DNA of 64,000 bases from Umezawaea tangerina (GTDB taxonomy: Bacteria > Actinomycetota > Actinomycetes > Mycobacteriales > Pseudonocardiaceae): positions 248,001 to 312,000 of the forward strand of contig NZ_PVTF01000005.1 in the NCBI RefSeq assembly GCF_003002815.1, in the 5' to 3' direction. Shown here piece after piece: positions 1 to 64,000 of the stretch; the stretch's first letter is position 1; each line of letters opens with the position of its first letter. The translations under genes and the position numbers were made by a program. The notes beneath the pieces were generated by a model, which saw only the letters and a program-made list of their open reading frames with translations, did no database searches and was not told the origin of the DNA.

Positions 1-34
1 ACCGCCACCCCCTCGACACCCAGGAGGAAAGACC

Positions 35-1588
35 GTGAAGATCCCCGGCAGAGCGGCGTTGCTCGGCATCGTCGCGGCCGCCGCGCTGAGCGCGATGGCC
101 CCGTCCGCCCAAGCCGCCCCGTCCAACGACGAGCTGCTCACCACCACCGCCCCCGCCACCACGACCAGCAGCGCCCGGTCTCAGGCGGACTACTGGGCCG
201 CCGCCGAACCGCGTGCCCGCGCCGTCAAGGCCGAGTACGACATCCCGGCCTCCGTCACCGCCGCCCAGGCCGCGCACGAGTCCGCGTACGGCGGCAGCAG
301 GCTCGCCGCGGAGTTCGACAACCACTTCGGCATGAAGTGCGTCTCGGCCACGAACCCCGGCCCCATCGCCGTCGGCTGCCGCAGCCTGTCGACCGAGGAG
401 TGCCAGCCCAGCTGCACGCCCACCACGGCCTACTTCCGCGTGTACGCCACCATGACCGACTCGTTCCGCGACTACGGCAGGGTCCTGACCACCAGCTCCA
501 ACTACACCCACGCGCTGCCCTACCGGCACGACCCCCGCGAGTTCATCCGCCAGGTCGCCCGGAGCTACGCGACCGACCCGGACTACGCGACCAAGATCAT
601 CGCGATGATGGACGCCAACGACCTCTATCGCTACGACGTCGGCGGCGCGACGCAGCACGCGCCGATGTACCACCAGATCCGCGCGGCCGACGGCACCTGG
701 TGCGGTTTCCGGTCACTGGCCGGCTACCAGACCACGTTGCCGGGCAACGCCAAGGACGTCGCGGTCGCCGCTCTCGACGACGGCACGGCGCAGGTGCTGA
801 TCATCGGCGCGGACGACGTGGTCTACCACGAGATCCGCGCAGCCAACGGCACCTGGAGCGGCTTCCAACCCCTGGCGGGCAACGGCACCACCGCACCCGC
901 CAAGGGCAAGCAGGTCTCCATCACGGGGACGGCCGACGGCACCGCCCACGTGGTCATCGTCGGCTGGGACGACCGCGTCTACCACCAGGTCCGCGCAGCC
1001 GACGGCACGTGGACCGGCTTCCAACCCCTGGCGGGCAACGGCACCACGCTCCCCGCGGTGGGCAAGGACGTGGCGATCGCCGCACTGCCGGGCGGCACCG
1101 CCCAGGTGCTCATCATCGGCGCGGACGACGTCGTCTACCACGAGATCCGCACCGCCAACGGCACCTGGAGCGGCTTCCAACCCTTGGCGGGCAACGGCAC
1201 CACCGCACCGGCCAAGGGCAAGCGCGTCGCGATCGCGGGCATGACCGACGGCACCGCCCAGGTGGTCATCGTCGGCTGGGACGACCGGATCTACCACCAG
1301 ATCCGCGACACCGCGGGCGGCTGGAGCGGGTTCCAACCGGTCAACGGCATGAACACCACCCTCCCCGCCGCGGGCAAGGACGTCGCCATCGGCACCCACC
1401 CCGACGGCACCGCCCAGCTGCTGGTCATCGGCAGCGACGACGGCATCTACCACCGCATCCGCACAACCACCTCCTGGACCCCCTTCACCACCGTCGCCGG
1501 CACCGACGGCACCCCCGCCAAGGGCTCACGGGTAGCCCTCTCCGGCACCCCCGACAACACCGCGCAGATCCTCATCACCGGCCGGTGA
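35..1588 (+). CDS. Secreted glucosaminidase-domain protein with C-terminal tandem repeats
   Basis: The GTG start at 35 is preceded by AGGAGGAAA at 22-30. Residues 1-27 form a signal peptide (basic KIPGR, hydrophobic core, cleavage near AQAA). Residues about 50-200 match the FlgJ/LytG-type glucosaminidase fold: the probable catalytic Glu is in AAHESAYG and is followed by DNHFGMKC. Such enzymes cleave the glycan strand of peptidoglycan outside the membrane. From residue 211 there are six units of about 52 residues, each with YH(E/Q)IR, GTWSGF and V(I)IG(A/W)DD, probably a beta-propeller-like binding domain. The protein is 517 aa. Hydrolase assignment is by motif; the target of the repeat domain is unknown. 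Confidence 0.85.
   Translation: MKIPGRAALLGIVAAAALSAMAPSAQAAPSNDELLTTTAPATTTSSARSQADYWAAAEPRARAVKAEYDIPASVTAAQAAHESAYGGSRLAAEFDNHFGMKCVSATNPGPIAVGCRSLSTEECQPSCTPTTAYFRVYATMTDSFRDYGRVLTTSSNYTHALPYRHDPREFIRQVARSYATDPDYATKIIAMMDANDLYRYDVGGATQHAPMYHQIRAADGTWCGFRSLAGYQTTLPGNAKDVAVAALDDGTAQVLIIGADDVVYHEIRAANGTWSGFQPLAGNGTTAPAKGKQVSITGTADGTAHVVIVGWDDRVYHQVRAADGTWTGFQPLAGNGTTLPAVGKDVAIAALPGGTAQVLIIGADDVVYHEIRTANGTWSGFQPLAGNGTTAPAKGKRVAIAGMTDGTAQVVIVGWDDRIYHQIRDTAGGWSGFQPVNGMNTTLPAAGKDVAIGTHPDGTAQLLVIGSDDGIYHRIRTTTSWTPFTTVAGTDGTPAKGSRVALSGTPDNTAQILITGR
665..1585 (+). repeat. Six in-frame ~156-bp repeats with a 312-bp A-B-A-B period
   Basis: The 3' half of the glucosaminidase gene encodes six copies of a roughly 52-residue unit. 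Units 1, 3 and 5 (ending IIGADDV or IGSDDG) resemble each other more than units 2, 4 and 6 (ending IVGWDDR or the terminal ITGR). At the DNA level the stretch AACGGCACCTGGAGCGGCTT at 845 recurs at 1157, exactly 312 bp later, so the last duplications copied a two-unit block. The final unit is shorter and more diverged. Confidence 0.85.
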
Positions 1589-1604
1589 CGCACCACAGCC
1601 GACA

Positions 1605-1648
1605 ACTGGGGCGTGGCGGGGAGATTCGTCTCCCCGCCACGCCCCAGT
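1605..1648. terminator. 20-bp perfect hairpin with TTCG loop
   Basis: Positions 1605-1624 and 1629-1648 are perfect reverse complements and are separated by the tetraloop TTCG (1625-1628). The hairpin lies 17 bp after the stop codon of the glucosaminidase gene. There is no clear T tract, as is usual in high-GC actinobacteria. It would act on transcripts from either strand. Confidence 0.85.
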
Positions 1649-2070
1649 ACACCGCCCGCTCGGACGGCCCCGGACGGGTCCGGGCGACTACCCCAGTAGT
1701 CCACAAAGGACTCGATCGCCGCCGAGTCGTGCGCCGGGCCAAGGGAAAGCGGCCGCCGTGCGGTCGGCCGTGCTAATCTGGGATGAGCGTGTCGGTCGAG
1801 GGGACGATCGAAACGGGGGGATTGGTCATTCGACGTCGATGAGCCACGTGCGGTGACGTTCGCGCGGCGCGGTTCCCGCCGCACCACAGCCAGGCAGCCG
1901 CACATCTGCGGTTGCTCGCCAGGTGGGAAACAGACCCTGGTACGGGATCCGTTCTCGACATGTCCCCGCCGCCTTCGCGGGATCGTCGGACCGGATCGTC
2001 CCGTCCCCTTGGGCTGCCCGCGCCACGGTCCCGCGGCTCACGACTGACGTGATTGCCACAAGGGGGATGT
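1649..2070. other. Intergenic stretch, no supported gene
   Basis: About 420 bp between the hairpin and the VioB/RebD-like gene. Short open frames exist on both strands, but none has a convincing ribosome-binding site or recognisable product. The promoter of the downstream operon must lie here. TAATCT near 1774 is a possible -10 element, but no good -35 partner is visible. Confidence 0.5.
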
Positions 2071-4806
2071 GTGTCTTACCTGGAATATCCGAGAATTCAT
2101 TTCAGCGGCAATTTTCAGGCCGATGTGCCGACCGTCGACAACATCGAGCTCTACCACGATCCGAACAACTTCGAGCCCAGGTTCCAGCGCCCCATGGTGC
2201 TGCCCGGACAGCTCAACGGCATGTGGAACCCGTTGGGCACCGGATCGTTCCGGCTGGTCGGGTGCACGGTGACCAGCCTCGTCCGCGCCGACGGTTCCAC
2301 CGGCGCGGACGACCCGCTCATCGGCGGCCAAGTGACCGAGGACGACGCGAGGGTCAGCGCCAAGCTGGTCGACCTCGACGTGAACGACCAGCAGGTCTCC
2401 ATGATCTTCGGACTGCGGGTGCGGCTGGTCGACGCGGCGGGAGCGGAGCTCTTCCGCGGGGACTTCGAGCCCGCCGCCTTCGACGACCTCTGGTCCCGGT
2501 TCGACCCCGGCCGCCCCGGTGACCTCAGCGCGGCCTACCAGTCGGTGCTGACCAACGTGGTGTGGGCGGAGGAGACCACCCATGCCCCGTTGGCCGAGCT
2601 GCGGGAGGCCTCCGCCGCCGGACTGCTCTCCGTGAAGTTCACGACGGACCGGGCCGAGATCGACCCGAGCAGTCCGCGGATCACCTACGGCCGGGTGATC
2701 GGCGCGATCGGCCCGGCGGGACCCGACGAACCGCGCCACTTCGTCGCCTCCCGGCGGCTCCGCAGGCAGGCGGGTGGGACGTTCAACCACGCGCCGTGCC
2801 GGGTCGACACCACTTCGGGAGTGGTGTCGGTCGACCTCGCCAACAGCCTCCCGGTGGCCACCTCGGGCGGACCCGTGGCTTCCGTCGGCCCGCTGCACCT
2901 GGCCGTCCTGCCACCGGACGGCGTTCCCCGTCGGGTGGCCGCGCTGGGCACCGTCGACGAGGAGTTCCTCGAGTCCCGCGCGGGGATCGCGGACGTCCGG
3001 CTCACCGCCGAGCAGGTGGCCGCCGTCGTGTCGACCAGGATCGCCGTGGTCGACTCCGCGGCGCGACCGGTCGTCCTGCTGGCGGAGAACGCCGACGCGA
3101 CGATGCTCCGCGCCGACGACCCGGTGTTCCGGCTCCACCCCGGCGGAGCCGAGGCCACCGCGTCGACCACCTTGCACGCCACCAGGTTGGGCAGCCCGGC
3201 CGCCGGGGTGGAGATCACCCTGGGCGGGGCGGACGAGACGCCGGGACTGGACCACCCGCACCTGTTGACCACCGACGTGCGGGGCAGGGCGGAGGTGACG
3301 CTGGTCGGCGGCGATCCGGGACCTCCCGGCCCGTTCGGGGACGGCCGGACCTTCTCGGTGCCCTACGGGCCGGTCGGGAGTCCGGTCGAGGGCCGGCTGC
3401 ACGTCCTGGTGACCGAGCTCTACCAGGCACCCGAGCACCCCACCTGGGTGGCCGACGTGCAGCCGATCTTCCAGCGGTACGCCAACCTGTACCCCGCCAT
3501 GCGCAAGGTCCTTGACCTGTCGAACCACCACGACGTGGTGCGGTACCGGGATGCGATCAAGTACGCGCTGAGCCTGCCCGTCGCGCACCCCAACCACATG
3601 CCGGTGACCAGGGCGCTGTCCCCGGCGAAACGGGACATGGTCCTGAGGTGGCTGGACAGCGGTCCCGTGCCCGCGGTGCTGCGGATCGACACCCCCGAGG
3701 CGCTGCGGTCCGCGTTGCAGCAGGCGCTGCTCGTGGAGCAGGCGGTGATCCCGCCCTACCTGTGCGCCCTGTTCTCCTTGAAGCCCAACCGGAACGTCGA
3801 GGTCGCCGAGATCATCCGCGGTGTGGTGCGGCAGGAGATGCTGCACATGGCGCTGGTCGGCAACCTCCTCAACGCGGTGGGCGGTCGCCCGCGGATCGGG
3901 CGTCCCGGTTTCGTGCCGGTGTACCCCGGTCGGCTTCCTGGACCGGTGCTGCCGGACCTCGAGGTGCGGCTGCGCCGGTGCTCCGTCGAGCACATCAGGG
4001 ACGTCTTCCTGGCCATCGAGCAACCCGAGCACCCGATCGTCGACGGCCGTCGCTTCACCGGCGCCGTACTGGACAGGTCCAGGATCGAGGTGGCCGACAC
4101 CGGCGAGCTGCTGGCCGCCTCGGAGGCGGAGCTGGACGGGCTGGCGGCGTGGTTCGACAAGGCCGAGTACCCCACCATGACCATCGGCTGGTTCTACAAC
4201 CAACTCGCCCGCGCCGTCATCGGACTGGACCGCGAGCTCGCCCAGCAGGGCGGGACGCTGTTCGCCGGGGACCCCGCGCGGCAGGTGAGCTGGCCGGGGG
4301 CGCCGGGAACGCTCTTCCGCGTGACGGATCGGCACACCGCCCTGCTGGCCATCCACGAGATCATCGAACAGGGCGAGGGCAGTCCCCACGAGCTCGACGC
4401 CGACACCCGGCCCGCGTCCGGGGAGCTCGGCCACTACTACCGGTTCAAGGAGATCGTCGAGGGCAGGCGGCTCGTTCGCGACCACGAGGGCAGGTGGGTG
4501 TACGAGGGGGCGCCGGTCCGCTTCGACCCGGACGACGTCCACCCGATGGTCGACGACCCCGACGCCAGCCTGCTGCAGGACGGGTCACGGGCCAAGGCGC
4601 AGGCGGACGTCGTGAACGCCACCTACACGAAGATGCTCACCGGCCTCGACCGGATCTTCGACGGCAACCCCCAGGAGCTGGCCGACGTCCAGGGGCTGAT
4701 GTACTCGCTGGAGGTGGAGGCGGGCAAGCTGCTGGAGCTGCCCTCCGGCCTGGAACCGGGCACCGTGGCCGGACCCGCCTTCCAGAGTTCGGCGGTGCCG
4801 TGGTGA
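2071..4806 (+). CDS. VioB/RebD-like ferritin-fold protein (iminophenylpyruvate dimer synthase family)
   Basis: The GTG start at 2071 follows AAGGGGGA at 2060-2067, giving 911 aa. The N-terminus, SYLEYPRIHFSGNF, has the form seen at the start of VioB and RebD, the bisindole-forming dimerising synthases. Around residues 545-720 lies a ferritin-like helical domain with VEQAVIPPYL, RQEMLHM and later EIIEQGEGSPHE, whose Glu and His residues are candidate metal ligands. Family members couple two imino acids in violacein, rebeccamycin or staurosporine pathways. No amino-acid oxidase (VioA/RebO) or later pathway gene is adjacent here, so that chemistry is not implied. The gene overlaps the kinase gene by 4 bp, which suggests a role in sensing or redox. 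Family call firm, function open. Confidence 0.75.
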   Translation: MSYLEYPRIHFSGNFQADVPTVDNIELYHDPNNFEPRFQRPMVLPGQLNGMWNPLGTGSFRLVGCTVTSLVRADGSTGADDPLIGGQVTEDDARVSAKLVDLDVNDQQVSMIFGLRVRLVDAAGAELFRGDFEPAAFDDLWSRFDPGRPGDLSAAYQSVLTNVVWAEETTHAPLAELREASAAGLLSVKFTTDRAEIDPSSPRITYGRVIGAIGPAGPDEPRHFVASRRLRRQAGGTFNHAPCRVDTTSGVVSVDLANSLPVATSGGPVASVGPLHLAVLPPDGVPRRVAALGTVDEEFLESRAGIADVRLTAEQVAAVVSTRIAVVDSAARPVVLLAENADATMLRADDPVFRLHPGGAEATASTTLHATRLGSPAAGVEITLGGADETPGLDHPHLLTTDVRGRAEVTLVGGDPGPPGPFGDGRTFSVPYGPVGSPVEGRLHVLVTELYQAPEHPTWVADVQPIFQRYANLYPAMRKVLDLSNHHDVVRYRDAIKYALSLPVAHPNHMPVTRALSPAKRDMVLRWLDSGPVPAVLRIDTPEALRSALQQALLVEQAVIPPYLCALFSLKPNRNVEVAEIIRGVVRQEMLHMALVGNLLNAVGGRPRIGRPGFVPVYPGRLPGPVLPDLEVRLRRCSVEHIRDVFLAIEQPEHPIVDGRRFTGAVLDRSRIEVADTGELLAASEAELDGLAAWFDKAEYPTMTIGWFYNQLARAVIGLDRELAQQGGTLFAGDPARQVSWPGAPGTLFRVTDRHTALLAIHEIIEQGEGSPHELDADTRPASGELGHYYRFKEIVEGRRLVRDHEGRWVYEGAPVRFDPDDVHPMVDDPDASLLQDGSRAKAQADVVNATYTKMLTGLDRIFDGNPQELADVQGLMYSLEVEAGKLLELPSGLEPGTVAGPAFQSSAVPW

Positions 4807-5537
4807 CCGAGTTGCGGGACGGGACCAGGCAGCTGCTGGTCCGGCTGCGGGCGCTCTCGAACGAACTGGCCGTGCTCACGGGGCAGGCGCGCGACCTGGT
4901 CGTGTCCAGGACCGGCGCGGGCGTCCTGGCCCGCGAACGGGAGCGCCTGCACCGGGACATGCACGACGACCTCGGTCCCACCCTCGCGGGCATCCGGTTG
5001 CGGCTCGACACCGCGTCGGCCCGGTTGACCGACGACCCGGTCGCCCGGCAGCTGGTGCTCGACGCGGCGGCGGAGACCGCGCGCACCATGGACGAGATCC
5101 GGCGGACCATCGACGGCCTGCCACCACCCGACCTCGCACGCGAAGGCCTGTCGACGGCGCTGCGGATGCTGGCCGCCCGGACGTCGCACACCAGCACCGC
5201 GGTCGCGGTCACCGTGCCCGACCACCCGCCAGCGCTGTCCGAGGCCACCGAACTGGCGGCCTACCGCATCGCCGCGGAGGCGTTGATCAACGTGTTGCGG
5301 CACGCCGATGCCCGTCACGTGGACGTCGGGCTCTTCCTCCGCGACGACCACGTGGTGCTCGAAGTGGCCGATGACGGTGCCGGGCCACCACCGGCGGGCT
5401 GGTGGGGCGACGGCACCGGGCTGTTCTCGATGCGCCGCCGCGCCGAGGAGCTCGGCGGCAGCTGCGTCGTGGTGCTGCGGATGGACGGCACGGCGGGAAC
5501 CCTGGTCCGCGCCGTGCTGCCGCGTGGTCCGGCATGA
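4803..5537 (+). CDS. Soluble sensor histidine kinase (HisKA_3 type)
   Basis: The GTG start at 4803 overlaps the stop of the upstream gene (GTGA), giving 244 aa. There is no membrane segment and no recognisable input domain, only about 45 residues of helical N-terminus. The dimerisation/phosphoacceptor motif RLHRDMHDDLGPTLAG places the phosphorylated His near residue 54. The HATPase_c part follows: N box in EALINVLRHADA, then DDGAG and GTGLFSMRRRAEELGG. It should autophosphorylate and pass phosphate to the regulator encoded next, with which it also overlaps by 4 bp. Because it lacks its own sensor, the ferritin-fold protein before it may supply the input; this is inference. Confidence 0.9.
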   Translation: MTELRDGTRQLLVRLRALSNELAVLTGQARDLVVSRTGAGVLARERERLHRDMHDDLGPTLAGIRLRLDTASARLTDDPVARQLVLDAAAETARTMDEIRRTIDGLPPPDLAREGLSTALRMLAARTSHTSTAVAVTVPDHPPALSEATELAAYRIAAEALINVLRHADARHVDVGLFLRDDHVVLEVADDGAGPPPAGWWGDGTGLFSMRRRAEELGGSCVVVLRMDGTAGTLVRAVLPRGPA

Positions 5538-6196
5538 CCGTCCAAGTCCTCCTCGTCGACGACCACCCGCTGTTCCGATCCGGGGTGCGGACGGCGTTGC
5601 AGGACGCCGCCGACCTCCGCATCGCGGGCGAGGCCGCGACCGGGGAGCAGGCCCTGGGGCTGCTGCGGGAGTCCGACCCGGCGGTGGACGTCGTGCTGCT
5701 GGACATCCGACTGCCCGACCACTCGGGGATCGACATCGCGAGGACGATCGTCGGAGAGCCGCCGAACGGTCGGCAGGCGCCTCGGGTGCTGGTGGTGTCG
5801 GCGACCCAGGACGACGCCCTGGTAGTCGCCGCGTTGCGCGCGGGGGCCCACGGCTACCTCGTCAAAGGGGTGTCCCGCGACGAGCTGCTGTGGGCGATCC
5901 GCACGGTGGCCGCCGGTGGCGCCGTGTTCGGTCCCGCCGTGGCGAGCAGGCTGCGGGACTACTTCTCCGCGGTGCACGAGGTGCCCAGCCGCGCGGCCTT
6001 CCCCGAGCTGTCCGACCGGGAGCTGGAGGTGCTGGACCTGATCGCCAGGGGCCGCAGCAACCGGCACATCGCCCGCCAGCTGGTGGTCGCCGAGAAGACC
6101 GTCCGCAACCACATCACGCGGGTGTTCCGGAAACTTCAGGTGGATCACCGGGACGCGGCGATCCTGAGGGCGAAGGACGCCGGACTGGGGGTGTAA
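5534..6196 (+). CDS. NarL/FixJ-family response regulator
   Basis: The ATG at 5534 lies in an ATGA overlap with the kinase stop; 220 aa. The receiver domain begins VQVLLVDDHPLFRSG, has the phosphorylatable Asp in VVLLDIRLPD, and the conserved Lys in GYLVKGVSRDEL. The LuxR-type helix-turn-helix follows (LSDRELEVLDLIARGRSN, then KTVRNHITRVFRKL). It is the third gene of the 2071-6196 operon and the expected partner of the soluble kinase. It ends 1 bp before the convergent regulator gene on the other strand. Targets are unknown. Confidence 0.93.
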   Translation: MTVQVLLVDDHPLFRSGVRTALQDAADLRIAGEAATGEQALGLLRESDPAVDVVLLDIRLPDHSGIDIARTIVGEPPNGRQAPRVLVVSATQDDALVVAALRAGAHGYLVKGVSRDELLWAIRTVAAGGAVFGPAVASRLRDYFSAVHEVPSRAAFPELSDRELEVLDLIARGRSNRHIARQLVVAEKTVRNHITRVFRKLQVDHRDAAILRAKDAGLGV

Positions 6197-6197
6197 G

Positions 6198-6872
6198 TCA
6201 GCGGGCCCGCGGCGAGACCAGTCCCGTCTCGTAGGCGGCGATGACGAGCTGGGCCCGGTCGCGCGCCTCGAGCTTGCCAAGCAGGTGGCTGATGTGGGTC
6301 TTCACCGTGGCGGGGCTCAGGTGCAGGTGGGCCGCGATCTCCGCGTTGGTCATGCCGCGGGCGATCAGCACCAGCACCTCGCGCTCGCGACCGGTGATGC
6401 CCGACAGCGTGCCGACCCGCGGCGGCGCGGGCTGCTGTCCACTGGCGAACTCGGTGATCAGTCGCCGGGTCAGGGTCGGGGACAGCAGCCCGTCGCCGTC
6501 GGCGACGACCCGGATCGCGTCCAGCAGGGTCTCCGGCGGCGCGTCCTTGAGCAGGAACCCGCTGGCGCCCGCCCGCAGCGCGGCGAACACGTAGGAGTCC
6601 AGGTTGAACATGGTCAGGATGAGGATCCGCACGTCGTCGGTGTCCGGTGAACCGCAGATCCGTCTGGTCGCCTCGATCCCGTCCATGACCGGCATCCGCA
6701 CGTCCATCAGGACCACGTCGGGCTTCTCGGAGCGCGCGAGGGCGACGGCCTCGACACCGTCGCGCGCCTCCCCGACCACGGTGAGGCCGGGGTCCGTGTC
6801 GATCAGGACCCGGAAGCTGCCCCGCAGCAGCGCCTGGTCGTCGGCGACCAGCACCCGGACCGGACCGCTCAC
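6198..6872 (-). CDS. NarL/FixJ-family response regulator
   Basis: The GTG start at 6872 overlaps the stop of the kinase gene (GTGA); 224 aa. The receiver domain starts VRVLVADDQALLRGS, with Asp in VVLMDVRMPVMDG and Lys in GFLLKDAPPETL. The C-terminal LuxR helix-turn-helix contains ITGREREVLVLIARGMTN and ATVKTHISHLLGKL. It pairs with the membrane kinase encoded just upstream. The divergent ABC transporter at 8272 is a plausible target, as is common for such antibiotic-response modules; this is inference from gene order. Confidence 0.93.
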   Translation of the reverse strand: MSGPVRVLVADDQALLRGSFRVLIDTDPGLTVVGEARDGVEAVALARSEKPDVVLMDVRMPVMDGIEATRRICGSPDTDDVRILILTMFNLDSYVFAALRAGASGFLLKDAPPETLLDAIRVVADGDGLLSPTLTRRLITEFASGQQPAPPRVGTLSGITGREREVLVLIARGMTNAEIAAHLHLSPATVKTHISHLLGKLEARDRAQLVIAAYETGLVSPRAR

Positions 6873-8104
6873 GACGACTCCCGCGCGGGGCCGTGCTCCG
6901 GCGCGTACGGGAGCCTGGCGGTCACCCTGAACCCGCCACCCGGCAACCACCCGGAGCTGAAGTCGCCGCCGTAGAGGGTGACCCGCTCGCGCATCCCGAT
7001 CAGACCATGGCCGCCGGGCGACCCGCTCCGGCCCGGCCCGGCGGCGTGTCCGTCGTCGGTGACCTCCACGAGCACTTCCCGGTCGGACCCGTCCACGGTC
7101 ACCCGGCACCGCGCGGGAGCCGCGTGCTTCACGACGTTGGTCAACGCCTCCTGCACGATCCGGTAGACCGACAACCCGACCCCCTGCGGGAGGTCGGCCA
7201 CCCCGCGGACGTCCAGGTGCGCCTGGACACCGACCATGCCCACCCGGTCCACCAGTTCCGGCAGGTCGGCGGGCCCCGGCGCGGGCGCGAGCTCGTCGGG
7301 AGGCCGTGGCGCGTCCGCCGCCGAACGGAGGACGTCGAGCATCCGGCGCATCTCCTCGAGCGCGCTGCGGCTGGTGGTCTCGATCGTGCACAGGGCGCCG
7401 TACACCTCCTCCGCGGCCTGGTCACCGGGATCGGCGTCGCCGCCGTGCCGACCCGCGCGGTGGGCCACGACCCTGGCGACCCCGGCCTTGACCGCGATCA
7501 CGCCGATGCTGTGCGCCACGATGTCGTGCAGCTCCCTGGCGATGCGCAGGCGCTCCTCGCCGACCGCGCGCTCGGTCGACGCGTCGGCGGCGCGCGCCGC
7601 CGACGCCCGACGTTCCCGCGCCGTCCTGCCGAGCGTCCAGGCGACACCCATGACCGCGAAGCCCGCCAGGAACCACCCCGGAGCGCTTGGCTGCCAGCCG
7701 GGCCTGCCGAGGACGACCTCCAGCAGCACCAGACCCGCGCTGCACAAGGCGATGCCCAGGGTGGGCAGCCACATGCGGCGGGGTGCGGTGAGCGCGACGA
7801 GGTAGACCGCGAACGCCGTGGCGAGGAAGGGCTCGTTGGTCAGGCCCATCGCCACCGACACCGTGGTCAGGGTGACCACGAGGACGAAGACGGGCAGCGG
7901 CCAGACCCGTCGCACCGCGCCGGGCAGTCCGATGCCCGCGGCCAGTAAGCACCTGGCCCACAGCGGGAGGCCCGCGTCCGGTCCGATCCCCGGAGCCAGG
8001 AACAGCACGAGGGTGTAGGTCGTCGCGACCGCGCAGTCGACACCGATCAGCCCTCCTCGGCGCAACCGCTTGGCCAACGGCGAGCTCCAGTCGTCGTCGT
8101 CCAC
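6869..8104 (-). CDS. Membrane sensor histidine kinase (HisKA_3 type)
   Basis: GTG start at 8104; 411 aa. The first ~160 residues hold four to six hydrophobic segments (for example TTYTLVLFLAPGI and CLLAAGIGLPGAV), so the sensor is membrane-embedded with little outside domain. The phosphoacceptor motif is RIARELHDIVAHSIGVI, and the ATPase part carries EALTNVVKHA, DDGHAAGPG and GHGLIGMRERVTLYGG. It is translationally coupled to the response regulator at 6198-6872. The 167-bp gap to the divergent ABC ATPase gene probably holds both promoters. Confidence 0.92.
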   Translation of the reverse strand: MDDDDWSSPLAKRLRRGGLIGVDCAVATTYTLVLFLAPGIGPDAGLPLWARCLLAAGIGLPGAVRRVWPLPVFVLVVTLTTVSVAMGLTNEPFLATAFAVYLVALTAPRRMWLPTLGIALCSAGLVLLEVVLGRPGWQPSAPGWFLAGFAVMGVAWTLGRTARERRASAARAADASTERAVGEERLRIARELHDIVAHSIGVIAVKAGVARVVAHRAGRHGGDADPGDQAAEEVYGALCTIETTSRSALEEMRRMLDVLRSAADAPRPPDELAPAPGPADLPELVDRVGMVGVQAHLDVRGVADLPQGVGLSVYRIVQEALTNVVKHAAPARCRVTVDGSDREVLVEVTDDGHAAGPGRSGSPGGHGLIGMRERVTLYGGDFSSGWLPGGGFRVTARLPYAPEHGPARESS

Positions 8105-8271
8105 CCACCGACCGTAGTGGGCTGGGCCGGTCCACGCCTCGGACCGTGGTCCGACATCCCCGCGGCCGAGTTCCGCCCGACAGCACCCTCCCCCTCACCC
8201 TCCGGGGGGAGCGCGGAGTTCGGGTCCCGCGCCGATGCGGCCGGTCCCCCGCACGGGCCAGCCTTGTCCGC

Positions 8272-9198
8272 ATGATCGAGATACGGGACCTGTCCAAGCG
8301 CTACGGCTCCGTGGTGGCCGTGGACGGGCTGAACTTCGACGTCCTGCCAGGTCGGGTGACCGGCTTCCTCGGTCCCAACGGCGCGGGCAAGTCGACCACC
8401 ATGCGGATGATCATGGGGTTGGACCGCCCGAGCACGGGATCGGCGCGCATCGACGGCAAGCCCTACCGGCGACTGCGCGACCCGCTGCGCCGCGTCGGCG
8501 CGCTGCTGGAGGCAGGCGCGGCGCACGGCGGCCGCACCGCCTACCACCACCTGCTGTGGCTGGCGCAGAGCAACAGGATCGGCAGGCGACGGGTGCGGGA
8601 GGTGATCGAGCTGGTCGGGCTGGACAGCGTCGCGGACAAACCGGTCGGCGAGTTCTCCCTGGGCATGAGCCAGCGCCTCGGCATCGCGGGAGCACTGCTC
8701 GGCGACCCGGACGCGCTGCTGTTCGACGAGCCGGTCAACGGGCTGGACCCGGAGGGCATCCACTGGATCCGCACCCTGATGAGGGGACTGGCCGCCGAGG
8801 GGCGCTCGGTGTTCGTCTCCAGCCACCTGATGAGCGAGATGGCGCTGACCGCGGACCACCTGGTCGTCATCGGTCGCGGCCGTCTGCTCGCCGACACCGG
8901 GATGGCCGAGTTCGTCCAGCGCGACGCCTCGTCCTACACCCGGATCCGCACCCCGGAGCCGGAGCGGATGCGCCAGGTGCTCGACGCGGCCGGGATCCAG
9001 GTGCGCACGGGGGCGGACGGTGCCCTGGAGGCCCGCGGCCCGCGGCAGCGGACCATCGGCGAGCTCGCCGCGGTGAACGGGCTGATCGTCGACGAGCTCA
9101 GCCCGCAGGCCGCCTCGCTGGAGGAGGCGTTCATGCGACTCACCGCCGAAGCGGTCGAGTACCACGCCGGGGACCTGCCCGAAGGAGGACGTCGATGA
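8272..9198 (+). CDS. ABC transporter ATP-binding protein
   Basis: ATG at 8272, 308 aa. Walker A is GPNGAGKSTT, the signature is FSLGMSQRLGIA (degenerate LSGGQ), Walker B is ALLFDEPVNGLDP, and the switch His is in VSSHLMSEM. The signature and lengths fit BcrA-type exporters that work with an ABC-2 permease. No clear ribosome-binding site precedes the ATG, so the transcript may be leaderless. The gene overlaps the permease gene by 4 bp and is divergent from the 6869-8104 kinase. Confidence 0.93.
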   Translation: MIEIRDLSKRYGSVVAVDGLNFDVLPGRVTGFLGPNGAGKSTTMRMIMGLDRPSTGSARIDGKPYRRLRDPLRRVGALLEAGAAHGGRTAYHHLLWLAQSNRIGRRRVREVIELVGLDSVADKPVGEFSLGMSQRLGIAGALLGDPDALLFDEPVNGLDPEGIHWIRTLMRGLAAEGRSVFVSSHLMSEMALTADHLVVIGRGRLLADTGMAEFVQRDASSYTRIRTPEPERMRQVLDAAGIQVRTGADGALEARGPRQRTIGELAAVNGLIVDELSPQAASLEEAFMRLTAEAVEYHAGDLPEGGRR

Positions 9199-9968
9199 CC
9201 GCGACGGTCCAGCAGGCCGTGCTCACCTCGGAGTGGACCAAGGCCCGCACCCTCCGCTCCACGACCTGGCCGCTGCTGCTGACGGTCGTGGCCTCCGTCG
9301 GCCTGAGCGTCGCGTTCGGCCTTTACCTGCGCGGTTCCTTCGACCGCATGCCCGTGGCCGACCAACGCGGTTTCAACACCGCCGAGTTCGCGGTGGGCTC
9401 GGTCGTCTACGGCCAGATCCTGCTGGTCGCCTTCGGGGTGCTGGTGGTCTGCTCGGAGTACAGCGGCGGCACGATCCGCACCTCCCTGGCCGCCGTGCCG
9501 CGTCGCGGGACGTTCTACAGCGCCAAGGTCCTCGTCGGCACGGCGCTGGCCCTGGTGGTCTCCGCGGTCACTGTGGCCGGGGCCTACCTCGCGGCGCACG
9601 TCGCGCTGGGATCGCGCAGCGGCCCGTTGCTGGGCCCTGACGAGTCGCGGATACTCGTCGGTTCCACGCTCTACCTGACGCTGATCTGCGCGTTCTCGAT
9701 CGGGGTGGCGACGATGCTGCGCAGCGCGGCGTTGTCACTGGGCACCCTGATCCCCTTCTTCTTCGTGGTCTCCAACATCCTCGGCCACGTCCCGGTGGTG
9801 CGGGAGATCGGCCAGTACCTGCCCGACCAGGCCGGGCACCAGATCATGGTGGCGACGCCGCGACCGGACTCGCCGCTCGGCCCGTGGACCGGCCTGCTGG
9901 TCATGGCCGCCTGGGCGGTCGTGGCGCTCGGCGGCGGCTACGTGCTGCTGACCCGGCGCGACGCGTGA
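9195..9968 (+). CDS. ABC-2 type permease
   Basis: The ATG at 9195 overlaps the ATPase stop (ATGA) and is preceded by GAAGGAGG at 9181; 257 aa. About six membrane segments are visible, including PLLLTVVASVGLSVAFG, ILLVAFGVLVVCSEY and LLVMAAWAVVALGGGYVLL. The block SEYSGGTIRTSLAAVPRR is typical of this permease family. With the ATPase it forms an exporter, likely for a peptide or drug. Its position between a two-component pair and the lasso cluster makes lasso-peptide self-protection possible but unproven. Confidence 0.9.
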   Translation: MTATVQQAVLTSEWTKARTLRSTTWPLLLTVVASVGLSVAFGLYLRGSFDRMPVADQRGFNTAEFAVGSVVYGQILLVAFGVLVVCSEYSGGTIRTSLAAVPRRGTFYSAKVLVGTALALVVSAVTVAGAYLAAHVALGSRSGPLLGPDESRILVGSTLYLTLICAFSIGVATMLRSAALSLGTLIPFFFVVSNILGHVPVVREIGQYLPDQAGHQIMVATPRPDSPLGPWTGLLVMAAWAVVALGGGYVLLTRRDA

Positions 9969-10117
9969 CCGGGATTTTGGGGCAGGAGTGGGGCCGTGGT
10001 CCCACGAAACCGGGACAACGGCCGCCATACAGTCGCGTTGCCAGCCAGAACACGGGGCCTTGGTGGAGAACGGGGCCCCGGTTCGACACCTTCTAGCTTC
10101 AGGGGGGAGGAGACAAC

Positions 10118-10249
10118 ATGACCGCAGAGGACGGCGTCTACGAGCCGCCCACCGCGATCGAGGCGGGGGACTTCGCCGGCGTCACGCTGGGAATTCCGCC
10201 GGCCAGGGACCCGGTGGACTGGACGTTCTACTTCCACGCGCTCATCTGA
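10118..10249 (+). CDS. Lasso peptide precursor
   Basis: This 43-residue gene begins at ATG 10118 after the strong site GGGGGGAGGAG (10102-10112). The leader has the lasso pattern Y-x2-P...G-D-F-x3-T: Tyr8, Pro11, Gly17, Phe19 and Thr23, with Thr at position -2 before the core. The usual Leu five residues after Tyr is Ala here. The predicted core is GIPPARDPVDWTFYFHALI (19 residues, no Cys, so not a class I or III type). The only acidic residue at ring positions 7-9 is Asp7, implying a Gly1-Asp7 seven-residue macrolactam. The calculated monoisotopic mass of the cyclised core is about 2196.12 Da. The gene lies directly upstream of the cyclase, RRE and peptidase genes. Confidence 0.93.
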   Translation: MTAEDGVYEPPTAIEAGDFAGVTLGIPPARDPVDWTFYFHALI

Positions 10250-10291
10250 TCCGGTGAGACGGCGGTGGCCAGGACGCGACCGGCCACCCGC

Positions 10292-10330
10292 GGGACGACG
10301 GTAGTGGGTCGCACCCACCACCGCCGTCCC
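10292..10330 (+). terminator. Hairpin between lasso precursor and cyclase genes (possible attenuator)
   Basis: Positions 10292-10309 and 10313-10330 can form an 18-bp stem with two mismatches and a CGC loop. A smaller dyad, GTGGCC/GGCCAC, lies just before it (10265-10287). The hairpin begins 43 bp after the precursor stop. A partial terminator here would give more precursor than enzyme mRNA, as seen in other lasso clusters. Function inferred from position only. Confidence 0.6.
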
Positions 10331-10379
10331 GGCACCGAACGGTGAAGTCGCGAACCGAAGCCTTTGGGGGGAATGGACC

Positions 10380-12230
10380 ATGGACTTCCTGATGCTCCCG
10401 GATCACCCGGCGTCCGAGGGGCTGGCGCGGCGGGCCGCGCGCTTCGGAGCGGCACGGGTCGTCCCGCACGACTCCGGCCGCCCGTGGCTGGTCGGCAACT
10501 GGTCGCCAGGGGAACTGGCGCTCGTCACAGCGGGCCGACGCAGGCTGGCGGTGTTCGGCCGCACCCGGCTCGACACCGGGTCGACCGAACGCGTGCTCGG
10601 GCACGTGAACTCCTTGCACGGCCTCGACGTGGTAGCCGCGAAGCTGCCCGGCGCCGTCCACCTGCTCGCCTCCGTCGACGGCGACGTCCGCGGCCAGGGC
10701 AGCATCTCCACCGCTCGGCAGCTCTTCCACGCACAGGTCGACGGCGTGGCGGTGGCCGCCGACTCCCCTGGGCCGCTGGCCGCGCTCAGGGGCGCCGACC
10801 TGGACGAGCGGACCCTCGCGTTGCGGCTGGTGGTTCCCGCGGCCCCGTGGCCGCTGAGCCTGCGCACGATGTGGACCGGGGTGCACCAGGTCCCCGTCGG
10901 GCACTGGTTGGGGTTGACGCCGGACGGCGGGCACCGGACCGTGCGCTGGTGGCGCCCGCCCGCCGCGGACCAGCCCCTCAGCGAGGTCGCCGGGGTGCTG
11001 AGGGCGGCGTTGATGGACTCGGTCGCCGTCAGGGTCGCCGGGCGGACAACGGGGGCCGACCTGTCCGGCGGCCTCGACTCGACGAGCCTGTGTTTCCTGG
11101 CCGCGGCGGCGGGCACGGACCTGATCACCCACCACTGGCAGGCGCGGGCCGCGGCGAACGACGACACCGAGTGGGCCCGCAAGGCGGCGGCGATGCTGCC
11201 CGAGGCCCGGCACCGGGTGGTCGCCCCGAAGGACGCGCCCACCTGGTACGAGGGCCAGGGCGGTCCGGTCGACCGCGGCGACGACGTGGAGGGCCCGCTG
11301 TCCTGGGACCGCAACCGGCTGCATTCCGAGCACCAGGCACGCGCGGACGCCGCTGACGGAGCCGACACGCACCTCATCGGAGTCGGCGGCGACGAGTTGT
11401 TCAGCACCCTGCCCACCTACCTGTGGTCGTTGGTGCGCAGGCATCCGTTGCGGAGCCTGCCCGAGATCCACCACCGCAGGGTCGCCAACCGGTGGGGGCT
11501 GGCCGCGACCATCCGGGGACTGGCGGACCGGTCCCCCTTCGCCCGGTCGTTGGCCACCGCGGCGGACGTGCTCACCGATCCGCCTCCTCCGGACTCCGAT
11601 CCGGGGCTCGGCTGGGGAGGCGGGTGGCGGCGGCTGCCCACGTGGACCACTCCCGAGGCGGCCGACGCGGTGCGCGGCATGCTCCGCGAGGCGGCCGATG
11701 CGCACCCCGAACCGCTGGCAGAGGACCAGGTCCGGCACCAGATGATCGAGTACGCGGTGTACAGCGGTGGTGCGGTGCGGCAGATGCGGCTGGCGCTGGG
11801 CGGCTTCGGGGTCGACTGGGAGGCGCCGCTGCTCGACGACCGGGTCGTCGAGGCGACCCTGTCCGTCCGGATCGAGGACCGGGCGGGCAGGGGCCTCTAC
11901 AAGCCCGTCCTGGTCGAGGCGATGCGGGGTGTGCTGCCGGAAGCCGTCCTGGCCCGCCGGACCAAGGGCGAGTACAGCGCCGAGGCCTACGACGGCCTGC
12001 GCCGCAACCGCCGCGCGCTCGTCGGGATGTGCGAGGACCTGGCGCTGGGAAGGCTCGGTCTGGTCGACCACCGGCTGCTCCGCGCGGCGACGCTCGACCC
12101 CGGTGCCAAGATCGGCCAGCTGATCCACCTGGAGAACACCCTGTCCTGCGAGAACTGGCTGCGTTCGCCCAGTTCCGCCCCTCCTGGTTCGCAGTCCACC
12201 GTTCCCGCCGTGCCGATGGGAGACCTGTGA
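10380..12230 (+). CDS. Lasso peptide cyclase, asparagine-synthetase-like (C protein)
   Basis: ATG at 10380 after GGGGGGAA (10366-10373); 616 aa. The N-terminal ~200 residues resemble the glutaminase-like half of asparagine synthetase B. From about residue 228 comes the ATP-pyrophosphatase loop LSGGLDSTS, followed later by IGVGGDELFS and by RRTKGEYSAEAYDG near the end. The enzyme adenylates the ring-closing Asp side chain and joins it to the new N-terminal amine of the core. The start of the RRE gene overlaps its stop codon by one base. Confidence 0.95.
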   Translation: MDFLMLPDHPASEGLARRAARFGAARVVPHDSGRPWLVGNWSPGELALVTAGRRRLAVFGRTRLDTGSTERVLGHVNSLHGLDVVAAKLPGAVHLLASVDGDVRGQGSISTARQLFHAQVDGVAVAADSPGPLAALRGADLDERTLALRLVVPAAPWPLSLRTMWTGVHQVPVGHWLGLTPDGGHRTVRWWRPPAADQPLSEVAGVLRAALMDSVAVRVAGRTTGADLSGGLDSTSLCFLAAAAGTDLITHHWQARAAANDDTEWARKAAAMLPEARHRVVAPKDAPTWYEGQGGPVDRGDDVEGPLSWDRNRLHSEHQARADAADGADTHLIGVGGDELFSTLPTYLWSLVRRHPLRSLPEIHHRRVANRWGLAATIRGLADRSPFARSLATAADVLTDPPPPDSDPGLGWGGGWRRLPTWTTPEAADAVRGMLREAADAHPEPLAEDQVRHQMIEYAVYSGGAVRQMRLALGGFGVDWEAPLLDDRVVEATLSVRIEDRAGRGLYKPVLVEAMRGVLPEAVLARRTKGEYSAEAYDGLRRNRRALVGMCEDLALGRLGLVDHRLLRAATLDPGAKIGQLIHLENTLSCENWLRSPSSAPPGSQSTVPAVPMGDL

Positions 12231-12490
12231 TGTCCGTGGTGCTGTTGCCCGACGTGTCGGCCACCGACGTGGACGAGGGCCTGGTGCTGCTCGACCAGCG
12301 GCACGGTGGCTACTGGCTGCTCAACCGGACGGGGGCGGCCAGCCTCCGGTCGCTGTTGGCGGGGAGCACTCCCGAGGAAGCGGCGGGCCGGCTGGTCGAG
12401 AAGTACCCCGAGTCGGCCGGCCGAGCGCTGGAGGACGTGCACTCCCTGCTGGCCACCCTGACCGAGGCCCGACTGGTGGTGGCGTCATGA
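12230..12490 (+). CDS. Lasso peptide RRE protein (PqqD-like, B1)
   Basis: ATG at 12230, sharing one base with the cyclase stop TGA; 86 aa. The fold pattern is PqqD-like: DEGLVLLDQRHGGYWLLNRTG followed by helices with the TPEEAAGRLVEKYPE block. In actinobacterial lasso clusters this separate domain binds the YxxP...G..F leader motif and delivers the precursor to the peptidase. It overlaps the peptidase gene by 4 bp (ATGA). Confidence 0.93.
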   Translation: MSVVLLPDVSATDVDEGLVLLDQRHGGYWLLNRTGAASLRSLLAGSTPEEAAGRLVEKYPESAGRALEDVHSLLATLTEARLVVAS

Positions 12491-12903
12491 CCGTCCAGGT
12501 CGTGGCCGAGCCCCGCAGCAGGCTTTCCTGGAGTCGCCACGTCACCACCCGCTGCGCCGTCGCGCTGGCCCGGTTGCTGATCCTGTTGCCGCCGCTGCGG
12601 TTGCGGCAGGTGCTGCGGGTGCTCAGCCGTGGCGCCCGACCCGCGACCGCGACACAGGCGTTGCGCGCGAGACGGGCCACCGTCTCGGTCAGCGCCCGGT
12701 GCGCCGGGCACGGCTGCCTCCAGCGGTCGGTCGCCACGGTGCTGCTGTGCCGGATGAGCGGTCGGTGGCCGGACTGGTGCACCGGGGTCCGCACCCGACC
12801 GTTCCGGGCGCACGCCTGGGTCGAGGTGGACGGCGTCCCGGTCGGGGAGGTCGACGGGATGGCCGGTTTCCACCCGACGATGACCGTCCGGATCGGCTCG
12901 TGA
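12487..12903 (+). CDS. Lasso peptide leader peptidase (transglutaminase-like, B2)
   Basis: ATG at 12487; 138 aa, the usual length for split B2 proteins. The Cys-protease centre is visible: Cys77 in GHGCLQRS and His109 in FRAHAWVEVDG, with Asp115 or Asp123 available as third residue. It removes the leader after Thr-Leu so that Gly1 can be cyclised. It overlaps the next ABC gene by 4 bp (GTGA), so RRE, peptidase and exporter are translated as one coupled set. Confidence 0.93.
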   Translation: MTVQVVAEPRSRLSWSRHVTTRCAVALARLLILLPPLRLRQVLRVLSRGARPATATQALRARRATVSVSARCAGHGCLQRSVATVLLCRMSGRWPDWCTGVRTRPFRAHAWVEVDGVPVGEVDGMAGFHPTMTVRIGS

Positions 12904-13868
12904 CCGACGACGCCGTGGTCCGCGCGACCGGGCTCGGCAAGGACTACGGCGCCCGGACGGCCGTCGACGGGGTGGACCTGGAGGTGGCACCGGGGCAGGT
13001 CTTCGGTTTCCTCGGCCCGAACGGGGCGGGCAAGAGCACGACGATCGGCATGCTGTGCACGGTGATCCGCCCCACCAGGGGGCGCGCCGAGGTCGCCGGG
13101 CACGACGTCCTGCGCAGCCCGGACGAGGTCAGGCAGAACATCGGACTCCTCTTCCAGGAGTCCACTTTGGACGCCGACCTGACCGCGGTCGAGAACCTGC
13201 GCTTCCAGGCCGAGCTGTACGGGCTCCCCCGCCGCCACGCCCGCACGAGGATCGACACCATGCTCGACCTCGTCGACCTGGCGGACCGCCGCGACGACCC
13301 GGTCCGGCTGTTCTCCGGCGGCATGTGCCGACGCCTGGAGATCGCGAGAGGACTGCTGCACACGCCCAAGGTGCTATTCCTCGACGAGCCCACGACCGGA
13401 CTGGACGCGCAGACCAGGGTGGCGATCTGGGAACACCTGCACCGGATGCGCGAGGAGGCGGGCCTGACCGTCTTCCTGACCACGCACCACCTGTCGGAGG
13501 CCGAGAACTGCGACCGGATCGCGATCATCGACCGCGGCGGCGTGGTGGCCGAGGGGCCACCCGCGGCGCTGAAGGCGGTGGTCGGCACCGACCTGGTGAC
13601 GCTGCGCACCGGCGACGACCAGGCCGCCCTGCGTGCTGTGCGGACCCGGTTCGGCCTCGACGGGGACGTCGGCGCCGAGGGTCTGCGCATCCGGGCCGCC
13701 AACGGCGCCCACCTGGTCCCCCGGCTGTGCGCCGAGCTCACCGTGCCGGTCCACTCGGTGGTCGTCACCGAGCCGACGCTGGACGAGGTCTTCCTGCACC
13801 ACACCGGGCGCACCATCCGCGAACCCGGTCCGCGGACGGCGGGTCCCGCGGTCGGATCGAGGAGCTGA
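12900..13868 (+). CDS. ABC transporter ATP-binding protein of the lasso cluster
   Basis: GTG at 12900 in a GTGA overlap with the peptidase gene; 322 aa. Walker A is GPNGAGKSTT, the signature is LFSGGMCRRLEIA, Walker B is VLFLDEPTTGLDA, and the switch is LTTHHLSEAE. The last ~80 residues form the extra C-terminal domain of DrrA/NodI-type exporters. With the following permease it likely exports the mature lasso peptide and protects the producer. This differs from the fused ABC exporter (McjD type) of proteobacterial clusters. Confidence 0.93.
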   Translation: MTDDAVVRATGLGKDYGARTAVDGVDLEVAPGQVFGFLGPNGAGKSTTIGMLCTVIRPTRGRAEVAGHDVLRSPDEVRQNIGLLFQESTLDADLTAVENLRFQAELYGLPRRHARTRIDTMLDLVDLADRRDDPVRLFSGGMCRRLEIARGLLHTPKVLFLDEPTTGLDAQTRVAIWEHLHRMREEAGLTVFLTTHHLSEAENCDRIAIIDRGGVVAEGPPAALKAVVGTDLVTLRTGDDQAALRAVRTRFGLDGDVGAEGLRIRAANGAHLVPRLCAELTVPVHSVVVTEPTLDEVFLHHTGRTIREPGPRTAGPAVGSRS

Positions 13869-13871
13869 ATC

Positions 13872-14705
13872 GTGCCGAGGACAGTCGACCCCGCGGCCCC
13901 CGCACCGGTGCACACCGCGCGCCTCGGCCGGGAGCTGCGCGCGGTGCGCGTGCTGTGGCTGCGGGAGGTGATCCGGTTCGGCCGCAACCGACTGCGGGTG
14001 GCCATGGCACTCGTCGGCCCCCTGGTGTTCCTGCTGATCCTGGGCACCGGACTGAGCGCGGTGATGGGCGGCGCGGACTTCCGCGGCTACCTGTTCCCCG
14101 GAGTGCTGTTCATGGCCGTGCAGGCACCCGCCCTCGCGGTCGGCATCTCGATCGTCTGGGACCGCCAGTCCGGATTCCTGCGGCAGATGCTGGTCGCACC
14201 GGTCCGCCGCGGCGCCCTGGTGGCCGGGCTCTGCCTGGGCGGCGCGACGGCCGGCACGTTCTACGGACTGTGCGTACTGGCGCTCGCCGGAGTCGTCGGC
14301 GTGCCCTACAGCCCGCGGCTCGTCCTGGTGGTGCTCGAACTCGCCCTGATCTCCTTCACCTTCACCGCGATGGGAGTGCTCGCCGCGGTCTGCATCCGCC
14401 GCATCGAGTCCTTCCAGGTCGTCATCAACCTGGCCATGACACCGCTGCTGTTCCTGTCCGGAGCGGTCTTCCCCGCCAGTGGCCTACCGGGCTGGCTCGC
14501 CGTCGCGGTCCAAGCCAACCCGATGACCTACGCGGTCGACGCGGTGCGCCGCACGATGCCCGGTGGCACCGCCGGACTCCCCGGCGACACCGGGCCCCAG
14601 TGGTGGGGCACCACTCCCCCGCTCACCCTGGAGCTCGGCCTCGTCGCCCTCCTCGCCGCGCTCGCCGTGACCGTGGCGAGCAAGCGGTTCGCCCACACCG
14701 ACTGA
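13872..14705 (+). CDS. ABC-2 type permease of the lasso cluster
   Basis: GTG at 13872, 3 bp after the ATPase stop; 277 aa. About six membrane segments include PLVFLLILGTGLSAVMGG, LCVLALAGVVGVPY and LGLVALLAALAVTVAS. The block NLAMTPLLFLSGAVFP followed by NPMTYAVDAVR is characteristic of DrrB/NodJ permeases. It is the last gene of the lasso operon and meets the convergent epoxide hydrolase gene 38 bp on. Confidence 0.93.
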   Translation: MPRTVDPAAPAPVHTARLGRELRAVRVLWLREVIRFGRNRLRVAMALVGPLVFLLILGTGLSAVMGGADFRGYLFPGVLFMAVQAPALAVGISIVWDRQSGFLRQMLVAPVRRGALVAGLCLGGATAGTFYGLCVLALAGVVGVPYSPRLVLVVLELALISFTFTAMGVLAAVCIRRIESFQVVINLAMTPLLFLSGAVFPASGLPGWLAVAVQANPMTYAVDAVRRTMPGGTAGLPGDTGPQWWGTTPPLTLELGLVALLAALAVTVASKRFAHTD

Positions 14706-14743
14706 CAGGGCCTCGGACGGCGCACTTCGTCGACCAGGACAGG

Positions 14744-15886
14744 TCAGGAGATGCCGCGGAAGAACGTGCGGAGGTCGTCCGCGAGCAGCTTCGGCTCCTC
14801 CATCGCGGGGAAGTGGCCGCCTTCGGTGAACTCGCTCCAGTGGCCGATCATCTTCCGCGGGTCGATCGCGCGGCGCAGGAGGGGGTGGGTGTCGAACACG
14901 GCCCAGCCGGACGGCACGCCGGAGGCCATGACCAGGTCGAGTGCGGAGTGTTCGGACTCGTAGTAGAACTGCGCGCTCGACGCGCCGCTGCGGGTGAACC
15001 AGTACAGGCTGACGTTGGTGAGGAGCTGGTCGCGGTCGACCGTCTCGTCCGGCGTCCGGTAGCCGTCGCCGGACCTGGTCCGGAACTTCTCGGCGATCCA
15101 CGCGAGCTGGGCGACCGGCGAGTCGGTGAGCGCGGGGCCGATCGTGTCGGGACGGTGGTCCTGCATCAGGAGGTACCCGTGATCGGCCGCGTCCCGGGTG
15201 CGCACCGCCTCGATCTGGGCGACCTCGGCGTCGGACAGCCCCTCGGGAAAGGGGAACTTGACGCCGAGCAGGCCGAGCAACCGGGGGTCGCTGCCGATGT
15301 GCGTGCCGATGACGCGCTCGGGGTGGGTCGCCGCGAGGCGGCCGGTGGTGCCCGCGCCGACGTCTGTGCCGTGGGCCCCGAACCTGTCGTAACCGAGGCG
15401 CGTCATGATCTCGGCGTAGGCGTCGGTCGTCCGCGCCAGCTCCCAGCCGGTCCCCGACAGCGGGGTGGAGAAGCCGAAGCCGGGCAGGGCGGGGATGACC
15501 ACGTGGAACTCGTCGGTCAGCAGCGGGATGAGCCGGAGGTAGTCGACGAACGATCCCGGCCAGCCGTGGTTCAGGACCAGCGGCGTGGCCTCCGGGTTGG
15601 CCGACCGGACGTGGACGACGTGGAACGTCTGGCCGTCGACGACCGTGGTGAACTGCTCGTGCTCGTTGAGCTTCCGCTCCTGCGCACGCCAGTCGAACCC
15701 GTCGCGCCAGTACTCGGCGAGCTCCTTCAAGTACACCAAGGGGATGCCTCGGCTGAAGTCGGTGCGGTCGTCCCGGCCCGGCACGGGGATCGGCCAGCGC
15801 GTACGGGCCAGCCGGTCGCGCAGGTCGTCGACATCCGTCTGCGGGATGTCGACGCGGAACGGGGTGAGTGCGTTGTGCTCGTTCAT
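14744..15886 (-). CDS. Epoxide hydrolase family protein (EHN domain)
   Basis: The ATG at 15886 is chosen (380 aa); an upstream in-frame GTG at 15907 would add seven residues. The N-terminal ~110 residues are the EHN extension (FRVDIPQTDVDDLRDRLART). An alpha/beta-hydrolase core follows with oxyanion motif HGWPGS, nucleophile Asp in HGTDVGAG, and the final His in EGGHFPAMEEP. Such enzymes open epoxides to diols in the cytoplasm. The gene is divergent from a WYL-domain regulator at 15950, its likely controller. Confidence 0.88.
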   Translation of the reverse strand: MNEHNALTPFRVDIPQTDVDDLRDRLARTRWPIPVPGRDDRTDFSRGIPLVYLKELAEYWRDGFDWRAQERKLNEHEQFTTVVDGQTFHVVHVRSANPEATPLVLNHGWPGSFVDYLRLIPLLTDEFHVVIPALPGFGFSTPLSGTGWELARTTDAYAEIMTRLGYDRFGAHGTDVGAGTTGRLAATHPERVIGTHIGSDPRLLGLLGVKFPFPEGLSDAEVAQIEAVRTRDAADHGYLLMQDHRPDTIGPALTDSPVAQLAWIAEKFRTRSGDGYRTPDETVDRDQLLTNVSLYWFTRSGASSAQFYYESEHSALDLVMASGVPSGWAVFDTHPLLRRAIDPRKMIGHWSEFTEGGHFPAMEEPKLLADDLRTFFRGIS

Positions 15887-15949
15887 GACGCGGACGGTGC
15901 CAGGCAATGCGGAAGGCTAGGTTCCGCGATTGCTGGGATCATCGAGACC

Positions 15950-16930
15950 ATGCTGGAGACCTCGGCCCGTCTGCTCGAACTGCTGTCGCTGCTCCAGCTC
16001 AAGCGCGACTGGACGAGCCGCGAACTCGCCGACCGGCTCCACGTGAGCACGAGGACCGTGCGCGCCGACATCGGCAGGCTGCGATCCCTCGGCTACCCCG
16101 TGACCGCGCGCCCCGGTGTCGCGGGCGGCTACCGGCTGGCCGCCGGGACGGCGATGCCCCCGCTGCTGCTCGACGACGACGAGGCCGTCGCCGTCGCGGT
16201 CGGACTGGGCGCGGTCGCGACCCAGGGGCGCGGAGTCGAGGAGACGTCGCTGACCGCGCTCGCGAAGCTGGAGCAGGTGCTGCCCTCACGCCTGCGTCGG
16301 CGCGTCGAGGCCGTGCGCGAGGCGACGAGCGTCGTTCCGGGGATCGAGCCACCGCTGGACCTCTCGGTCCTCGGCGCGGTCGCCGCCGCGATCCGCGGCC
16401 ACGAACGACTCCGGTTCGGCTACACGAAACCAGGGGGCGACGAGGAGGCGCGCCACACCGAACCGCATCGGCTGGTGACCTGGGGAGCGCTCTGGTACCT
16501 GCTCGCGTGGGACCTCGACCGCGACGACTGGCGGGTCTTCCGGGTCGACCGCATGGTCCCGCGCACACCGACAGGCGCGCGGTTCCGACCGCGTGCGATC
16601 CCGCAGGACGACGTCGTCGAGTACGTCGTCGGCCGCATCAGCAAGGGGGCCTGGAAGTACCGCGCCCGTCTGCTCGTGCACACCCCCGCCGCCGAGCTCG
16701 CCGCGAAGATCCGCATCCCGGTGGACGTCGAGGTGGTCGACGAGTCCACGTGCCAGGTCGAGCTGGGCTCCGACGACCCGGACGGGCTGGCGCTGTGGTT
16801 GGCGCAGCTCGACGTCGACGTCGAGGTGGTCGACGGGGACGAGCTCGCGGTGGCGTTCGCCCGCCTCGCCACGAGGTTCCGCCGCGCGGCGGGCGACGCG
16901 CCCACCCGTGCCCTGCTCAGCCCGCCGTGA
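15950..16930 (+). CDS. HTH/WYL-domain transcriptional regulator (YafY type)
   Basis: ATG at 15950; 326 aa. The N-terminal DeoR-like helix-turn-helix reads TSRELADRLHVSTRTVRADI. The middle WYL domain has the signature residues in GALWYLLAWDLDRDDWRVF and later FRVDRM. The C-terminal ~80 residues are the WCX extension. WYL domains sense a small ligand or nucleic acid. It is divergent from the epoxide hydrolase gene (64-bp gap) and its 3' end overlaps the convergent oxidoreductase gene by 14 bp. Confidence 0.9.
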   Translation: MLETSARLLELLSLLQLKRDWTSRELADRLHVSTRTVRADIGRLRSLGYPVTARPGVAGGYRLAAGTAMPPLLLDDDEAVAVAVGLGAVATQGRGVEETSLTALAKLEQVLPSRLRRRVEAVREATSVVPGIEPPLDLSVLGAVAAAIRGHERLRFGYTKPGGDEEARHTEPHRLVTWGALWYLLAWDLDRDDWRVFRVDRMVPRTPTGARFRPRAIPQDDVVEYVVGRISKGAWKYRARLLVHTPAAELAAKIRIPVDVEVVDESTCQVELGSDDPDGLALWLAQLDVDVEVVDGDELAVAFARLATRFRRAAGDAPTRALLSPP

Positions 16931-18002
16931 AGGCGGGGTAGTCGGTGTAGCCCTCGGCGTGGCCGCCGTAGTGGGTTTCCCGGTCGTCCTCGGCCAGCGG
17001 GTGGCCCTGCTCGAAGCGCTCGACGAGGTCGGGGTTGGCGATGAAGGGGGCGCCGAAGGAGACCGCGTCGACACCGCCGTGGTCGAGGATCTGGTTGCCG
17101 AGGTCCCTGGTGAAGCCGGCGTTGGCGATGATGTTGCCCTGGTAGTGCGCGCGGTAGCGGGAGAAGAGGGCGACGCGCTCCTCGATGGTGCCGGGCGCGC
17201 CCACGAGGTGGAGGTAGGCCAGGGTGTCGTCGTCGAGCTTCTTGAGCAGCTGGTCGTAGTCGGCGAGCGTCTCCTCGTCCGCGGTGAACGCGGTTCCGCT
17301 GGTCCAGCCGGGCGACAGCTTCACGCCGACGCGGTCACCGCCCCACACGTCGCCGACGGCGTCGAGGACGTCCAGGAGGAACCGGGCCCGCTTCTCGCTG
17401 CTGCCGCCGTAGGCGTCGGTGCGCTGGTTGAGACGGGGGTTGAGGAACTGCGGGATCAGGTGCGACACCTGGGCGTGCAGCTCCACGCCGTCGAAACCGG
17501 CGCGGCGGGCGTTCTCGGCCGCGCGGCGGTAGTCGGCGATGGTGTCGGCGATCTCGGCGGCGGTGTAGGCGCGCGGGGTGAGGGTGTCCTTCGGGCCGGA
17601 GGGGGTGAAGGACGTCTCGCCGGGGTTGACGGCCGAGGGGCCCGCGGGCAGGCGGCCGCCGAGGTGGTCGGGGTGGGAGACCGCTCCGACGTGCCCGAAC
17701 TGGGAGAAGATCCGCCCGCCCGCCTCGTGGACGGCTTCGGTGACCTTCGCCCACCCCGCGGTCTGCTTGTCGCTGTAGATGCCGGGGACGCTGGTGAAGC
17801 CGATCGCCTCGGGGCTCACCCAGGTCCCCTCGGTGACGATCAGCCCGGCGGAGGCGCGCTGCGCGTAGTAGGTCGCCTGCAGGTCGGTGGGCGCCAGCTC
17901 GGCGTTGTCGGCGCGGGCACGGGTCATGGGGGCCATGACGACGCGGTTCGGGAGCTCCAGCGCGCCGAGTCGGACGGGCTGGAGCAGGGGCTGGGTGGTC
18001 AT
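16917..18002 (-). CDS. Old-yellow-enzyme family alkene reductase with unusual active site
   Basis: ATG at 18002; 361 aa, typical length. The FMN-binding TIM barrel starts QPVRLGALELPNRVVMAPMT and includes the RTDAYGGS loop. Family members reduce activated C=C bonds with NAD(P)H. The substrate-anchoring pair is normally HxxN or HxxH followed by GYL; here the segment is ELHAQVSHLIPQFL, so the second residue is Val and the Tyr is His. QFGHVGAVSH also differs from the usual QLWHxGR. Activity may therefore be altered. Divergent from a TetR gene with candidate operators between them. Confidence 0.88.
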   Translation of the reverse strand: MTTQPLLQPVRLGALELPNRVVMAPMTRARADNAELAPTDLQATYYAQRASAGLIVTEGTWVSPEAIGFTSVPGIYSDKQTAGWAKVTEAVHEAGGRIFSQFGHVGAVSHPDHLGGRLPAGPSAVNPGETSFTPSGPKDTLTPRAYTAAEIADTIADYRRAAENARRAGFDGVELHAQVSHLIPQFLNPRLNQRTDAYGGSSEKRARFLLDVLDAVGDVWGGDRVGVKLSPGWTSGTAFTADEETLADYDQLLKKLDDDTLAYLHLVGAPGTIEERVALFSRYRAHYQGNIIANAGFTRDLGNQILDHGGVDAVSFGAPFIANPDLVERFEQGHPLAEDDRETHYGGHAEGYTDYPAFTAG

Positions 18003-18073
18003 GGGCGGCTTCCTTGTGCTGAGGGGTGGATCAGGACGCGGGGCTGGTGGCGCTCCTGGTCGACCAGTTATTA

Positions 18074-18117
18074 ATGATGGGCATCATCGGAACCATTGCT
18101 ATAATGAGAGACGTCAT
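18074..18117. promoter_or_regulatory. Two ATGA-N6-TCAT dyads around a TATAAT box (TetR operator candidate)
   Basis: ATGATGGGCATCAT at 18074-18087 and ATGAGAGACGTCAT at 18104-18117 share the form ATGA-N6-TCAT, and their centres are 30 bp apart. A consensus TATAAT at 18100-18105 lies between and overlaps the second site by 2 bp. The 152-bp divergent gap between the oxidoreductase and TetR genes is locally AT-rich. This is the expected layout for TetR autorepression plus control of the reductase. Confidence 0.65.
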
Positions 18118-18154
18118 CGAAAAGGTCAAATCCGGAGCGCGCGAGAGGACGGCA

Positions 18155-18763
18155 ATGCCGCGGATCACCAAGGAGGACAAGGCCCGCAACAGGCAGAACA
18201 TCCTCGAAGCGGCGAGCCGCATGTTCCGCTCGCAGGGCGTCGACGCGGTCGGCATCGCCGAGCTGATGAAGGAGGCCGGACTCACCCACGGCGGCTTCTA
18301 CAACCACTTCGCCTCCAAGAACGACCTGGTCGTGGAGGTGTGCGGAGCCGCGTTCGCCGCGTCGCACGGGAGCCTGGCCCAGATCGTCGACGACGGTCCT
18401 CACCAGGACGGCTCCGCGCTGAAGCGGGTCGTGGACGGCTACCTGTCCACCGCGCACCGCGACGCCCCGGACGGCGGCTGCCCCTCCGCCTCGCTGGTCA
18501 CCGACGCCGGACGGCACAGCGAAGCCGTGCAGAGCGCGTACGCCGCCGGGGTCGAGGGCTACCTGACCGGCTTCGCCGCCGAGTTCCTGCGCGAAGCCGA
18601 GGAGAACGGCCACGACCTCGACCCCGACGAGGCCCGGCACAAGGCCATGCGCCTGCTCAGCGAGATGGTCGGCGCGCTCGTGCTCGCCAGGGCCGTGCGC
18701 CAGGTCGAACCCGAGCTCTCCGACGAGATCCTGCGGGCGGGCCGCGGCCAGGCCGTCGACTGA
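18155..18763 (+). CDS. TetR-family transcriptional repressor
   Basis: The ATG at 18155 is chosen because MPRITKEDKARNRQ is a normal TetR start and AGAGG precedes it; upstream in-frame starts run into the operator region. 202 aa. The helix-turn-helix is GVDAVGIAELMKEAGLTHGG followed by FYNHFASKNDL. The C-terminal half contains DGGCPSASLVTDAGR, found in repressors of the NemR/AcrR-like group that often sit beside alkene reductases and respond to electrophiles. Likely controls the divergent reductase gene and itself. Confidence 0.9.
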   Translation: MPRITKEDKARNRQNILEAASRMFRSQGVDAVGIAELMKEAGLTHGGFYNHFASKNDLVVEVCGAAFAASHGSLAQIVDDGPHQDGSALKRVVDGYLSTAHRDAPDGGCPSASLVTDAGRHSEAVQSAYAAGVEGYLTGFAAEFLREAEENGHDLDPDEARHKAMRLLSEMVGALVLARAVRQVEPELSDEILRAGRGQAVD

Positions 18764-18782
18764 GCCGACCCGGTTCCCTCGT

Positions 18783-18813
18783 CGGCGGATCAGCCCCGAC
18801 CAGTGGTCCGCCG
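18783..18813. terminator. Possible bidirectional terminator hairpin
   Basis: CGGCGGA (18783-18789) and TCCGCCG (18807-18813) form a 7-bp stem with a 17-nt loop between the convergent TetR gene and the membrane-protein gene. Weak on its own; position is the main support. Confidence 0.35.
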
Positions 18814-18830
18814 GTTCCGCGCGGGCGTCC

Positions 18831-19295
18831 TCACTTGCGGTGGCGGATCCCGGCGTAGAGGAACGTGCCTCCGGCGAAGGCGAGAGCGAGGCCTGCCGCC
18901 CCGCGCTGGCCCGCGGCACGCCCCGCGTCGTACTGCTCCTCGGTCAGCTCACGGACGACGACGCCGTCCTCCACTTCCTGGTACTTCCCATTCTCGTGCT
19001 CGAAACTCCCCGAGGCGGGCTCGGTCAGCAGCGGGAACGCGAACAGGAACGCCCCGCCGAAGAACGCGATCACCCCCACCACGACCGCCCACGCGGGCAG
19101 CGTCGGGTGCTCGAAGTTGTACCCGCCCCTGGCCAACACCACCGTCGACACCAAGAGGCCCATGGAGATCACCGCCAGCACGAGGTTCGCCGGGCGCGGC
19201 AACAACGCGCTGCCGGTCACGAACCCGAACGCGATGACGACGGCGTCGACGATGATCACCACGAGCGACGCCCGCTGCAACGGCACCAGTCCCAT
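18831..19295 (-). CDS. Small four-helix membrane protein, unknown function
   Basis: The ATG at 19295 gives 154 aa; an in-frame GTG at 19325 would add ten residues, and no clear ribosome-binding site decides. Four membrane segments are visible: VVIIVDAVVIAFGFV, LVLAVISMGLLVSTVVLA, WAVVVGVIAFFGGAFLFAF and a C-terminal GLALAFAGGTFLYAGI. An acidic loop of about 30 residues (FEHENGKYQEVEDG) sits before the last helix. No family was recognised and no neighbour suggests a role. Confidence 0.75.
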   Translation of the reverse strand: MGLVPLQRASLVVIIVDAVVIAFGFVTGSALLPRPANLVLAVISMGLLVSTVVLARGGYNFEHPTLPAWAVVVGVIAFFGGAFLFAFPLLTEPASGSFEHENGKYQEVEDGVVVRELTEEQYDAGRAAGQRGAAGLALAFAGGTFLYAGIRHRK

Positions 19296-19334
19296 GATCA
19301 GCAGACTAGGGCCCGCCCCGGTCACCTGGACCGG

Positions 19335-19787
19335 TTATCGGCAATCCGGCCTGCCGTGCCGGCCGTGGGACGGGGTCGCGAGCGCGTGGTCGACCGACTC
19401 GGCCAGCTCGACGTCGTGGTCGACCTCGGTCATCCGCGTGATCCCCCGGATGAGGTGACCGGACGGGACCGCGACGACCAGCCGCAGCCTGTTCTCGGCG
19501 GCTCGCTCGCGGGCCTGCAGCAACGCCATCAGGCCGAGCGAGCCGAAGAACGTGATCTTCGACAGTTCCAGCACCAGCACCTCGGCCGGTGTCGGCAAGG
19601 GACTACCAGGACTGGGACGGGTGGGACGGGTAGCCGCGGCCGCGACGAAACCCTGGTCGACCGCCCACCGGAAGGAGTCGATCGTGACGTGGTCGACCTC
19701 GCCCCACATCCACACGACCACCGCCCGGCGGTCCGGCAGCGTCGCGACCCGCGTCCACACGTTCGTCCCCGTGTCCACATCGTCCAT
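19335..19787 (-). CDS. STAS-domain anti-sigma-factor-antagonist-like protein
   Basis: ATG at 19787 (150 aa). The domain resembles SpoIIAA: a central strand VLVLELSKITFF is followed by GSLGLMALLQAR, where the Ser occupies the position phosphorylated by anti-sigma kinases (usually DSSGL). Before it is a poorly conserved insertion rich in Pro, Thr and Arg. It may bind an anti-sigma factor or act in a stressosome-like complex. No partner kinase is adjacent. The first residues overlap nothing, and the gene lies between two unrelated minus-strand genes. Confidence 0.75.
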   Translation of the reverse strand: MDDVDTGTNVWTRVATLPDRRAVVVWMWGEVDHVTIDSFRWAVDQGFVAAAATRPTRPSPGSPLPTPAEVLVLELSKITFFGSLGLMALLQARERAAENRLRLVVAVPSGHLIRGITRMTEVDHDVELAESVDHALATPSHGRHGRPDCR

Positions 19788-19852
19788 CCCATCACACCGG
19801 CGGGGAATCCACCGCACACCACGATGCCGACGGCACGGTCGACCGCGGTTCC

Positions 19853-20863
19853 CTACGCCTGGGCGAACCGGTTCCTCCGCACCGGCTCGGGCTCCGACCA
19901 CAGTCCGTGGGGGTATCCCAACCGCGGCGCGCTCACCTCGTCCAGCCACTCGAGCTGACGCGCGGAGATGTCCAGCTCACCGGCCGCGAGGTTGGACGTG
20001 AGCTGGTCCACGCTCCTCGGTCCGACGATGGGGATCACCCCCTTGGACATCGACCACCTGATCGCCACCCGGTCCGGAGTCGTGCCGAGGTCGCGGGCGA
20101 CGCTCTCGACGGCGTCCAGGACCTTCCCCTTGACGGGGTCGTTTTCCCGGTGGAGGAACTGGCTGATCGAGCTCTGCGCGCGACCCGTCTCCCCTCGCCG
20201 GTACTTGCCCGTCAGGAAACCACCGCCGAGAGGCGTGAAACCGAGGACGCCCAGGCCGAACGCCTCCGCCATCGGCACCAGCTCCCGGTCGGCACCGCGC
20301 TCGACGAGGCTGTACTCGGTCTGGATCGCCACGAGCGGGGCCCACCCCCGCTGCTGGGCGAGGGTGACTCCCGTCGCCACCCGCCATGCGGGGAAGTTGG
20401 ACAGACCGGCGTACAGGATCTTGCCCGCGCGGGTCAGGTCGTCGAAGGCCCGCACCACTTCCTCGATGGGCGTGGAGCCATCGGCCACATGGGCCCAGAA
20501 CACGTCCACCCGGTCGGTCCCCAGTCGGCGCAAGCTCTGCTCCAGGGACTGGACCATCGCCTTGCGGCTGTTCCCGGTCACCTGGAGGCCGCTGCCCGTC
20601 GAGGTCCCCATGGTGTACTTCGTCGACAGGACAACGTCTTCGCGATCCGCGGAGAGGATGTCCGACAGGTACTCCTCGGCCTCCCCCGCCTGGTAGTTGG
20701 ACGCGGTGTCGATGAAGTTCCCTCCCGCTTCCCGGTAGACGTCGTACATCGCCCGAGCCTCGGGCACCTGAGCCCCGTGCCCCCAGCCCATCCCGAAGTT
20801 GCCCGTCCCCAACGACAGCTCCGACACCCGTAGCCCTGATCGTCCGAGAAATCGGTATCGCAT
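19853..20863 (-). CDS. Aldo/keto reductase
   Basis: ATG at 20863 with AGGAGTGGAG upstream; 336 aa. The catalytic tetrad is readable: Asp in NFIDTAS with Tyr in NYQAGEAEEYL, Lys in VLSTKYTMG, and His in DVFWAHVADG. The end holds the NADPH-binding block IPIVGPRSVDQLTSNL. Members reduce aldehydes and ketones, and substrate is not predictable. The gene is divergent from an AraC-family regulator. A second reductase of similar sequence lies at 39640-40686. Confidence 0.92.
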   Translation of the reverse strand: MRYRFLGRSGLRVSELSLGTGNFGMGWGHGAQVPEARAMYDVYREAGGNFIDTASNYQAGEAEEYLSDILSADREDVVLSTKYTMGTSTGSGLQVTGNSRKAMVQSLEQSLRRLGTDRVDVFWAHVADGSTPIEEVVRAFDDLTRAGKILYAGLSNFPAWRVATGVTLAQQRGWAPLVAIQTEYSLVERGADRELVPMAEAFGLGVLGFTPLGGGFLTGKYRRGETGRAQSSISQFLHRENDPVKGKVLDAVESVARDLGTTPDRVAIRWSMSKGVIPIVGPRSVDQLTSNLAAGELDISARQLEWLDEVSAPRLGYPHGLWSEPEPVRRNRFAQA

Positions 20864-20957
20864 GCGTCTCCACTCCTGGTGTCGATCGGCGCGAGCAGGC
20901 TCTTCACACCTGCCGCCTGCCACCATCGTTCTGATCACCGGGCGTACAGTCCATAAC

Positions 20958-21983
20958 GTGGAGTCCAGCAATGTTCACCGATCGTCCAGCACGGAGGTCG
21001 TCCTCGGCGCACACGACCCCTTCCGGGACGCCTTGACCCTGGCGCGACCCCGGACCGTCGCTCCCGTCCCGTTCCGCGCGACGGCGCCGTGGGGAGCCCG
21101 GTTCTCGCCGTTCCCGCACATCAAGCTCGGCGTGGTCGTGGAAGGCGAATGCTGGCTGTGCGTCGACGGGATGGACCCCCTTTTCCTGAGCACGGGCGAC
21201 TTCTACCTCCTCGGGAACCCGCCCCTCTACGGCCTCGGCAGTTCGATCGAGGCGGCACGCGGGTCGCTCCACCACGAGATTCCCTTTGGTGGAAAGGAAA
21301 TCTCGTCGGGCACCGTCACGTACACGTGCAGCGTCGACTTCGAGTTCCAGGACTCCGACGCGTCGACCCTGTTCTCCTCGCTGCCCCCGGCTCTGCTCGT
21401 CAAGGCCGACGACGCCGACGGAAGACTGCTCTGGAACATCGCGACCATCCTCGTCCACGAGATGGAGGCGCGGAAAGCCGGCAGATCCCTTGTCCTGGAG
21501 CACCTGGCCCAGATCCTCCTGGTGCACATGCTGAGGTCGCACGCCACCTCGTCCCACGAGCCCATGGGGTGGCTCGCCTCGGTGACCGACGACGGGATCG
21601 GGGCGGCGTTGCGCGCCGTGCACGCCGAACCGGGCCGTCGCTGGACCCTCGAAGAGCTCGCCAAGATCGCGATGATGTCGAGGTCGACGTTCGCCACGAC
21701 CTTCAGGAGCAGGGTGGGCAGGCCTCCTCTGGATCACCTCATCGAATGGCGGATGCAGCTGGCGCGGGCCGCGCTGCGCACGAACGACTCCCTCACCGCC
21801 ATCGCGGAGGCCGTCGGGTACCAGTCCGAAAGCGCGTTCAGCACGGCTTTCCGGCGCGTTGTCGGGACGTCACCACGGGAGTTCCGCGCCGCACTGCACG
21901 CACGGCCGGAAGACCGCGGGTCCGGCAGTCCCGCCTCGGTGGTCCCGTCCGGGACCCACCACCCGGAGTCCCGGCAGGGCTGA
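20958..21983 (+). CDS. AraC-family transcriptional regulator with cupin-type sensor domain
   Basis: The GTG at 20958 is chosen (341 aa); earlier in-frame starts overlap the divergent gene. The N-terminal ~200 residues are a cupin-like ligand domain (GVVVEGECWLCVDG, then LSTGDFYLLGNPP). The C-terminal pair of helix-turn-helix motifs includes LEELAKIAMMSRSTFATTF and LTAIAEAVGYQSESAFSTAF, followed by GTSPREFR. It probably regulates the divergent aldo/keto reductase, a common pairing. A possible -10, TACAGT, at 20945 lies very close to the start, so translation may be leaderless. Confidence 0.9.
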   Translation: MESSNVHRSSSTEVVLGAHDPFRDALTLARPRTVAPVPFRATAPWGARFSPFPHIKLGVVVEGECWLCVDGMDPLFLSTGDFYLLGNPPLYGLGSSIEAARGSLHHEIPFGGKEISSGTVTYTCSVDFEFQDSDASTLFSSLPPALLVKADDADGRLLWNIATILVHEMEARKAGRSLVLEHLAQILLVHMLRSHATSSHEPMGWLASVTDDGIGAALRAVHAEPGRRWTLEELAKIAMMSRSTFATTFRSRVGRPPLDHLIEWRMQLARAALRTNDSLTAIAEAVGYQSESAFSTAFRRVVGTSPREFRAALHARPEDRGSGSPASVVPSGTHHPESRQG

Positions 21984-22005
21984 TGACCAACCGCGACCAC
22001 GCCGT

Positions 22006-22740
22006 TCACACGCGCGTGGTCGTCGCGTCGGACCACACCACGAGACCGCGGCGGCCGGGTTGGCCGCTCAGCCAGGACGCGGCGTCGCGGTCGAGGGCGT
22101 ACGCGGTGGTGGCGTCGATGTCGGCCCAGGTCAACGAAGCCGTGACCACGGTGACGGACGCGACGGCGGTGGGCGGGCGGCCGGTGCGGGCGTCGACGAC
22201 GTGCTGCCCGCGGTGGGCGGCGCCGGAGGTGGCCACGGCGCCGGTGAACACCGGGACGACCGCGACGAGCCTGGTCGGGTCGTGCGGGTCCTCGATGCCG
22301 ATCCGCCACGGGTCGGCGTCCGGGTCGAGGGTGCGGCAGAGCAGGTCGCCGCCCGCCGACAGGCAGAAGTCGGTGTCCTGCAACGCCTCCAGGTGCACGG
22401 CGGCGCGTTCGGCCGCCCACCCCTTGACCACACCGCTGGGGTCGAGGCCGACGCCGTCCCGGCGGACCCGGAACGCGCCGTCGGACCGCCGCTCGGCCAG
22501 CTCCCCCAGCGCCAGCACCTCGGCGACCTCCGCCGGGCAGTCGGCCACGTCCACCTCACCGCGACCCAGGCGGGACACGAAGGAGTCGGGCCGGTAGGTG
22601 CTGAACACCCGGTCCACCCGGCGCAGCGACTCCACCACCTCGGCCCACGCCGCGCGGGCCCGGCCGTCGGCGGTGTGCGCGCCGCGCAGCGCCAGGCTGA
22701 TGGGCAGCCCCATGACGTGCTCGACGTACCGGGTGGTCAC
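22006..22740 (-). CDS. apbE: FAD:protein FMN transferase
   Basis: GTG at 22740 in a GTGA overlap with the FMN-binding protein gene; 244 aa, shorter than the typical 300-350 because the N-terminal secretion region is absent. Family blocks: RRVDRVFSTYRPDSFVSRL, GLDPSGVVKGWAAE, FCLSAGGDLLCR, and the Mg-site region TASLTWADIDATTAYAL. It attaches FMN through phosphodiester linkage to a Thr of target proteins. Its target is evidently the protein encoded just upstream. No signal peptide is seen, so it may act inside or be exported with its partner. Confidence 0.93.
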   Translation of the reverse strand: MTTRYVEHVMGLPISLALRGAHTADGRARAAWAEVVESLRRVDRVFSTYRPDSFVSRLGRGEVDVADCPAEVAEVLALGELAERRSDGAFRVRRDGVGLDPSGVVKGWAAERAAVHLEALQDTDFCLSAGGDLLCRTLDPDADPWRIGIEDPHDPTRLVAVVPVFTGAVATSGAAHRGQHVVDARTGRPPTAVASVTVVTASLTWADIDATTAYALDRDAASWLSGQPGRRGLVVWSDATTTRV

Positions 22741-23153
22741 AGTCCCGCCTCGTCCAGCGCGCCCTGCAACGACTCGACGTACCCCTCGCTCGTCACCGTC
22801 GCGCCGCTGACCATGTCGACGTCGGCGCTCTGGGCGTCCAGCGCCTCCTGGACGAGGATGGGCAGGGCGCGGGCGTTGATCTCCTGGTCCTTGCGGTTCC
22901 CGTCCGGGTAGACCGGCACGGTGACCGCGGTGACCTTCCCCCCGCTGATGGTCACCTCGACCCGCACCGGACCCCACCGCGTGTCGACCGACGGCCCGGT
23001 CACCGTGCGCGAGTCCGCGGTCCCGCCCGTCCCCGGCGTGGTCGGCGACCGCACGGCAGTGGCGGCCATGGGTCCGGCCAGGGAGGTGCGGTAGCCGAAC
23101 AGGAGCACGACGACGGTGATCGTGCCCAGCAGCCACATGACGATGCGCTTCAT
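22737..23153 (-). CDS. Membrane-anchored FMN-binding domain protein
   Basis: ATG at 23153; 138 aa. Residues 1-22 are a signal anchor (MKRIVMWLLGTITVVVLLFG). The FMN_bind domain ends in DMVSGATVTSEGYVESL, where the Thr of SGAT(V)T is the flavinylation site used by ApbE. The domain faces outside the membrane and carries electrons as covalently bound FMN. It starts 4 bp after the stop of the ferric-reductase-like gene and overlaps apbE, which makes a three-gene unit. Confidence 0.93.
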   Translation of the reverse strand: MKRIVMWLLGTITVVVLLFGYRTSLAGPMAATAVRSPTTPGTGGTADSRTVTGPSVDTRWGPVRVEVTISGGKVTAVTVPVYPDGNRKDQEINARALPILVQEALDAQSADVDMVSGATVTSEGYVESLQGALDEAGL

Positions 23154-23157
23154 GTCC

Positions 23158-24546
23158 TCACCACGCGAACTTCTCGATGTGGAGCCGGTCGGGACGCACG
23201 CCCGCGGCGGTGGCGGCGCGGCGGACGGACTCGGCCCACTGCTCCGGTCCGCACACGTAGACGTCGCGGTCGGCGATGTCGGGAACCCACGTCCGCAAGG
23301 CCGTCACGTCGTCCACGGGCACACCCGCGCCGAGCCAGGAGTCCGGGGACCGGCGGTGGCCGGGCAGGTCCACGACCCGCAGGCCGCGGCGCTCGGTGAA
23401 CTGGCGCAGCTCGTCGGCGAAGAGCGGCCGGTGGGTGAACCTGTGCAGCACGACCGCCTCCCCGTGGGCGTAGTCGAGCCCGGCGGCGAGCGCGCGCAGC
23501 GGCGCGATACCGACACCCGCGCCGATCAGCACCACGCCCGAGCGGGTGCGGGCCCTGGCGGTGAGCCTGCCGAACGGGCCTTCGAACAGCACCCGCGTGC
23601 CGGGGCGGATCGACCGCGCCTCCCGGCTGCCGTCGCCCAGCTCCTTGACGGTGATGCGCAACCTGCGCCCGTCCGGGGCCGCCGAGAGCGAGTACGGGTG
23701 GCCGCGGGTCCAGCCCTCCCGGTCGAGGAACCGCCAGAGGAGGAACTGGCCCGCCTTGGCCGGGAAGCGGTCCAGCGCCCGTCCGGTGAGGTGCACCGAG
23801 ACGACGCCGTCGCCCTCCGGCACCACGGCGGTGACCCGCAGCCGGTGCCGGACGTTGCGCCACAACGGAATCCCGATCCGCCACACCAGCACGGCACCGA
23901 GCGCCGCGCCCCACAGCGACCACCAGTACGCGGTGGCCGCGGTCGAGGCCAGGAACTCCTGGCCGGTCCACAGCTGGTGGGGCAGCGCGAACCCGACACC
24001 GAGGTAGGCGTAGAGGTGCAGCAGGTGCCACGACTCGTAGCGGATCTTGGCGCGGGCCGCCTTGACGCTGGTGACGGCGGTCATGACCAGGCACGCGGTC
24101 CCCGCCACCGCCAGCAGCATCGCGGGGTACTCGGTGGTGAGCTCCCAGAACGTCGCGGGCACGTGCAGGAGCTCACCGGCCGCGTAGCCCCAGGTGATGA
24201 GCACGAGGTGCGCGAACATCAAGTTGACCGACGTGAAGCCGACGACCCGGTGCAACGCGATCAGCCGGTCCTGCCCGAACGCCCGCTCCAGCACCGGCAG
24301 CCTGGCCATCAGCAGCACCTGGACCAGCAGCAGGTCGGCCGACACCAGCCCGGTGAGCCGCCCGGCCGACGTCAGCCCGTCGGCCCACTCGGTGAGGTCG
24401 GCGATCCCACCACCGACCACCCACCAGTACACGACCAGCAGCAGCCCCGCCCACAGCACGACACCCGCGGCGACCCGGACACCCGCGTCCAGCCGCGCAC
24501 CGGTGGGAACCGCGGTCGCGGGCGGTCCGGTCAGCCCCAGGCTCAT
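23158..24546 (-). CDS. Ferric-reductase-like membrane flavocytochrome
   Basis: ATG at 24546; 462 aa. The N-terminal half has about six membrane helices of the ferric-reductase/NOX type, with haem-ligand candidates in LIALHRVVGF, NLMFAHLVLI and SWHLLHLYAYLG. The C-terminal half is a ferredoxin-reductase module: FAD-binding RGHPYSLSAAP, NAD-binding VVLIGAGVGIAPLRALA, and YVCGPEQWAESV. Electrons would pass from NAD(P)H through FAD and haem to the outside FMN protein made by the next gene. The terminal acceptor is unknown. Confidence 0.92.
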   Translation of the reverse strand: MSLGLTGPPATAVPTGARLDAGVRVAAGVVLWAGLLLVVYWWVVGGGIADLTEWADGLTSAGRLTGLVSADLLLVQVLLMARLPVLERAFGQDRLIALHRVVGFTSVNLMFAHLVLITWGYAAGELLHVPATFWELTTEYPAMLLAVAGTACLVMTAVTSVKAARAKIRYESWHLLHLYAYLGVGFALPHQLWTGQEFLASTAATAYWWSLWGAALGAVLVWRIGIPLWRNVRHRLRVTAVVPEGDGVVSVHLTGRALDRFPAKAGQFLLWRFLDREGWTRGHPYSLSAAPDGRRLRITVKELGDGSREARSIRPGTRVLFEGPFGRLTARARTRSGVVLIGAGVGIAPLRALAAGLDYAHGEAVVLHRFTHRPLFADELRQFTERRGLRVVDLPGHRRSPDSWLGAGVPVDDVTALRTWVPDIADRDVYVCGPEQWAESVRRAATAAGVRPDRLHIEKFAW

Positions 24547-24745
24547 GCCGGTCTCCTCGGGCCGTGTACGCCGCCACGATCGCATGGCAGGGCATCGACG
24601 TGGTCCATATCGGCACTCCTCCGGATCGGCCTTCGCCACCAAGTTCGCTGGTGAACCCGTGTACCGCACATGAGCAACCTGTGAGTCCGCTGTGCGCCCC
24701 CGGACCAACGGCGAACCGCTTCCCGCGCGACCGTCGCCGCCGTGC

Positions 24746-26011
24746 CTAGGAGGTGATCCCCCGTCGAAGGCCGTAGAACGCTCCGCCCGCCGCCAGGACG
24801 GCGACGCCCGAGACCACCGACCCGGCCGGGAGGGCGAAGGCCAGCAGCAGGCATCCGAGCACGCCGATGACCGGCACGCCGCGCGGAGGTCGTCCTTCGG
24901 TGCGGCCGAGTGTCAGGGCGGAGGCGTTGGCGATCGCGTAGTACACGAGCACCCCGAACGAGGAGAAGCCGATCGCACCACGCAGGTCCGCGGTCGCGGC
25001 GAGCACCGCCACGACGGCGCCGACCGCGAGCTCGGCGCGGTGGGGCACCGCGAACCGGGGGTGCACCGCGGCCAGTGCGCGGGGGAAGTGCCGGTCGCGG
25101 GCCATGGCCAGGGTCGTCCGCGATACTCCGAGGATCAGCGCCAGCAGCGACCCGAGTGCGGCGACCGCGGCGCCGGTGCGCACGACCGGTGCCAGCCACC
25201 CGGCACCGACGGCCCGGACCGCGTCCGACAGCGGGGTCGTGGTGTCCGCCAAGCGCTGCGGCCCGAGCACCGCGAGGACGGAGACGGCCACGGCGGTGTA
25301 GACGAGAAGTGCTGTGCCGAGCGCGATCGGTACAGCGCGCGGGATCGTGCGGGCGGGGTCGCGGACCTCCTCGCCCAGGGTCGCGATGCGCGCGTACCCG
25401 GCGAAGGCGAAGAAGAGCAGCCCCGCCGCCTGGAGCACCCCGACGGCGGTGACGTCGGCGCCGACGCCCAACCGGGTGGCGTCGGCCTGCTCCGAGGTGA
25501 GGGCGGCGACCACGACGGCGGCGAGCACCGCCAGGACGCCCGCGACGACCACACGGGTCACCAGCGCGGACTTCCGCACCCCGGCGTAGTCCACGGCGGT
25601 CACCGCCACCACCGCGGCCACCGCCACCGAGTGCGCGTGGTCCGGCCAGGCGTAGAGGCCGACGGTGAGCGCCATCGCCGCGCAAGACGCGGTCTTGCCG
25701 ACCACGAAGGCCCATCCGGCCAGGTAGCCCCAGAAGTCGCCCAGCCGCTCGCGACCGTAGACGTAGGTACCGCCGGAAGCCGGGTAGCGGGCCGCTAGCC
25801 GGGCCGACGACGTGGCGTTGCAGTACGCCACCACCGCGGCGAGCGCCAAACCCGGCAGCAGCCCGGAACCCGCCACCTTCGCCGCCGGCGCGAGGACCGC
25901 GAAGATCCCCGCGCCGATCATCGCGCCCAGGCCGATCACCACGGCGTCGGTGACGCCCAGTCCCCGACGCAGCCCGTCCGGAACGTCCGCGCCCGACGGT
26001 GGACCGCTCAT
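24746..26011 (-). CDS. APC-family amino acid/polyamine permease
   Basis: ATG at 26011; 421 aa with 12 probable membrane helices. The first helix carries the broken-helix motif GLGAMIGAGIFAVLAP, and helix 2-3 has ARYPASGGTYVYGRERLG, both hallmarks of APC transporters. FAFAGYARIATLGEEVRDP matches helix 6. It should import an amino acid or amine by cation symport or exchange; the substrate is not predictable. No enzyme for a candidate substrate is next to it. Confidence 0.92.
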   Translation of the reverse strand: MSGPPSGADVPDGLRRGLGVTDAVVIGLGAMIGAGIFAVLAPAAKVAGSGLLPGLALAAVVAYCNATSSARLAARYPASGGTYVYGRERLGDFWGYLAGWAFVVGKTASCAAMALTVGLYAWPDHAHSVAVAAVVAVTAVDYAGVRKSALVTRVVVAGVLAVLAAVVVAALTSEQADATRLGVGADVTAVGVLQAAGLLFFAFAGYARIATLGEEVRDPARTIPRAVPIALGTALLVYTAVAVSVLAVLGPQRLADTTTPLSDAVRAVGAGWLAPVVRTGAAVAALGSLLALILGVSRTTLAMARDRHFPRALAAVHPRFAVPHRAELAVGAVVAVLAATADLRGAIGFSSFGVLVYYAIANASALTLGRTEGRPPRGVPVIGVLGCLLLAFALPAGSVVSGVAVLAAGGAFYGLRRGITS

Positions 26012-26145
26012 GAGACCTGTCTCCCCGACACCACACCCGGAACCCGTTGTCGGCGAACGATATCCGGGCAGGGCGGTGGAGGTCAGGGCTTGCGGGTCGT
26101 CACCAGGCTCCTAGGCGAAGACCACCAGCTGGGCGCGGTGGCCGA

Positions 26146-27258
26146 TCACAGGTGGGGCCCCAGGATCAGGCGGACGGCTCGGGCGCCCATCCGCAGGTGC
26201 GCGGCCGGGTCGGGGTGCAGGCCGTCGGGCAGCGCCCTGGCCTCGTCCGGCCCGAGGAGCTCCCGTCCGTCGAGGTAGTGCAGTGCAGGGTCCGCGCGGA
26301 TGTCGACGACCTTGGCGAGCAGCGTGCGGACACCGGTCAGCGTCAGCGCTCCGGCACCCGCGGAACCCAAGGCGCGTTTGCGGCCGGTCTCCTCGTCGAG
26401 CCCGACAGGGCCGGGCGTGGTCTCCAGGTCGGCGAAGGAGGTCGGCGAGACCAGCACGACCGGCGTGTCCGGGTGGCCTTCGCGGATCGTGTCCAGGAAC
26501 CCGTGCACGGCGGGGACGAAGGTGCGTTCGCGCATCGCCGCGTCCCCGACGATGTTGATCCCGACCTTGAGCGAGATCAGGTCGGCCGGGGTGTCCCGGA
26601 TGGCGCGGGCGACCTCCGGGTCGAGCATGGCGTTGCCGCCGAAACCGAGGTTGGTCAGCGCCGCGCCGGTCGTGAGAGCGGCGATGGCGGGCCAGGTCAG
26701 GGTCGGGGCGGGCGCCTCGAGGCCGTGGCTGATCGAGGAGCCGTAGTGCGTCCACGCCAGGCCGGGCGGCGGGGTCGGCGCGAGCAGCGGCGCGTCGGAG
26801 TCGAGCGTGCGCAACTCGACCGTCGCGCCGTGAGGCAACCAGATCTCGACGTCCTTCTCGCCACCGGGCAGGTCGTCGAAACGCACGGTTTCGGGGTGGC
26901 CGGGGCTCAGCCGGACGTCGGCGAGGTCGGCGCCGAAGCTGAGCACGTCACCCGCCGTGGCCTGCACGCGGCTGAGCACCGTGCCGTTGACGGCGAGGTC
27001 GAACGAAGCGGGCAGCGGGCTGCCGTCCATCTCCGGCACGGTGACGTGCACGCCCAGCGCCAGCGACCGCGCTGCCGTGCGCAGGCGCAGGCGGACCCCG
27101 GCCGCCTGCGCGACGACCAGGTCCAGCAAGCCGTGGTGCAGGCGCGGCCGGGTCCAGGCGGGGAGCCGTCGCGGGCGCACGCCGGCCGGGGTGCGTTCGA
27201 GATCCAGCGCGCCGAGGACCGCGACCCTGGTGTCGGGCAGGGGGATGTGGTGGGTCAT
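26146..27258 (-). CDS. SGNH/GDSL-type hydrolase
   Basis: The ATG at 27258 overlaps the stop of the MFS gene (ATGA); 370 aa. The N-terminal ~190 residues are a beta-rich domain with no recognised family. The SGNH core then follows: block I Ser in HYGSSISHG, block II Gly in NLGFGGNAM, block III Asn in LKVGINIVGD, and block V Asp-His in LPDGLHPD. All four catalytic blocks are intact, so it is probably an active esterase or lipase. Co-translation with an exporter gene suggests the two handle the same compound. Confidence 0.88.
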   Translation of the reverse strand: MTHHIPLPDTRVAVLGALDLERTPAGVRPRRLPAWTRPRLHHGLLDLVVAQAAGVRLRLRTAARSLALGVHVTVPEMDGSPLPASFDLAVNGTVLSRVQATAGDVLSFGADLADVRLSPGHPETVRFDDLPGGEKDVEIWLPHGATVELRTLDSDAPLLAPTPPPGLAWTHYGSSISHGLEAPAPTLTWPAIAALTTGAALTNLGFGGNAMLDPEVARAIRDTPADLISLKVGINIVGDAAMRERTFVPAVHGFLDTIREGHPDTPVVLVSPTSFADLETTPGPVGLDEETGRKRALGSAGAGALTLTGVRTLLAKVVDIRADPALHYLDGRELLGPDEARALPDGLHPDPAAHLRMGARAVRLILGPHL

Positions 27259-28772
27259 GCCGTGCGCTCCTTGTCGTGGTCGGCGGTGGTCGCCGGGGAC
27301 TGCGGGACGAGCGGGTCGTGGTCGGCGGCGTGGCCCGCGTCGACCGGGAGGGGGCCGCTCCGGAAGAGCAGGGCGGCCAGTACGGCGCTGCTCAGGAAGA
27401 CCGCCGCCGCGACCCGGAACACCAGGTGGTAACCGGCGAAGGTCGCCTCGGCGATGGTCACGGGCTGCGCGGCGGTCGCGGGACGCGCCGCGAGGTAGCT
27501 CGCGACCGCGGTGGTGGTGAGCGAGCTGAACACCGCCATCCCGATGGACCCGCCGATCTGCTGGGCCGTGGTCACCAGCGCCGAGGCCACTCCGGCGTCG
27601 TGCGGCCGGACACCGCTGGTCGCGGCGTTCTGCACCGGGCCGAAGATGAACCCGAACCCCACCCCCGTGACGAGCAGGGCGGGCAGGACGTCCACGCCGT
27701 AGGTCGACCCGGCACCGATCCCGGTGAGCACGACCATGCCGACCGCGGCGAGGAGGCAGCCGACCGGGACGAGCGGCCGGGGCCCGGTGCGCGGCAGGAG
27801 CACCGCCCCGGAGAACACGGCCCCCGCCATGACCAACCCGATCATCGGGAGGAACGCCAGGCCGGTCTGGACGGGGGTGAAGCCCAGCGTGTTCTCGAGG
27901 TAGTAGGTGAGGAAGAGCAGGACCGCGAACATCCCGATCCCGGCGATGCCCAAGGTCAGGTACGCCGCTCCCCGGACCCGGTCCAGGACCACCCGCAGCG
28001 GCAGCAACGGGTGGGCGGTGCGGCGTTCGACGACCACGAAGACGGCGATGAGCACGACGCCCGCGGCCACCGGTCCGAGCGTCCGGACGTCGTGCCAGCC
28101 GTTCGCCTCGGCGGTGCCGAGACCGAAGACGATCCCGACCAGGCCGAGCACCACGGCGAGCGTGCCCTTGATGTCGAGCCGGACCCGACGCGGCCGGTCG
28201 CCGTCGTGCAGGAGGCGCAGCCCGCCGACGAACGCGACCGCCGCGATGACCAGGTTGACGTAGAGGCACCACCGCCACGACAGGCCTTGGGTGAGGACAC
28301 CACCCAGCAGCAGCCCCACCGCGCCACCGGCGCCCGAGATCGCGCCGAAGATCCCGAACGCGCGGCCGCGTTCCTCGGCGTCGTCGGCGAAGGTGATCGA
28401 CAGCAGCGACAGGGCCGCCGGCGCGAGCATCGCGGCGAACGCTCCCTGTCCGACGCGCGCGACCAGCAGCGTCGTGAAGTCCCCGGCGGCACCGCCGACC
28501 GCCGACGCCACGGCGAACCCGCCGACGCCGATGAGGAACACCCGCTTGCGCCCGAAGTAGTCCGCGAGCCTGCCGCCGAGGAGCAGGAGGCTGCCGAACG
28601 CGAGCGCGTAACCGGTCATCAGCCACTGCCGGTGGTCGGCGGGCAGTCCGAGGTCGTGCTGGATGGTGGGCAGGGCGATGGCGACGATGGTGGAGTCCAG
28701 GACGTCCATCAGCTGGGCGAGGCCCAGCACGACGAGCGCCAGCCAGCGGTTCGCCCCACTTCGCTTGTTCAT
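27255..28772 (-). CDS. MFS drug exporter, DHA2 (EmrB/QacA) type
   Basis: ATG at 28772; 505 aa, 14 predicted helices. Helix 1 carries LAQLMDVLDSTIVAIALPTI, and the helix 2-3 loop is GGRLADYFGRKRVFL, both typical of DHA2 proton antiporters. It should extrude a lipophilic cation or drug. It is divergent from a TetR regulator, with several operator-like dyads in the 121-bp gap, and is followed directly by the SGNH hydrolase gene. Confidence 0.93.
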   Translation of the reverse strand: MNKRSGANRWLALVVLGLAQLMDVLDSTIVAIALPTIQHDLGLPADHRQWLMTGYALAFGSLLLLGGRLADYFGRKRVFLIGVGGFAVASAVGGAAGDFTTLLVARVGQGAFAAMLAPAALSLLSITFADDAEERGRAFGIFGAISGAGGAVGLLLGGVLTQGLSWRWCLYVNLVIAAVAFVGGLRLLHDGDRPRRVRLDIKGTLAVVLGLVGIVFGLGTAEANGWHDVRTLGPVAAGVVLIAVFVVVERRTAHPLLPLRVVLDRVRGAAYLTLGIAGIGMFAVLLFLTYYLENTLGFTPVQTGLAFLPMIGLVMAGAVFSGAVLLPRTGPRPLVPVGCLLAAVGMVVLTGIGAGSTYGVDVLPALLVTGVGFGFIFGPVQNAATSGVRPHDAGVASALVTTAQQIGGSIGMAVFSSLTTTAVASYLAARPATAAQPVTIAEATFAGYHLVFRVAAAVFLSSAVLAALLFRSGPLPVDAGHAADHDPLVPQSPATTADHDKERTA

Positions 28773-28810
28773 GAGCGATCTCTCGGATGCGAGAACGTTG
28801 ATCGTGTAGT

Positions 28811-28878
28811 CACGAACACAGTTCCTATCTTGAGAACACCGTTCGTGTCAACGTTGGATACGAACAACGTTCGTATCC
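28811..28878. promoter_or_regulatory. Nested GAAC/GTTC dyads, TetR operator region
   Basis: GGATACGAAC (28856-28865) and GTTCGTATCC (28869-28878) form a perfect 10-bp-arm palindrome around AAC. A second pair, CACGAAC (28811-28817) and GTTCGTG (28841-28847), carries the same ACGAAC/GTTCGT half-site. A weaker GTTC...GAAC lies between. The first palindrome ends 15 bp before the TetR GTG start, so binding would repress the regulator and probably the divergent MFS gene. Confidence 0.75.
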
Positions 28879-28893
28879 AGTTATGGTGGTGGG

Positions 28894-29628
28894 GTGAACC
28901 CGAAGGAGCGACGCGCGGCCCGCCACCTGCACCCCACCCCCGACGGCCCCAAGCCGCGGCGCCGAACCGTGGAGCAGGTCGTCGACACCGCGCTGGGCGT
29001 CATCGCCGCCGAGGGCTACGAGGCGCTGACCATGCGCAGGCTGGCGACCGCGCTCGACACCGGACCCGCCTCGCTCTACAACCACGTGGTCAACAAGGCC
29101 GACCTCGACGAACTGCTCATCGGACGGCTCTGCACCCAGCTCGTGCTCCCCGACCCCGACCCGGCCGCCTGGCAGGAGCAGATCCACGGCGTGTGCGCCC
29201 AGATGCGCGACCAGTACCTGAAGTACCCCGGCATCTCCCGAGCCGCGCTCGCGATGGCACCCACCGACCTGGAGATCGTGCGCGTCGGCGAAGGGATGCT
29301 GGCGATCCTGCTCGCCGGCGACGTCACCCCGCAGGCCGCCGTCTGGGCCGGCGACGCCCTCCTGCTTTACGTCGCCGCCTACTGCCTGGAGCTGTCGATC
29401 GCCGACCAGCGCGCCGCCCGGAACGACCCCGTCTGGGGCCACGACCGCGACGAGCTCACCCGCCGCTTCACCGCCCTACCCCCCGAAACCTTCCCCCACA
29501 CCACCCGCCACGCCGCCGAGCTCACCGCGGGCGAAGCCCACGACCGCTTCGACTTCACCATCACCCTGATGCTCGACGGCCTCGCACAACCGTCGGCGAA
29601 CCGACCGTCGCGTCGACCACCACCGTGA
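28894..29628 (+). CDS. TetR-family regulator (TetR_C class)
   Basis: GTG at 28894; 244 aa. The helix-turn-helix is ALTMRRLATALDTGPASLYN with HVVNKADL after it. The C-terminal ~150 residues resemble the tetracycline-repressor type ligand domain. The N-terminus carries an extra basic arm (RRAARHLHPTPDGPKPRRR). It is divergent from the exporter gene, and a perfect palindrome lies in its own leader, so it most likely represses both and is released by an exported drug. Confidence 0.92.
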   Translation: MNPKERRAARHLHPTPDGPKPRRRTVEQVVDTALGVIAAEGYEALTMRRLATALDTGPASLYNHVVNKADLDELLIGRLCTQLVLPDPDPAAWQEQIHGVCAQMRDQYLKYPGISRAALAMAPTDLEIVRVGEGMLAILLAGDVTPQAAVWAGDALLLYVAAYCLELSIADQRAARNDPVWGHDRDELTRRFTALPPETFPHTTRHAAELTAGEAHDRFDFTITLMLDGLAQPSANRPSRRPPP

Positions 29629-29646
29629 CCGGTTGTCGTTCCGGCC

Positions 29647-30411
29647 CTAGATCACGCGGTGCCGCACCCGCCACACCACCACACCGATCAGGATCGCCGC
29701 GACGGCGACGAACAGGGCCGCCTCGACGAGCTGGAACGGCCAGAACCGGTCGGCTGGGCGGTAGACGCCGAACCGCTGGACGCCCCGCTCGGTGAGCGTG
29801 ACCCGGCCTTGGTCGAGCACGACCAGGTGGTCGCAGACGCGCTCCAGCTCGTGCACGACGTGGGAGGAGAACAGGACTGTCACCCCGCCTTCGGCCACCG
29901 CGCCCATGAGGACCTGCAGGAACTCGTGCCGGGCCAGCGGGTCGAGGCCGGCCACCGGCTCGTCGAGGACGAGCAGGTCAGGCCGCTTCGCCAGGGCCAG
30001 GGCCAACGCGACCTGGGCCTGCTGCCCGCCCGAGAGCGTGCCTACCCTGGGGTCGAGCGGGATGCCCAGCTTCGCCAGCCCCTGGTCGAACCGCAGGTTG
30101 CGGGCCCGGCCGAAGCGGAGCGTCTCGGCGACGGTGAAGCGCTTGTACAGCGGGTGGTCCTGCGCCAGGAACCCGATCCGGGACAGGGTGTGCGGGGTGG
30201 CGTCGCGGCCGAGGACCTCCACCGTGCCGGTGCTCGGTGCCGGCAACCCGACGACCAGGCGCAGCAATGTGATCTTGCCCGCCCCGTTCGGCCCGACCAG
30301 GGCGATCACGCCGCCCGCGGGCAGGGCCAGGGTGCAGTCGCGCAGCGCCCAGCCCTTCCGGTAGCGCTTGCCCACGCCGTCGGTGCGCAGCGCGAGCCCG
30401 GTCGCCGTCAC
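29647..30411 (-). pseudogene. Decayed ABC ATPase fused to the tail of its permease
   Basis: The GTG at 30411 overlaps the stop of the GntR remnant, and the open frame runs 254 aa. The first ~205 residues are a BcrA/YtrB-type ATPase (LSGGQQAQVALALA, LLVLDEPVAGLDP, LFSSHVVHELE). Walker A reads GPNGAGKIT: the Mg-binding Ser/Thr after Lys is Ile, which should abolish ATP hydrolysis. After VTLTERGVQRFG the frame jumps to YRPADRFWPFQLVEAALF, which looks like the last transmembrane part of the partner permease. An in-frame deletion has evidently removed the ATPase end and nearly all the permease. Almost certainly nonfunctional. Confidence 0.75.
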
Positions 30412-30623
30412 GCCACGCCCTCGTTCCGCGTCTGCTGGTGGACGGAGGTGAAGAGGGCGTTGACCGCCTGCTCGTCGAGACCGGCCGGTAGGCCTTGGCG
30501 ACGGTGTTCGGGTTGATCGCCAGGTCCTCGACCACCTCGCGGATGAGCGGGAGGCGGTCACCGGGTCGGAGGAAGCCCAGCAGCACCGCTTGGCGCCCAT
30601 GACCGGAGCGTGATCAGTTCCAC
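30408..30623 (-). pseudogene. Decayed GntR-family (YtrA-type) regulator
   Basis: Three pieces of a YtrA-like repressor can be read in different frames. A GTG at 30623 opens VELITLRS. A second frame holds RQAVLLGFLRPGDRLPLIRE and EDLAINPNTVAKAYR, the DNA-binding helices. A third frame ends in LDEQAVNALFTSVHQQTRN before the TGA at 30408-30410. Parts between them are missing, and the frame changes twice. The stop still overlaps the ATPase start by 4 bp, which preserves the ancestral operon layout. Confidence 0.75.
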
Positions 30624-30670
30624 GGGTGCGGCTACCGTGTGTGCCTTCGGTGAGCCGGGCGGAGGTCGGG

Positions 30671-33600
30671 GTGGACGGGGACGGTGGGGCCGGGCACTCG
30701 AACGCGGTCTCCGACACCAGCGGAGTCGTGGTGCAGGTGCGCGACGTCCACGGCGACGTGACCGTCACCGGTACCGCGCCCGTGCGACGTCCTCGGCAGC
30801 TGCCGATGTCGATCGGCAACTTCACCGGCCGCGAGCGGGAGCTCGACGAGCTGGACGCGCAGCTGCGGCGCGGTACGTCGGGCGCGGTGATCTCCGCGGT
30901 CTCGGGCACCGCGGGTGTCGGGAAGACCGCGTTGGCGGTGCACTGGGCGCACCGGGTGGCCGAGGAGTTCCCCGACGGGCAGCTCTACGTCAACCTGCGC
31001 GGCTACGACCGCGAACCGCCGCTGTCACCCGACGACGTGCTGGCCGGTTTCCTGCGCGCCCTCGGCGTCACGGACATCCCCAGCGACGGCGGTGAACGGG
31101 CCGCCCGCTACCGCACGCTGCTCGCCGAGCGGCGGCTGCTCGTGGTGCTGGACAACGCCGGCCGGGTCGACCAGGTGCTGCCCCTGCTGCCCGGCGGCAC
31201 CTCGTGCTTCGTGCTCGTCACCAGCCGGGACCGCATGTCCACCCTGCGCGTGCGCTACCGGGCGCACGGCGTGGACCTGGACCTGCTGCCGCTCGAGGAC
31301 GCGTTGCGGCTGCTGCGGGCGACGGTCGGGCCGAAGGTGGACGAGGAGCCGGGCGCGGCCAGAGCGCTGGTGCGCAGCTGCGCGAACCTGCCCCTCGCGC
31401 TCGGCATCACCGCGGAGATCGCGGCGGTGCGGGAGCGGACGCCGTTGGCCGACCTCGCCGAGGAGCTGGCCGACGAGCACCGGCTGCTGGGCGTGGCCGA
31501 CGACGAGCACAGCATCCGCACGGTGTTCTCCTGGTCGCTCAAGACCCTCGACGAGCGGTGCGGCCTGGTGTTCCGCTACCTCGGGCTGCACCCCGGCCGC
31601 GAGTACGACGTGCCCGCGATCGCCACGCTGGCCGACCTGCCCGCCGCCGACGTGCGGCGGGCGGTCGACGACCTGGTGCGGGTGCACCTCGTCGAGGAGG
31701 TCGCGGACGGGCGGCTGCGCGCCCACGACCTGCTCGCCGCCTACGCACGCGATCTGGCGGCCGAGCACTTCACCGGGGCCGAGACGACGGAGTCGTTCTC
31801 CCGGCTGTTCGGGCACTACCGGCGGCTGAGCGCGTACGCGGTGAAGCTGGTGACCGGTGGCAGGCAGAGCCACCGGCGCGCGACGTCCCCGCCGACCGGT
31901 GGGGTCAGGCCGGACCGGACGTGGTTCGCCACCGAGCGCCTGAACCTGGAGGCCGTCCTCGACCACGCGCGCGACCACGGGACCGCCGCGGAGGACGTCG
32001 GGTACCTCACGCACGACCTGGGCGTCCTGACCCGCGCGGCCGGGGACCTGCCGGGGGCGCTGCGCCACCACGCCGCCGCGGCGCCGGTGTTCCGGCAGAC
32101 CCAGCGGCGCTACTCGTACCGGATCCGGCTGGACGAGGAGGAGGCGAAGGTCGCGGCCGGGCTGTACGCGGGTGCGCTGCGGACGCTGCGGCTGCTCGGC
32201 GACGACTTCCAGCAGGCGAACCTGACGTGGGAGCTGGCCGAGGTGCACCGGCTCACCGCGGTCGCCGCCCTGGCCTGCGGCGACCACGCCCAGGCCATCC
32301 GGCTCGCGCGTTCCGCGGAGCGGGTGTTCGAGAAGCGCGAGGACCTGAGGTCGGCGGCGACCTGTTCGCTGACCTACCTGACCGCGGTGTGCACCAGCGC
32401 GGTCGACACCTCGACCACCTCGCCGAACCGGACGATCGACAAGGCGCTGTCGACCGCGCGCAGGCTCGACGAGCTGGGGATGGGCGACGAGGCCGACTAC
32501 GCGCGGCTGCTCGGCGTGCGGGTGGCGACCGCGGCCGGACAGCTCGGCCGAGCCGACGCCCTGCTCAAGGAGGTCACCGCGCCGATGGTGAGCACGCCCA
32601 CCGAACAGCGCCTGCTGCACGTGCTGTGCGAGGCCGAGCTGATGGAGGAGGCGGGCGAGCCCGAGGTGGCGATCGCGTTGGCCGTCGACGGCTACGCGGA
32701 GGCGGGCCGGTCCGACGGCCGGGCCGCGGGGATCGGCGGCCAGCCCGCCAGCACCCTGTACGGGCGTGCTCTGCGCGCGTTGGCACTCCGGATCGCGCTG
32801 CGCGCCGACGACGCGGCGCGGGTCTTCGAGATCGCCGAGCGGTTCCGCCCGCAACGGCAGGGGTTCGCCCAGGACGACCGGGTCGCGCGGCTCGACGTGG
32901 TCGCGGAGCAGCTCGGCGGGCGCGCCCTGATCGGGTACGCGGCGACGTCGGACCGGCTGATCGCCACGGTCGTGGTGGACGGTCGGGTGCACGTCGTCGA
33001 CCTGGACCCTGGCAGGGTGATCGAGCACACCGACCTGTTGCGGGCGGACATGAACTCCGTCTCGGGGGCGGTGGACTTCCTCTCCGACCGGGTGGTCGGG
33101 CTGACCTCCGCGCAGGTCGTCCAGTCCGCGGTGGACCTGGACGAGCACGTGGTCGTGCCGCTGCTGGAGCTGCTCGGGGATCGTGACCTGGTGGTCGTCC
33201 CCGCCGAACCGCTCGCGGGCGTCGCCTGGTCGGCACTGCCGTCGCTGCACGGCCGGTCGTTGGTCGTCGCCCCGTCGGTCACCTCGTGGTCGGACGCGCG
33301 GCGCCGTCGTGCCGCACCGCGCTCATCCGACCGGGGCGTGTTCGTGATCGGGCCGGACATGACCGCGGACCAGACCAACGTCCCCGAGCTCGTGGACCTC
33401 CACCCCCGTGCCGACATCGTCGCCCCGGAGGTGCGGGCGGTGCTGGGACGCGCTGACGGAGCGCACTTCCTGCACCTGGTGGCGCGCCGGGAGCACGAGC
33501 CGGAGAACTTCGTGTTCTCCAGGGTCGTGCTCGCCGACGGCGCGTTGTTCGCCCACGACTTCGGCGAGCTGGAGGAGCCACCGGACCTGGTCGTGCTGCA

Positions 33601-33841
33601 GGGCATCGGCGAGCGGGTGTCCGACGAGGAAGCGCTCGGGTTCGCCAACGGCCTGCTCGTCGCCGGGGTGCGGACGGTCGTCGTGGCGGTCACGAAGGTC
33701 GCCCGGCAGACCACGTTCGCGGTGATGCGGGAACTGCACACCGCCTTGGCCGCCGGCGAGGCACCGAGCAGGACGCTCGCCAGGATCGTCGCGGTGGACC
33801 CGCTGCGCAGACCGTTCCTGTGCGTCGGTTCCGGCGACTGA
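30671..33841 (+). CDS. NB-ARC/TPR protein with CHAT-like C-terminal domain lacking the dyad
   Basis: The GTG at 30671 follows GGAGG at 30661; 1056 aa. After a short strand-rich leader (VVVQVRDVHGDVTVTG) comes a STAND NTPase: Walker A GTAGVGKTAL, Walker B LLVVLDNAG, sensor LVTSRDRM, NLPLAL and a winged helix. Residues about 430-740 are helical TPR-like repeats. The last ~300 residues follow the CHAT protease layout: LVVVPAEPLAGVAWSAL, LVVAPSVTSW, then GLLVAGVRTVVVAVTKV and a C-terminal helix. At the catalytic positions, the usual HG is RR (LHLVARREHE) and the usual SAC is QGI (VVLQGIGERV). It may be a non-proteolytic sensor or scaffold, perhaps in defence. Confidence 0.82.
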   Translation: MDGDGGAGHSNAVSDTSGVVVQVRDVHGDVTVTGTAPVRRPRQLPMSIGNFTGRERELDELDAQLRRGTSGAVISAVSGTAGVGKTALAVHWAHRVAEEFPDGQLYVNLRGYDREPPLSPDDVLAGFLRALGVTDIPSDGGERAARYRTLLAERRLLVVLDNAGRVDQVLPLLPGGTSCFVLVTSRDRMSTLRVRYRAHGVDLDLLPLEDALRLLRATVGPKVDEEPGAARALVRSCANLPLALGITAEIAAVRERTPLADLAEELADEHRLLGVADDEHSIRTVFSWSLKTLDERCGLVFRYLGLHPGREYDVPAIATLADLPAADVRRAVDDLVRVHLVEEVADGRLRAHDLLAAYARDLAAEHFTGAETTESFSRLFGHYRRLSAYAVKLVTGGRQSHRRATSPPTGGVRPDRTWFATERLNLEAVLDHARDHGTAAEDVGYLTHDLGVLTRAAGDLPGALRHHAAAAPVFRQTQRRYSYRIRLDEEEAKVAAGLYAGALRTLRLLGDDFQQANLTWELAEVHRLTAVAALACGDHAQAIRLARSAERVFEKREDLRSAATCSLTYLTAVCTSAVDTSTTSPNRTIDKALSTARRLDELGMGDEADYARLLGVRVATAAGQLGRADALLKEVTAPMVSTPTEQRLLHVLCEAELMEEAGEPEVAIALAVDGYAEAGRSDGRAAGIGGQPASTLYGRALRALALRIALRADDAARVFEIAERFRPQRQGFAQDDRVARLDVVAEQLGGRALIGYAATSDRLIATVVVDGRVHVVDLDPGRVIEHTDLLRADMNSVSGAVDFLSDRVVGLTSAQVVQSAVDLDEHVVVPLLELLGDRDLVVVPAEPLAGVAWSALPSLHGRSLVVAPSVTSWSDARRRRAAPRSSDRGVFVIGPDMTADQTNVPELVDLHPRADIVAPEVRAVLGRADGAHFLHLVARREHEPENFVFSRVVLADGALFAHDFGELEEPPDLVVLQGIGERVSDEEALGFANGLLVAGVRTVVVAVTKVARQTTFAVMRELHTALAAGEAPSRTLARIVAVDPLRRPFLCVGSGD

Positions 33842-33946
33842 CACCTGGTTCCTCCCGCACCTGTCGTCCGTCCACATCGGTCACGGCAACGCCGGCCTGC
33901 TTGCGGGCGTTGGGGTTCCGCGTTGTCGGCAGCAGCAGCCGGGCCT

Positions 33947-34600
33947 TCATCGAGCGGACTTCCTGCTCGTGACGACCGTCCACAGGATCAGTCCGGCGTA
34001 CACGACGACCATGAGCGCCTGGGAGAAGTTGGCCGCGGCGCCGATCGGCAGCAGGTAGATGGCCGCGACGCGGAGTCCGGACTCGGCCAGCAGGACGAAC
34101 CCCCAGACCAGGGAGACGCGGACCCAGCGGGCGCGCAGGGCACCGGTTCGGATGGCGGCCTCGAACTCCTCGTGCCGCGCCGGTCCGGCGGACCGGGCGA
34201 AGCGCTGGGCCGCGTAGAAGGCGATCGGGCGTTTGACGAGGCAGCTGACCACCAGGACCAGGCCCGCGGCACCGGACATCGCCGAGTCCTTGGCGAGGAT
34301 GAACCTGGCGTCGCCGGTGAGGAAGGTCAACGCGAAGCCCACACCGAACATCGCGAGCAGGAACAGTGCGAACGGGTCCAGTCGGCGTTGCCGCACCGCC
34401 ACCCACAGCACCCGCAGTCCGGCGACGACGGTCCCGGTGAGCAGGGCGACGTACGTACTGGCACCGAGCAGTTCGGCGGCGAAGTAGGCGAGGACCGACA
34501 GCCCCATGTCGAGGAACAGCACGCCGACCAGCCCGCGTGCGGCCGGACCGGCGGGTTCGCGGCTCACGGTGGTGGCGTGATCGGACGAGGTCGAAGGCAT
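33947..34600 (-). CDS. VC0807-family integral membrane protein
   Basis: ATG at 34600, after GGGGAG on the same strand; 217 aa with about six membrane helices. The pattern resembles VC0807/DUF3159-type proteins, common in actinobacteria and of unknown biochemical role: FLTGDARFILAKDSAMSG in the middle, VKRPIAFYAAQRFAR, and a C-terminal SQALMVVVYAGLILW helix. The promoter-side gap faces the histidine kinase gene on the other strand, so the kinase system might control it. That link is inferred only from adjacency. Confidence 0.8.
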   Translation of the reverse strand: MPSTSSDHATTVSREPAGPAARGLVGVLFLDMGLSVLAYFAAELLGASTYVALLTGTVVAGLRVLWVAVRQRRLDPFALFLLAMFGVGFALTFLTGDARFILAKDSAMSGAAGLVLVVSCLVKRPIAFYAAQRFARSAGPARHEEFEAAIRTGALRARWVRVSLVWGFVLLAESGLRVAAIYLLPIGAAANFSQALMVVVYAGLILWTVVTSRKSAR

Positions 34601-34741
34601 GGGTGCTCCCCAAGGTGGTCGTGGTGGGATCGCGTTTCCCTTGCCGTGAAAGGGATTCCGGTTGGAGAACGCGTCCTGTTCCGGTCGTCGCCGACGTTAC
34701 GGAGCCTGCGGCTTCCCGTCGTGGGGTGAGCGCCGTAGGTT

Positions 34742-34765
34742 CGGGTGGAGGAAGTTCTCCACCCG
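34742..34765. promoter_or_regulatory. Perfect 9-bp-arm palindrome upstream of kinase gene
   Basis: CGGGTGGAG (34742-34750) and CTCCACCCG (34757-34765) flank the loop GAAGTT. The dyad lies about 50 bp before the kinase start in the divergent region with the VC0807-type gene. It could be an operator for the response regulator or an RNA hairpin; neither is shown. Confidence 0.45.
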
Positions 34766-34813
34766 GACTACAGCGCGTGCCGCAGGACGTCGGGTCCGGT
34801 CGGCCGTACCTTG

Positions 34814-35968
34814 GTGGACGTGACCAGGTTCGAGACGACCGCGGTGGAAAGCCGGTTCCGGGAGGGACTGGTCCTGCCGTTCCTCGTGCTCGTCTCGATC
34901 GCCGTCACCGTCGTCCGGTGGCCCGGTGGTGTCGTGCTCCCGGCGGTCGCGCTGCCCCTGTTCGTCCTGGTCTCGATCACCGCGGTCGGGGTCCTGCTGC
35001 CCTGGCGGTGGTTGACCGGACGTCGTCTGCTGGTCGCGATGACCGCGTACATGCTGCTCGGCGCGTTGCTGCTGCCGCTCGCGCACGCGACGACGGCGGT
35101 GCTGCTCCCCTACAGCGCGGCCGCCACGGCCGGTGGGGTTCTCGTCTCGCGCAAGGCGGCCACCTGGTTGGCCGCGGCGGGCGCACTGGTCGCGGCCTGC
35201 GCGACCCTGGTCGTCGGGCACCTCGCGCCCGCCACGCCGCAATGGCCGTGGTGGATCGCGCTGACCGTGGGCCTGCCGGTCTACGGCGGCATCGCCAACC
35301 GCGCCCGGCTCGACGCCCTGCGCAACGCGCGACGCGCCGCGGAGGAGGCGCTGCGGGCGAGCGAGTCCGAAGCACGCGAGGCGGCCCTGCTGGAGCGCGG
35401 CCGCATCGCCCGCGAGATCCACGACGTCCTCGGCCACTCGCTGTCCGGGATCGCGCTCCAGCTGGACATGGCCGACGCCCTGCGCGGCAACGGCTGCGAC
35501 GAGGAGGCGGCCGCCGCCGTCCGCCGCGCTCGCGCGTTGGCGGTCGACAGCATCAGCGAGACCCGCCGGGCCGTGCACGCCCTGCGCGAGAGCACCCTGC
35601 CCCTGCCGGAGACGCTGGGCCGCCTCGCCGAGCACAACGCGGTGGACTTCGCGATCGACGGCGAGGTCGCGCCGGTCGGCGTCGAAGCGGCCCACACGGT
35701 GGTCCGCGTGGCGCAGGAAGCCCTGACCAACACCGCCAAGCACGCTCCGGGCGCGCCCCGCACCCTGCGCCTGGCGTTCGTCGACGACCGCGTCACCCTG
35801 ACCGTGCACAACGGGCCCGCCACCGCGGAACGCGGCGGCGAGCCGGCCGGTGGCACCGGTGTCGGCCTGGTCGGCATGCGCGAACGCGCCGCCCTGCTCG
35901 GTGGCACGCTGAAGGCCGAGCCCGCCCAGGACGGCGGCTGGACCGTGGAACTGGAGCTGCCCCGATGA
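34814..35968 (+). CDS. Membrane sensor histidine kinase (HisKA_3 type)
   Basis: The GTG at 34814 gives 384 aa; GTG at 34820 is equally possible, and TACCTT at 34807 could be a -10 for a leaderless transcript. Five or six N-terminal helices (for example FLVLVSIAVTVVRWP and LLVAMTAYMLLGALLLPLA) are followed by a coiled linker. Phosphoacceptor motif: RIAREIHDVLGHSLSGIALQ. ATPase motifs: EALTNTAKHA, GTGVGLVGMRERAALLGG. It overlaps the response-regulator gene by 4 bp. The sensor has no outside domain, as in envelope-stress or drug-responsive kinases. Confidence 0.92.
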   Translation: MDVTRFETTAVESRFREGLVLPFLVLVSIAVTVVRWPGGVVLPAVALPLFVLVSITAVGVLLPWRWLTGRRLLVAMTAYMLLGALLLPLAHATTAVLLPYSAAATAGGVLVSRKAATWLAAAGALVAACATLVVGHLAPATPQWPWWIALTVGLPVYGGIANRARLDALRNARRAAEEALRASESEAREAALLERGRIAREIHDVLGHSLSGIALQLDMADALRGNGCDEEAAAAVRRARALAVDSISETRRAVHALRESTLPLPETLGRLAEHNAVDFAIDGEVAPVGVEAAHTVVRVAQEALTNTAKHAPGAPRTLRLAFVDDRVTLTVHNGPATAERGGEPAGGTGVGLVGMRERAALLGGTLKAEPAQDGGWTVELELPR

Positions 35969-36606
35969 TCACCCTGGTGGTCGCCGACGACCAGGCGACC
36001 GTCCGCGAGGCACTCGCGGTGATGCTCGACCTCGCCCCGGACGTGAGTGTCGTGGCCACCGCGACCAACGGCGCGGAAGCCGTCGAGGCCGCCGCGCGGC
36101 ACCACCCGGACGTGCTGCTGATGGACCTCAACATGCCGGTCATGGGCGGCGTCGAGGCGACCGGCCGGATCCACGCCTCGGACCGGGCCACCACCGTCCT
36201 CGTCCTGACGACCTTCGACGACGACTCGTCGATCCTGGCCGCGCTGCAGGCGGGGGCGAGCGGGTACCTGACCAAGGAGGCGGGTCGCGAGACGATCCTG
36301 CAGGCCGTGCGCGCTGCCGCCCAGGGGCAGGCCGTGCTCTCCCCCGAGGTCCAGCGGCGGCTGCTCGCCCTCGCCTCGCGGACGGCGTCACAGCCCGATG
36401 GGGACGACTTCGGGCTGACCGGTCGTGAGCTGGAGGTCCTGGGCTTGATCGGGGACGGGCTGCGGAACCCGGAGATCGCCTCCCGGTTGGTGATCAGCGA
36501 GGCCACGGTGAAGACGCACATCAACAACCTGTTCGCCAAGGCCGGTTTCCACTCCCGCGCCGACGCCGTCCGGTACGCGCTTCGACACCGGTCCGGTTCG
36601 GGATGA
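35965..36606 (+). CDS. NarL/FixJ-family response regulator
   Basis: ATG at 35965, ATGA overlap with the kinase; 213 aa. The receiver starts ITLVVADDQATVREA, with Asp in VLLMDLNMPVMGG and Lys in GYLTKEAGRETI. The LuxR-type helix-turn-helix is LTGRELEVLGLIGDGLRN with ATVKTHINNLFAKAGF. It is the partner of the preceding kinase. A hairpin candidate follows 28 bp after the stop. Confidence 0.93.
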   Translation: MITLVVADDQATVREALAVMLDLAPDVSVVATATNGAEAVEAAARHHPDVLLMDLNMPVMGGVEATGRIHASDRATTVLVLTTFDDDSSILAALQAGASGYLTKEAGRETILQAVRAAAQGQAVLSPEVQRRLLALASRTASQPDGDDFGLTGRELEVLGLIGDGLRNPEIASRLVISEATVKTHINNLFAKAGFHSRADAVRYALRHRSGSG

Positions 36607-36633
36607 CCTGACCGCGTTTCCCGGCGATCAGCC

Positions 36634-36659
36634 CGGAACCGCCCGTCGAGCCGGTTCCG
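36634..36659 (+). terminator. Hairpin after the two-component operon
   Basis: CGGAACCG (36634-36641) and CGGTTCCG (36652-36659) form an 8-bp perfect stem with a 10-nt loop, 28 bp after the response-regulator stop. No T tract follows. Confidence 0.55.
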
Positions 36660-36915
36660 CTTGCGTCCCAATTGGTTCCTCACCAACCGCCAGCGGATCA
36701 TCGGACATCGAGGACGCGTTTCCCTGTGACCACAAGCGCTTGACGAGGTCGCCGTGCAGGGCGGAAGATCCACACGGTGGTTCGGCCGTCCTCGGCGGCA
36801 CGAGCGGACCACCCCTATTTCGGCGCGCAATCACCCGGTTCGGTGGACACCGGGTGCGGAGGCTCGCTAGCGTCGCACGTTCTGTGATCATCGGAGTGCG
36901 GCGTTAAGGGGCAGG
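36660..36915. other. Intergenic stretch before the WXG100-type locus
   Basis: About 255 bp with no supported gene. It must contain the promoter for the operon starting at 36916. No convincing -35/-10 pair was identified. Confidence 0.45.
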
Positions 36916-37746
36916 GTGGAGCGGGACGACGACTTCGAGGGCCCACTCGGCGAGCAACGCAGGTGGCTGGCCCACGTCCGGGCAGGCGGTGCCCCACCAC
37001 CGGTGCAGTACGAGTTGGAGGACTCGGTCGGCACGGCCGGTGACGGTGCGGTCCGGGTGGTGGTGCGGGACCGGCGGATCTTCTCGGTCGCGGTCGACCC
37101 CGGCGTGTGCGGGCAGCACCCCGCCACCGTCTCGGAACTGTTGCGGGAGGCCGTCAACGCCGCGCTGGCGCAGTCGCTGATCGACACCCCGGCCGCGGTG
37201 GACCCCGGTCCCGACCTCAACGCGCTGGGCGAGCAGTTGGGGGAGTTCGCCCGGCAGGGTGAGCAGGCGCTGCGCGGGATCCAGGCCGCGCTGGACGCGT
37301 CGATGGCGAAGCTGGCGGGCAGGACCGGGATGCGCGGCGACACCTCGCCCCAGTACGTCGACTACCTGTTCCAGGACGCGCTGGACGTGGTGAACTCCGC
37401 GCGGAACTCGCTGGCGGCGGCCCCGTTGCCGCCCAGCGTCGGCGAAGGTCGTGACGAGACCGAAGAGGTCTTCGCCACCATCACCGACGGCGAGCTGACC
37501 ACGATCGAGGTCACCCCCTTCGCCGTGCAGCTCTCCCCCGCCGAACTGGGGTACGCGGTGCTCGAGGCGGTCAACGCCGCGCTCGACGAGTGGGAGCAGG
37601 AGGCCGCCGCCGCTCCACGGGCGGGGCTGGACGTCGAGGCTTTGCGCCAGATCAGCGACCGCGCCGGGAAAGTCGGCGAGCAGAGCATGCAGCACCTGCG
37701 CGCCTACACGACCAGCATGACCTCGATCATGCGCAACATCGACTAG
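36916..37746 (+). CDS. Tandem YbaB/EbfC-like domain protein of WXG100-type locus
   Basis: GTG at 36916; 276 aa. Two related halves are visible. The first has VRVVVRDRRIFSVAVDPG and SELLREAVNAALAQ. The second has VFATITDGELTTIEVTP and GYAVLEAVNAALDEWEQ. Each resembles a YbaB/EbfC domain, a small dimeric fold that in actinobacteria is often encoded with ESX/WXG100 substrates. Between them is a helical region with a long amphipathic stretch. It is the first gene of a five-gene set running to 39519 and may chaperone the secreted partners. Confidence 0.7.
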   Translation: MERDDDFEGPLGEQRRWLAHVRAGGAPPPVQYELEDSVGTAGDGAVRVVVRDRRIFSVAVDPGVCGQHPATVSELLREAVNAALAQSLIDTPAAVDPGPDLNALGEQLGEFARQGEQALRGIQAALDASMAKLAGRTGMRGDTSPQYVDYLFQDALDVVNSARNSLAAAPLPPSVGEGRDETEEVFATITDGELTTIEVTPFAVQLSPAELGYAVLEAVNAALDEWEQEAAAAPRAGLDVEALRQISDRAGKVGEQSMQHLRAYTTSMTSIMRNID

Positions 37747-37759
37747 GGGGGGCAGCACC

Positions 37760-38086
37760 ATGGCCAACGGGATGAGCATCAACACCCAGGTGATCAGCGG
37801 TTCCGCCGATCAGCTGCTGGGAATGGGCGAGGCGCTGGGCAAGGAGGTCGAGTCGTTCCGGAGCCAGGTCGACGCGCTGGCCGACGCGTTCGGCGGCGAC
37901 GACCTCGGGTCGGCGTTGGGCATGATCTACCAGATCGTGTCGGAGGCCGCGTTCGACTCCTTCGCCGACAACGCCGAGGGCCTGAGCGAGATCGGCCAGA
38001 ACCTCCAGGGCATGGCCGACGACTACTCGACCGTCGACACCGCCAACAGCGACATGTTCCGGGAACTGCAGGGGGAACTGTCATGA
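37760..38086 (+). CDS. WXG100-like (ESAT-6 superfamily) protein
   Basis: ATG at 37760 after AGGGGGGG; 108 aa, the typical size. It is all-helical with hydrophilic heptads (LGKEVESFRSQVDALADAF, then SEIGQNLQGMADDYSTVD). The WxG turn is not literal; AFGGDDLG occupies that place. Such proteins form helical-hairpin dimers exported by type VII secretion. It overlaps the next gene by 4 bp, which suggests that the two products pair. Confidence 0.78.
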   Translation: MANGMSINTQVISGSADQLLGMGEALGKEVESFRSQVDALADAFGGDDLGSALGMIYQIVSEAAFDSFADNAEGLSEIGQNLQGMADDYSTVDTANSDMFRELQGELS

Positions 38087-38583
38087 CCACCGGAATGATG
38101 CTGCCGCCTGAGCTGTCCGGGCTGCTCAACACACTCGGCTTCAACTGGCCCACGAGCGACGAGGGCAAGCTCTTCGACCTCGGCGGCCTGTGGTCGGGCT
38201 TCTCCGAACGCCTCGGCCCGATCGCCGCCGAGGCCGACGCCCAGGCCATGCAGGTGCTGAACGCGAACACCGGCGAGGCCGTGGAGAAGTTCAAGTCGTT
38301 CTGGACCGACGGCGAGGCACCGAAGCAGAACCTCGACGACGGGGCCACCGCCTCCTCGCTGGTCGGTGCCGGCCTCTACGTCTGCGCGGGTGTCGTCATC
38401 GCGCTCAAGGTCACGGTGGTCGTGCAGCTGGTCATGCTCGCCGTGCAGATCGCCCAGGCCATCGCCACCGCGATCCCGACGTTCGGCGCCTCGCTGCTGG
38501 AGATCCCGATCTTCAAGGAGATCGTCTCCCTCCTGCTCGACCAGGCGCTCGACTTCGCCATCAACCAGGTGCTCAGTGCCTAG
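38083..38583 (+). CDS. WXG100-like toxin N-terminal (delivery) module
   Basis: ATG at 38083 in an ATGA overlap; 166 aa. The first ~85 residues form a helical region with NWPTSDEGKLFDLGGLWSG, like the N-terminal part of large type VII-secreted toxins. Residues about 90-140 are strongly hydrophobic (VCAGVVIALKVTVVVQLVML, then LAVQIAQAIATAIP). It stops with TAG at 38581-38583, 8 bp into the following toxin-domain frame. In comparable systems this module and the toxin are one polypeptide, so the split may be a frameshift. Confidence 0.72.
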   Translation: MTTGMMLPPELSGLLNTLGFNWPTSDEGKLFDLGGLWSGFSERLGPIAAEADAQAMQVLNANTGEAVEKFKSFWTDGEAPKQNLDDGATASSLVGAGLYVCAGVVIALKVTVVVQLVMLAVQIAQAIATAIPTFGASLLEIPIFKEIVSLLLDQALDFAINQVLSA

Positions 38584-39076
38584 GCGCAGGCCGCCCAGGG
38601 CGGGCAAGACCACCTCCGGTGCCGGGATCTTCACCCCCATCGGCAAGAGCCTGCGCAAGAGCCGACGCCCGGCCGGGTCCAACGTCAAGGTGCTCGACGT
38701 CGGCAAGTACGGCGACCTCAAGAAGCGCGAGAAGGTCGGCGACAAGCTCGAGCACGACCACATCCCGTCCTCGGCCGCCCTCAAGAAAGCCGAGGAGAAG
38801 AGGCTCGGCCGCAAGCTCACCTCGAAGGAGCTGGCGGAGATCCACCGCCAGGGGACCGCGATCGAGATCCCGAGTAAGGTCCACGCCAAGAGCGACACCT
38901 ACCGGGGGAAGAACACCAAGAGCCAGATCGACTCCGACGCGGCCGACCTCAGCGCGGCGGCGAAGCGCGACTACGCTACCACCCGCAAGAACCTCATCGC
39001 CGACGGGCACTCACCGGCGGATGTGGACGCCGCCCTCGACGAGATGCGAAGGCTGAACAAGAAAAAGGGAATATGA
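38576..39076 (+). CDS. Putative nuclease toxin domain (DHIPS motif)
   Basis: The GTG at 38576 is the first start in frame and overlaps the upstream gene by 8 bp; 166 aa. A basic linker (PRRRPPRAGKTT) leads to a domain with GDKLEHDHIPSSAAL, IEIPSKVHAKSDTYRGKNT and a helical, Lys-rich end. The HDHIPS and later His suggest an HNH/EndoVII-like nuclease of the polymorphic-toxin kind; that assignment is tentative. It is followed, with a 4-bp overlap, by a small acidic protein expected to be its immunity partner. Confidence 0.62.
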   Translation: MPRRRPPRAGKTTSGAGIFTPIGKSLRKSRRPAGSNVKVLDVGKYGDLKKREKVGDKLEHDHIPSSAALKKAEEKRLGRKLTSKELAEIHRQGTAIEIPSKVHAKSDTYRGKNTKSQIDSDAADLSAAAKRDYATTRKNLIADGHSPADVDAALDEMRRLNKKKGI

Positions 39077-39519
39077 CCACAGTGAGCGGCGAGGTAGCCG
39101 TGTTCTTGGACGCCCTGGGGAACCGCAAGGACAACAGCAAGATCCTGAACGCGATCGTGCTCGTGGGTCCCCGCATGGAGACGGTGGAGTTCGACACCGA
39201 GGGCGAGCGTTCCGTGTACTACCTGTTCAAGCCAGCGGGAACGGAACTGCTGTTCGAGGACGACGTCCTGGTGTCGGTGCTGGTGCGCACGCAGCCCGAC
39301 GCCGACGACGACACCTTCGACGTCTACCCGCGTCCCGAGTCGCTCGTGGACGGTCTGTCCGCCACCGCGGACCGCTCCCAGGTCACGGCGTTCCTCGGCA
39401 CCCCGGAGCGCGCGGGCGCGGGGTTCGACCGGTACGAGGTCAACGGGCGCTACCTGCACTTCGAGTTCGCCCCGAACGGCCGGGTCGCCAAGATCTCCGC
39501 TCTCGTCGAGCCGGTCTGA
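39073..39519 (+). CDS. Putative immunity protein
   Basis: ATG at 39073, ATGA overlap with the toxin gene; 148 aa. It is strand-rich and acidic with no recognised family (blocks ILNAIVLVGPRMETVEFD and FLGTPERAGAGFDRYEVNG). An acidic, small, cytosolic protein directly after a basic toxin domain is the usual signature of an immunity gene. The role is inferred entirely from position and charge. Confidence 0.55.
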   Translation: MTTVSGEVAVFLDALGNRKDNSKILNAIVLVGPRMETVEFDTEGERSVYYLFKPAGTELLFEDDVLVSVLVRTQPDADDDTFDVYPRPESLVDGLSATADRSQVTAFLGTPERAGAGFDRYEVNGRYLHFEFAPNGRVAKISALVEPV

Positions 39520-39639
39520 ACGACGCCGCGCGCTCGACCGGCGTCCGATCCAGCCGGTGTCGAACCCGTGGAACAGGCGGAGAACCGGGGCCGGCCGCAC
39601 CGGCCCCGATCCCCTGCTCACCGCAACGAAGCCACCCGC

Positions 39640-40686
39640 TCAGGTGGCGGGCACAAGCAGGGGGTCGAGCAGGGTGCGGTCGCCGTCGATGCCGTGGCCC
39701 AGCGCGGCGGTGACGTCCTCGTGCGGGGTTCCCAGCCGGACCGCGCTGACCTCGTCCAGGTGCCGGTAGTGCTGATCGTCGAGTTCCAGGTGGAGTGACC
39801 GCAGGTACTCCTCCAGCTGGGCCGGGGTGCGGGGGCCGACGATCGGGATCAGGGCCGTGGAGGCCTGCGCGGCCCGGCGGCGCAGCCAGGCCAGGGAGAC
39901 CTGGACCGGGCTGGTGCCGAGCTCCTCGGCGATCGCGAGCACGGCGTCGACGACGGCGGTGCGCTGCCCGGTGCCCTCGATCGCGTCGCCCTTGGCGGTC
40001 AGCCGTCCTCGTTCACCCTGCCGGTACTTCCCGGTGAGCAGCCCACCCGCCAGCGGTGAGTACAGGACCACCCCCAGGCCGTGGGCCTGCGCCATCGGCA
40101 ACAGCTCCCGCTCGGCGGACCGTTCGGCCAGGCTGTACTCCGTCTGGATGCCGACCACCGGGGCGAGCCCGCGCAGGTCGGCGTGGACCGCGGCACCGGC
40201 GACCCGCCAAGCGGGGAAGTTGGACAGGCCGCCGTGCAGGATCTTGCCCGCGCGGATCAGGTCGTCGAACCCGGCCAGGATCTCCTCGATCGGCGTGACG
40301 CCGTCGGGGAAGTGCGGCATGAGGACGTCGACGTGGTCGGTGTCCAGGCGGCGCAGGCTCGCTTCGAGGGAGCGGACCATGATCTTGCGGCTGTTGCCGG
40401 TCGTACCGGGCCTGGGCTCGGCTTGCCTCGTCCCGCTGTACTTGGTGATGACCACGAAGTCGTCGCGCCGACGCCCGAGCAGGCCGCCGAGCGCGGTCTC
40501 GGCCTGCCCGTCCTGGTAGACGTTGGACGTGTCGAACGTGGTGCCGCCCGCGGCGACGAAAGCCTCGAAGATCCGCCGTGAGGCCTCCGGGCCCGCGCCG
40601 GTGTCCGACGTGCTGAAGTTCGCCGTCCCGAGCACGTACTGCGACACGCGCAGTCCGGTCAGACGCCCGAAGGTCTGGTAGCGCAT
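39640..40686 (-). CDS. Aldo/keto reductase
   Basis: ATG at 40686 after AGGAGGAG; 348 aa. Tetrad: Asp in TTFDTSN with Tyr in VYQDGQAETAL, Lys in VVITKYSGT, and His in DVLMPHFPDG. The cofactor block is LIPIVGPRTPAQLEEYL. It is clearly related to the reductase at 19853-20863 (shared TGNSRK, GLSNFPAWRVA and IQTEYSL blocks). Upstream is a near-palindromic AGCGAGCGCTCACT that may be a TetR-type operator, although no TetR gene is adjacent. Confidence 0.92.
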   Translation of the reverse strand: MRYQTFGRLTGLRVSQYVLGTANFSTSDTGAGPEASRRIFEAFVAAGGTTFDTSNVYQDGQAETALGGLLGRRRDDFVVITKYSGTRQAEPRPGTTGNSRKIMVRSLEASLRRLDTDHVDVLMPHFPDGVTPIEEILAGFDDLIRAGKILHGGLSNFPAWRVAGAAVHADLRGLAPVVGIQTEYSLAERSAERELLPMAQAHGLGVVLYSPLAGGLLTGKYRQGERGRLTAKGDAIEGTGQRTAVVDAVLAIAEELGTSPVQVSLAWLRRRAAQASTALIPIVGPRTPAQLEEYLRSLHLELDDQHYRHLDEVSAVRLGTPHEDVTAALGHGIDGDRTLLDPLLVPAT

Positions 40687-40741
40687 GCGGCTCCTCCTGG
40701 AGTCCGGTGTGGCAAGGCCGGGCTCCAACAGTAGCAAATAA

Positions 40742-40755
40742 AGCGAGCGCTCACT
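40742..40755. promoter_or_regulatory. TetR-type operator candidate AGCGAGCGCTCACT
   Basis: The 14-bp sequence at 40742-40755 is a dyad with 6 of 7 pairs matching around GAGC/GCTC, the commonest TetR-type operator shape. On the minus strand it lies just upstream of TACTGT (near 40730), which would be the -10 of the reductase gene. The surrounding 60 bp are AT-rich for this window. Confidence 0.5.
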
Positions 40756-40824
40756 CTCTATAAGCGGGTGACTCAGACCATCTCCACGCCCACATGAGCA
40801 CAGAACGAAGAGTGATCTTTCATT

Positions 40825-41436
40825 TTACGAGCCGAAGCCGGTCCGGCTTTCGTCAAGGCACCAGTCGAGGACGCCGGGCCAGGGGCCGTAGCCGTCCCCA
40901 GGCGTGATGTGCCCGGCACCGGGCAGGAAGTCGACGCCGACGCCGAGCTCCTTCGCCCACGTGGCCGCGTCGACGGGTGCGTACGGGTCGGTCGTCGAGA
41001 TGACCGCGCGCAGCGGCTTGTCCGACGCGGCGGCCACCCGCTCCGGATCGACGTCCGGAACGGCGAACTCCTCGTTGCGGTTCTCCGCGCAGAAAGCCTG
41101 CTCCCCCAAGGGCGAGACGAGCAGCACCCGATCCACCCGCAGCTCGTCCGGCAGGTTCTGCGCTGCCCGCAACCACAGCGCCGTGCCGAGCGAATGCGCC
41201 ACCACAACCCGTTCCCGGTCACCGAGCTGCGCCAGCTCGGCGCGCAGGAGCTCGGTCCAGGTGCCCAGAGACGGCCGGTCGGGCGCGGGGAACTGCGGGT
41301 ACAGCACCTGCTCGCCACGTCGGCGAAGCGACTCGGCCAACCACCACATCCAGTGCTCCTTCGGACGGTGGTTGTCCAGGCCGTGCAGGAGCAGGAAGCG
41401 GCGAACAGGCGGCTTCGGAAGGGAGATGTCGGTCAT
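40825..41436 (-). CDS. Small alpha/beta hydrolase (RBBP9/YdeN family)
   Basis: ATG at 41436; 203 aa, the family's length. It starts with RRFLLLHGLDNHRPKEHWM, has the nucleophile elbow VVVAHSLGTALWLR (Ser in HSLG), the acid in ISTTDPYAPVD and the His in LPGAGHITPGDGYG. The triad is intact, so it is probably an active serine hydrolase. Natural substrates of this family are poorly known. The ribosome-binding site is weak. Confidence 0.88.
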   Translation of the reverse strand: MTDISLPKPPVRRFLLLHGLDNHRPKEHWMWWLAESLRRRGEQVLYPQFPAPDRPSLGTWTELLRAELAQLGDRERVVVAHSLGTALWLRAAQNLPDELRVDRVLLVSPLGEQAFCAENRNEEFAVPDVDPERVAAASDKPLRAVISTTDPYAPVDAATWAKELGVGVDFLPGAGHITPGDGYGPWPGVLDWCLDESRTGFGS

Positions 41437-41496
41437 CCACGTTTCTTTCTCGCATGGTTCGACTGGGAAAAAGCCCGCGCTGCCCACCACAGGCAG

Positions 41497-42006
41497 CTAC
41501 GACGACGGTCCGGACTCCCGCTTGCGGCTCGCGTGCACCCGCGCTTTCATGCGGTTCCCGCACACGGCCATCGAGCACCACTTGGCGGTCCCCGGACGAC
41601 TGCGATCGATGAGGAAGAGGTTGCACCGCGTGTTCGCACACGCGCGCAGACGGCCGGGCATCTCCTCTTCCACCAGGGACCACGCCATCACGACCCGGAC
41701 CGCCAGACGCCGATGCGGTGGCGCGACGAGCTCCCAGTCCAGTCCGGTCGGGGTCGCCTCCGGAACGAGGACTGTCTTCTCCAGCAACGAGTTGAGCTCA
41801 CCCGTCGCGTCGGCGCGACCTCGGATGAGATCCTGCAAAGCCTCGCGCACACTCCGGAGATGAGCGAGCTCGCCAGGGGTTCCGGTGCCGCCGTACCGCG
41901 TGGCGAGCTCCTTCCCCGCCTCGCCCACGAGCTGTTCGGTTCGGACGCCGTCGACGACCGGCGCGCTGTTGAGCACGGCCAGCAGCAGGTCTTCGTCTTG
42001 CGGCAT
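41497..42006 (-). CDS. CGNR zinc-finger transcriptional regulator
   Basis: The ATG at 42006 is preferred because GGAGAAAG lies at the right distance; a GTG at 42039 would add 11 residues. 169 aa. The N-terminal ABATE-like helical domain is followed by the zinc finger LRACANTRCNLFLIDRSR and KWCSMAVCGNRMKAR, the CGNR signature with four Cys. Such proteins are probable stress-related regulators. The nearby alpha/beta hydrolase gene lies downstream on the same strand, 60 bp away. Confidence 0.88.
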   Translation of the reverse strand: MPQDEDLLLAVLNSAPVVDGVRTEQLVGEAGKELATRYGGTGTPGELAHLRSVREALQDLIRGRADATGELNSLLEKTVLVPEATPTGLDWELVAPPHRRLAVRVVMAWSLVEEEMPGRLRACANTRCNLFLIDRSRPGTAKWCSMAVCGNRMKARVHASRKRESGPSS

Positions 42007-42095
42007 CAGGACTTTCTCCGTCGTCGGGGTGACGGTCACGCTACCGGCACACTAACCGGTAAACAAGCCCGAAGCAGAATCAGCACCGAAGCAGG

Positions 42096-43301
42096 TCAGG
42101 AGCACAACGTGTCCTCCACCAGCCTGTGGGCGCGCTGGTACGTCGACGTCGGGTCGACGGCCTGGGAGGCCAGGGACAGCACGACGACCCGTTCGCCGTC
42201 GGGGCTGACCCCGTTGAGGGTGCTCCACCCCGGCAGATCGCCGGGGTGGGTCCAGTACACGCCGCACGCGGTGTCGACCCGCACGATTCCCAGGCCGTAC
42301 CGCGCACCGGGGAGCAAGGCGGCGACGTCCGGGGCGGCGACGGTCTGGTGCATCTGCGCCATCTGCTCCGGCGCGAGCAGCTTGCCGCTCTGCAGCGCCT
42401 TCCAGAAGGTCGCCAGATCGGTCGGGGTGCTCACCAGCGCGCCCGCCGCGTCGCCGCCCGTCGCGTTGAGCTCGGTCGTCTCCACCAGGGGGCCGTCCGG
42501 GACGAACTGCTTGTACCCCAGGGCATGCGGGTCGCGAATCGTCGGGTCGTCGCCCGGTGCGTAGGTCTGGCGCAGGCCCAGCGGTTCCAGGATCCGGGTC
42601 CGGACCTCCTGCTCCCACGAGTTCCCGGTGACCTTGTTGATGACCATTCCGGCGAGGACGTAGTTGGTGTTCGAGTAGTGCCACGACGTTCCGGGGGCGA
42701 ACAGGGGCGGGCGCCCCATCGCGATCGCCACCAGCTCCGTCGCGTCGTAGTGGTCGAGGCGGTGCGCGCGGAAGCCCTCCTCGGACTGCACCATCGGGAT
42801 GTCCTCGAGGTACTCCGCGATGCCGCTGGTGTGCTGGAGCAGGTCCCGCACGGTGATCCTGGTTCCCTCGTAACCGTTGCCGGACACCACACCGGGCAGC
42901 CAGCGCTCCACCGGATCGTCGAGCGACACCCGGTTCTCGCCGACCAGCTGCAGCAGGGTCACCGCCACGTACGTCTTGGTGTTGCTGCCCATCCGGAAGT
43001 AGCCGTTCTCGGGGACCGGCGCCCCGGTGGCGGTGTCCGCCACGCCGGAACGCGCCGTGTCCGTGCGACCCCCGGCCTTGATGAGACCCTGCACCCCGGT
43101 GATGCCGAGGTCGCGCAGGTCGTCGACGGCGGTCCGCAGCCCGTCCTCACCGGACACCACGATGCCGGATACCGCTGCACCGGCCCCGTTCTGCCCCGCG
43201 TTCGCCGACGTGCACGCGCTGACCACGACCAGGGCGCCGACCACAGCGGCGCCGACCAAGGCCGTCCTGCCCGCGCCGCGACCGGAAATCGTCTTCTCCA
43301 C
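42096..43301 (-). CDS. Serine beta-lactamase/DD-peptidase-like lipoprotein
   Basis: GTG or ATG start at 43301; 401 aa. A lipoprotein signal ends in LVVVSAC. The penicillin-binding fold has Ser-x-x-Lys in GSNTKTY, Tyr-Ser-Asn in WHYSNTNYV, and HPG in YWTHPGDLPGW in place of the KTG motif. This matches the class C/ D-alanyl-D-alanine carboxypeptidase (beta-lactamase family PF00144) group anchored outside the membrane. The substrate may be peptidoglycan or a beta-lactam-like ester. Confidence 0.9.
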   Translation of the reverse strand: MEKTISGRGAGRTALVGAAVVGALVVVSACTSANAGQNGAGAAVSGIVVSGEDGLRTAVDDLRDLGITGVQGLIKAGGRTDTARSGVADTATGAPVPENGYFRMGSNTKTYVAVTLLQLVGENRVSLDDPVERWLPGVVSGNGYEGTRITVRDLLQHTSGIAEYLEDIPMVQSEEGFRAHRLDHYDATELVAIAMGRPPLFAPGTSWHYSNTNYVLAGMVINKVTGNSWEQEVRTRILEPLGLRQTYAPGDDPTIRDPHALGYKQFVPDGPLVETTELNATGGDAAGALVSTPTDLATFWKALQSGKLLAPEQMAQMHQTVAAPDVAALLPGARYGLGIVRVDTACGVYWTHPGDLPGWSTLNGVSPDGERVVVLSLASQAVDPTSTYQRAHRLVEDTLCS

Positions 43302-43435
43302 GCCATTCCTCCTTGAAGATCATCTGGTCGATGACCCTACGAAGGAACGCCGTGCCGACTCGATCCTGTCGGCCCCCGAACCGCGGTGGGGCTCACCCAC
43401 CCCTATGCCGAGCACCGGAACGACCGGTCGAGCCG

Positions 43436-44026
43436 CTATCGAACCTCGGACGTGCTTGCGCCCGCGTTGCGGACGGCTGCCGCGGCGACGATGGCCAAGT
43501 CGTCGCTGGAGAAGCCGGAGCGGCTGAGCACCGCCAGGGACTTGTTCGTGGCCAGCGTGCACAACGCCAGCTCCGCCGCCTCCTGCTCACCGGCCCCCGC
43601 CGCCAGCAACGCCTGCTCCACCCTCTCGCGCAGAACGTCCATCGTGGCGCGGACCACCACCCGCCCCTCGTCGTCGAGGGCGGGGAACTGCGCCGCCGAC
43701 ATCGTGAGCAGGCAGCCGTCCGGGACCGTCGGGTCGGCGATGCGGTTCATGGTGACCCGCAGGAAGGCGGCCACCACGGCGCTCGGGTTCGGGTGGGGGC
43801 CGGACAGCGCCTGGTCGTAGAGCGGGTGGTAGGTCTGCGCGTAGCGCTGGAGGCTCTTACGGAAGAGCGCGCTCTTGTCGCCGAAGGTGCTGTAGAGCGA
43901 GCCCCTGCCCAGGCCCGTGCCCTCGGTCAGGCGGTCGATCGAGGCCTCCGAATACCCCCAGCGCCAGAACACGTGCATCGCACGCCGCAGCGCCTCGTCC
44001 ACGTCGAACTGCTTGCGACCCGCCAT
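43436..44026 (-). CDS. TetR-family regulator
   Basis: The ATG at 44026 gives 196 aa (MAGRKQFDVDEAL is a standard TetR opening). Helix-turn-helix: ASIDRLTEGTGLGRGSLYST followed by FGDKSALF. The C-terminal domain is of the TetR_C_16-like type, with PDGCLLTMSAAQFP. It is divergent from the alpha/beta hydrolase at 44095, and a dyad between them overlaps that gene's -35 element, so it probably represses the hydrolase. Confidence 0.9.
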   Translation of the reverse strand: MAGRKQFDVDEALRRAMHVFWRWGYSEASIDRLTEGTGLGRGSLYSTFGDKSALFRKSLQRYAQTYHPLYDQALSGPHPNPSAVVAAFLRVTMNRIADPTVPDGCLLTMSAAQFPALDDEGRVVVRATMDVLRERVEQALLAAGAGEQEAAELALCTLATNKSLAVLSRSGFSSDDLAIVAAAAVRNAGASTSEVR

Positions 44027-44057
44027 GTTCGCCAGCCTACACATCTCGCGCCACATC

Positions 44058-44087
44058 TTGTACCGATCGTTCCAACATGGGTATGGT
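44058..44087 (+). promoter_or_regulatory. Promoter for a leaderless hydrolase mRNA with overlapping dyad
   Basis: TTGTAC (44058-44063) and TATGGT (44082-44087) are spaced 18 bp, and transcription would start at about 44094-44095, right at the ATG. An 18-bp imperfect palindrome, TTGTACCGATCGTTCCAA (44058-44075, 7 of 9 pairs), covers the -35 element and is a likely TetR operator. Confidence 0.6.
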
Positions 44088-44094
44088 CGTCGGC

Positions 44095-45015
44095 ATGACA
44101 CCCTTGAGCTCACTTCGACTGCCCGACGGCTTCACCGACGTCTTCACCAGCAGGCTCGTGGAGGTGGACGGGCTGCGGCTGCACGCGGTCACCGGCGGCG
44201 ACGGCCCGCCGCTGCTGCTGATCAGCGGCTGGCCGCAGACCTGGTACGCCTGGCGGGAAATGATGCCCGCGCTCGCCCGCGAGCACACCGTCGTCGCCGT
44301 CGACTCCCGCGGAGCGGGCCTCTCCGACAAGCCCGACGGCGGTTACGACGCGGGCACCCTGGCCGCCGACCTGGTCGCCCTGATGTCCGCGCTCGGACAC
44401 GACCGGTTCGACGTGGTCGGCCACGACATCGGCATGTGGACCGGGTACGCCCTCGCCGCCGACCACCCCGAACGGGTGGGCAGGCTCGCCGTCGTCGACG
44501 CGATCATCCCCGGCCTCACCCCGGCCCCGCCGTTCTTCAGCCCGGCCCCGGTCACCCAGCGGTTCTGGCACTTCGCCTTCAACCGGCTCCCCGACCTCAA
44601 CGAGGAGCTGGTCCGCGGACGGGAACGGCTCTTCTTCGGCTACCAGTTCGCCACCAAGGCCGCCACCCCGACCACCATCCCCGAGCACGCCGTCGACGTG
44701 TACGTCGACGCGATCGTCGCGGATCCCCGTGGCCTGCGGGCGAGCTTCTCGTACTACCGGGCGCTGGACGACACGATCGCGCAGAACGAACAGCGCCGGA
44801 AGACCCGGCTCACGCTGCCGGTGCTCGCCATCGGCGGCGCGCGGTACAGCGGCGCGATGGTCGCCGAGACGATGCGACTGGCCGCCGACGACGTCACCGA
44901 GGTGGTCATCGACGACTGCGGCCACTACGCGGCCGAGGAGCAGCCCGCGCGGTTCACCGAAGCACTCGAGGACTTCCTCGCCACCAAACCGGCGGCAGTC
45001 GTGCTGAACGGCTGA
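44095..45015 (+). CDS. Alpha/beta hydrolase with Asp nucleophile (epoxide hydrolase/dehalogenase-like)
   Basis: The ATG at 44095 is chosen over an ATG at 44077, which would lie inside the promoter; 306 aa. Oxyanion motif SGWPQTW, nucleophile Asp in VVGHDIGMWTG, acid region LAIGGARYSG, and His in DDCGHYAAEE. The Asp nucleophile points to epoxide hydrolase or haloalkane dehalogenase chemistry rather than an esterase. It is controlled, by layout, by the divergent TetR regulator. Confidence 0.88.
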   Translation: MTPLSSLRLPDGFTDVFTSRLVEVDGLRLHAVTGGDGPPLLLISGWPQTWYAWREMMPALAREHTVVAVDSRGAGLSDKPDGGYDAGTLAADLVALMSALGHDRFDVVGHDIGMWTGYALAADHPERVGRLAVVDAIIPGLTPAPPFFSPAPVTQRFWHFAFNRLPDLNEELVRGRERLFFGYQFATKAATPTTIPEHAVDVYVDAIVADPRGLRASFSYYRALDDTIAQNEQRRKTRLTLPVLAIGGARYSGAMVAETMRLAADDVTEVVIDDCGHYAAEEQPARFTEALEDFLATKPAAVVLNG

Positions 45016-45023
45016 CACCGGCG

Positions 45024-46235
45024 CTACGACCGCGCCGGAGGAACCTGCCCGTTCTCGAAGTAGGAGACCAGTTCCGGGTCCAGACCCGGTACCTCGCAAG
45101 GGATGCCTCCGGCGCGGAGGGACTCGGTGGCCCGCACCCCCGCCGCGACGGCCATGCGCGCGGCGACGGGTGAGGTGTCGGTGGTGCCGCCCTCGCGCAC
45201 GAACCTCAGGAACTCGTCGACGAGGAGCGGGTCGGCGCCACCGTGTTCGTCGTCGTCCTCGGCGTCCGGTACGGCGTACTCGGCGTCGGCCTCGGCCCGG
45301 TAGGTGGAGCGACGGGAGTTCCAGACCTTCACCACCGCACCGGGTCCGTCGCCGAAGTTCTCCAGGCGGCCCTCGTCGCCGATGACGGTGTAGTTGCGCC
45401 AGTAGTCCGGGGTGAAGTGGCACTGCTGGTAGGCGGCCAGCACTCCGTTGTCCAGGCGCAGGTTCACCAGCGACACGTCCTCGACGTCGATGACCGGGTT
45501 CAGCCCGCGCTGGGTGTGCGGCGGCCAGTTGCCGTCCACGTCGTGCCAGTCGGCGTGCTTGGGCTCGCCGGGGGCGCGCCGGTGCGGGTTGTCCCCGTAG
45601 ACCACCAGGTCGCCGAAGGCCTGCACCTGCCGGGTGTAGCCGTTCGCGAGCCAGTGCAGGACGTCGAGGTCGTGGCTGGCCTTCTGCAGCAGGAGTCCGC
45701 CGGTGTAACGGCGTTCGGCGTGCCAGTCCTTGAAGTACCAGTCGCCGCCGTAGCCGACGAAGTGCCGCACCCACACCGTCTTGACCTCGCCGATCTCCCC
45801 GCGCGTGATGACGTCGCGCATCAGGCGGACCACCGGCATGTGCCGCATGTTGTGCCCGACGTAGAGGCGGGTGCCCGTCTCGTGGGCGGTGCGCAGCAGT
45901 TCGTCGCACCGCTCGATCGAGATGTCCAGGGGCTTCTCGACGAAGACGGGCTTGCCCGCCCTGAGGGCCTGGCACGCGAGGTCGGCGTGGGTGTGGTCGG
46001 GGGTGAGGACCACCACCGCGTCCACGTCCGGGGACTCGACCACGTCCCTGTGGTCCGCCACGACCAGCGCGTCCGGGAAGGCCTCGACCGCCGCCGCCCT
46101 CGCGGCCGTGTCGTGCTCGGCGAGTGCGACGACCCGGCTGCCCGCGCCGGGGCGGTGGGCGGTGCGGGCGATCGAACCGCGGAGCCCGAAGCCGAGGACA
46201 CCGAGCCGGATGTCGCGGTGGGTGTTGGTGGTCAT
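45024..46235 (-). CDS. Gfo/Idh/MocA-family dehydrogenase
   Basis: ATG at 46235; 403 aa. The N-terminal Rossmann fold begins RLGVLGFGLRGSIAR. The catalytic Lys is in VFVEKPLDIS, and the C-terminal substrate domain contains GGLLLQKASHDLDVLHWL with the conserved Asp-His pair. Members oxidise or reduce sugars and inositols with NAD(P). It is convergent with the hydrolase gene and is followed upstream by the DUF4832-type secreted protein, so it probably belongs to the carbohydrate locus. Confidence 0.9.
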   Translation of the reverse strand: MTTNTHRDIRLGVLGFGLRGSIARTAHRPGAGSRVVALAEHDTAARAAAVEAFPDALVVADHRDVVESPDVDAVVVLTPDHTHADLACQALRAGKPVFVEKPLDISIERCDELLRTAHETGTRLYVGHNMRHMPVVRLMRDVITRGEIGEVKTVWVRHFVGYGGDWYFKDWHAERRYTGGLLLQKASHDLDVLHWLANGYTRQVQAFGDLVVYGDNPHRRAPGEPKHADWHDVDGNWPPHTQRGLNPVIDVEDVSLVNLRLDNGVLAAYQQCHFTPDYWRNYTVIGDEGRLENFGDGPGAVVKVWNSRRSTYRAEADAEYAVPDAEDDDEHGGADPLLVDEFLRFVREGGTTDTSPVAARMAVAAGVRATESLRAGGIPCEVPGLDPELVSYFENGQVPPARS

Positions 46236-46308
46236 GGGGAAGCCTTCCGCGCGACGCTGGTGGTGTGTGGGGAGCGGCCCGGAGCCGGGTGCGCCGGGCC
46301 GCCCGGAT

Positions 46309-48267
46309 TCAGCTCACGGTGATCTTGTCGATGTCCGGTGCCCAACCGGAGGGGTTCGCGATGGTGATGGTGTTCCCCCGTCCGGCGCGCAGGGGTAGCG
46401 CCACGGTGGTGGTCCTCGTCGTGACCCAGTCGGCGGTGGGCGCGAACTGGACGGTCCTGGACGTCGAACCGTTGGCCTGGACGCCGGCGGTGCGGGCTTC
46501 CTGCGTGGCGTAGTGCAGCGTCACGGTGCGCGTGCCACCGGTGCCACCGTCGACGCCGGTGAACGCGAGGGTGCCGCCGTTGCCGAGGTAGCCGACCTTG
46601 GCGCCGCCGGAGCACCCGCCGCACGCGGCGACGACCGCGCCTCCCGCCAGGGTGTTGCCGGGGGCTTCGGCCTCGTAGCCCGGAGCGCCCGCGCCGACGG
46701 CCAGCCCGCCGAGGTCGAGCCATCCGTCGGCGTGCTGGCCCGCGTTGGCGAAGCGCAGCTTCTTGGCGTTGGGGTTGACCGCTTCCAGGGGGTTCTTGAC
46801 CTTCAGGACGAGCCGGTAGTCGCCGGTGTCCAGGCCGGACAGGTCCACCGGGGCGTCGAAGTACCGGGGATGGCCGAAGTCCCGGTAGGTGGGGTCGGCG
46901 CCGACCTGCCAGTCGGGGAAGGCGCGGATGCGGGTGGGCATCACCTGCCGGAGGTCCCAGGAGGTGTCCCACGTCCTGACGACGGTGCCCGCCGGGTCCT
47001 TCAGGCCGAGGCTGACGGTCCAGGGGTAGTAGAACGGGGCGACGCCGGTGTTGTCGATCCGCACGCCCACCTTGGTGGTGCCCTGCGCGGTGTCGTGGAA
47101 GTAGGCGTCGCGGACGGTGAGGTTGTAGCCCATCAACCGCACGGCGGCGGCCACGTTGGGGTCGCCCGCGGAGTAGTCCAGGCTGCGTTCGTTGATCTTC
47201 CACGTGGTGTGCTCGAGCTCGATGCACGCCTTCATGTCGTCCACGGCGCCGGAGCCACCCGGCCAGTTGGCGAACGCGGTGGCCTGGATCTCGGGGCGGA
47301 CCTCACCGCCCATCGAGGCCGTGGTCCACCGGTTCTCCACGCCGTGTTCCAGGGCCTTCTGCAGCTGGGCCCAGGAAGCGCCGCCCATGGACATCGGCAG
47401 CGTCACCCCCTGGCCCGCTTCGCGGTAGCAGAAGGAGTCGTCGTGGTAGCCGATGGACGACAGGCCGTCGGCCGCACCGCCCGCCAGGTCCGCGTAGCGC
47501 AGTTCGAGCCTGGTGCGGGTGAAGGCGCGGTGGAAGGCGTTGACGATCTCGGCGGCGTGGGCGTCGGTGGGCATGTAGTTCGGGTAGGTGTCGCCCGAGG
47601 TGTCGGTGTCGTAGGGCCAGGTGTGCCACTCGCCCCACAGGCCGATGAGGCCCAGGTGGATGTAGCCGAGCCGGGGGTCGCCGTCGTAGCGCGCGCCGAA
47701 GGCGGCGATGAAGTCCTTGAGCCCGCCCATCAGGTAGGGGTTGTCGTAGTCGGGGCTGGTGACGTCCCAGTAGGCGTTGTGCCGCATGGCGACGTGCCCG
47801 GTGAAGCACGGGGGGATGCCGTTGGCGGGATGGCTGCCGGTGCCGCCGGGGTACTCCAGGTAGAAGCGGATCGCCGCGTGGTTGCCGGACGCCGCGATGG
47901 CGTCGAGCGCGCTGTCCACGACGCTCCAGTCGTAGCTCGCGCACGTGGTCGGGTTCGGCATGACCTCGGACAGGGCGAAGTAGGCCCAGGTCAGGGAGAG
48001 CGGGTAGCCGGCGTTCGGGTCGATGCCCGGTTGGTAGAAGCGGGCGAACCCCTTGAGCGGGTTGTCCAGCGGGGCGTCGGCGGTGGCGAGGGCGTGGGCG
48101 GGCAGGCTTGGATCCGGGGCCGGGCCGGGTGCCGGGCGGTCCGGAACGCCCTGTGCGGACACGTCCGCGGCGTGGACGGGTCCGGGCTGCGCCAGGGGCA
48201 GCAGCGCGACGGCCGCGGCGCACAGTGCGGCCAGCAGCCTCCTGCGTCCGGCGGTGGCTGAGGACAT
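46309..48267 (-). CDS. Secreted DUF4832-type glycan-related protein with C-terminal carbohydrate-binding module
   Basis: The ATG at 48267 follows GGAGG; 652 aa. Residues 1-35 form a signal peptide (RRRLLAALCAAAVALL...VHAAD). Residues about 60-500 match DUF4832-type proteins, which have a TIM-barrel-like part (DWSVVDSALDAI, LGLIGLWGEWHTWP with acidic residues at barrel ends). After residue 520 comes a CBM6/35-like jelly roll (YEAEAPGNTLAGGA, VGYLGNGGTLAF, ending WAPDIDKITVS). It probably acts on an external glycan whose sugars the divergent importer takes up. The enzyme activity of this family is not established. Confidence 0.8.
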   Translation of the reverse strand: MSSATAGRRRLLAALCAAAVALLPLAQPGPVHAADVSAQGVPDRPAPGPAPDPSLPAHALATADAPLDNPLKGFARFYQPGIDPNAGYPLSLTWAYFALSEVMPNPTTCASYDWSVVDSALDAIAASGNHAAIRFYLEYPGGTGSHPANGIPPCFTGHVAMRHNAYWDVTSPDYDNPYLMGGLKDFIAAFGARYDGDPRLGYIHLGLIGLWGEWHTWPYDTDTSGDTYPNYMPTDAHAAEIVNAFHRAFTRTRLELRYADLAGGAADGLSSIGYHDDSFCYREAGQGVTLPMSMGGASWAQLQKALEHGVENRWTTASMGGEVRPEIQATAFANWPGGSGAVDDMKACIELEHTTWKINERSLDYSAGDPNVAAAVRLMGYNLTVRDAYFHDTAQGTTKVGVRIDNTGVAPFYYPWTVSLGLKDPAGTVVRTWDTSWDLRQVMPTRIRAFPDWQVGADPTYRDFGHPRYFDAPVDLSGLDTGDYRLVLKVKNPLEAVNPNAKKLRFANAGQHADGWLDLGGLAVGAGAPGYEAEAPGNTLAGGAVVAACGGCSGGAKVGYLGNGGTLAFTGVDGGTGGTRTVTLHYATQEARTAGVQANGSTSRTVQFAPTADWVTTRTTTVALPLRAGRGNTITIANPSGWAPDIDKITVS

Positions 48268-48323
48268 GGCGCGACCTCCGTGGGGTGAGGAAGGTGCCTG
48301 CTCGAAATAGTTACGCTTCAGGA

Positions 48324-48361
48324 TTGACAAAGTTCCACTATTCCTCATCAATATGTAGCAA
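48324..48361 (+). promoter_or_regulatory. Sugar-importer promoter with AYGTAGCAA motif
   Basis: TTGACA at 48324-48329 is a consensus -35. An AT-rich -10 region (ATCAAT/CAATAT) lies at 48347-48354. ATGTAGCAA at 48353-48361 recurs as ACGTAGCAA at 53152-53160 just upstream of the ROK regulator gene. The shared motif is a candidate operator for that regulator. Confidence 0.5.
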
Positions 48362-48416
48362 CGGTGCCCCACTGGCAAGAGGTGCGGCACGGAGGTCCTG
48401 ATGCGGAGGCCTGTTC

Positions 48417-49316
48417 ATGGGCGCCAGCAAGGCTCCTGCAAGGCCGCGGCGACGCGACGACCGCACGGTGGCGTGGCTGTTCCTGGCCCCGGCGCTGGTC
48501 GGCTTCGGGCTGTTCTACCTGTACCCGACCGGTCTGGGGATCTACTACTCGCTCACCGACTACGGCATGTTGAGCGCGCCGAACCTCGTCGGCGCGGAGA
48601 ACTACCGCGACCTCGTCGGGGACGACAAGTTCTGGAACGCGCTCGAGGTCACCGGCTACTACGTCGTGCTGAACATCGTCTCGCAGACCGTGCTGGCCCT
48701 CGCCCTGGCCACGTTGATGCACCGGCTGACCCAGTCGGTGGTGGTGCGCGCGATGCTGCTGGTGCCGTGGCTGGTGCCCAACGTCACCGTGGGCCTGCTG
48801 TGGATGTGGATGCTCGACGCCAACCTCGGCTTCGTCAACCACGTCCTGGGCGCGTTGGGCATGCGCCCCACCGGTTTCCTCACCTCGCCGTCGTGGGCGA
48901 TGCCCACCGTCGCGGGCATCAACACCTGGGCCTACGCGGGCTACACCGCCCTGCTGCTGTACGCGGGCATGCTGCAGATCCCCCGGTACCTCTACGAGAG
49001 CGCCGCGCTGGACGGCGCGGGCGAGTGGCGGATGTTCACCCGCATCACCCTCCCGCTGCTGCGTCCGATCCTGGCCCTGGTGCTGGTGGTCTCCCTGATC
49101 GGCTCGTTCCAGATCTTCGACACCATCGCCGTGACCACCAAGGGCGGACCGGTCGGCGCCACCAGGGTCATCTACTTCTACATCTACGAACAGGCGTTCA
49201 CGAACTTCCGCATGGGCTACGCCTCCGCCATCGCCGTGGTGCTCGCCGTGGTGCTCGGGGCGCTGACCGCCGTGCAGATGCGGCTCCTGCGCGCCTCCCG
49301 ATCGGACCTGGCATGA
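48417..49316 (+). CDS. ABC sugar importer permease (MalF-like)
   Basis: ATG at 48417; 299 aa, six membrane helices. The EAA loop is YLYESAALDGAGEWRMFTRI followed by TLPLLRPI, which docks the ATPase. It starts WLFLAPALVGFGLFYLYPT, typical of carbohydrate permease subunit 1. It overlaps the second permease gene by 4 bp. No ATPase gene is in the operon; a shared MsiK-type ATPase elsewhere in the genome is the usual arrangement in actinobacteria. Confidence 0.93.
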   Translation: MGASKAPARPRRRDDRTVAWLFLAPALVGFGLFYLYPTGLGIYYSLTDYGMLSAPNLVGAENYRDLVGDDKFWNALEVTGYYVVLNIVSQTVLALALATLMHRLTQSVVVRAMLLVPWLVPNVTVGLLWMWMLDANLGFVNHVLGALGMRPTGFLTSPSWAMPTVAGINTWAYAGYTALLLYAGMLQIPRYLYESAALDGAGEWRMFTRITLPLLRPILALVLVVSLIGSFQIFDTIAVTTKGGPVGATRVIYFYIYEQAFTNFRMGYASAIAVVLAVVLGALTAVQMRLLRASRSDLA

Positions 49317-50212
49317 GGAGGGCAGCCGTGACGCGCACCCGGATCCCGCTGGGTCGGATCGCCGCCTGGGCGGTGGTGGTCGTGGCCGTGGCGGCGACGA
49401 TCTTCCCGTTCTACTGGATGGTGCGCACCGCGCTGACCCCCGCGGCCGACGTGTACTCCGACTCCACGAGCCTGCTGCCCGAGCACCCCACGATGATCAA
49501 TTTCCTCCGCGTGCTCGGACTGACGAGCCAGCAGGAGGCACGGGTGGCGGGCGGTTCCGGGGCCAAGGTCGACTTCCTGCGCTACCTGCTCAACTCCTTC
49601 GTCTACTGCGGACTGATCACCGTCCTGCAGACGTTGTTCTGCGCGATGGCGGGCTACGCCTTCGCACGGCTCCGCTTCCCCGGCCGGGACCTCGTCTTCG
49701 GCGTGCTGGTCGCCGCGCTCATGGTGCCGCCGATCTTCACCCTGCTGCCGAACTTCGTGCTGGTGAAGAACCTCGGCTGGCTGAACACCTTCGCGGGCAT
49801 GGTCGCCCCGAGCGTGCTCATGACCCCGTTCGCGGTGTTCTTCCTGCGCCAGTTCTTCCTGTCGATCCCCCAGGAGATCGAGGAAGCGGCCACGTTGGAC
49901 GGTGTGGGCGGCTGGGGCATGTTCTGGCGCGTCGTGCTGCCGATGAGCCGCGGCCCGCTGCTCACCATCGGGCTGACCACCGGGGTGTGGGCCTGGAAGG
50001 ACTTCCTGTGGCCGCTGCTGACCGGCCGCGCCGAGGAGACCAGGGTGCTGACCGTCGCGCTCGGCATCTTCCAGCAGCAGTCCCCCAACGCCCAGCCCGA
50101 CTGGACCGGGCTGATGGCCGGGTCGACCCTGACCGTGCTGCCCGTGCTCGTGCTGCTGGTCTTCCTCGGCCGCCGCCTGGTCGAGTCCCTCAACTTCACC
50201 GGCATCAAGTGA
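49313..50212 (+). CDS. ABC sugar importer permease (MalG-like)
   Basis: ATG at 49313 in an ATGA overlap; 299 aa, six helices. Its EAA loop is IEEAATLDGVGGWGMFWRV followed by VLPMSRGP. The N-terminus WAVVVVAVAATIFPFYWMV and the LNSF segment are typical of the second permease of CUT1 importers. It pairs with the upstream permease and the binding protein gene 28 bp downstream. Confidence 0.93.
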   Translation: MRRAAVTRTRIPLGRIAAWAVVVVAVAATIFPFYWMVRTALTPAADVYSDSTSLLPEHPTMINFLRVLGLTSQQEARVAGGSGAKVDFLRYLLNSFVYCGLITVLQTLFCAMAGYAFARLRFPGRDLVFGVLVAALMVPPIFTLLPNFVLVKNLGWLNTFAGMVAPSVLMTPFAVFFLRQFFLSIPQEIEEAATLDGVGGWGMFWRVVLPMSRGPLLTIGLTTGVWAWKDFLWPLLTGRAEETRVLTVALGIFQQQSPNAQPDWTGLMAGSTLTVLPVLVLLVFLGRRLVESLNFTGIK

Positions 50213-50240
50213 CCCGACCCGATCCGAGAGGCGAACCACC

Positions 50241-51584
50241 ATGCGATCCACCCGCCGGCGCGCCGGCACCCTCCTGCTCTGCCTGGCCCTCGTCAGCCCC
50301 CTCGGCGCGTGCGCAGGCTCCGACAACAGCGCCGACGGCACGACGACGCTGGACTACTGGCTGTGGGACGACAAGCAGCTGCCCGCCTACCAGGACTGCG
50401 CCGACGCGTTCCACGCCGCCAACCCGGACGTCACCGTCAAGATCACCCAGACGGCGTGGGCCCAGTACTGGCAGAACCTCACCACCCAGCTCGCCTCGGG
50501 CGACGCCCCCGACGTGTGGACCAACCAGAGCTCGTACTACCCGCAGTTCGCCACCACGAACCAGCTCCTCGACATCGCGCCCTTCGTGCAACGCGACCAG
50601 CTCGACCTGACGGCCTACCAACCGGGCCTCAGCGAGGTGTGGGTCAAGGACGGCAAGCGCTACGGGCTGCCCAAGGACTGGGACACCATGGCGCTGGTGG
50701 TCAACACCGACATGCTCGGCAAGCAGGGTGTCGACGCCGCGCAGCTGGAGGACCTGACCTGGAACCCGGTCGACGGCGGCACGTTCGAGCAGGTGGTCGC
50801 CAAGGCGACCGTCGACGACAAGGGCCGCAACGGTCTCGACCCCGCGTTCGACAAGAACAGCGTCCAGGTCTACGGGTTCCTGCCCGAGTGGGCCGACGGC
50901 GCCAACGGGCAGAACGGCTGGGGCGTCTTCGCCGCGGCCAACGGGTTCGCCTACCTCGACCAGAACCCCTGGGGCACCCACTACAAGTACGACGACCCCA
51001 AGCTCGCCGAGACCATCACCTGGTTCAAGCGACTCATCGACAAGGGGTACGCGCCCCGTTTCGACCAGCAGTCCACCGTCGCCAACTCCGAGCTGCTCAT
51101 CGCGGGCAAGGGCGCGATGACGGTCACCGGCTCGTGGACCATCCTCACCTTCACCGACCCGAGGGTGAAGCAGAAGCTCGCCTTCACCCCCCTGCCCACC
51201 GGTCCCGCGGGACGCCGGAGCCCCATCAACGGCCTGTCCGACGCCATCTGGACCGGCAGCCCGCACCCCGAGCAGGCCTGGAAGTGGGTCGCGTTCCTGG
51301 CCTCGGCCGACTGCCAGGACCGCGTCGCCCAGCGCGCCGTGGTCTTCCCCGCCATCACCAGCGCCACCAAGAAGGTCGTTGCCGCGCACCAGGCCGAGGG
51401 CCGCGACGTGCACGCGTTCACCGACGTCGCGGAGAAGAACACCTTCCTGCTGCCCATCACCGAGCACGGCACCGAGATCAACCCCATCGTCCAGGACGCC
51501 GTCCAGTCCGCGATCCTCGGCAGCGCCGACACCGGCAACGCGTTGAAGGAGGCGAACAACAAGGTCAACGCGCTCTTCAAGTAG
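50241..51584 (+). CDS. Extracellular sugar-binding lipoprotein
   Basis: ATG at 50241 with GAGAGG upstream; 447 aa. A lipoprotein signal ends in the lipobox LGAC. The mature part resembles CUT1 solute-binding proteins: TLDYWLWDDKQLPAYQDC at the start, the hinge region GDAPDVWTNQSSYYPQF, and GKGAMTVTGSWTI. It delivers an oligosaccharide to the two permeases. Given the following alpha-galactosidase, the ligand may be a galactoside such as raffinose or melibiose. Confidence 0.92.
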   Translation: MRSTRRRAGTLLLCLALVSPLGACAGSDNSADGTTTLDYWLWDDKQLPAYQDCADAFHAANPDVTVKITQTAWAQYWQNLTTQLASGDAPDVWTNQSSYYPQFATTNQLLDIAPFVQRDQLDLTAYQPGLSEVWVKDGKRYGLPKDWDTMALVVNTDMLGKQGVDAAQLEDLTWNPVDGGTFEQVVAKATVDDKGRNGLDPAFDKNSVQVYGFLPEWADGANGQNGWGVFAAANGFAYLDQNPWGTHYKYDDPKLAETITWFKRLIDKGYAPRFDQQSTVANSELLIAGKGAMTVTGSWTILTFTDPRVKQKLAFTPLPTGPAGRRSPINGLSDAIWTGSPHPEQAWKWVAFLASADCQDRVAQRAVVFPAITSATKKVVAAHQAEGRDVHAFTDVAEKNTFLLPITEHGTEINPIVQDAVQSAILGSADTGNALKEANNKVNALFK

Positions 51585-51622
51585 GCGGTGAACCCGTTGC
51601 CCCATCTCACGCGAGGACACCC

Positions 51623-53122
51623 ATGGCCGAAATCCTCACCCTCGGCGGTCGCGCGTTCGCCGCCGAGCTCGACGGCGGCGGCGCCGCGCGGCCCGTCGAC
51701 GGGGGTCTGCTGCTGCCCCCTGGACGAGTCGCCCTCCTGCACGGGTTCGGCGACGCGCCCTTCTACCGGCACGGGCACAACTCGTGGAGTCCCTGCGGGT
51801 GGCGCCGCCTGTCCGACGTCCCCCTGCGCATCGCCGACGCGCGGCGCAGGCTCACGGCCGACGACACCACGTGGGACGACCCCGGACGCCACCACTCCTC
51901 CGCCGTGGCCGCGCTGGCCGGGCCCGACGGGCGGGTCCTGCTGCTCGGCGCCCTCGGCCTTGGCGTGCCCCGGCTCGCCGCCGACCAGGACACCCTCGTC
52001 GGCTGGTACGAGTCCGGCGCGGCTCCCTGGCTGCTCGCCCACGGGGACGAGGACGAGGTCTTCGCCGCCTACGCGGAGCACCTCGGCGCACGCCTTGGGC
52101 GCGGCACCAAACGGGCGGGCAACGTGTGGTGCAGCTGGTACGCCTACTACGAGAACATCACCGAGGACCAGCTCGCCGAGGACATCACCGCGTTGAAGGG
52201 CCTGCCCTTCGACGTGGCCCAGATCGACGACGGCTGGCAGGAGCAGGTCGGTGACTGGCATCCCAACCGCAAGTTCCCCTCCGGGATGCGGGCACTGGCC
52301 GACCGGATCGCCGACGCGGGACTGCGGCCCGGTCTGTGGCTCGCACCCTTCATCGTCCACCCCGACTCGCGCACCGCGCACGAGCGGCCGGAGCTCCTGC
52401 TGCGCGACGCCGCCGGAGCACCGGTGGTCGCGGGGCACAACTGGGGAACCGGGTACTGGACGCTCGACCTCACCCTGCCCTCGGTACAGGACCACCTGCG
52501 GGAGACCGTCCACCGCCTGACCCGCGAGTGGGGGTTCGGCTACCTCAAGCTCGACTTCCTCCAGGCGGGCACCACACCCGGATCCCGCTCGGCCGACGTG
52601 GACCGCGAGACGGCGTACCGGACCGGCCTGCGCGTCATCCGCGAAGCGGCCGGGGACGAGACCTACCTGCTCGGCAGCGGAGCGCCGCTGCTGCCCTCGC
52701 TCGGTCTGGTCGACGGACTGCGCAGCGGCCCGGACGTGGCCCCGATGTGGGACCACTACGCCACCCAGGACCCCTCCGACGCCTTGGCCCGCAACGCCGT
52801 CGTCAACACCCTGCACCGCCTGTGGCACGCGCCCGTGGTCGAGGTCGACCCGGACGTCGTGTACTTCCGCAGCCGCCTCAACCTGCTCACCGACCGGCAG
52901 CAGGGGTGGCTGCGCGACCTGGCCGACGTCTGCGGCTTCCGCGCGGTCTCGGATCCGCCCGGCTGGCTGCGTCCCGACGAGCTGGAGGCGATGACCCGCT
53001 ACCTCCGGCACCGCCCCGTCATCCGCAAGCTGGGACGCCACCGGTTCTCGCTCGACGGGCGCGAGGTCGACTTCACCCCGGTGGTCGACCAGGACACGGA
53101 GCAGGTGTATCCGATCACCTGA
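51623..53122 (+). CDS. Alpha-galactosidase (glycoside hydrolase family 36 type)
   Basis: ATG at 51623; 499 aa, shorter than most GH36 enzymes because the N-terminal beta-sandwich is reduced. The TIM barrel holds VAQIDDGWQEQVGDWHPN and WLAPFIVHPDS. The nucleophile is Asp in YLKLDFLQAG and the acid/base is Asp in LRSGPDVAP, the clan GH-D pair. No signal peptide, so it should cut imported alpha-galactosides in the cytoplasm. It is the last gene of the importer operon. Confidence 0.88.
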   Translation: MAEILTLGGRAFAAELDGGGAARPVDGGLLLPPGRVALLHGFGDAPFYRHGHNSWSPCGWRRLSDVPLRIADARRRLTADDTTWDDPGRHHSSAVAALAGPDGRVLLLGALGLGVPRLAADQDTLVGWYESGAAPWLLAHGDEDEVFAAYAEHLGARLGRGTKRAGNVWCSWYAYYENITEDQLAEDITALKGLPFDVAQIDDGWQEQVGDWHPNRKFPSGMRALADRIADAGLRPGLWLAPFIVHPDSRTAHERPELLLRDAAGAPVVAGHNWGTGYWTLDLTLPSVQDHLRETVHRLTREWGFGYLKLDFLQAGTTPGSRSADVDRETAYRTGLRVIREAAGDETYLLGSGAPLLPSLGLVDGLRSGPDVAPMWDHYATQDPSDALARNAVVNTLHRLWHAPVVEVDPDVVYFRSRLNLLTDRQQGWLRDLADVCGFRAVSDPPGWLRPDELEAMTRYLRHRPVIRKLGRHRFSLDGREVDFTPVVDQDTEQVYPIT

Positions 53123-53149
53123 GCCCGGCGGGCGGTCGGACTTAGTAAA

Positions 53150-53160
53150 CTACGTAGCAA
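53150..53160. promoter_or_regulatory. CTACGTAG dyad with AYGTAGCAA motif before ROK gene
   Basis: The palindrome CTACGTAG (53150-53157) and the overlapping ACGTAGCAA (53152-53160) lie 40 bp upstream of the ROK start. The nonamer matches the one in the importer promoter except for one pyrimidine. This suggests autoregulation by the ROK protein. Confidence 0.45.
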
Positions 53161-53199
53161 TATCTAGAGGTGGTTACGCGCTTTCCAGAGGGGCACAGC

Positions 53200-54360
53200 A
53201 TGGCGATGAGCGGAACGGACCCGTCTCGGATGCGCGAGATGAACCAGCTGTCCGTCCTGTGGGCCCTGCGCGGCACCCCGCCGTCGACCGTCACCGAGCT
53301 CTCCGGTCGGACGGGCCTGTCCCGACCAGCGGCGGACGTGCTCGTGCAGCAGCTGGTGACCGACGGCTGGGCCGAGGTCGAGGAACCGGGGGCCAGCAGC
53401 ACGGTCGGGCGACCGGCCCGCCGCTACCGCTTCCGCGCCACCGCGGGGCACGTGCTCGGCATCGACATCGGCGTGCACAAGATCCTCGTCATGCTCTGCG
53501 ACCTGGAGGGCAACCTGGTCCAGTCGCTGCGCCGACCCGCCGACCCGCAGGCTGGCCCCGACGCCCGGCTCGCGTCGGTGGACCAGACCATCGACGACGT
53601 GCTGCACAAGGCGGGCATGGCGCCCGCCGACATCTGGGCGGTCACCATCGGGGTGACCGGCCCGGTCGACGAGAACGGGCGCACCATCGTCTCCACCCCC
53701 TTGCCGGGGTGGCGCGAAGCCGATCCCATCGCCCACCTGCGACCGCGGTTCACCTGCCCGATCCGGGTCGAGAACGACTGCAAGCTCGCCGCGGTCGCCG
53801 AACGCTGGAAGGGCGTCGCCCAGGACGCCGACGACATCGTGTACCTGCTCGCCGGCCTGCGCACCGGCGCGGGCCTCATCATCGACGGCACCCTCCGCCG
53901 TGGCCACGGCGGCGTGGCTGGCGAGATAGGAGCGCTCAAGGCCGTCCGGTGGCTCAACGCGCCTGCGCACCTCTCGGCCTGCCCCGGAGTGCCCTCGGGC
54001 GCCAAACCCGGCGACGCCGCGGCCTGGGTGTTCCAGGCCGCGCGGGAGGGCGACAGCGCCGCGAAGACCGCCGTCCAGCGCTACATCCGCGACCTGGCCG
54101 TCGGCGTCGCCGCCCTCGTGCTCACCCTCGACCCGCAGATCGTCGTCTACGGCGGCGGCTTCTCCCGCTCCGCCGACCTCGTCCTCGACCCGCTGCGCCG
54201 CGAACTCGCCAAGCACTGCCTGCGCGTCCCGGAACTGCGCGCCTCCACCCTCAGCGACGAAAGCGTCGCCCTCGGCGCACTGCGACTCGCCCTGGACCAG
54301 GTCGACACCACCCTGCTCGGCAGCCGCCTCGCCGCACCCACCGCGCCCCAGTTCTCCTGA
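53200..54360 (+). CDS. ROK-family transcriptional repressor
   Basis: The ATG at 53200 is chosen because AGAGGGG lies 7 bp before it; an in-frame GTG at 53170 is possible. 386 aa. N-terminal winged helix: TVTELSGRTGLSRPAADVLV. The ROK sugar-kinase-like part has LGIDIGVHKILVMLCD and ENDCKLAAVAE. The zinc-site CxCGxxGC of classic ROK proteins is not obvious; only one Cys (LSACPG) is in that region. It probably senses the imported sugar and controls the 48417-53122 operon and itself. Confidence 0.9.
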   Translation: MAMSGTDPSRMREMNQLSVLWALRGTPPSTVTELSGRTGLSRPAADVLVQQLVTDGWAEVEEPGASSTVGRPARRYRFRATAGHVLGIDIGVHKILVMLCDLEGNLVQSLRRPADPQAGPDARLASVDQTIDDVLHKAGMAPADIWAVTIGVTGPVDENGRTIVSTPLPGWREADPIAHLRPRFTCPIRVENDCKLAAVAERWKGVAQDADDIVYLLAGLRTGAGLIIDGTLRRGHGGVAGEIGALKAVRWLNAPAHLSACPGVPSGAKPGDAAAWVFQAAREGDSAAKTAVQRYIRDLAVGVAALVLTLDPQIVVYGGGFSRSADLVLDPLRRELAKHCLRVPELRASTLSDESVALGALRLALDQVDTTLLGSRLAAPTAPQFS

Positions 54361-54401
54361 CGAGCACCAGGGGGTCCAAGCGGTCGGCGCATCGCGTGGA
54401 T

Positions 54402-54430
54402 CTCCCGGTGAACCGGGGGGGCACCGGGAG
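54402..54430. terminator. 9-bp hairpin between convergent genes
   Basis: CTCCCGGTG (54402-54410) and CACCGGGAG (54422-54430) are perfect complements with an 11-nt loop. It lies 42 bp after the ROK stop, in the 247-bp gap to the convergent monooxygenase gene. It may serve either strand. Confidence 0.6.
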
Positions 54431-54607
54431 CCAGCTGTCAGCACGAGTTCGACGACCAGGGTTCCCCCTCCCCCGATGTAACCGCGCGATCCTGTGGTCC
54501 ACGGTGGCGGGTGGTCCCCGACCGGGCGCGGCCGACGACGTCACCGGAATGGTCATCGACGACCGCGGGGCACCGAGGGACGTCACCAAGCCGCTTCCGG
54601 GCGCGGT

Positions 54608-56065
54608 TCAGATCAGCCGCCCCAGGTACTCCACCGCCTGGGCCTCGTCGGGCTCGGTGTAGCGCGCGCCGATGTGGCCGTCCGGGCGGATGAGGAACAG
54701 CGCGTCCTCGGTCACGGCGTAGGCGGTTCGGACTTCGGCTTCCTCCACGGGAACGGAGACCGCCTTGACGCGGTCGGGCAGTCGCTCGGCCAGCGCGTTC
54801 GCCACCTTCGAACTGACGGGACCGAAGGCCACCGCGGTGACGTGGGTCCCCCGGAAGTGGTCGGCCAGGTTGGCGGGGGCGCGGTCGCCTGCCGCGAGCC
54901 TGTCTCCTGGGGTGCCATCGGTAGGCAGGCTCAGGCTGCTTGCCCGGTAATGGGCGCTCAGCTGGGTCACCACGGCCGACTGGCCCGCTACCGGCAGGAC
55001 GCTGGACATGCCCTGCCCGATCAGGTGGTCACTCAGGCCGAGTACCGCGGCCGCCGCCGGGCGGCGCTCCTCCTCGTAGGTGTCGAGCAGCTCGGCGGGC
55101 GCGCCGGCCAGCACGTGGGCCAGCTTCCACCCGAGGTTGTACGCGTCCTGGATTCCCGTGTTCATGCCCTGCGCGCCTGCCGGTGTGTGCACGTGCGCCG
55201 CGTCACCAGCGATGAAGACCCGGCCCTCCCGGTAGCGCTCGGCCAGGCGGACGTTGGACCGCCATGTCGAGCCCCACCGCACGGCCCTCACACGCACTTT
55301 CTCGCCGTTGTCCAGGTCGTCGACGATGCCCTGCAGGACCTCGCGGGTCAGCGGCTCGCGGACCCCGTCCGGCGCGTGCACCTGCATCTGGAACAGCGGG
55401 GTTCCGGGCAGCGGGCACAGCGCCAGCATCGAGTGCGGCCCGTGGATCCACTGGTGCCAGTAGTCGCGGTCGAGGCCTTCGATCTCGACATCGGCGACGA
55501 TCCACCGCGCGCTGTTGTCGGTCGTACCGGTGAAACCGATCCCCGCCCTCTTGCGCACCGCGCTCGACGCACCGTCGCAGCCGACCAGGTATTGCGCGGC
55601 GATCTCGCGGCCGTCGGCCAGGACCGCCGTGACGCCGTCCCGGTCCTGGCGGAAGCCGCTCAGCCCGGCCCCTAGCTCGACGACCACGCCGAACTCGCCG
55701 AGCCGGTCGCGCAGGAGCCGCTCGGTGCGGTTCTGCGGGATGAGCAACGCCCTGGTGTACGGGGTGGCGGCGCTCGGTTCCCGCGGTGCCTCCAGCAGGT
55801 CGTGGATCGCCGTCGTGCCGTCGTCGAACCGCTTGTACAGCGGAGTCCGGAACCGGCCCGAGGTCACCGCCCGCCCCGCGACACCCAGGTCGTCGAAGAT
55901 CTCCATGACGCGCGGCTGCACCGCCTTGCCACGGGAGCCGGGAAAGAACTCGGTGGCGGCGTCGACGATCCGCACCGGAATGGAGGAGCGCGCCAGCTGA
56001 AGAGCAAGGGTCAGTCCGGTCGGACCCGCGCCGACCACTACTGCGCCGGTTCGTTCTTTGATCAT
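54608..56065 (-). CDS. FAD-dependent aromatic hydroxylase-type monooxygenase
   Basis: ATG at 56065; 485 aa. FAD-binding motif VVVGAGPTGLTLALQLA, NAD(P)H/FAD motif YLVGCDGASSAVR, and the third motif VFIAGDAAHVHTPAGAQGMN followed by NLGWKLAHVL. This is the PHBH/MhpA/tetracycline-hydroxylase group, which hydroxylates phenolic rings or polyketides. The C-terminal ~100 residues form the thioredoxin-like extension of the larger enzymes. It is divergent from remnants of a meta-cleavage pathway, which supports an aromatic-degradation origin; the gene itself looks intact. Confidence 0.9.
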   Translation of the reverse strand: MIKERTGAVVVGAGPTGLTLALQLARSSIPVRIVDAATEFFPGSRGKAVQPRVMEIFDDLGVAGRAVTSGRFRTPLYKRFDDGTTAIHDLLEAPREPSAATPYTRALLIPQNRTERLLRDRLGEFGVVVELGAGLSGFRQDRDGVTAVLADGREIAAQYLVGCDGASSAVRKRAGIGFTGTTDNSARWIVADVEIEGLDRDYWHQWIHGPHSMLALCPLPGTPLFQMQVHAPDGVREPLTREVLQGIVDDLDNGEKVRVRAVRWGSTWRSNVRLAERYREGRVFIAGDAAHVHTPAGAQGMNTGIQDAYNLGWKLAHVLAGAPAELLDTYEEERRPAAAAVLGLSDHLIGQGMSSVLPVAGQSAVVTQLSAHYRASSLSLPTDGTPGDRLAAGDRAPANLADHFRGTHVTAVAFGPVSSKVANALAERLPDRVKAVSVPVEEAEVRTAYAVTEDALFLIRPDGHIGARYTEPDEAQAVEYLGRLI

Positions 56066-56173
56066 CCACCGACGCTGGCACGACCGACTCGACCGGGTCC
56101 AATACCTCTGCCGGCGCTGGAGATACCCGATGGACATCGACGCTGATCCGCACCCGCCACGTCACTCGCGGGG

Positions 56174-56563
56174 GTGATGCCGCTCACCTGGTTGGACATC
56201 AGCGCCGGGATCCCGCAAACCCATGCGTGGCAACGATTCGCCACACCGGCAGGACCGGTTGCCGCAGCCGGTCGCCTCGAACGCGCGGACACCACGGGCG
56301 TCGCCCGCGACCCCGTCTCCGACCTGGTCGGGTCGTCCGACATCGATCCGGCCCACCGGGTGCAGCAGGTCCTGACCGGGCGCAGACCCGCCGCCGGCGC
56401 CCCGGCAGGTGGGCGGAAGGTCGGTTCGACCTCCGCCGCCGTGCAGCGCCAGATCGGCGTCGACCGGCGCTACTTCGGCGTGCTCTTCACCGACGTGCAC
56501 TACGACGACGGGCAGGAAGTGCCGTACGACAGGCCGCTGCGGCAGGATCCGCTGCCCCAACCC
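56174..56563 (+). pseudogene. mhpD: 2-keto-4-pentenoate hydratase remnant
   Basis: The first ~130 codons of a 247-codon open frame (56174-56917) resemble the N-terminal third of MhpD/DmpE hydratases: [20 protein letters not shown], then [19 protein letters not shown] and [20 protein letters not shown]. The catalytic and C-terminal parts (about 150 residues) are absent. At about 56560 the same frame continues into acetaldehyde dehydrogenase sequence, so an in-frame deletion joined the two genes. Confidence 0.75.
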
Positions 56564-56917
56564 GTGTTCGAGTCCACTTCTGCCAAGGCTCATCTGGTGA
56601 ACGCGCCCCGCTACGCCGAGGCCGGGATCCAGGCAGTCGAACTGTTCTGCGCGATCCTGACGGATGCCGACCGCGCCGCCGTCACAGCGTCGATCCACGA
56701 CATGGTCGCCGCGGTCCAGGAGTACGTGCCGGACTACGCGTTGCGCGCCGAGCCGCGGTTCGACTGGGACGGCAACGCCAGGGTGGCGGTGTTCCTCGAG
56801 GTCGAGGGGAACGGCGACCACCTGCCGCCCTGCGCGGGGAACCTGGACATCATGACCGCCGCGGCGGCCCGGATCGGGGAACTCATGGCCACCGCGAAGC
56901 TGGAGGCGACGGCATGA
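56564..56917 (+). pseudogene. mhpF: Acylating acetaldehyde dehydrogenase remnant
   Basis: In the same open frame as the hydratase remnant. It begins [20 protein letters not shown], matching the middle of MhpF/DmpF, and jumps to [26 protein letters not shown] and [21 protein letters not shown], the conserved C-terminus. The NAD-binding start and the catalytic Cys region are missing. Its TGA still overlaps the next start by 4 bp (ATGA), a trace of the ancestral operon. Confidence 0.75.
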
Positions 56918-57200
56918 CCGCTCAACTCGAGCGTGCGCACGAGGCGGGTGCCGGAATGGTCCGGATCGCCACCCACTGCACCGAGGCCGACGTCTCCCCC
57001 AGCACTTCGGGGCCGCGGGCGACCTCGGGATGGAGACTGCCGGCTTCCTGGTGATGGCGCACGGCACATCGCCGGAGAACCTGGCGGCGCAGGCCAGGAT
57101 CTTGTTCTCGCCTACGAGAACGGGGTTCGCCACATCGACGGGTCGCTGTGCGCGCTGGGAGCGGGCGCGGGCAACTCGCCGACCGGGGCGCTCGCCGGGT
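56914..57200 (+). pseudogene. mhpE: 4-hydroxy-2-oxovalerate aldolase remnant
   Basis: Three pieces in different frames: AGAGMVRIATHCTEADVSP (from ATG 56914), then QHFGAAGDLGMETAGFLVMA and ENLAAQARIL, then YENGVRHIDGSLCALGAGAG and NSPT. They occur in the order of MhpE/DmpG, with the N-terminal half missing and two frame changes. No active aldolase can be made. It ends close to the convergent RDD gene. Confidence 0.75.
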
Positions 57201-57236
57201 GCGCCCGAGCACAACGTGCCTTCGCCTCGACCGCGG

Positions 57237-57788
57237 TCAACTCCGACTCGCGGGCGATCCAGGCTCGACCACCCCAGTCGAACCGCCCACGCGGACCACC
57301 ACGGTCCGGGCCAGCAGGTCGCCGACGCGTTGACGGCGCTTGGTCACCAGGATGCTCACCACGGCCACCAGGCCGAGCAGCGTGCCGTCGACGGCGAACA
57401 GCAACGAGCGGATCAGGTAGTCCCAGATGCTGGGTTCGCCGCCGTCCACCTTCTCCACCCGCAAACCCATCACCAGCATGCCGGGCGTGACGCCGTGACG
57501 GCGCGAGGGCACCCATATGTCGATCAGGAGTTGGGACACGAACGCGACCGCGACGAAGGTGATCGTCGGCGCCCACAGGATCGCGCGTGGCGGCACCACA
57601 CCCCACTTCATCAGGGGGATGACGACCACTCCGACCAGCAGCCCGGCGAGAAAGCCGAGACCGATGGCCAGCGCCGAGTCCAGCACGTGCTGGGACGTTC
57701 GCCGAGCGAGCGCTTCCAGTCGTCCTGGCACCACGCCGGACCGGGCGGTGTCCGACTTGGGTGGCGCGAACCCCGCGGACACGGTCAC
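57237..57788 (-). CDS. RDD-family membrane protein
   Basis: GTG at 57788; 183 aa. Three membrane segments: ALAIGLGFLAGLLVGVVVIP, LWAPTITFVAVAFVSQLLI and SLLFAVDGTLLGLVAVVSIL. The RDD signature is partly kept: RRTSQHVLDSALAI in place of R..D, SRRHGVTPGMLVMGLRV in the middle, and RRQRVGDLLARTVVV at the end. RDD proteins are linked to ion exchange or are accessory membrane proteins. No partner is evident. Confidence 0.85.
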   Translation of the reverse strand: MTVSAGFAPPKSDTARSGVVPGRLEALARRTSQHVLDSALAIGLGFLAGLLVGVVVIPLMKWGVVPPRAILWAPTITFVAVAFVSQLLIDIWVPSRRHGVTPGMLVMGLRVEKVDGGEPSIWDYLIRSLLFAVDGTLLGLVAVVSILVTKRRQRVGDLLARTVVVRVGGSTGVVEPGSPASRS

Positions 57789-58055
57789 CGCGACGTCCTC
57801 GGCATCCTGAACGCGCTAGAGGTCACGACTTCCTCCGGGTTCCGTGGCGTGTTCATGCCACCGTCGTCGAGCGTGGTGAACCAGCGTATCGCTCGGCCTC
57901 TGGAGAACCGATGACCACCATCGGCCACCTGCCCCCGACCACACCCGTCCCGTGCTCGGTGTGCTCCACCCGGATGCAACAGTCCACTGTGGACCGCACC
58001 GCACGAGCACCCGCGTGCAGGAGTGGTCCGACGTGGTGCGTCCGCCCGGAACCCT

Positions 58056-58925
58056 TCAGCGCGGTCGGGAGCTCGGTGGTGCCCGGCGGGTGAGGTGTTG
58101 TGGTCCGATGACGGAGAGGAGCTGCATCTTCTCGTGGCTTTCGCTGCCGGGGACGGCGGTGTAGACGAGCAGGATGTGGGACTGCTCCGGGTCGAGCAGG
58201 GTCTGGCAGGTGAGTTCCAGGATGCCGACCTCGGGGTGGATGTAGCGCTTGGTGCCGTTGTAGTGGATGCCGACCTCGTGCTCGTTCCAGGCCGCGCGGA
58301 AGTCGTCGCTGCGGGCGAGCAGGAGCTCCGAGAGGTGGGCGGCCCGTGAGCCGGGTCCGCGGAGCGTGACCATCGAGCGCAGGCCGGAGGCGAAGACGCG
58401 GGAGTGCAGCGCGTGGTCGTCGGGGTGGTAGAGGGCGCGGGTGGCCGGGTCGGTGAACCACCGGTAGCCCAGGCTGCGGGCCGGGCCGGTGTAGCGGGTG
58501 GTGTCGCCGGTGAGCGCGACGCCGAGCGGGGTCTGCCGCAGCGTCTCGCCGAGCTCGGTGACGACCTCGGCCGGGGTGTCGGTGAGCCGGTCGAGGATGC
58601 GGAGCAGACCGGGACTGACGTGTTCGCCCGCCGCGCCCCTCGGGGGCGGGTTGTGCCCGGCGAGGCGGAACAGGTGGTCGCGTTCGTCGAGGGACAGGTG
58701 CAGCCCCTGGGCGATCGAGGCGATCATCTGCTCGGAGGGGTGCGGTCCGCGCTCCCGCTCGAGTCGGCTGTAGTAGTCGGCGGAGATGTGGCAGAGCGCG
58801 GCGACCTCCTCCCGGCGCAGACCGGCGGTCCTGCGCCGTTGCCCGCGCGGGAGGCCGACGTCCTCGGGTTGGAGTGACTCCCGGCGACGACGGAGGAACC
58901 CCGCGAGCCCGACTCGATCCAGCAC
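58056..58925 (-). CDS. XRE-family regulator with MmyB-like ligand domain
   Basis: GTG at 58925; 289 aa. The N-terminal helix-turn-helix is [20 protein letters not shown] followed by [11 protein letters not shown]. The C-terminal ~190 residues are the MmyB-like (PAS-like) domain with [20 protein letters not shown] and [19 protein letters not shown]. Such regulators in actinobacteria usually sit divergent to a short-chain dehydrogenase gene, exactly as here (59118). Fatty-acid-like ligands have been reported for the domain. Confidence 0.92.
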
Positions 58926-59032
58926 GACTGCTCCCTCCCTGCACCGGTCCGCCCCATCGTGCCACCGGGACGGGACGGCTTGCCTCGGCCCGCCGATCCC
59001 CCTTTCGTGTCACGGCCAACCGGGCCCGGTCT

Positions 59033-59103
59033 GCCTAGGATCGGGAGGCCGTGGATATCGCCCGAGGTCAGGGGCAGCCTGAGAACACCCAGCCAGCCTA
59101 GGC
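59033..59103. promoter_or_regulatory. Paired CCTAGG motifs in the XRE/SDR divergent gap
   Basis: GCCTAGGA (59033-59040) and GCCTAGGC (59096-59103) share the hexamer CCTAGG, 63 bp apart, about six helical turns. The first overlaps TAGGAT (59036), a possible -10 of the SDR gene. They are candidate sites for the divergent XRE regulator. Confidence 0.4.
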
Positions 59104-59117
59104 ACCAGGAGCAGAAC

Positions 59118-60107
59118 GTGGCCCGCACACGACCGGACATCACCGTTCCCGACCTCTCCGGGAAGCTCGCCGTCGTCACCGGCGCCAGCGACGGGGTCGG
59201 GCTGGGCTTGGCCGCCCGGCTGGCCGCCGCGGGCGCCGAGGTCGTCATGCCCGTCCGCAACCGCGCGAAGGGTGCCGCGGCGGTCGCGAGGATCAAGCAG
59301 CAGCACCCGCACGCGGTCCTGTCCCTTCAGGACCTCGATCTGTCCTCACTGGACTCCGTCGCCGCGCTGGGCGACGTCCTGCGCGGTGAGGACCGGCCGA
59401 TCCACGTCCTGGTCAACAACGCGGGCGTGATGACCCCGCCGAGCAGGCAGACCACCACCGAGGGGTTCGAGCTGCAGTTCGGCAGCAACCACCTGGGCCA
59501 CTTCGCCCTCGTGGCCCACCTGCTGCCCCTGCTGCGCCGTGGCCGCGCGCGGGTGACCTCGCAGATCAGCATCAGCGCGAACCGGAACGCCGTCAACTGG
59601 GACGACCTGAACTGGGAGCGCTCCTACAGCGGACAGCACGCCTACAGCCAGTCGAAGATCGCGCTCGGCCTGTTCGGTCTCGAGCTGGATCGGCGCAGCC
59701 GGGCCGGAGGCTGGGGCATCACCAGCAACCTCGCCCATCCGGGCGTCGCCCCCACCAACCTCCTCGCCGCGCGCCCCGAGGTCGGTCGGGAACGGGACAC
59801 CGCGGCCAGGCGCGTGATCCGCTTCCTCTCCGACCGCGGCATCGTCCTCGGGACCGTCGAGACCGCGGTGCTGCCCGCCCTGCTGGCCGCGACCTCACCG
59901 GACGCACGCGGCGGCCGCCTCTACGGTCCCAGCGGTCCTGGGCACCTGGGCGGGGCACCGGCCGAACAGGAGGTCTACTCACGGCTTCGCGGCGAGGACG
60001 AGGCCGCACGCGTCTGGCAGGTCTCCGAGAAGCTCACCCGGACCTCGTTCGCGACCGACCAGGACGCCCGCCCCGGCACGGGGCGGACAGGTCCGGACCT
60101 TCGCTGA
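59118..60107 (+). CDS. Short-chain dehydrogenase/reductase
   Basis: The GTG at 59118 follows AGGAG at 59107; 329 aa. NAD(P)-binding [12 protein letters not shown], the NNAG motif in [10 protein letters not shown], Ser in [10 protein letters not shown], and the active-site YxxxK in YSQSKIALG (HAYSQSKIA). The length and the C-terminal extension fit the retinol-dehydrogenase/WWOX-like SDR group. The substrate is unknown. Regulated, by layout, by the divergent MmyB-type XRE protein. Confidence 0.92.
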
Positions 60108-60311
60108 CCGCGGTGACCAGGAGGCGGTGCGCGTCGGCAGGGCGCCGCCGTTCAGCACCCCTTCGCGCAGCCCAGTCCGCCCACGTCAAGCGGCCGACGA
60201 AAGTCGGAGCCCACCACCATCCACAGTGGACCACCGGAAGAGGGGCTGGCCAGATCGCCGAGTTTGCGGCATGGTGGAGAGGACATGGACCACGACTCGG
60301 GGGGAGTTTCC

Positions 60312-60680
60312 ATGAACGACTTCGCGACCGCGCTCGCCGAATCCTTCGGCGCCGCGACCACCCGCACGACCGGCCTGGTGATCGACATCTTCGACACCTC
60401 GTCCGAGCGGGCCGCACACGGCCCCATCCCGCCCTGCGGCGGTACTTGCATCTGCAGGGCGCAAGACCCGGTCCTGTCTTGCGGCGGCAACTGCCGCGGC
60501 AGCGCACACGACCCCGTCCTGGCTTGCGGTATCTGCATCGGCAACGCGCACGAGCCGGTGCTCGCTTCCATCTGCCGCGGCAGCGCGCACGACCCGGTCC
60601 TGGCTTCCGGTACCTGCCGCGGCAGCGCGCACGAGCCCGTGCTCGCCTCCGTCTGCCGCACCACCTCGCCGGTGGCGTGA
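60312..60680 (+). CDS. Repeat-bearing Cys-rich RiPP precursor (azol(in)e/TOMM type)
   Basis: The ATG at 60312 follows GGGGGGAG (about 60299-60306); 122 aa. Residues 1-33 look like a leader (MNDFATALAESFGAATTRTT, then GLVIDIFDTSSER). The rest is a series of units of form C-R-G-S-A-H-(D/E)-P-V-L-A-(S/C)-(G)-x at residues 48-60, 61-74, 75-87, 88-101, 102-114 and a partial one to the end. There are ten Cys (42, 46, 48, 57, 61, 72, 75, 88, 102, 115), most in (C/S)-(G)-x-C pairs. The last 4 bp overlap the synthetase gene. No protease site is obvious; the unit borders before Cys are candidates. Precursor role inferred from repeats, Cys content and coupling. Confidence 0.88.
   Translation: MNDFATALAESFGAATTRTTGLVIDIFDTSSERAAHGPIPPCGGTCICRAQDPVLSCGGNCRGSAHDPVLACGICIGNAHEPVLASICRGSAHDPVLASGTCRGSAHEPVLASVCRTTSPVA
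60492..60653 (+). repeat. Two 81-bp tandem repeats encoding paired 14+13-residue units
   Basis: Blocks 60492-60572 and 60573-60653 are exactly 81 bp each and start with TGCCGCGGCAGCGC. Each encodes a 14-residue unit with AHDPVLA and a Gly, then a 13-residue unit with AHEPVLAS and no Gly. The alternation D-long/E-short is strict. A shorter related unit precedes them (60453-60491), and a truncated unit follows. Confidence 0.88.
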
Positions 60681-62878
60681 CCGGGCCGCACATCGGGTTC
60701 AAGCGGCACCTGCGTGCCGAGGTGGTGCCGGGCGACGCGGTGTACGTGTTCTCCGAGGAGGACACCACCGCGTTGCGCGGCCCCCACCTGGAGGAACTGG
60801 CTCCCCTGCTGGACGGGACCAGGGATCTCGCACGGCTGCGCCGGGATCTGCCCGCCTCCGCCGAGCCGGAGCACGTGGCCGGGCTGCTCACCGAGCTGGC
60901 GGAAGCCGGCCTGGTCGCCTTGCGCCCCACCGGTGAACCCGACATCGACCATTCCACGTCGGCCTACTGGGACTCGGTGGGCGTGGCGCCCGCCACGCTG
61001 AACCGCGTCTCCCTGACCGCGGTCGGCGTCGACCTCGGCCCCGCCGCCGACGCGCTGCGGTCCGCCGGGCTGTCGTTGGTGGACGAGGACGCCGACCTGT
61101 CCGTGGTGCTGTGCGACGACTACCTCGCGGCCTCACTGTCTGATGTGGACGAACAGCACCGCGCGGAGGTCAGACCCTGGCTGCTGGCGAAGACCGTCGG
61201 CACGCGGGTGTGGCTCGGGCCGGTCTTCACCCCCGGCGACGGGCCATGCTGGCACTGCCTGGCGACCAGGCTGTGGGCGAACCGGCCGGCCGAGGCCCAC
61301 GTGCGCGACTCGCTCGGGTTGGCGCACGCGGTGGCACGGCCCGCTGTCGCGTTCGGCCCGCTGACCGCTGTCGCGCTGAACCTGGTCGCGCTGGAGGCCG
61401 CCAAGTGGCTGGCCGGACTGCGGCACGACGGGCAGCGCACCCTGTGGACCTTCGACAGCCGCGACCTGACCGGCAGGCGCCACGAGGTCAGGGCGCGTCC
61501 GCAGTGCGCGTCCTGCGGTGACACCGAACTGGTGCGGGAACGCACGCGGCGCCCGGTGCTGCTGCGGTCCCGACCGAAGACCCACACGTCCGGCGGCGGA
61601 CACCGTTCGGCCACGCCGCAGGAGGTGCTCGACACCTACCGGCACCTGGTGAGCCCGCTGACCGGGGTGGTCAAGGACATCAGCCAGGACAGGCGTGGAC
61701 CGGCGTTCTTCAACTCGTTCCGCTCCGGCCCGAACACCGCGCTGGGCAACCGCGGCGCCGCGCACCTGCGCTCGGCGTTGCGGTCGCAGAACGGCGGCAA
61801 GGGCGTCACCCCGTTGCACGCCGAGGTGGGTGCGCTGTGCGAAGCGCTGGAGCGGCACAGCGGCCACGCCGACGGTGACGAGGAGCGGGTGCGCGGCAGC
61901 TTCCGCTCACTGCGCGACCGGGCGATCCACCCGGACACCGTGCAGCTGTTCGACCGGCGCCAGCAGCACGACCGCGCCCGGTGGAACGCCGAGCACTCCG
62001 GCTTCCAGTACGTCTGCGCCCCGTTCGACGAGGACGCCGAGTTCGACTGGACGCCCGTGTGGTCGCTCACCCGGCAGCGGCACCGGCTGCTCCCCACCGC
62101 CATGCTCTACTTCACCACGGCTCCGCACGAGCAGTTCACCGCCGACTCGAACGGCAACGCCGCGGGCTCGTCGCTCGAGGACGCTGTGCTGCAAGGGATG
62201 TTGGAGGTCGTCGAGCGCGACGCGGTCGCGCTGTGGTGGTACAACCGCACGCGCCAGCCCGCGGTGGACCTCGACGCGGTCGACGACGGGTGGATCGCGC
62301 AGGCGCGCCGGGTGCACGCGGAGCTCGGCCGGGAGGTGTGGGCGCTGGACCTGACCTCGGACATCGGCGTGCCCACCGTGGTGGCGCTGTCCCGGCGCAC
62401 CGACCAGCCGCGCCAGGACGTCATGATGGGGTTCGGCGCCCACCTGGACCCGGCGGTGGCGGTCCGCCGCGCCCTGACCGAGCTCAACCAGATGATGCCC
62501 TCGGTCATCGACGGTCGGGGCTGGGACGACGCCGACTTCCGGCGGTGGCTCGAGCAGGCGACCGTGGAGAACCAACCGCACCTGCTGCCCGATCCGGCGT
62601 TGGGAACGCCCGCCCCCGTCGACCTCAGCTCCCCGGACCTGCTCGACGACGTCCGGACCGTCCACAAGCGACTGGAGGAGGCCGGCCTCGAGGTCTTCGT
62701 GCTCGACCAGACCCGTCCGGACATCGGCCTTCCGGTGGTGAAGGTGATCGTGCCGGGACTGCGCGGTTTCTGGGCGCGGTTCGCGCCGGGCAGGCTGTAC
62801 GACGTGCCGGTGCGGTTGGGCAGGCTGACCACGCCCACCGCCTACGAGGACCTCAACCCGATGCCGATGTTCCTCTGA
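60677..62878 (+). CDS. Fused E1-like/YcaO azoline synthetase (TOMM cyclodehydratase)
   Basis: GTG at 60677 in a GTGA overlap with the precursor gene; 733 aa. Residues ~1-85 are a PqqD/RRE-like leader-binding region, and ~85-290 an E1-like domain with the zinc Cys pairs C191/C194 (PCWHCLA) and C277/C280 (QCASCGD). The YcaO domain starts near 310: ATP/Mg Glu residues in HAEVGALCEALERHSG and in GNAAGSSLEDAVLQGMLEVV followed by ERDA. It ends NPMPMFL, the Pro-rich tail needed for catalysis in azoline YcaOs. It should convert Cys (and perhaps Ser/Thr) of the neighbouring precursor to azolines. No dehydrogenase gene is next to it. Confidence 0.92.
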   Translation: MTGPHIGFKRHLRAEVVPGDAVYVFSEEDTTALRGPHLEELAPLLDGTRDLARLRRDLPASAEPEHVAGLLTELAEAGLVALRPTGEPDIDHSTSAYWDSVGVAPATLNRVSLTAVGVDLGPAADALRSAGLSLVDEDADLSVVLCDDYLAASLSDVDEQHRAEVRPWLLAKTVGTRVWLGPVFTPGDGPCWHCLATRLWANRPAEAHVRDSLGLAHAVARPAVAFGPLTAVALNLVALEAAKWLAGLRHDGQRTLWTFDSRDLTGRRHEVRARPQCASCGDTELVRERTRRPVLLRSRPKTHTSGGGHRSATPQEVLDTYRHLVSPLTGVVKDISQDRRGPAFFNSFRSGPNTALGNRGAAHLRSALRSQNGGKGVTPLHAEVGALCEALERHSGHADGDEERVRGSFRSLRDRAIHPDTVQLFDRRQQHDRARWNAEHSGFQYVCAPFDEDAEFDWTPVWSLTRQRHRLLPTAMLYFTTAPHEQFTADSNGNAAGSSLEDAVLQGMLEVVERDAVALWWYNRTRQPAVDLDAVDDGWIAQARRVHAELGREVWALDLTSDIGVPTVVALSRRTDQPRQDVMMGFGAHLDPAVAVRRALTELNQMMPSVIDGRGWDDADFRRWLEQATVENQPHLLPDPALGTPAPVDLSSPDLLDDVRTVHKRLEEAGLEVFVLDQTRPDIGLPVVKVIVPGLRGFWARFAPGRLYDVPVRLGRLTTPTAYEDLNPMPMFL

Positions 62879-62933
62879 CCACCGCCCGCTCGACGACCTC
62901 CGGGACGACGTGGTGGTGGCCGGGCTCCCGGTG

Positions 62934-62969
62934 CCGCCGGACTCCCCCGATGACCGGGGAGTCCGGCGG
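62934..62969. terminator. 14-bp perfect hairpin after the azoline synthetase gene
   Basis: Positions 62934-62947 (CCGCCGGACTCCCC) and 62956-62969 (GGGGAGTCCGGCGG) pair perfectly around an 8-nt loop, 56 bp after the stop, and TTTCC follows. An outer dyad, GGTGGTGG with CCACCACC, could extend it. It separates the RiPP genes from the convergent gene at 63011. Confidence 0.85.
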
Positions 62970-63010
62970 TTTCCACCACCGGGCGGGAACTCCTGGTGCC
63001 CGTCGCCCCG

Positions 63011-63784
63011 TCAGAAGCCGGCGAACACCCGGCGCAGGTCGTCGAGCGTGACGTTGCCCTCGACGGTGATCCCCTTGTCGTAGGGCGTCCTGAGGCGGCC
63101 GCTGACCAACCGGACCAGTGCTTCCGGCGGCCCGTCGAGCGTCGCCGAAGGCGCCTCGAGGTGGTCCACGACGGTGACCGAGTCGTCGATCACCAGAGCG
63201 GCGCCCGCGGTCGCGAGGGACACCGGGCTCGCCAGCTCGGCGGGCTTCGCGACGAAGCCCAGCAGGAAGCCGATGGGACCGGCCAGCAGGTCGAGGAGCA
63301 CCGCGGCGGAGTCGGCGTCCACCCCGGCGTCCGGGTCGAAGGCCACGCGCACGTCCCACGAGTGGTTGGCCACCTCGTTGAGCCGCATGCCCAACGCGGT
63401 CACCAGCGGGACAGGTTCGGGCAGGAAGCCGAGGTCGACGGTCATCGACGAGCGCTGCTCGGGGGTGAGCGCCTCGACCGTGTCGAGCCAGCGGGCGTTG
63501 TGCTCCAGGAAACCCTCGACCTGCGCGCGCGGAGCGGAGGCGTCCCAGCGGGCCCAGATCGCCTGGTTGTCCTCCGCCGCCACGGTCTCCCCCGCGGCCG
63601 AGGCGATCGGTGCGCGGCCGATCTCCGCGCCGCTGCCGAGGTGGGAGTAGACCTGGGCGACGGTCCACTCCGCGGCACCGCTGGGTGCGGCCAACCGGTC
63701 GTCGGCGAGGCCGCGGGCGAGATGGGCGAGCACGTCGTGCTCGGTGCGCAGGGCGCTGATCGTGCGGTCCACGAGTCCAGTCAT
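63011..63784 (-). CDS. Maleylpyruvate isomerase-family (mycothiol-dependent, DinB-like) protein
   Basis: ATG at 63784; 257 aa. The four-helix DinB-like bundle carries the metal-binding His residues in WTVAQVYSHLGSGAE and in MRLNEVANHSWDVRVAFDPD, with Glu from NEVANH. The C-terminal ~100 residues are the MDMPI_C-like extension. Members use mycothiol for isomerisation or detoxification, but many paralogues have no known substrate. Not obviously linked to the RiPP genes, which are convergent. Confidence 0.9.
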   Translation of the reverse strand: MTGLVDRTISALRTEHDVLAHLARGLADDRLAAPSGAAEWTVAQVYSHLGSGAEIGRAPIASAAGETVAAEDNQAIWARWDASAPRAQVEGFLEHNARWLDTVEALTPEQRSSMTVDLGFLPEPVPLVTALGMRLNEVANHSWDVRVAFDPDAGVDADSAAVLLDLLAGPIGFLLGFVAKPAELASPVSLATAGAALVIDDSVTVVDHLEAPSATLDGPPEALVRLVSGRLRTPYDKGITVEGNVTLDDLRRVFAGF

Positions 63785-64000
63785 GGCACGCTCAACCCCC
63801 GGATGGACCCATCTGTTCCGCTGATCACCGCATCAGGTGAAATCCCCTGCCCGGCCGACCGTCGCCGCGGGGACGACCGCTTGCCCGAATTCGGGGCCGG
63901 AATGGAATACCGACGCCGACATCGATTTCAGGATGCCGCACCGTGCAACCATTCAGCGCAATCGACAGGACCTCGCTGCATCGTTTGCCGCATTCGATTC
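63785..64000. other. Intergenic DNA at window end
   Basis: No gene was recognised in the last 216 bp. The stretch presumably contains the promoter of the minus-strand gene at 63011-63784. The DNA from about 63890 on is less GC-rich than its surroundings. Confidence 0.4.

Follow-up and report, generated by a model that had tools for sequence, protein, structure and literature searches.

A probable two-gene azoline peptide cassette of actinobacteria: a fused E1-YcaO synthetase paired with a precursor of tandem Cys units

The window analyzed here, a stretch of 64,000 nucleotides covering positions 248001-312000 of contig C5 within a 10.7 Mb genome, contains a short Cys-rich open reading frame directly in front of a gene for a fused heterocyclase. 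A first interpretation from the letters alone (the sequence-only reading) had taken the short frame for a peptide precursor, from which several azoline-bearing products or one long polyazoline chain could be made. The locus raises the question whether the two genes belong together and what the repeated units contribute to the product.

The precursor reading frame (60312-60680, plus strand) translates into 122 residues. GC content per codon position did not settle its strand, as one complementary frame mirrors the values (0.902 each); the plus strand was assigned because of the conserved leader and the gene order. No match to the protein was obtained in Pfam (E 0.01). The leader is free of Cys, and the length of about 33 residues first proposed for it was correct. 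The core contains ten Cys residues, six of which (C48, C61, C75, C88, C102, and C115) stand in a register with spacings of 13, 14, 13, 14, and 13, and four of which (positions 42, 46, 57, and 72) lie outside it. The best off-diagonal self-alignment of the core scored 135, compared with 27 ± 5 in 2000 core shuffles (maximum 55). Register and self-alignment confirm the tandem arrangement of five Cys units of 13 or 14 residues plus a partial one that had been read from the letters. The unit consensus given at that time fits units 2-5, but unit 1 follows it only loosely and lacks GSAH. Tandem Repeats Finder reported two arrays in the precursor DNA, one of 42 bases (60440-60639, 4.7 copies, score 203) and one of 81 bases (60491-60659, 2.1 copies, score 268). 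The better score of the longer period suggests that units 2-5 arose by duplication of a D/E pair. Codon comparison of the five units, with 10 codons each, gave 0-4 synonymous and 0-6 nonsynonymous differences per unit pair, too few for selection to be inferred.

Features of the precursor and synthetase genes, in positions of the window
Feature	Position	Strand	Basis
Likely ribosome-binding site, purine-rich GGGGGGAG	60299..60306	+	sequence directly
Precursor leader, 33 residues, no Cys, motif F..AL...FG....GL.ID..D	60312..60410	+	alignment of 21 leaders and profile search
Pre-repeat stretch AAHGPIPPCGGTCI, two Cys	60411..60452	+	sequence
Unit 1 CRAQDPVLSCGGN, looser variant	60453..60491	+	sequence
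Unit 2 CRGSAHDPVLACGI	60492..60533	+	sequence, Tandem Repeats Finder
Unit 3 CIGNAHEPVLASI	60534..60572	+	sequence, Tandem Repeats Finder
Unit 4 CRGSAHDPVLASGT	60573..60614	+	sequence, Tandem Repeats Finder
Unit 5 CRGSAHEPVLASV	60615..60653	+	sequence, Tandem Repeats Finder
Partial unit CRTTSPVA with stop codon, the latter in GTGA overlap with the synthetase start	60654..60680	+	sequence directly
Fused azoline synthetase (heterocyclase), 733 residues	60677..62878	+	PDB sequence search, near full-length match to LynD and TruD
N-terminal winged-helix region PF21084, in the place of a leader-binding RRE (putative RRE role)	60701..60913	+	domain match; synthetase residues 20-81 matched by PbtF 8t19
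E1/ThiF-like domain (TIGR03882), CxxC motifs CWHC and CASC	61172..61672	+	domain match, motif reading
YcaO domain PF02624 (inside TIGR03604)	61796..62764	+	domain match

In the PDB sequence search, the synthetase matched LynD (4v1t) with an E value of 3.3e-153 over residues 4-731 and TruD (4bs9) with 2.6e-152 over residues 7-731. MusD was also among the closest solved relatives and was matched over nearly the whole length. The models PF21084, TIGR03882, PF02624, and TIGR03604 all scored above their curated cut-offs, with 269 bits for TIGR03604 (cut-off 219) and 152 bits for TIGR03882 (cut-off 37); the ThiF model PF00899 stayed below its own cut-off. The enzyme thereby combines the E1-like domain with the SagD-type YcaO cyclodehydratase by which TOMM systems are recognized.

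Relatives of the synthetase at E ≤ 1e-60 were present in 136 of the 390 genomes searched from the host's bacterial family. A group of 22 matches with 68-100% identity, the remaining ones having 63% or less, came out as a single branch (support 100/99; 47 rows in the tree) and is called clade A. It spans four genera of one family, the host's own included, and its distribution is patchy. Named relatives of the synthetase came from Amycolatopsis (66-72% identity) and Lentzea (68-70%). Synthetase and leader searches found no cassette in two other genomes of the host's genus. A second synthetase at E ≤ 1e-60 is encoded in all clade-A genomes except one (21/22); that of the host has 59% identity and lies on contig C2. 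Each of the motifs CExxER, SNGNAAG...E..ERD, DQTRPDIGLPV, and QCxxCG was present in 22 of 22 clade-A enzymes, and the first CxxC was found in 21 with the pattern of this analysis. Position 1 of the YcaO motif SxxxExxER is Gly in 20 of these enzymes, that of the window included, and Ser in 2; Gly also occupies this position in some of the more distant clade-B and Streptomyces members. At the C terminus, the window's enzyme ends in NPMP, whereas several others of clade A end in NPMR or NPRR.

A precursor with the same leader was located just upstream of the synthetase at all 22 clade-A loci, 21 of them recognized by pattern and one by eye. Four loci carry two such genes, and the family comprises 26 precursor genes in all. 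The adjacent precursor with a conserved leader and a Cys-rich core, another mark of TOMM systems, was thus present at every locus. The sequence-only reading had coupled the precursor to the fused E1-YcaO gene, which these loci bear out; homologous clusters in which the precursor gene is not conserved beside the synthetase would speak against it, and the opposite was found.

In an alignment of 21 leaders, F4, F12, and D28 were invariant, and L8, L22, and D25 were nearly invariant. A profile of these 21 leaders gave 26 matches at E ≤ 3.5e-12 in the 390 genomes, all of them within the 22 clade-A genomes; as the profile was built from these loci, matches there are expected, and the lack of strong ones elsewhere is the independent result. 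The next best value was 2.8e-4, and 11 further genomes had weak matches only (up to 0.01), in a search that scored 19 first-look candidates per genome and may miss weak relatives. In three genomes the weak matches lay just upstream of clade-B synthetases and covered the L.ID..D part. In a class-wide sample, searched with the same limit on candidates, one of 394 genomes had a leader match at 1e-4, and this was the window's own. Because all 22 loci are paired and strong leader matches occur only in those 22 genomes, the coupled synthetase very probably takes the precursor as its substrate, and the pairing is well supported.

To compare precursors across the family, the leader was ended at the ID..D motif. 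With this split, all 26 leaders had 24-30 residues and no Cys, and the cores had 25-99 residues, 2-10 Cys, and 0 to 5 strict units. Median pairwise identity was 50% for leaders and 38% for cores (39% and 33%, respectively, for the window's precursor against the others); because a global aligner was used and identity was counted over the shorter sequence, short cores come out too favorably, and the contrast is modest by this measure. The strict unit, C-x(1-6)-[DE]-PV-x-[S/T/C]-C, was matched 23 times in 14 of the 26 cores, compared with a mean of 0.09 and a maximum of 2 in shuffles, a contrast that is descriptive because the pattern was drawn from the same data. Five of the matches fall in the window's precursor, three each in those of loci L039 and L044, two in that of L038, and one in each of ten others; the remaining 12 precursors, including all five from Lentzea, have none. 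A CYTWxADPVRPSVSPC version of the unit occurs in eight precursors and is the sole unit in seven. A genome search for AH(D/E)PVLA repeats, as had been suggested, would be too narrow: relatives carry other versions of the unit, and by inspection the window's precursor is the only one of the 26 that has the exact one.

Internal similarity above all 1000 shuffles was found in 8 of the 26 cores, among them that of the window. The next in line were L048 and L053, whose scores were reached by 2 and 10 of 1000 shuffles, and 16 cores had no clear internal repeat. Since these 16 cores and the 12 without a strict unit belong to the same family, repeats are not needed in it. The window's precursor may be read as the most expanded form of a usually single unit, and we propose that products in clade A diversify as Cys units are duplicated, lost, and mutated while the leader stays fixed. 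Wide core variation and the missing cassette in the two genus relatives could also be expected if the Cys-rich protein were left unmodified by the synthetase, or if the cassette were decaying and the repeats had arisen by drift in a relic. This is very improbable, however, as, across 22 loci from four genera, leaders and synthetase motifs are conserved despite the changing cores, and precursor and synthetase co-occur.

The clade-B and Streptomyces synthetases are of the same fused type as the window's enzyme, at about 46-63% identity, and in most of the loci examined they are directly preceded by a short candidate precursor that has a motif like L.I[DE]..D. With a looser pattern, candidates ending just before the synthetase were obtained at 12 of 18 clade-B and 8 of 8 Streptomyces loci, and one more (L062) was added by reading. 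Their cores are short and by eye without repeats, with 0 to 4 Cys compared with 2-10 in clade A. Six of these sister candidates have no Cys after the motif. This weakens Cys cyclization as a trait of the whole group, unless some of the candidates were misassigned or rely on Ser/Thr instead. Regulators resembling SARP, histidine kinase, and LuxR proteins were recognized by eye at many of these loci, with the kinase matches below curated cut-offs. A SagB dehydrogenase lies beside part of the loci; in the one that was scanned, TIGR03605 was over its cut-off. Four Streptomyces loci carry near-alike candidates with one Cys that end in ALFTLC(V/I)LAPEPAE..., a conserved core unlike those of clade A. 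At L062, on contig C2 of the host genome, a short reading frame (8056-8214) with a single Cys and the motif LVIYEFD precedes a clade-B synthetase and was read by eye as the precursor of the host's second synthetase. The frame that follows this synthetase (231 residues) had no NCBIfam match, SagB included.

The Cys-poor candidates of the sister groups, several with one Cys and some with none, raise the possibility of an ancestral enzyme that modified one site. In the window, correspondingly, one or a few Cys might be cyclized, for example the C-terminal one or those in register, with the others serving as linkers, disulfides, or metal ligands; a special treatment of the C-terminal Cys is described for TruD (PMC3995012). 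We regard this as unlikely. The whole Cys-bearing unit has been copied and not just the last Cys, and many Cys are modified by the closest enzymes of known structure: in the same source, single TruD precursors are described as containing more than eight Cys in as many as four cores, with modification running from the C- to the N-terminal end within a core.

Comparison with known systems placed the cassette near several of them. It resembles the cyanobactins (LynD, TruD, and MusD, with PatE and TruE) in the near full-length homology of the synthetase and in the several Cys-bearing, hypervariable cores described for them behind one leader of 30-40 residues (PMC3995012, PMC4603692). It differs in being actinobacterial. 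The model of the PatA/PatG-type protease, TIGR03895, had 20 matches in the host genome, none over the cut-off and none extending past position 238 of 606, and the (A/S)YDG macrocyclization signature, as given in PMC3995012, is absent from the 122-residue precursor. Membership in the cyanobactins was rejected, as the heterocyclase agreed but neither the PatA/PatG protease nor the AYDG/SYDG signature was found. The thiovarsolins (VarA) are likewise an actinobacterial precursor family, described as ranging from non-repeating to five repeats (PMC6511847), but they carry thioamides made by a YcaO protein with TfuA, whereas in the window's enzyme an E1-like domain is fused to the SagD-type YcaO domain. 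In a scan of 8 window proteins, among them six neighbors, none matched TfuA. Heterocycloanthracin (TIGR03601) is similar in its conserved leader, its strain-variable core of repeated Cys units, and its azoline-type enzymes; it differs in that the units are Cys-Xaa-Xaa, the precursor is encoded far from the maturation operon, and a dehydrogenase is present (PMC2674419). Neither TIGR03601 nor any other NCBIfam family matched the window's precursor at E up to 0.1.

The statement of the sequence-only reading that most characterized azol(in)e precursors carry one core without internal repeats thus fails for the nearest characterized relatives, the cyanobactins (PMC3995012). The rarity it implied was overstated, as repeated cores are also described for thiovarsolins (PMC6511847) and, in the form of Cys-Xaa-Xaa units, for heterocycloanthracin (PMC2674419). 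Cox et al. 2015 (PMC4603692) do not mention Amycolatopsis in their main text. In the titles and opening parts of abstracts of the open-licence literature, the combination of a LynD/TruD-like enzyme, the clade-A leader, a two-gene form, and a variable number of units was not found, and the clade-A precursor family seems to be undescribed. We rate this two-gene azoline peptide family with its hypervariable repeat core as a variant of an already known repeat-core kind.

For the genomic surroundings, reading frames of at least 80 residues within about 5 kb around 48 loci were called with a simple caller and a GC3 filter and then clustered; one locus gave none. The only cluster that spanned the clade-A genera was the synthetase, and all other frames of the window's locus remained unclustered. 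The clade-A cassette therefore seems to consist of the precursor-synthetase pair alone. At 17 of 22 clade-A loci, the first frame called past the synthetase is on the opposite strand. Neighbors in Amycolatopsis and Lentzea, judged by eye on representatives, resemble esterases, a lipase, and a regulator. Among the frames called within about 5 kb, no protease, transporter, or oxidase is common to the clade-A loci, nor was a linked FMN dehydrogenase, an optional feature of TOMM systems, found there. Outside the window, about 5 kb past the synthetase, a large subtilase-like frame (contig C5, 316142-316783) is a candidate protease; it scored below the PatA family cut-off and had no counterpart among the called frames of other loci.

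A dehydrogenase acting in trans was considered as a constant partner and rejected. The SagB model matched in 10 of 10 genomes, in only 8 of them over the cut-off, with weak matches only in two Lentzea genomes. In the host genome there was one match, on contig C1, and matches were also obtained in the two genus relatives, both without the synthetase. Among 14 control genomes the model matched 8, 4 of them over the cut-off. Because matches above the cut-off were thus incomplete and also occurred in controls, SagB is no constant partner, although it may possibly act in trans in single genomes.

The genus relatives did not show where the cassette begins and ends, since blastn revealed no collinear flank in the 14 and 18 kb examined. 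The stretch 59100-60260 gave partial matches elsewhere only, the best with 73% identity over 337 bases (E 7.2e-44). At the site of the downstream gene, 63004-63870 was the only stretch that matched these relatives; this gene, of the mycothiol maleylpyruvate isomerase type, has 87-89% DNA identity in both, with nothing collinear around it. Further upstream, the first part of the frame 56174-56917 (plus strand) matches 2-keto-4-pentenoate hydratase and the second the C-terminal dimerization part of acetaldehyde dehydrogenase, which suggests two meta-cleavage genes whose remnants were fused by a deletion.

Taken together, we consider it probable that the two genes form a ribosomal-peptide cassette in which the leader-bound synthetase cyclizes the Cys of the repeated units to thiazolines. 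The leader motif would be bound by the N-terminal winged-helix region, and the YcaO domain would use ATP for the cyclization, presumably unit after unit as TruD does on a multi-core substrate. The product is likely to carry multiple thiazolines; thiazoles are not expected, as no oxidase is coupled to the pair. Removal of the leader, and probably cutting between the units, would fall to proteases encoded elsewhere. The repeats, the conserved leader, the close genetic pairing, the family and motifs of the enzyme, and the variable cores were observed directly; leader binding, the rings with their order and number, and cleavage are inferences, and the biological role is probably that of a secreted competition or signaling peptide. 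The Gly at position 1 of SxxxExxER, the variation of the C terminus, the lack of a shared protease, transporter, and oxidase, the 12 precursors without strict units, the 16 cores with no clear internal repeat, the Cys-free sister candidates, and the patchy distribution were all counted against this explanation.

Whether cyclized units would be released singly depends on the proteolysis. It is quite conceivable, if somewhat short of an even chance, that the leader alone is removed and the repeats act together as one long polythiazoline chain, comparable with the Cys-Xaa-Xaa core of heterocycloanthracin. The regular 13/14 register and the missing protease gene common to the 22 clade-A loci would agree with such a chain, and the repeated Cys cores of PMC2674419 provide a precedent. 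However, the seven relatives with a single-unit core of the CYTWxADPVRPSVSPCR type suggest that one unit is enough as a product, and thiovarsolins are made from repeats although their cluster is said to lack a specific protease (PMC6511847). The frequency of single-unit relatives and this thiovarsolin parallel tip our analysis slightly toward unit-sized products, with the long chain nearly as likely. Rather doubtful is a self-sufficient pair whose processive heterocyclase lays down a regular thiazoline strand on a tandem-repeat protein free to expand and contract, with about one ring per 13-14 residues and no oxidase, dedicated protease, or exporter; such an evolvable ribosomal poly-thiazoline would perhaps be a metal-binding or structural polymer and not a small antibiotic.

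If the units are cyclized as proposed, 26 predicted natural substrates are available in the family that share a leader type and differ in the number of core Cys (2 to 10). With clade-A enzymes 68-73% identical to that of the window, the LynD/TruD-type handling of substrate length, Cys number, and order becomes testable, and the two-gene form of the cassette is simple enough for expression in a laboratory host. The finding points to a YcaO peptide family that would evolve through duplication of entire Cys units while the leader is kept.
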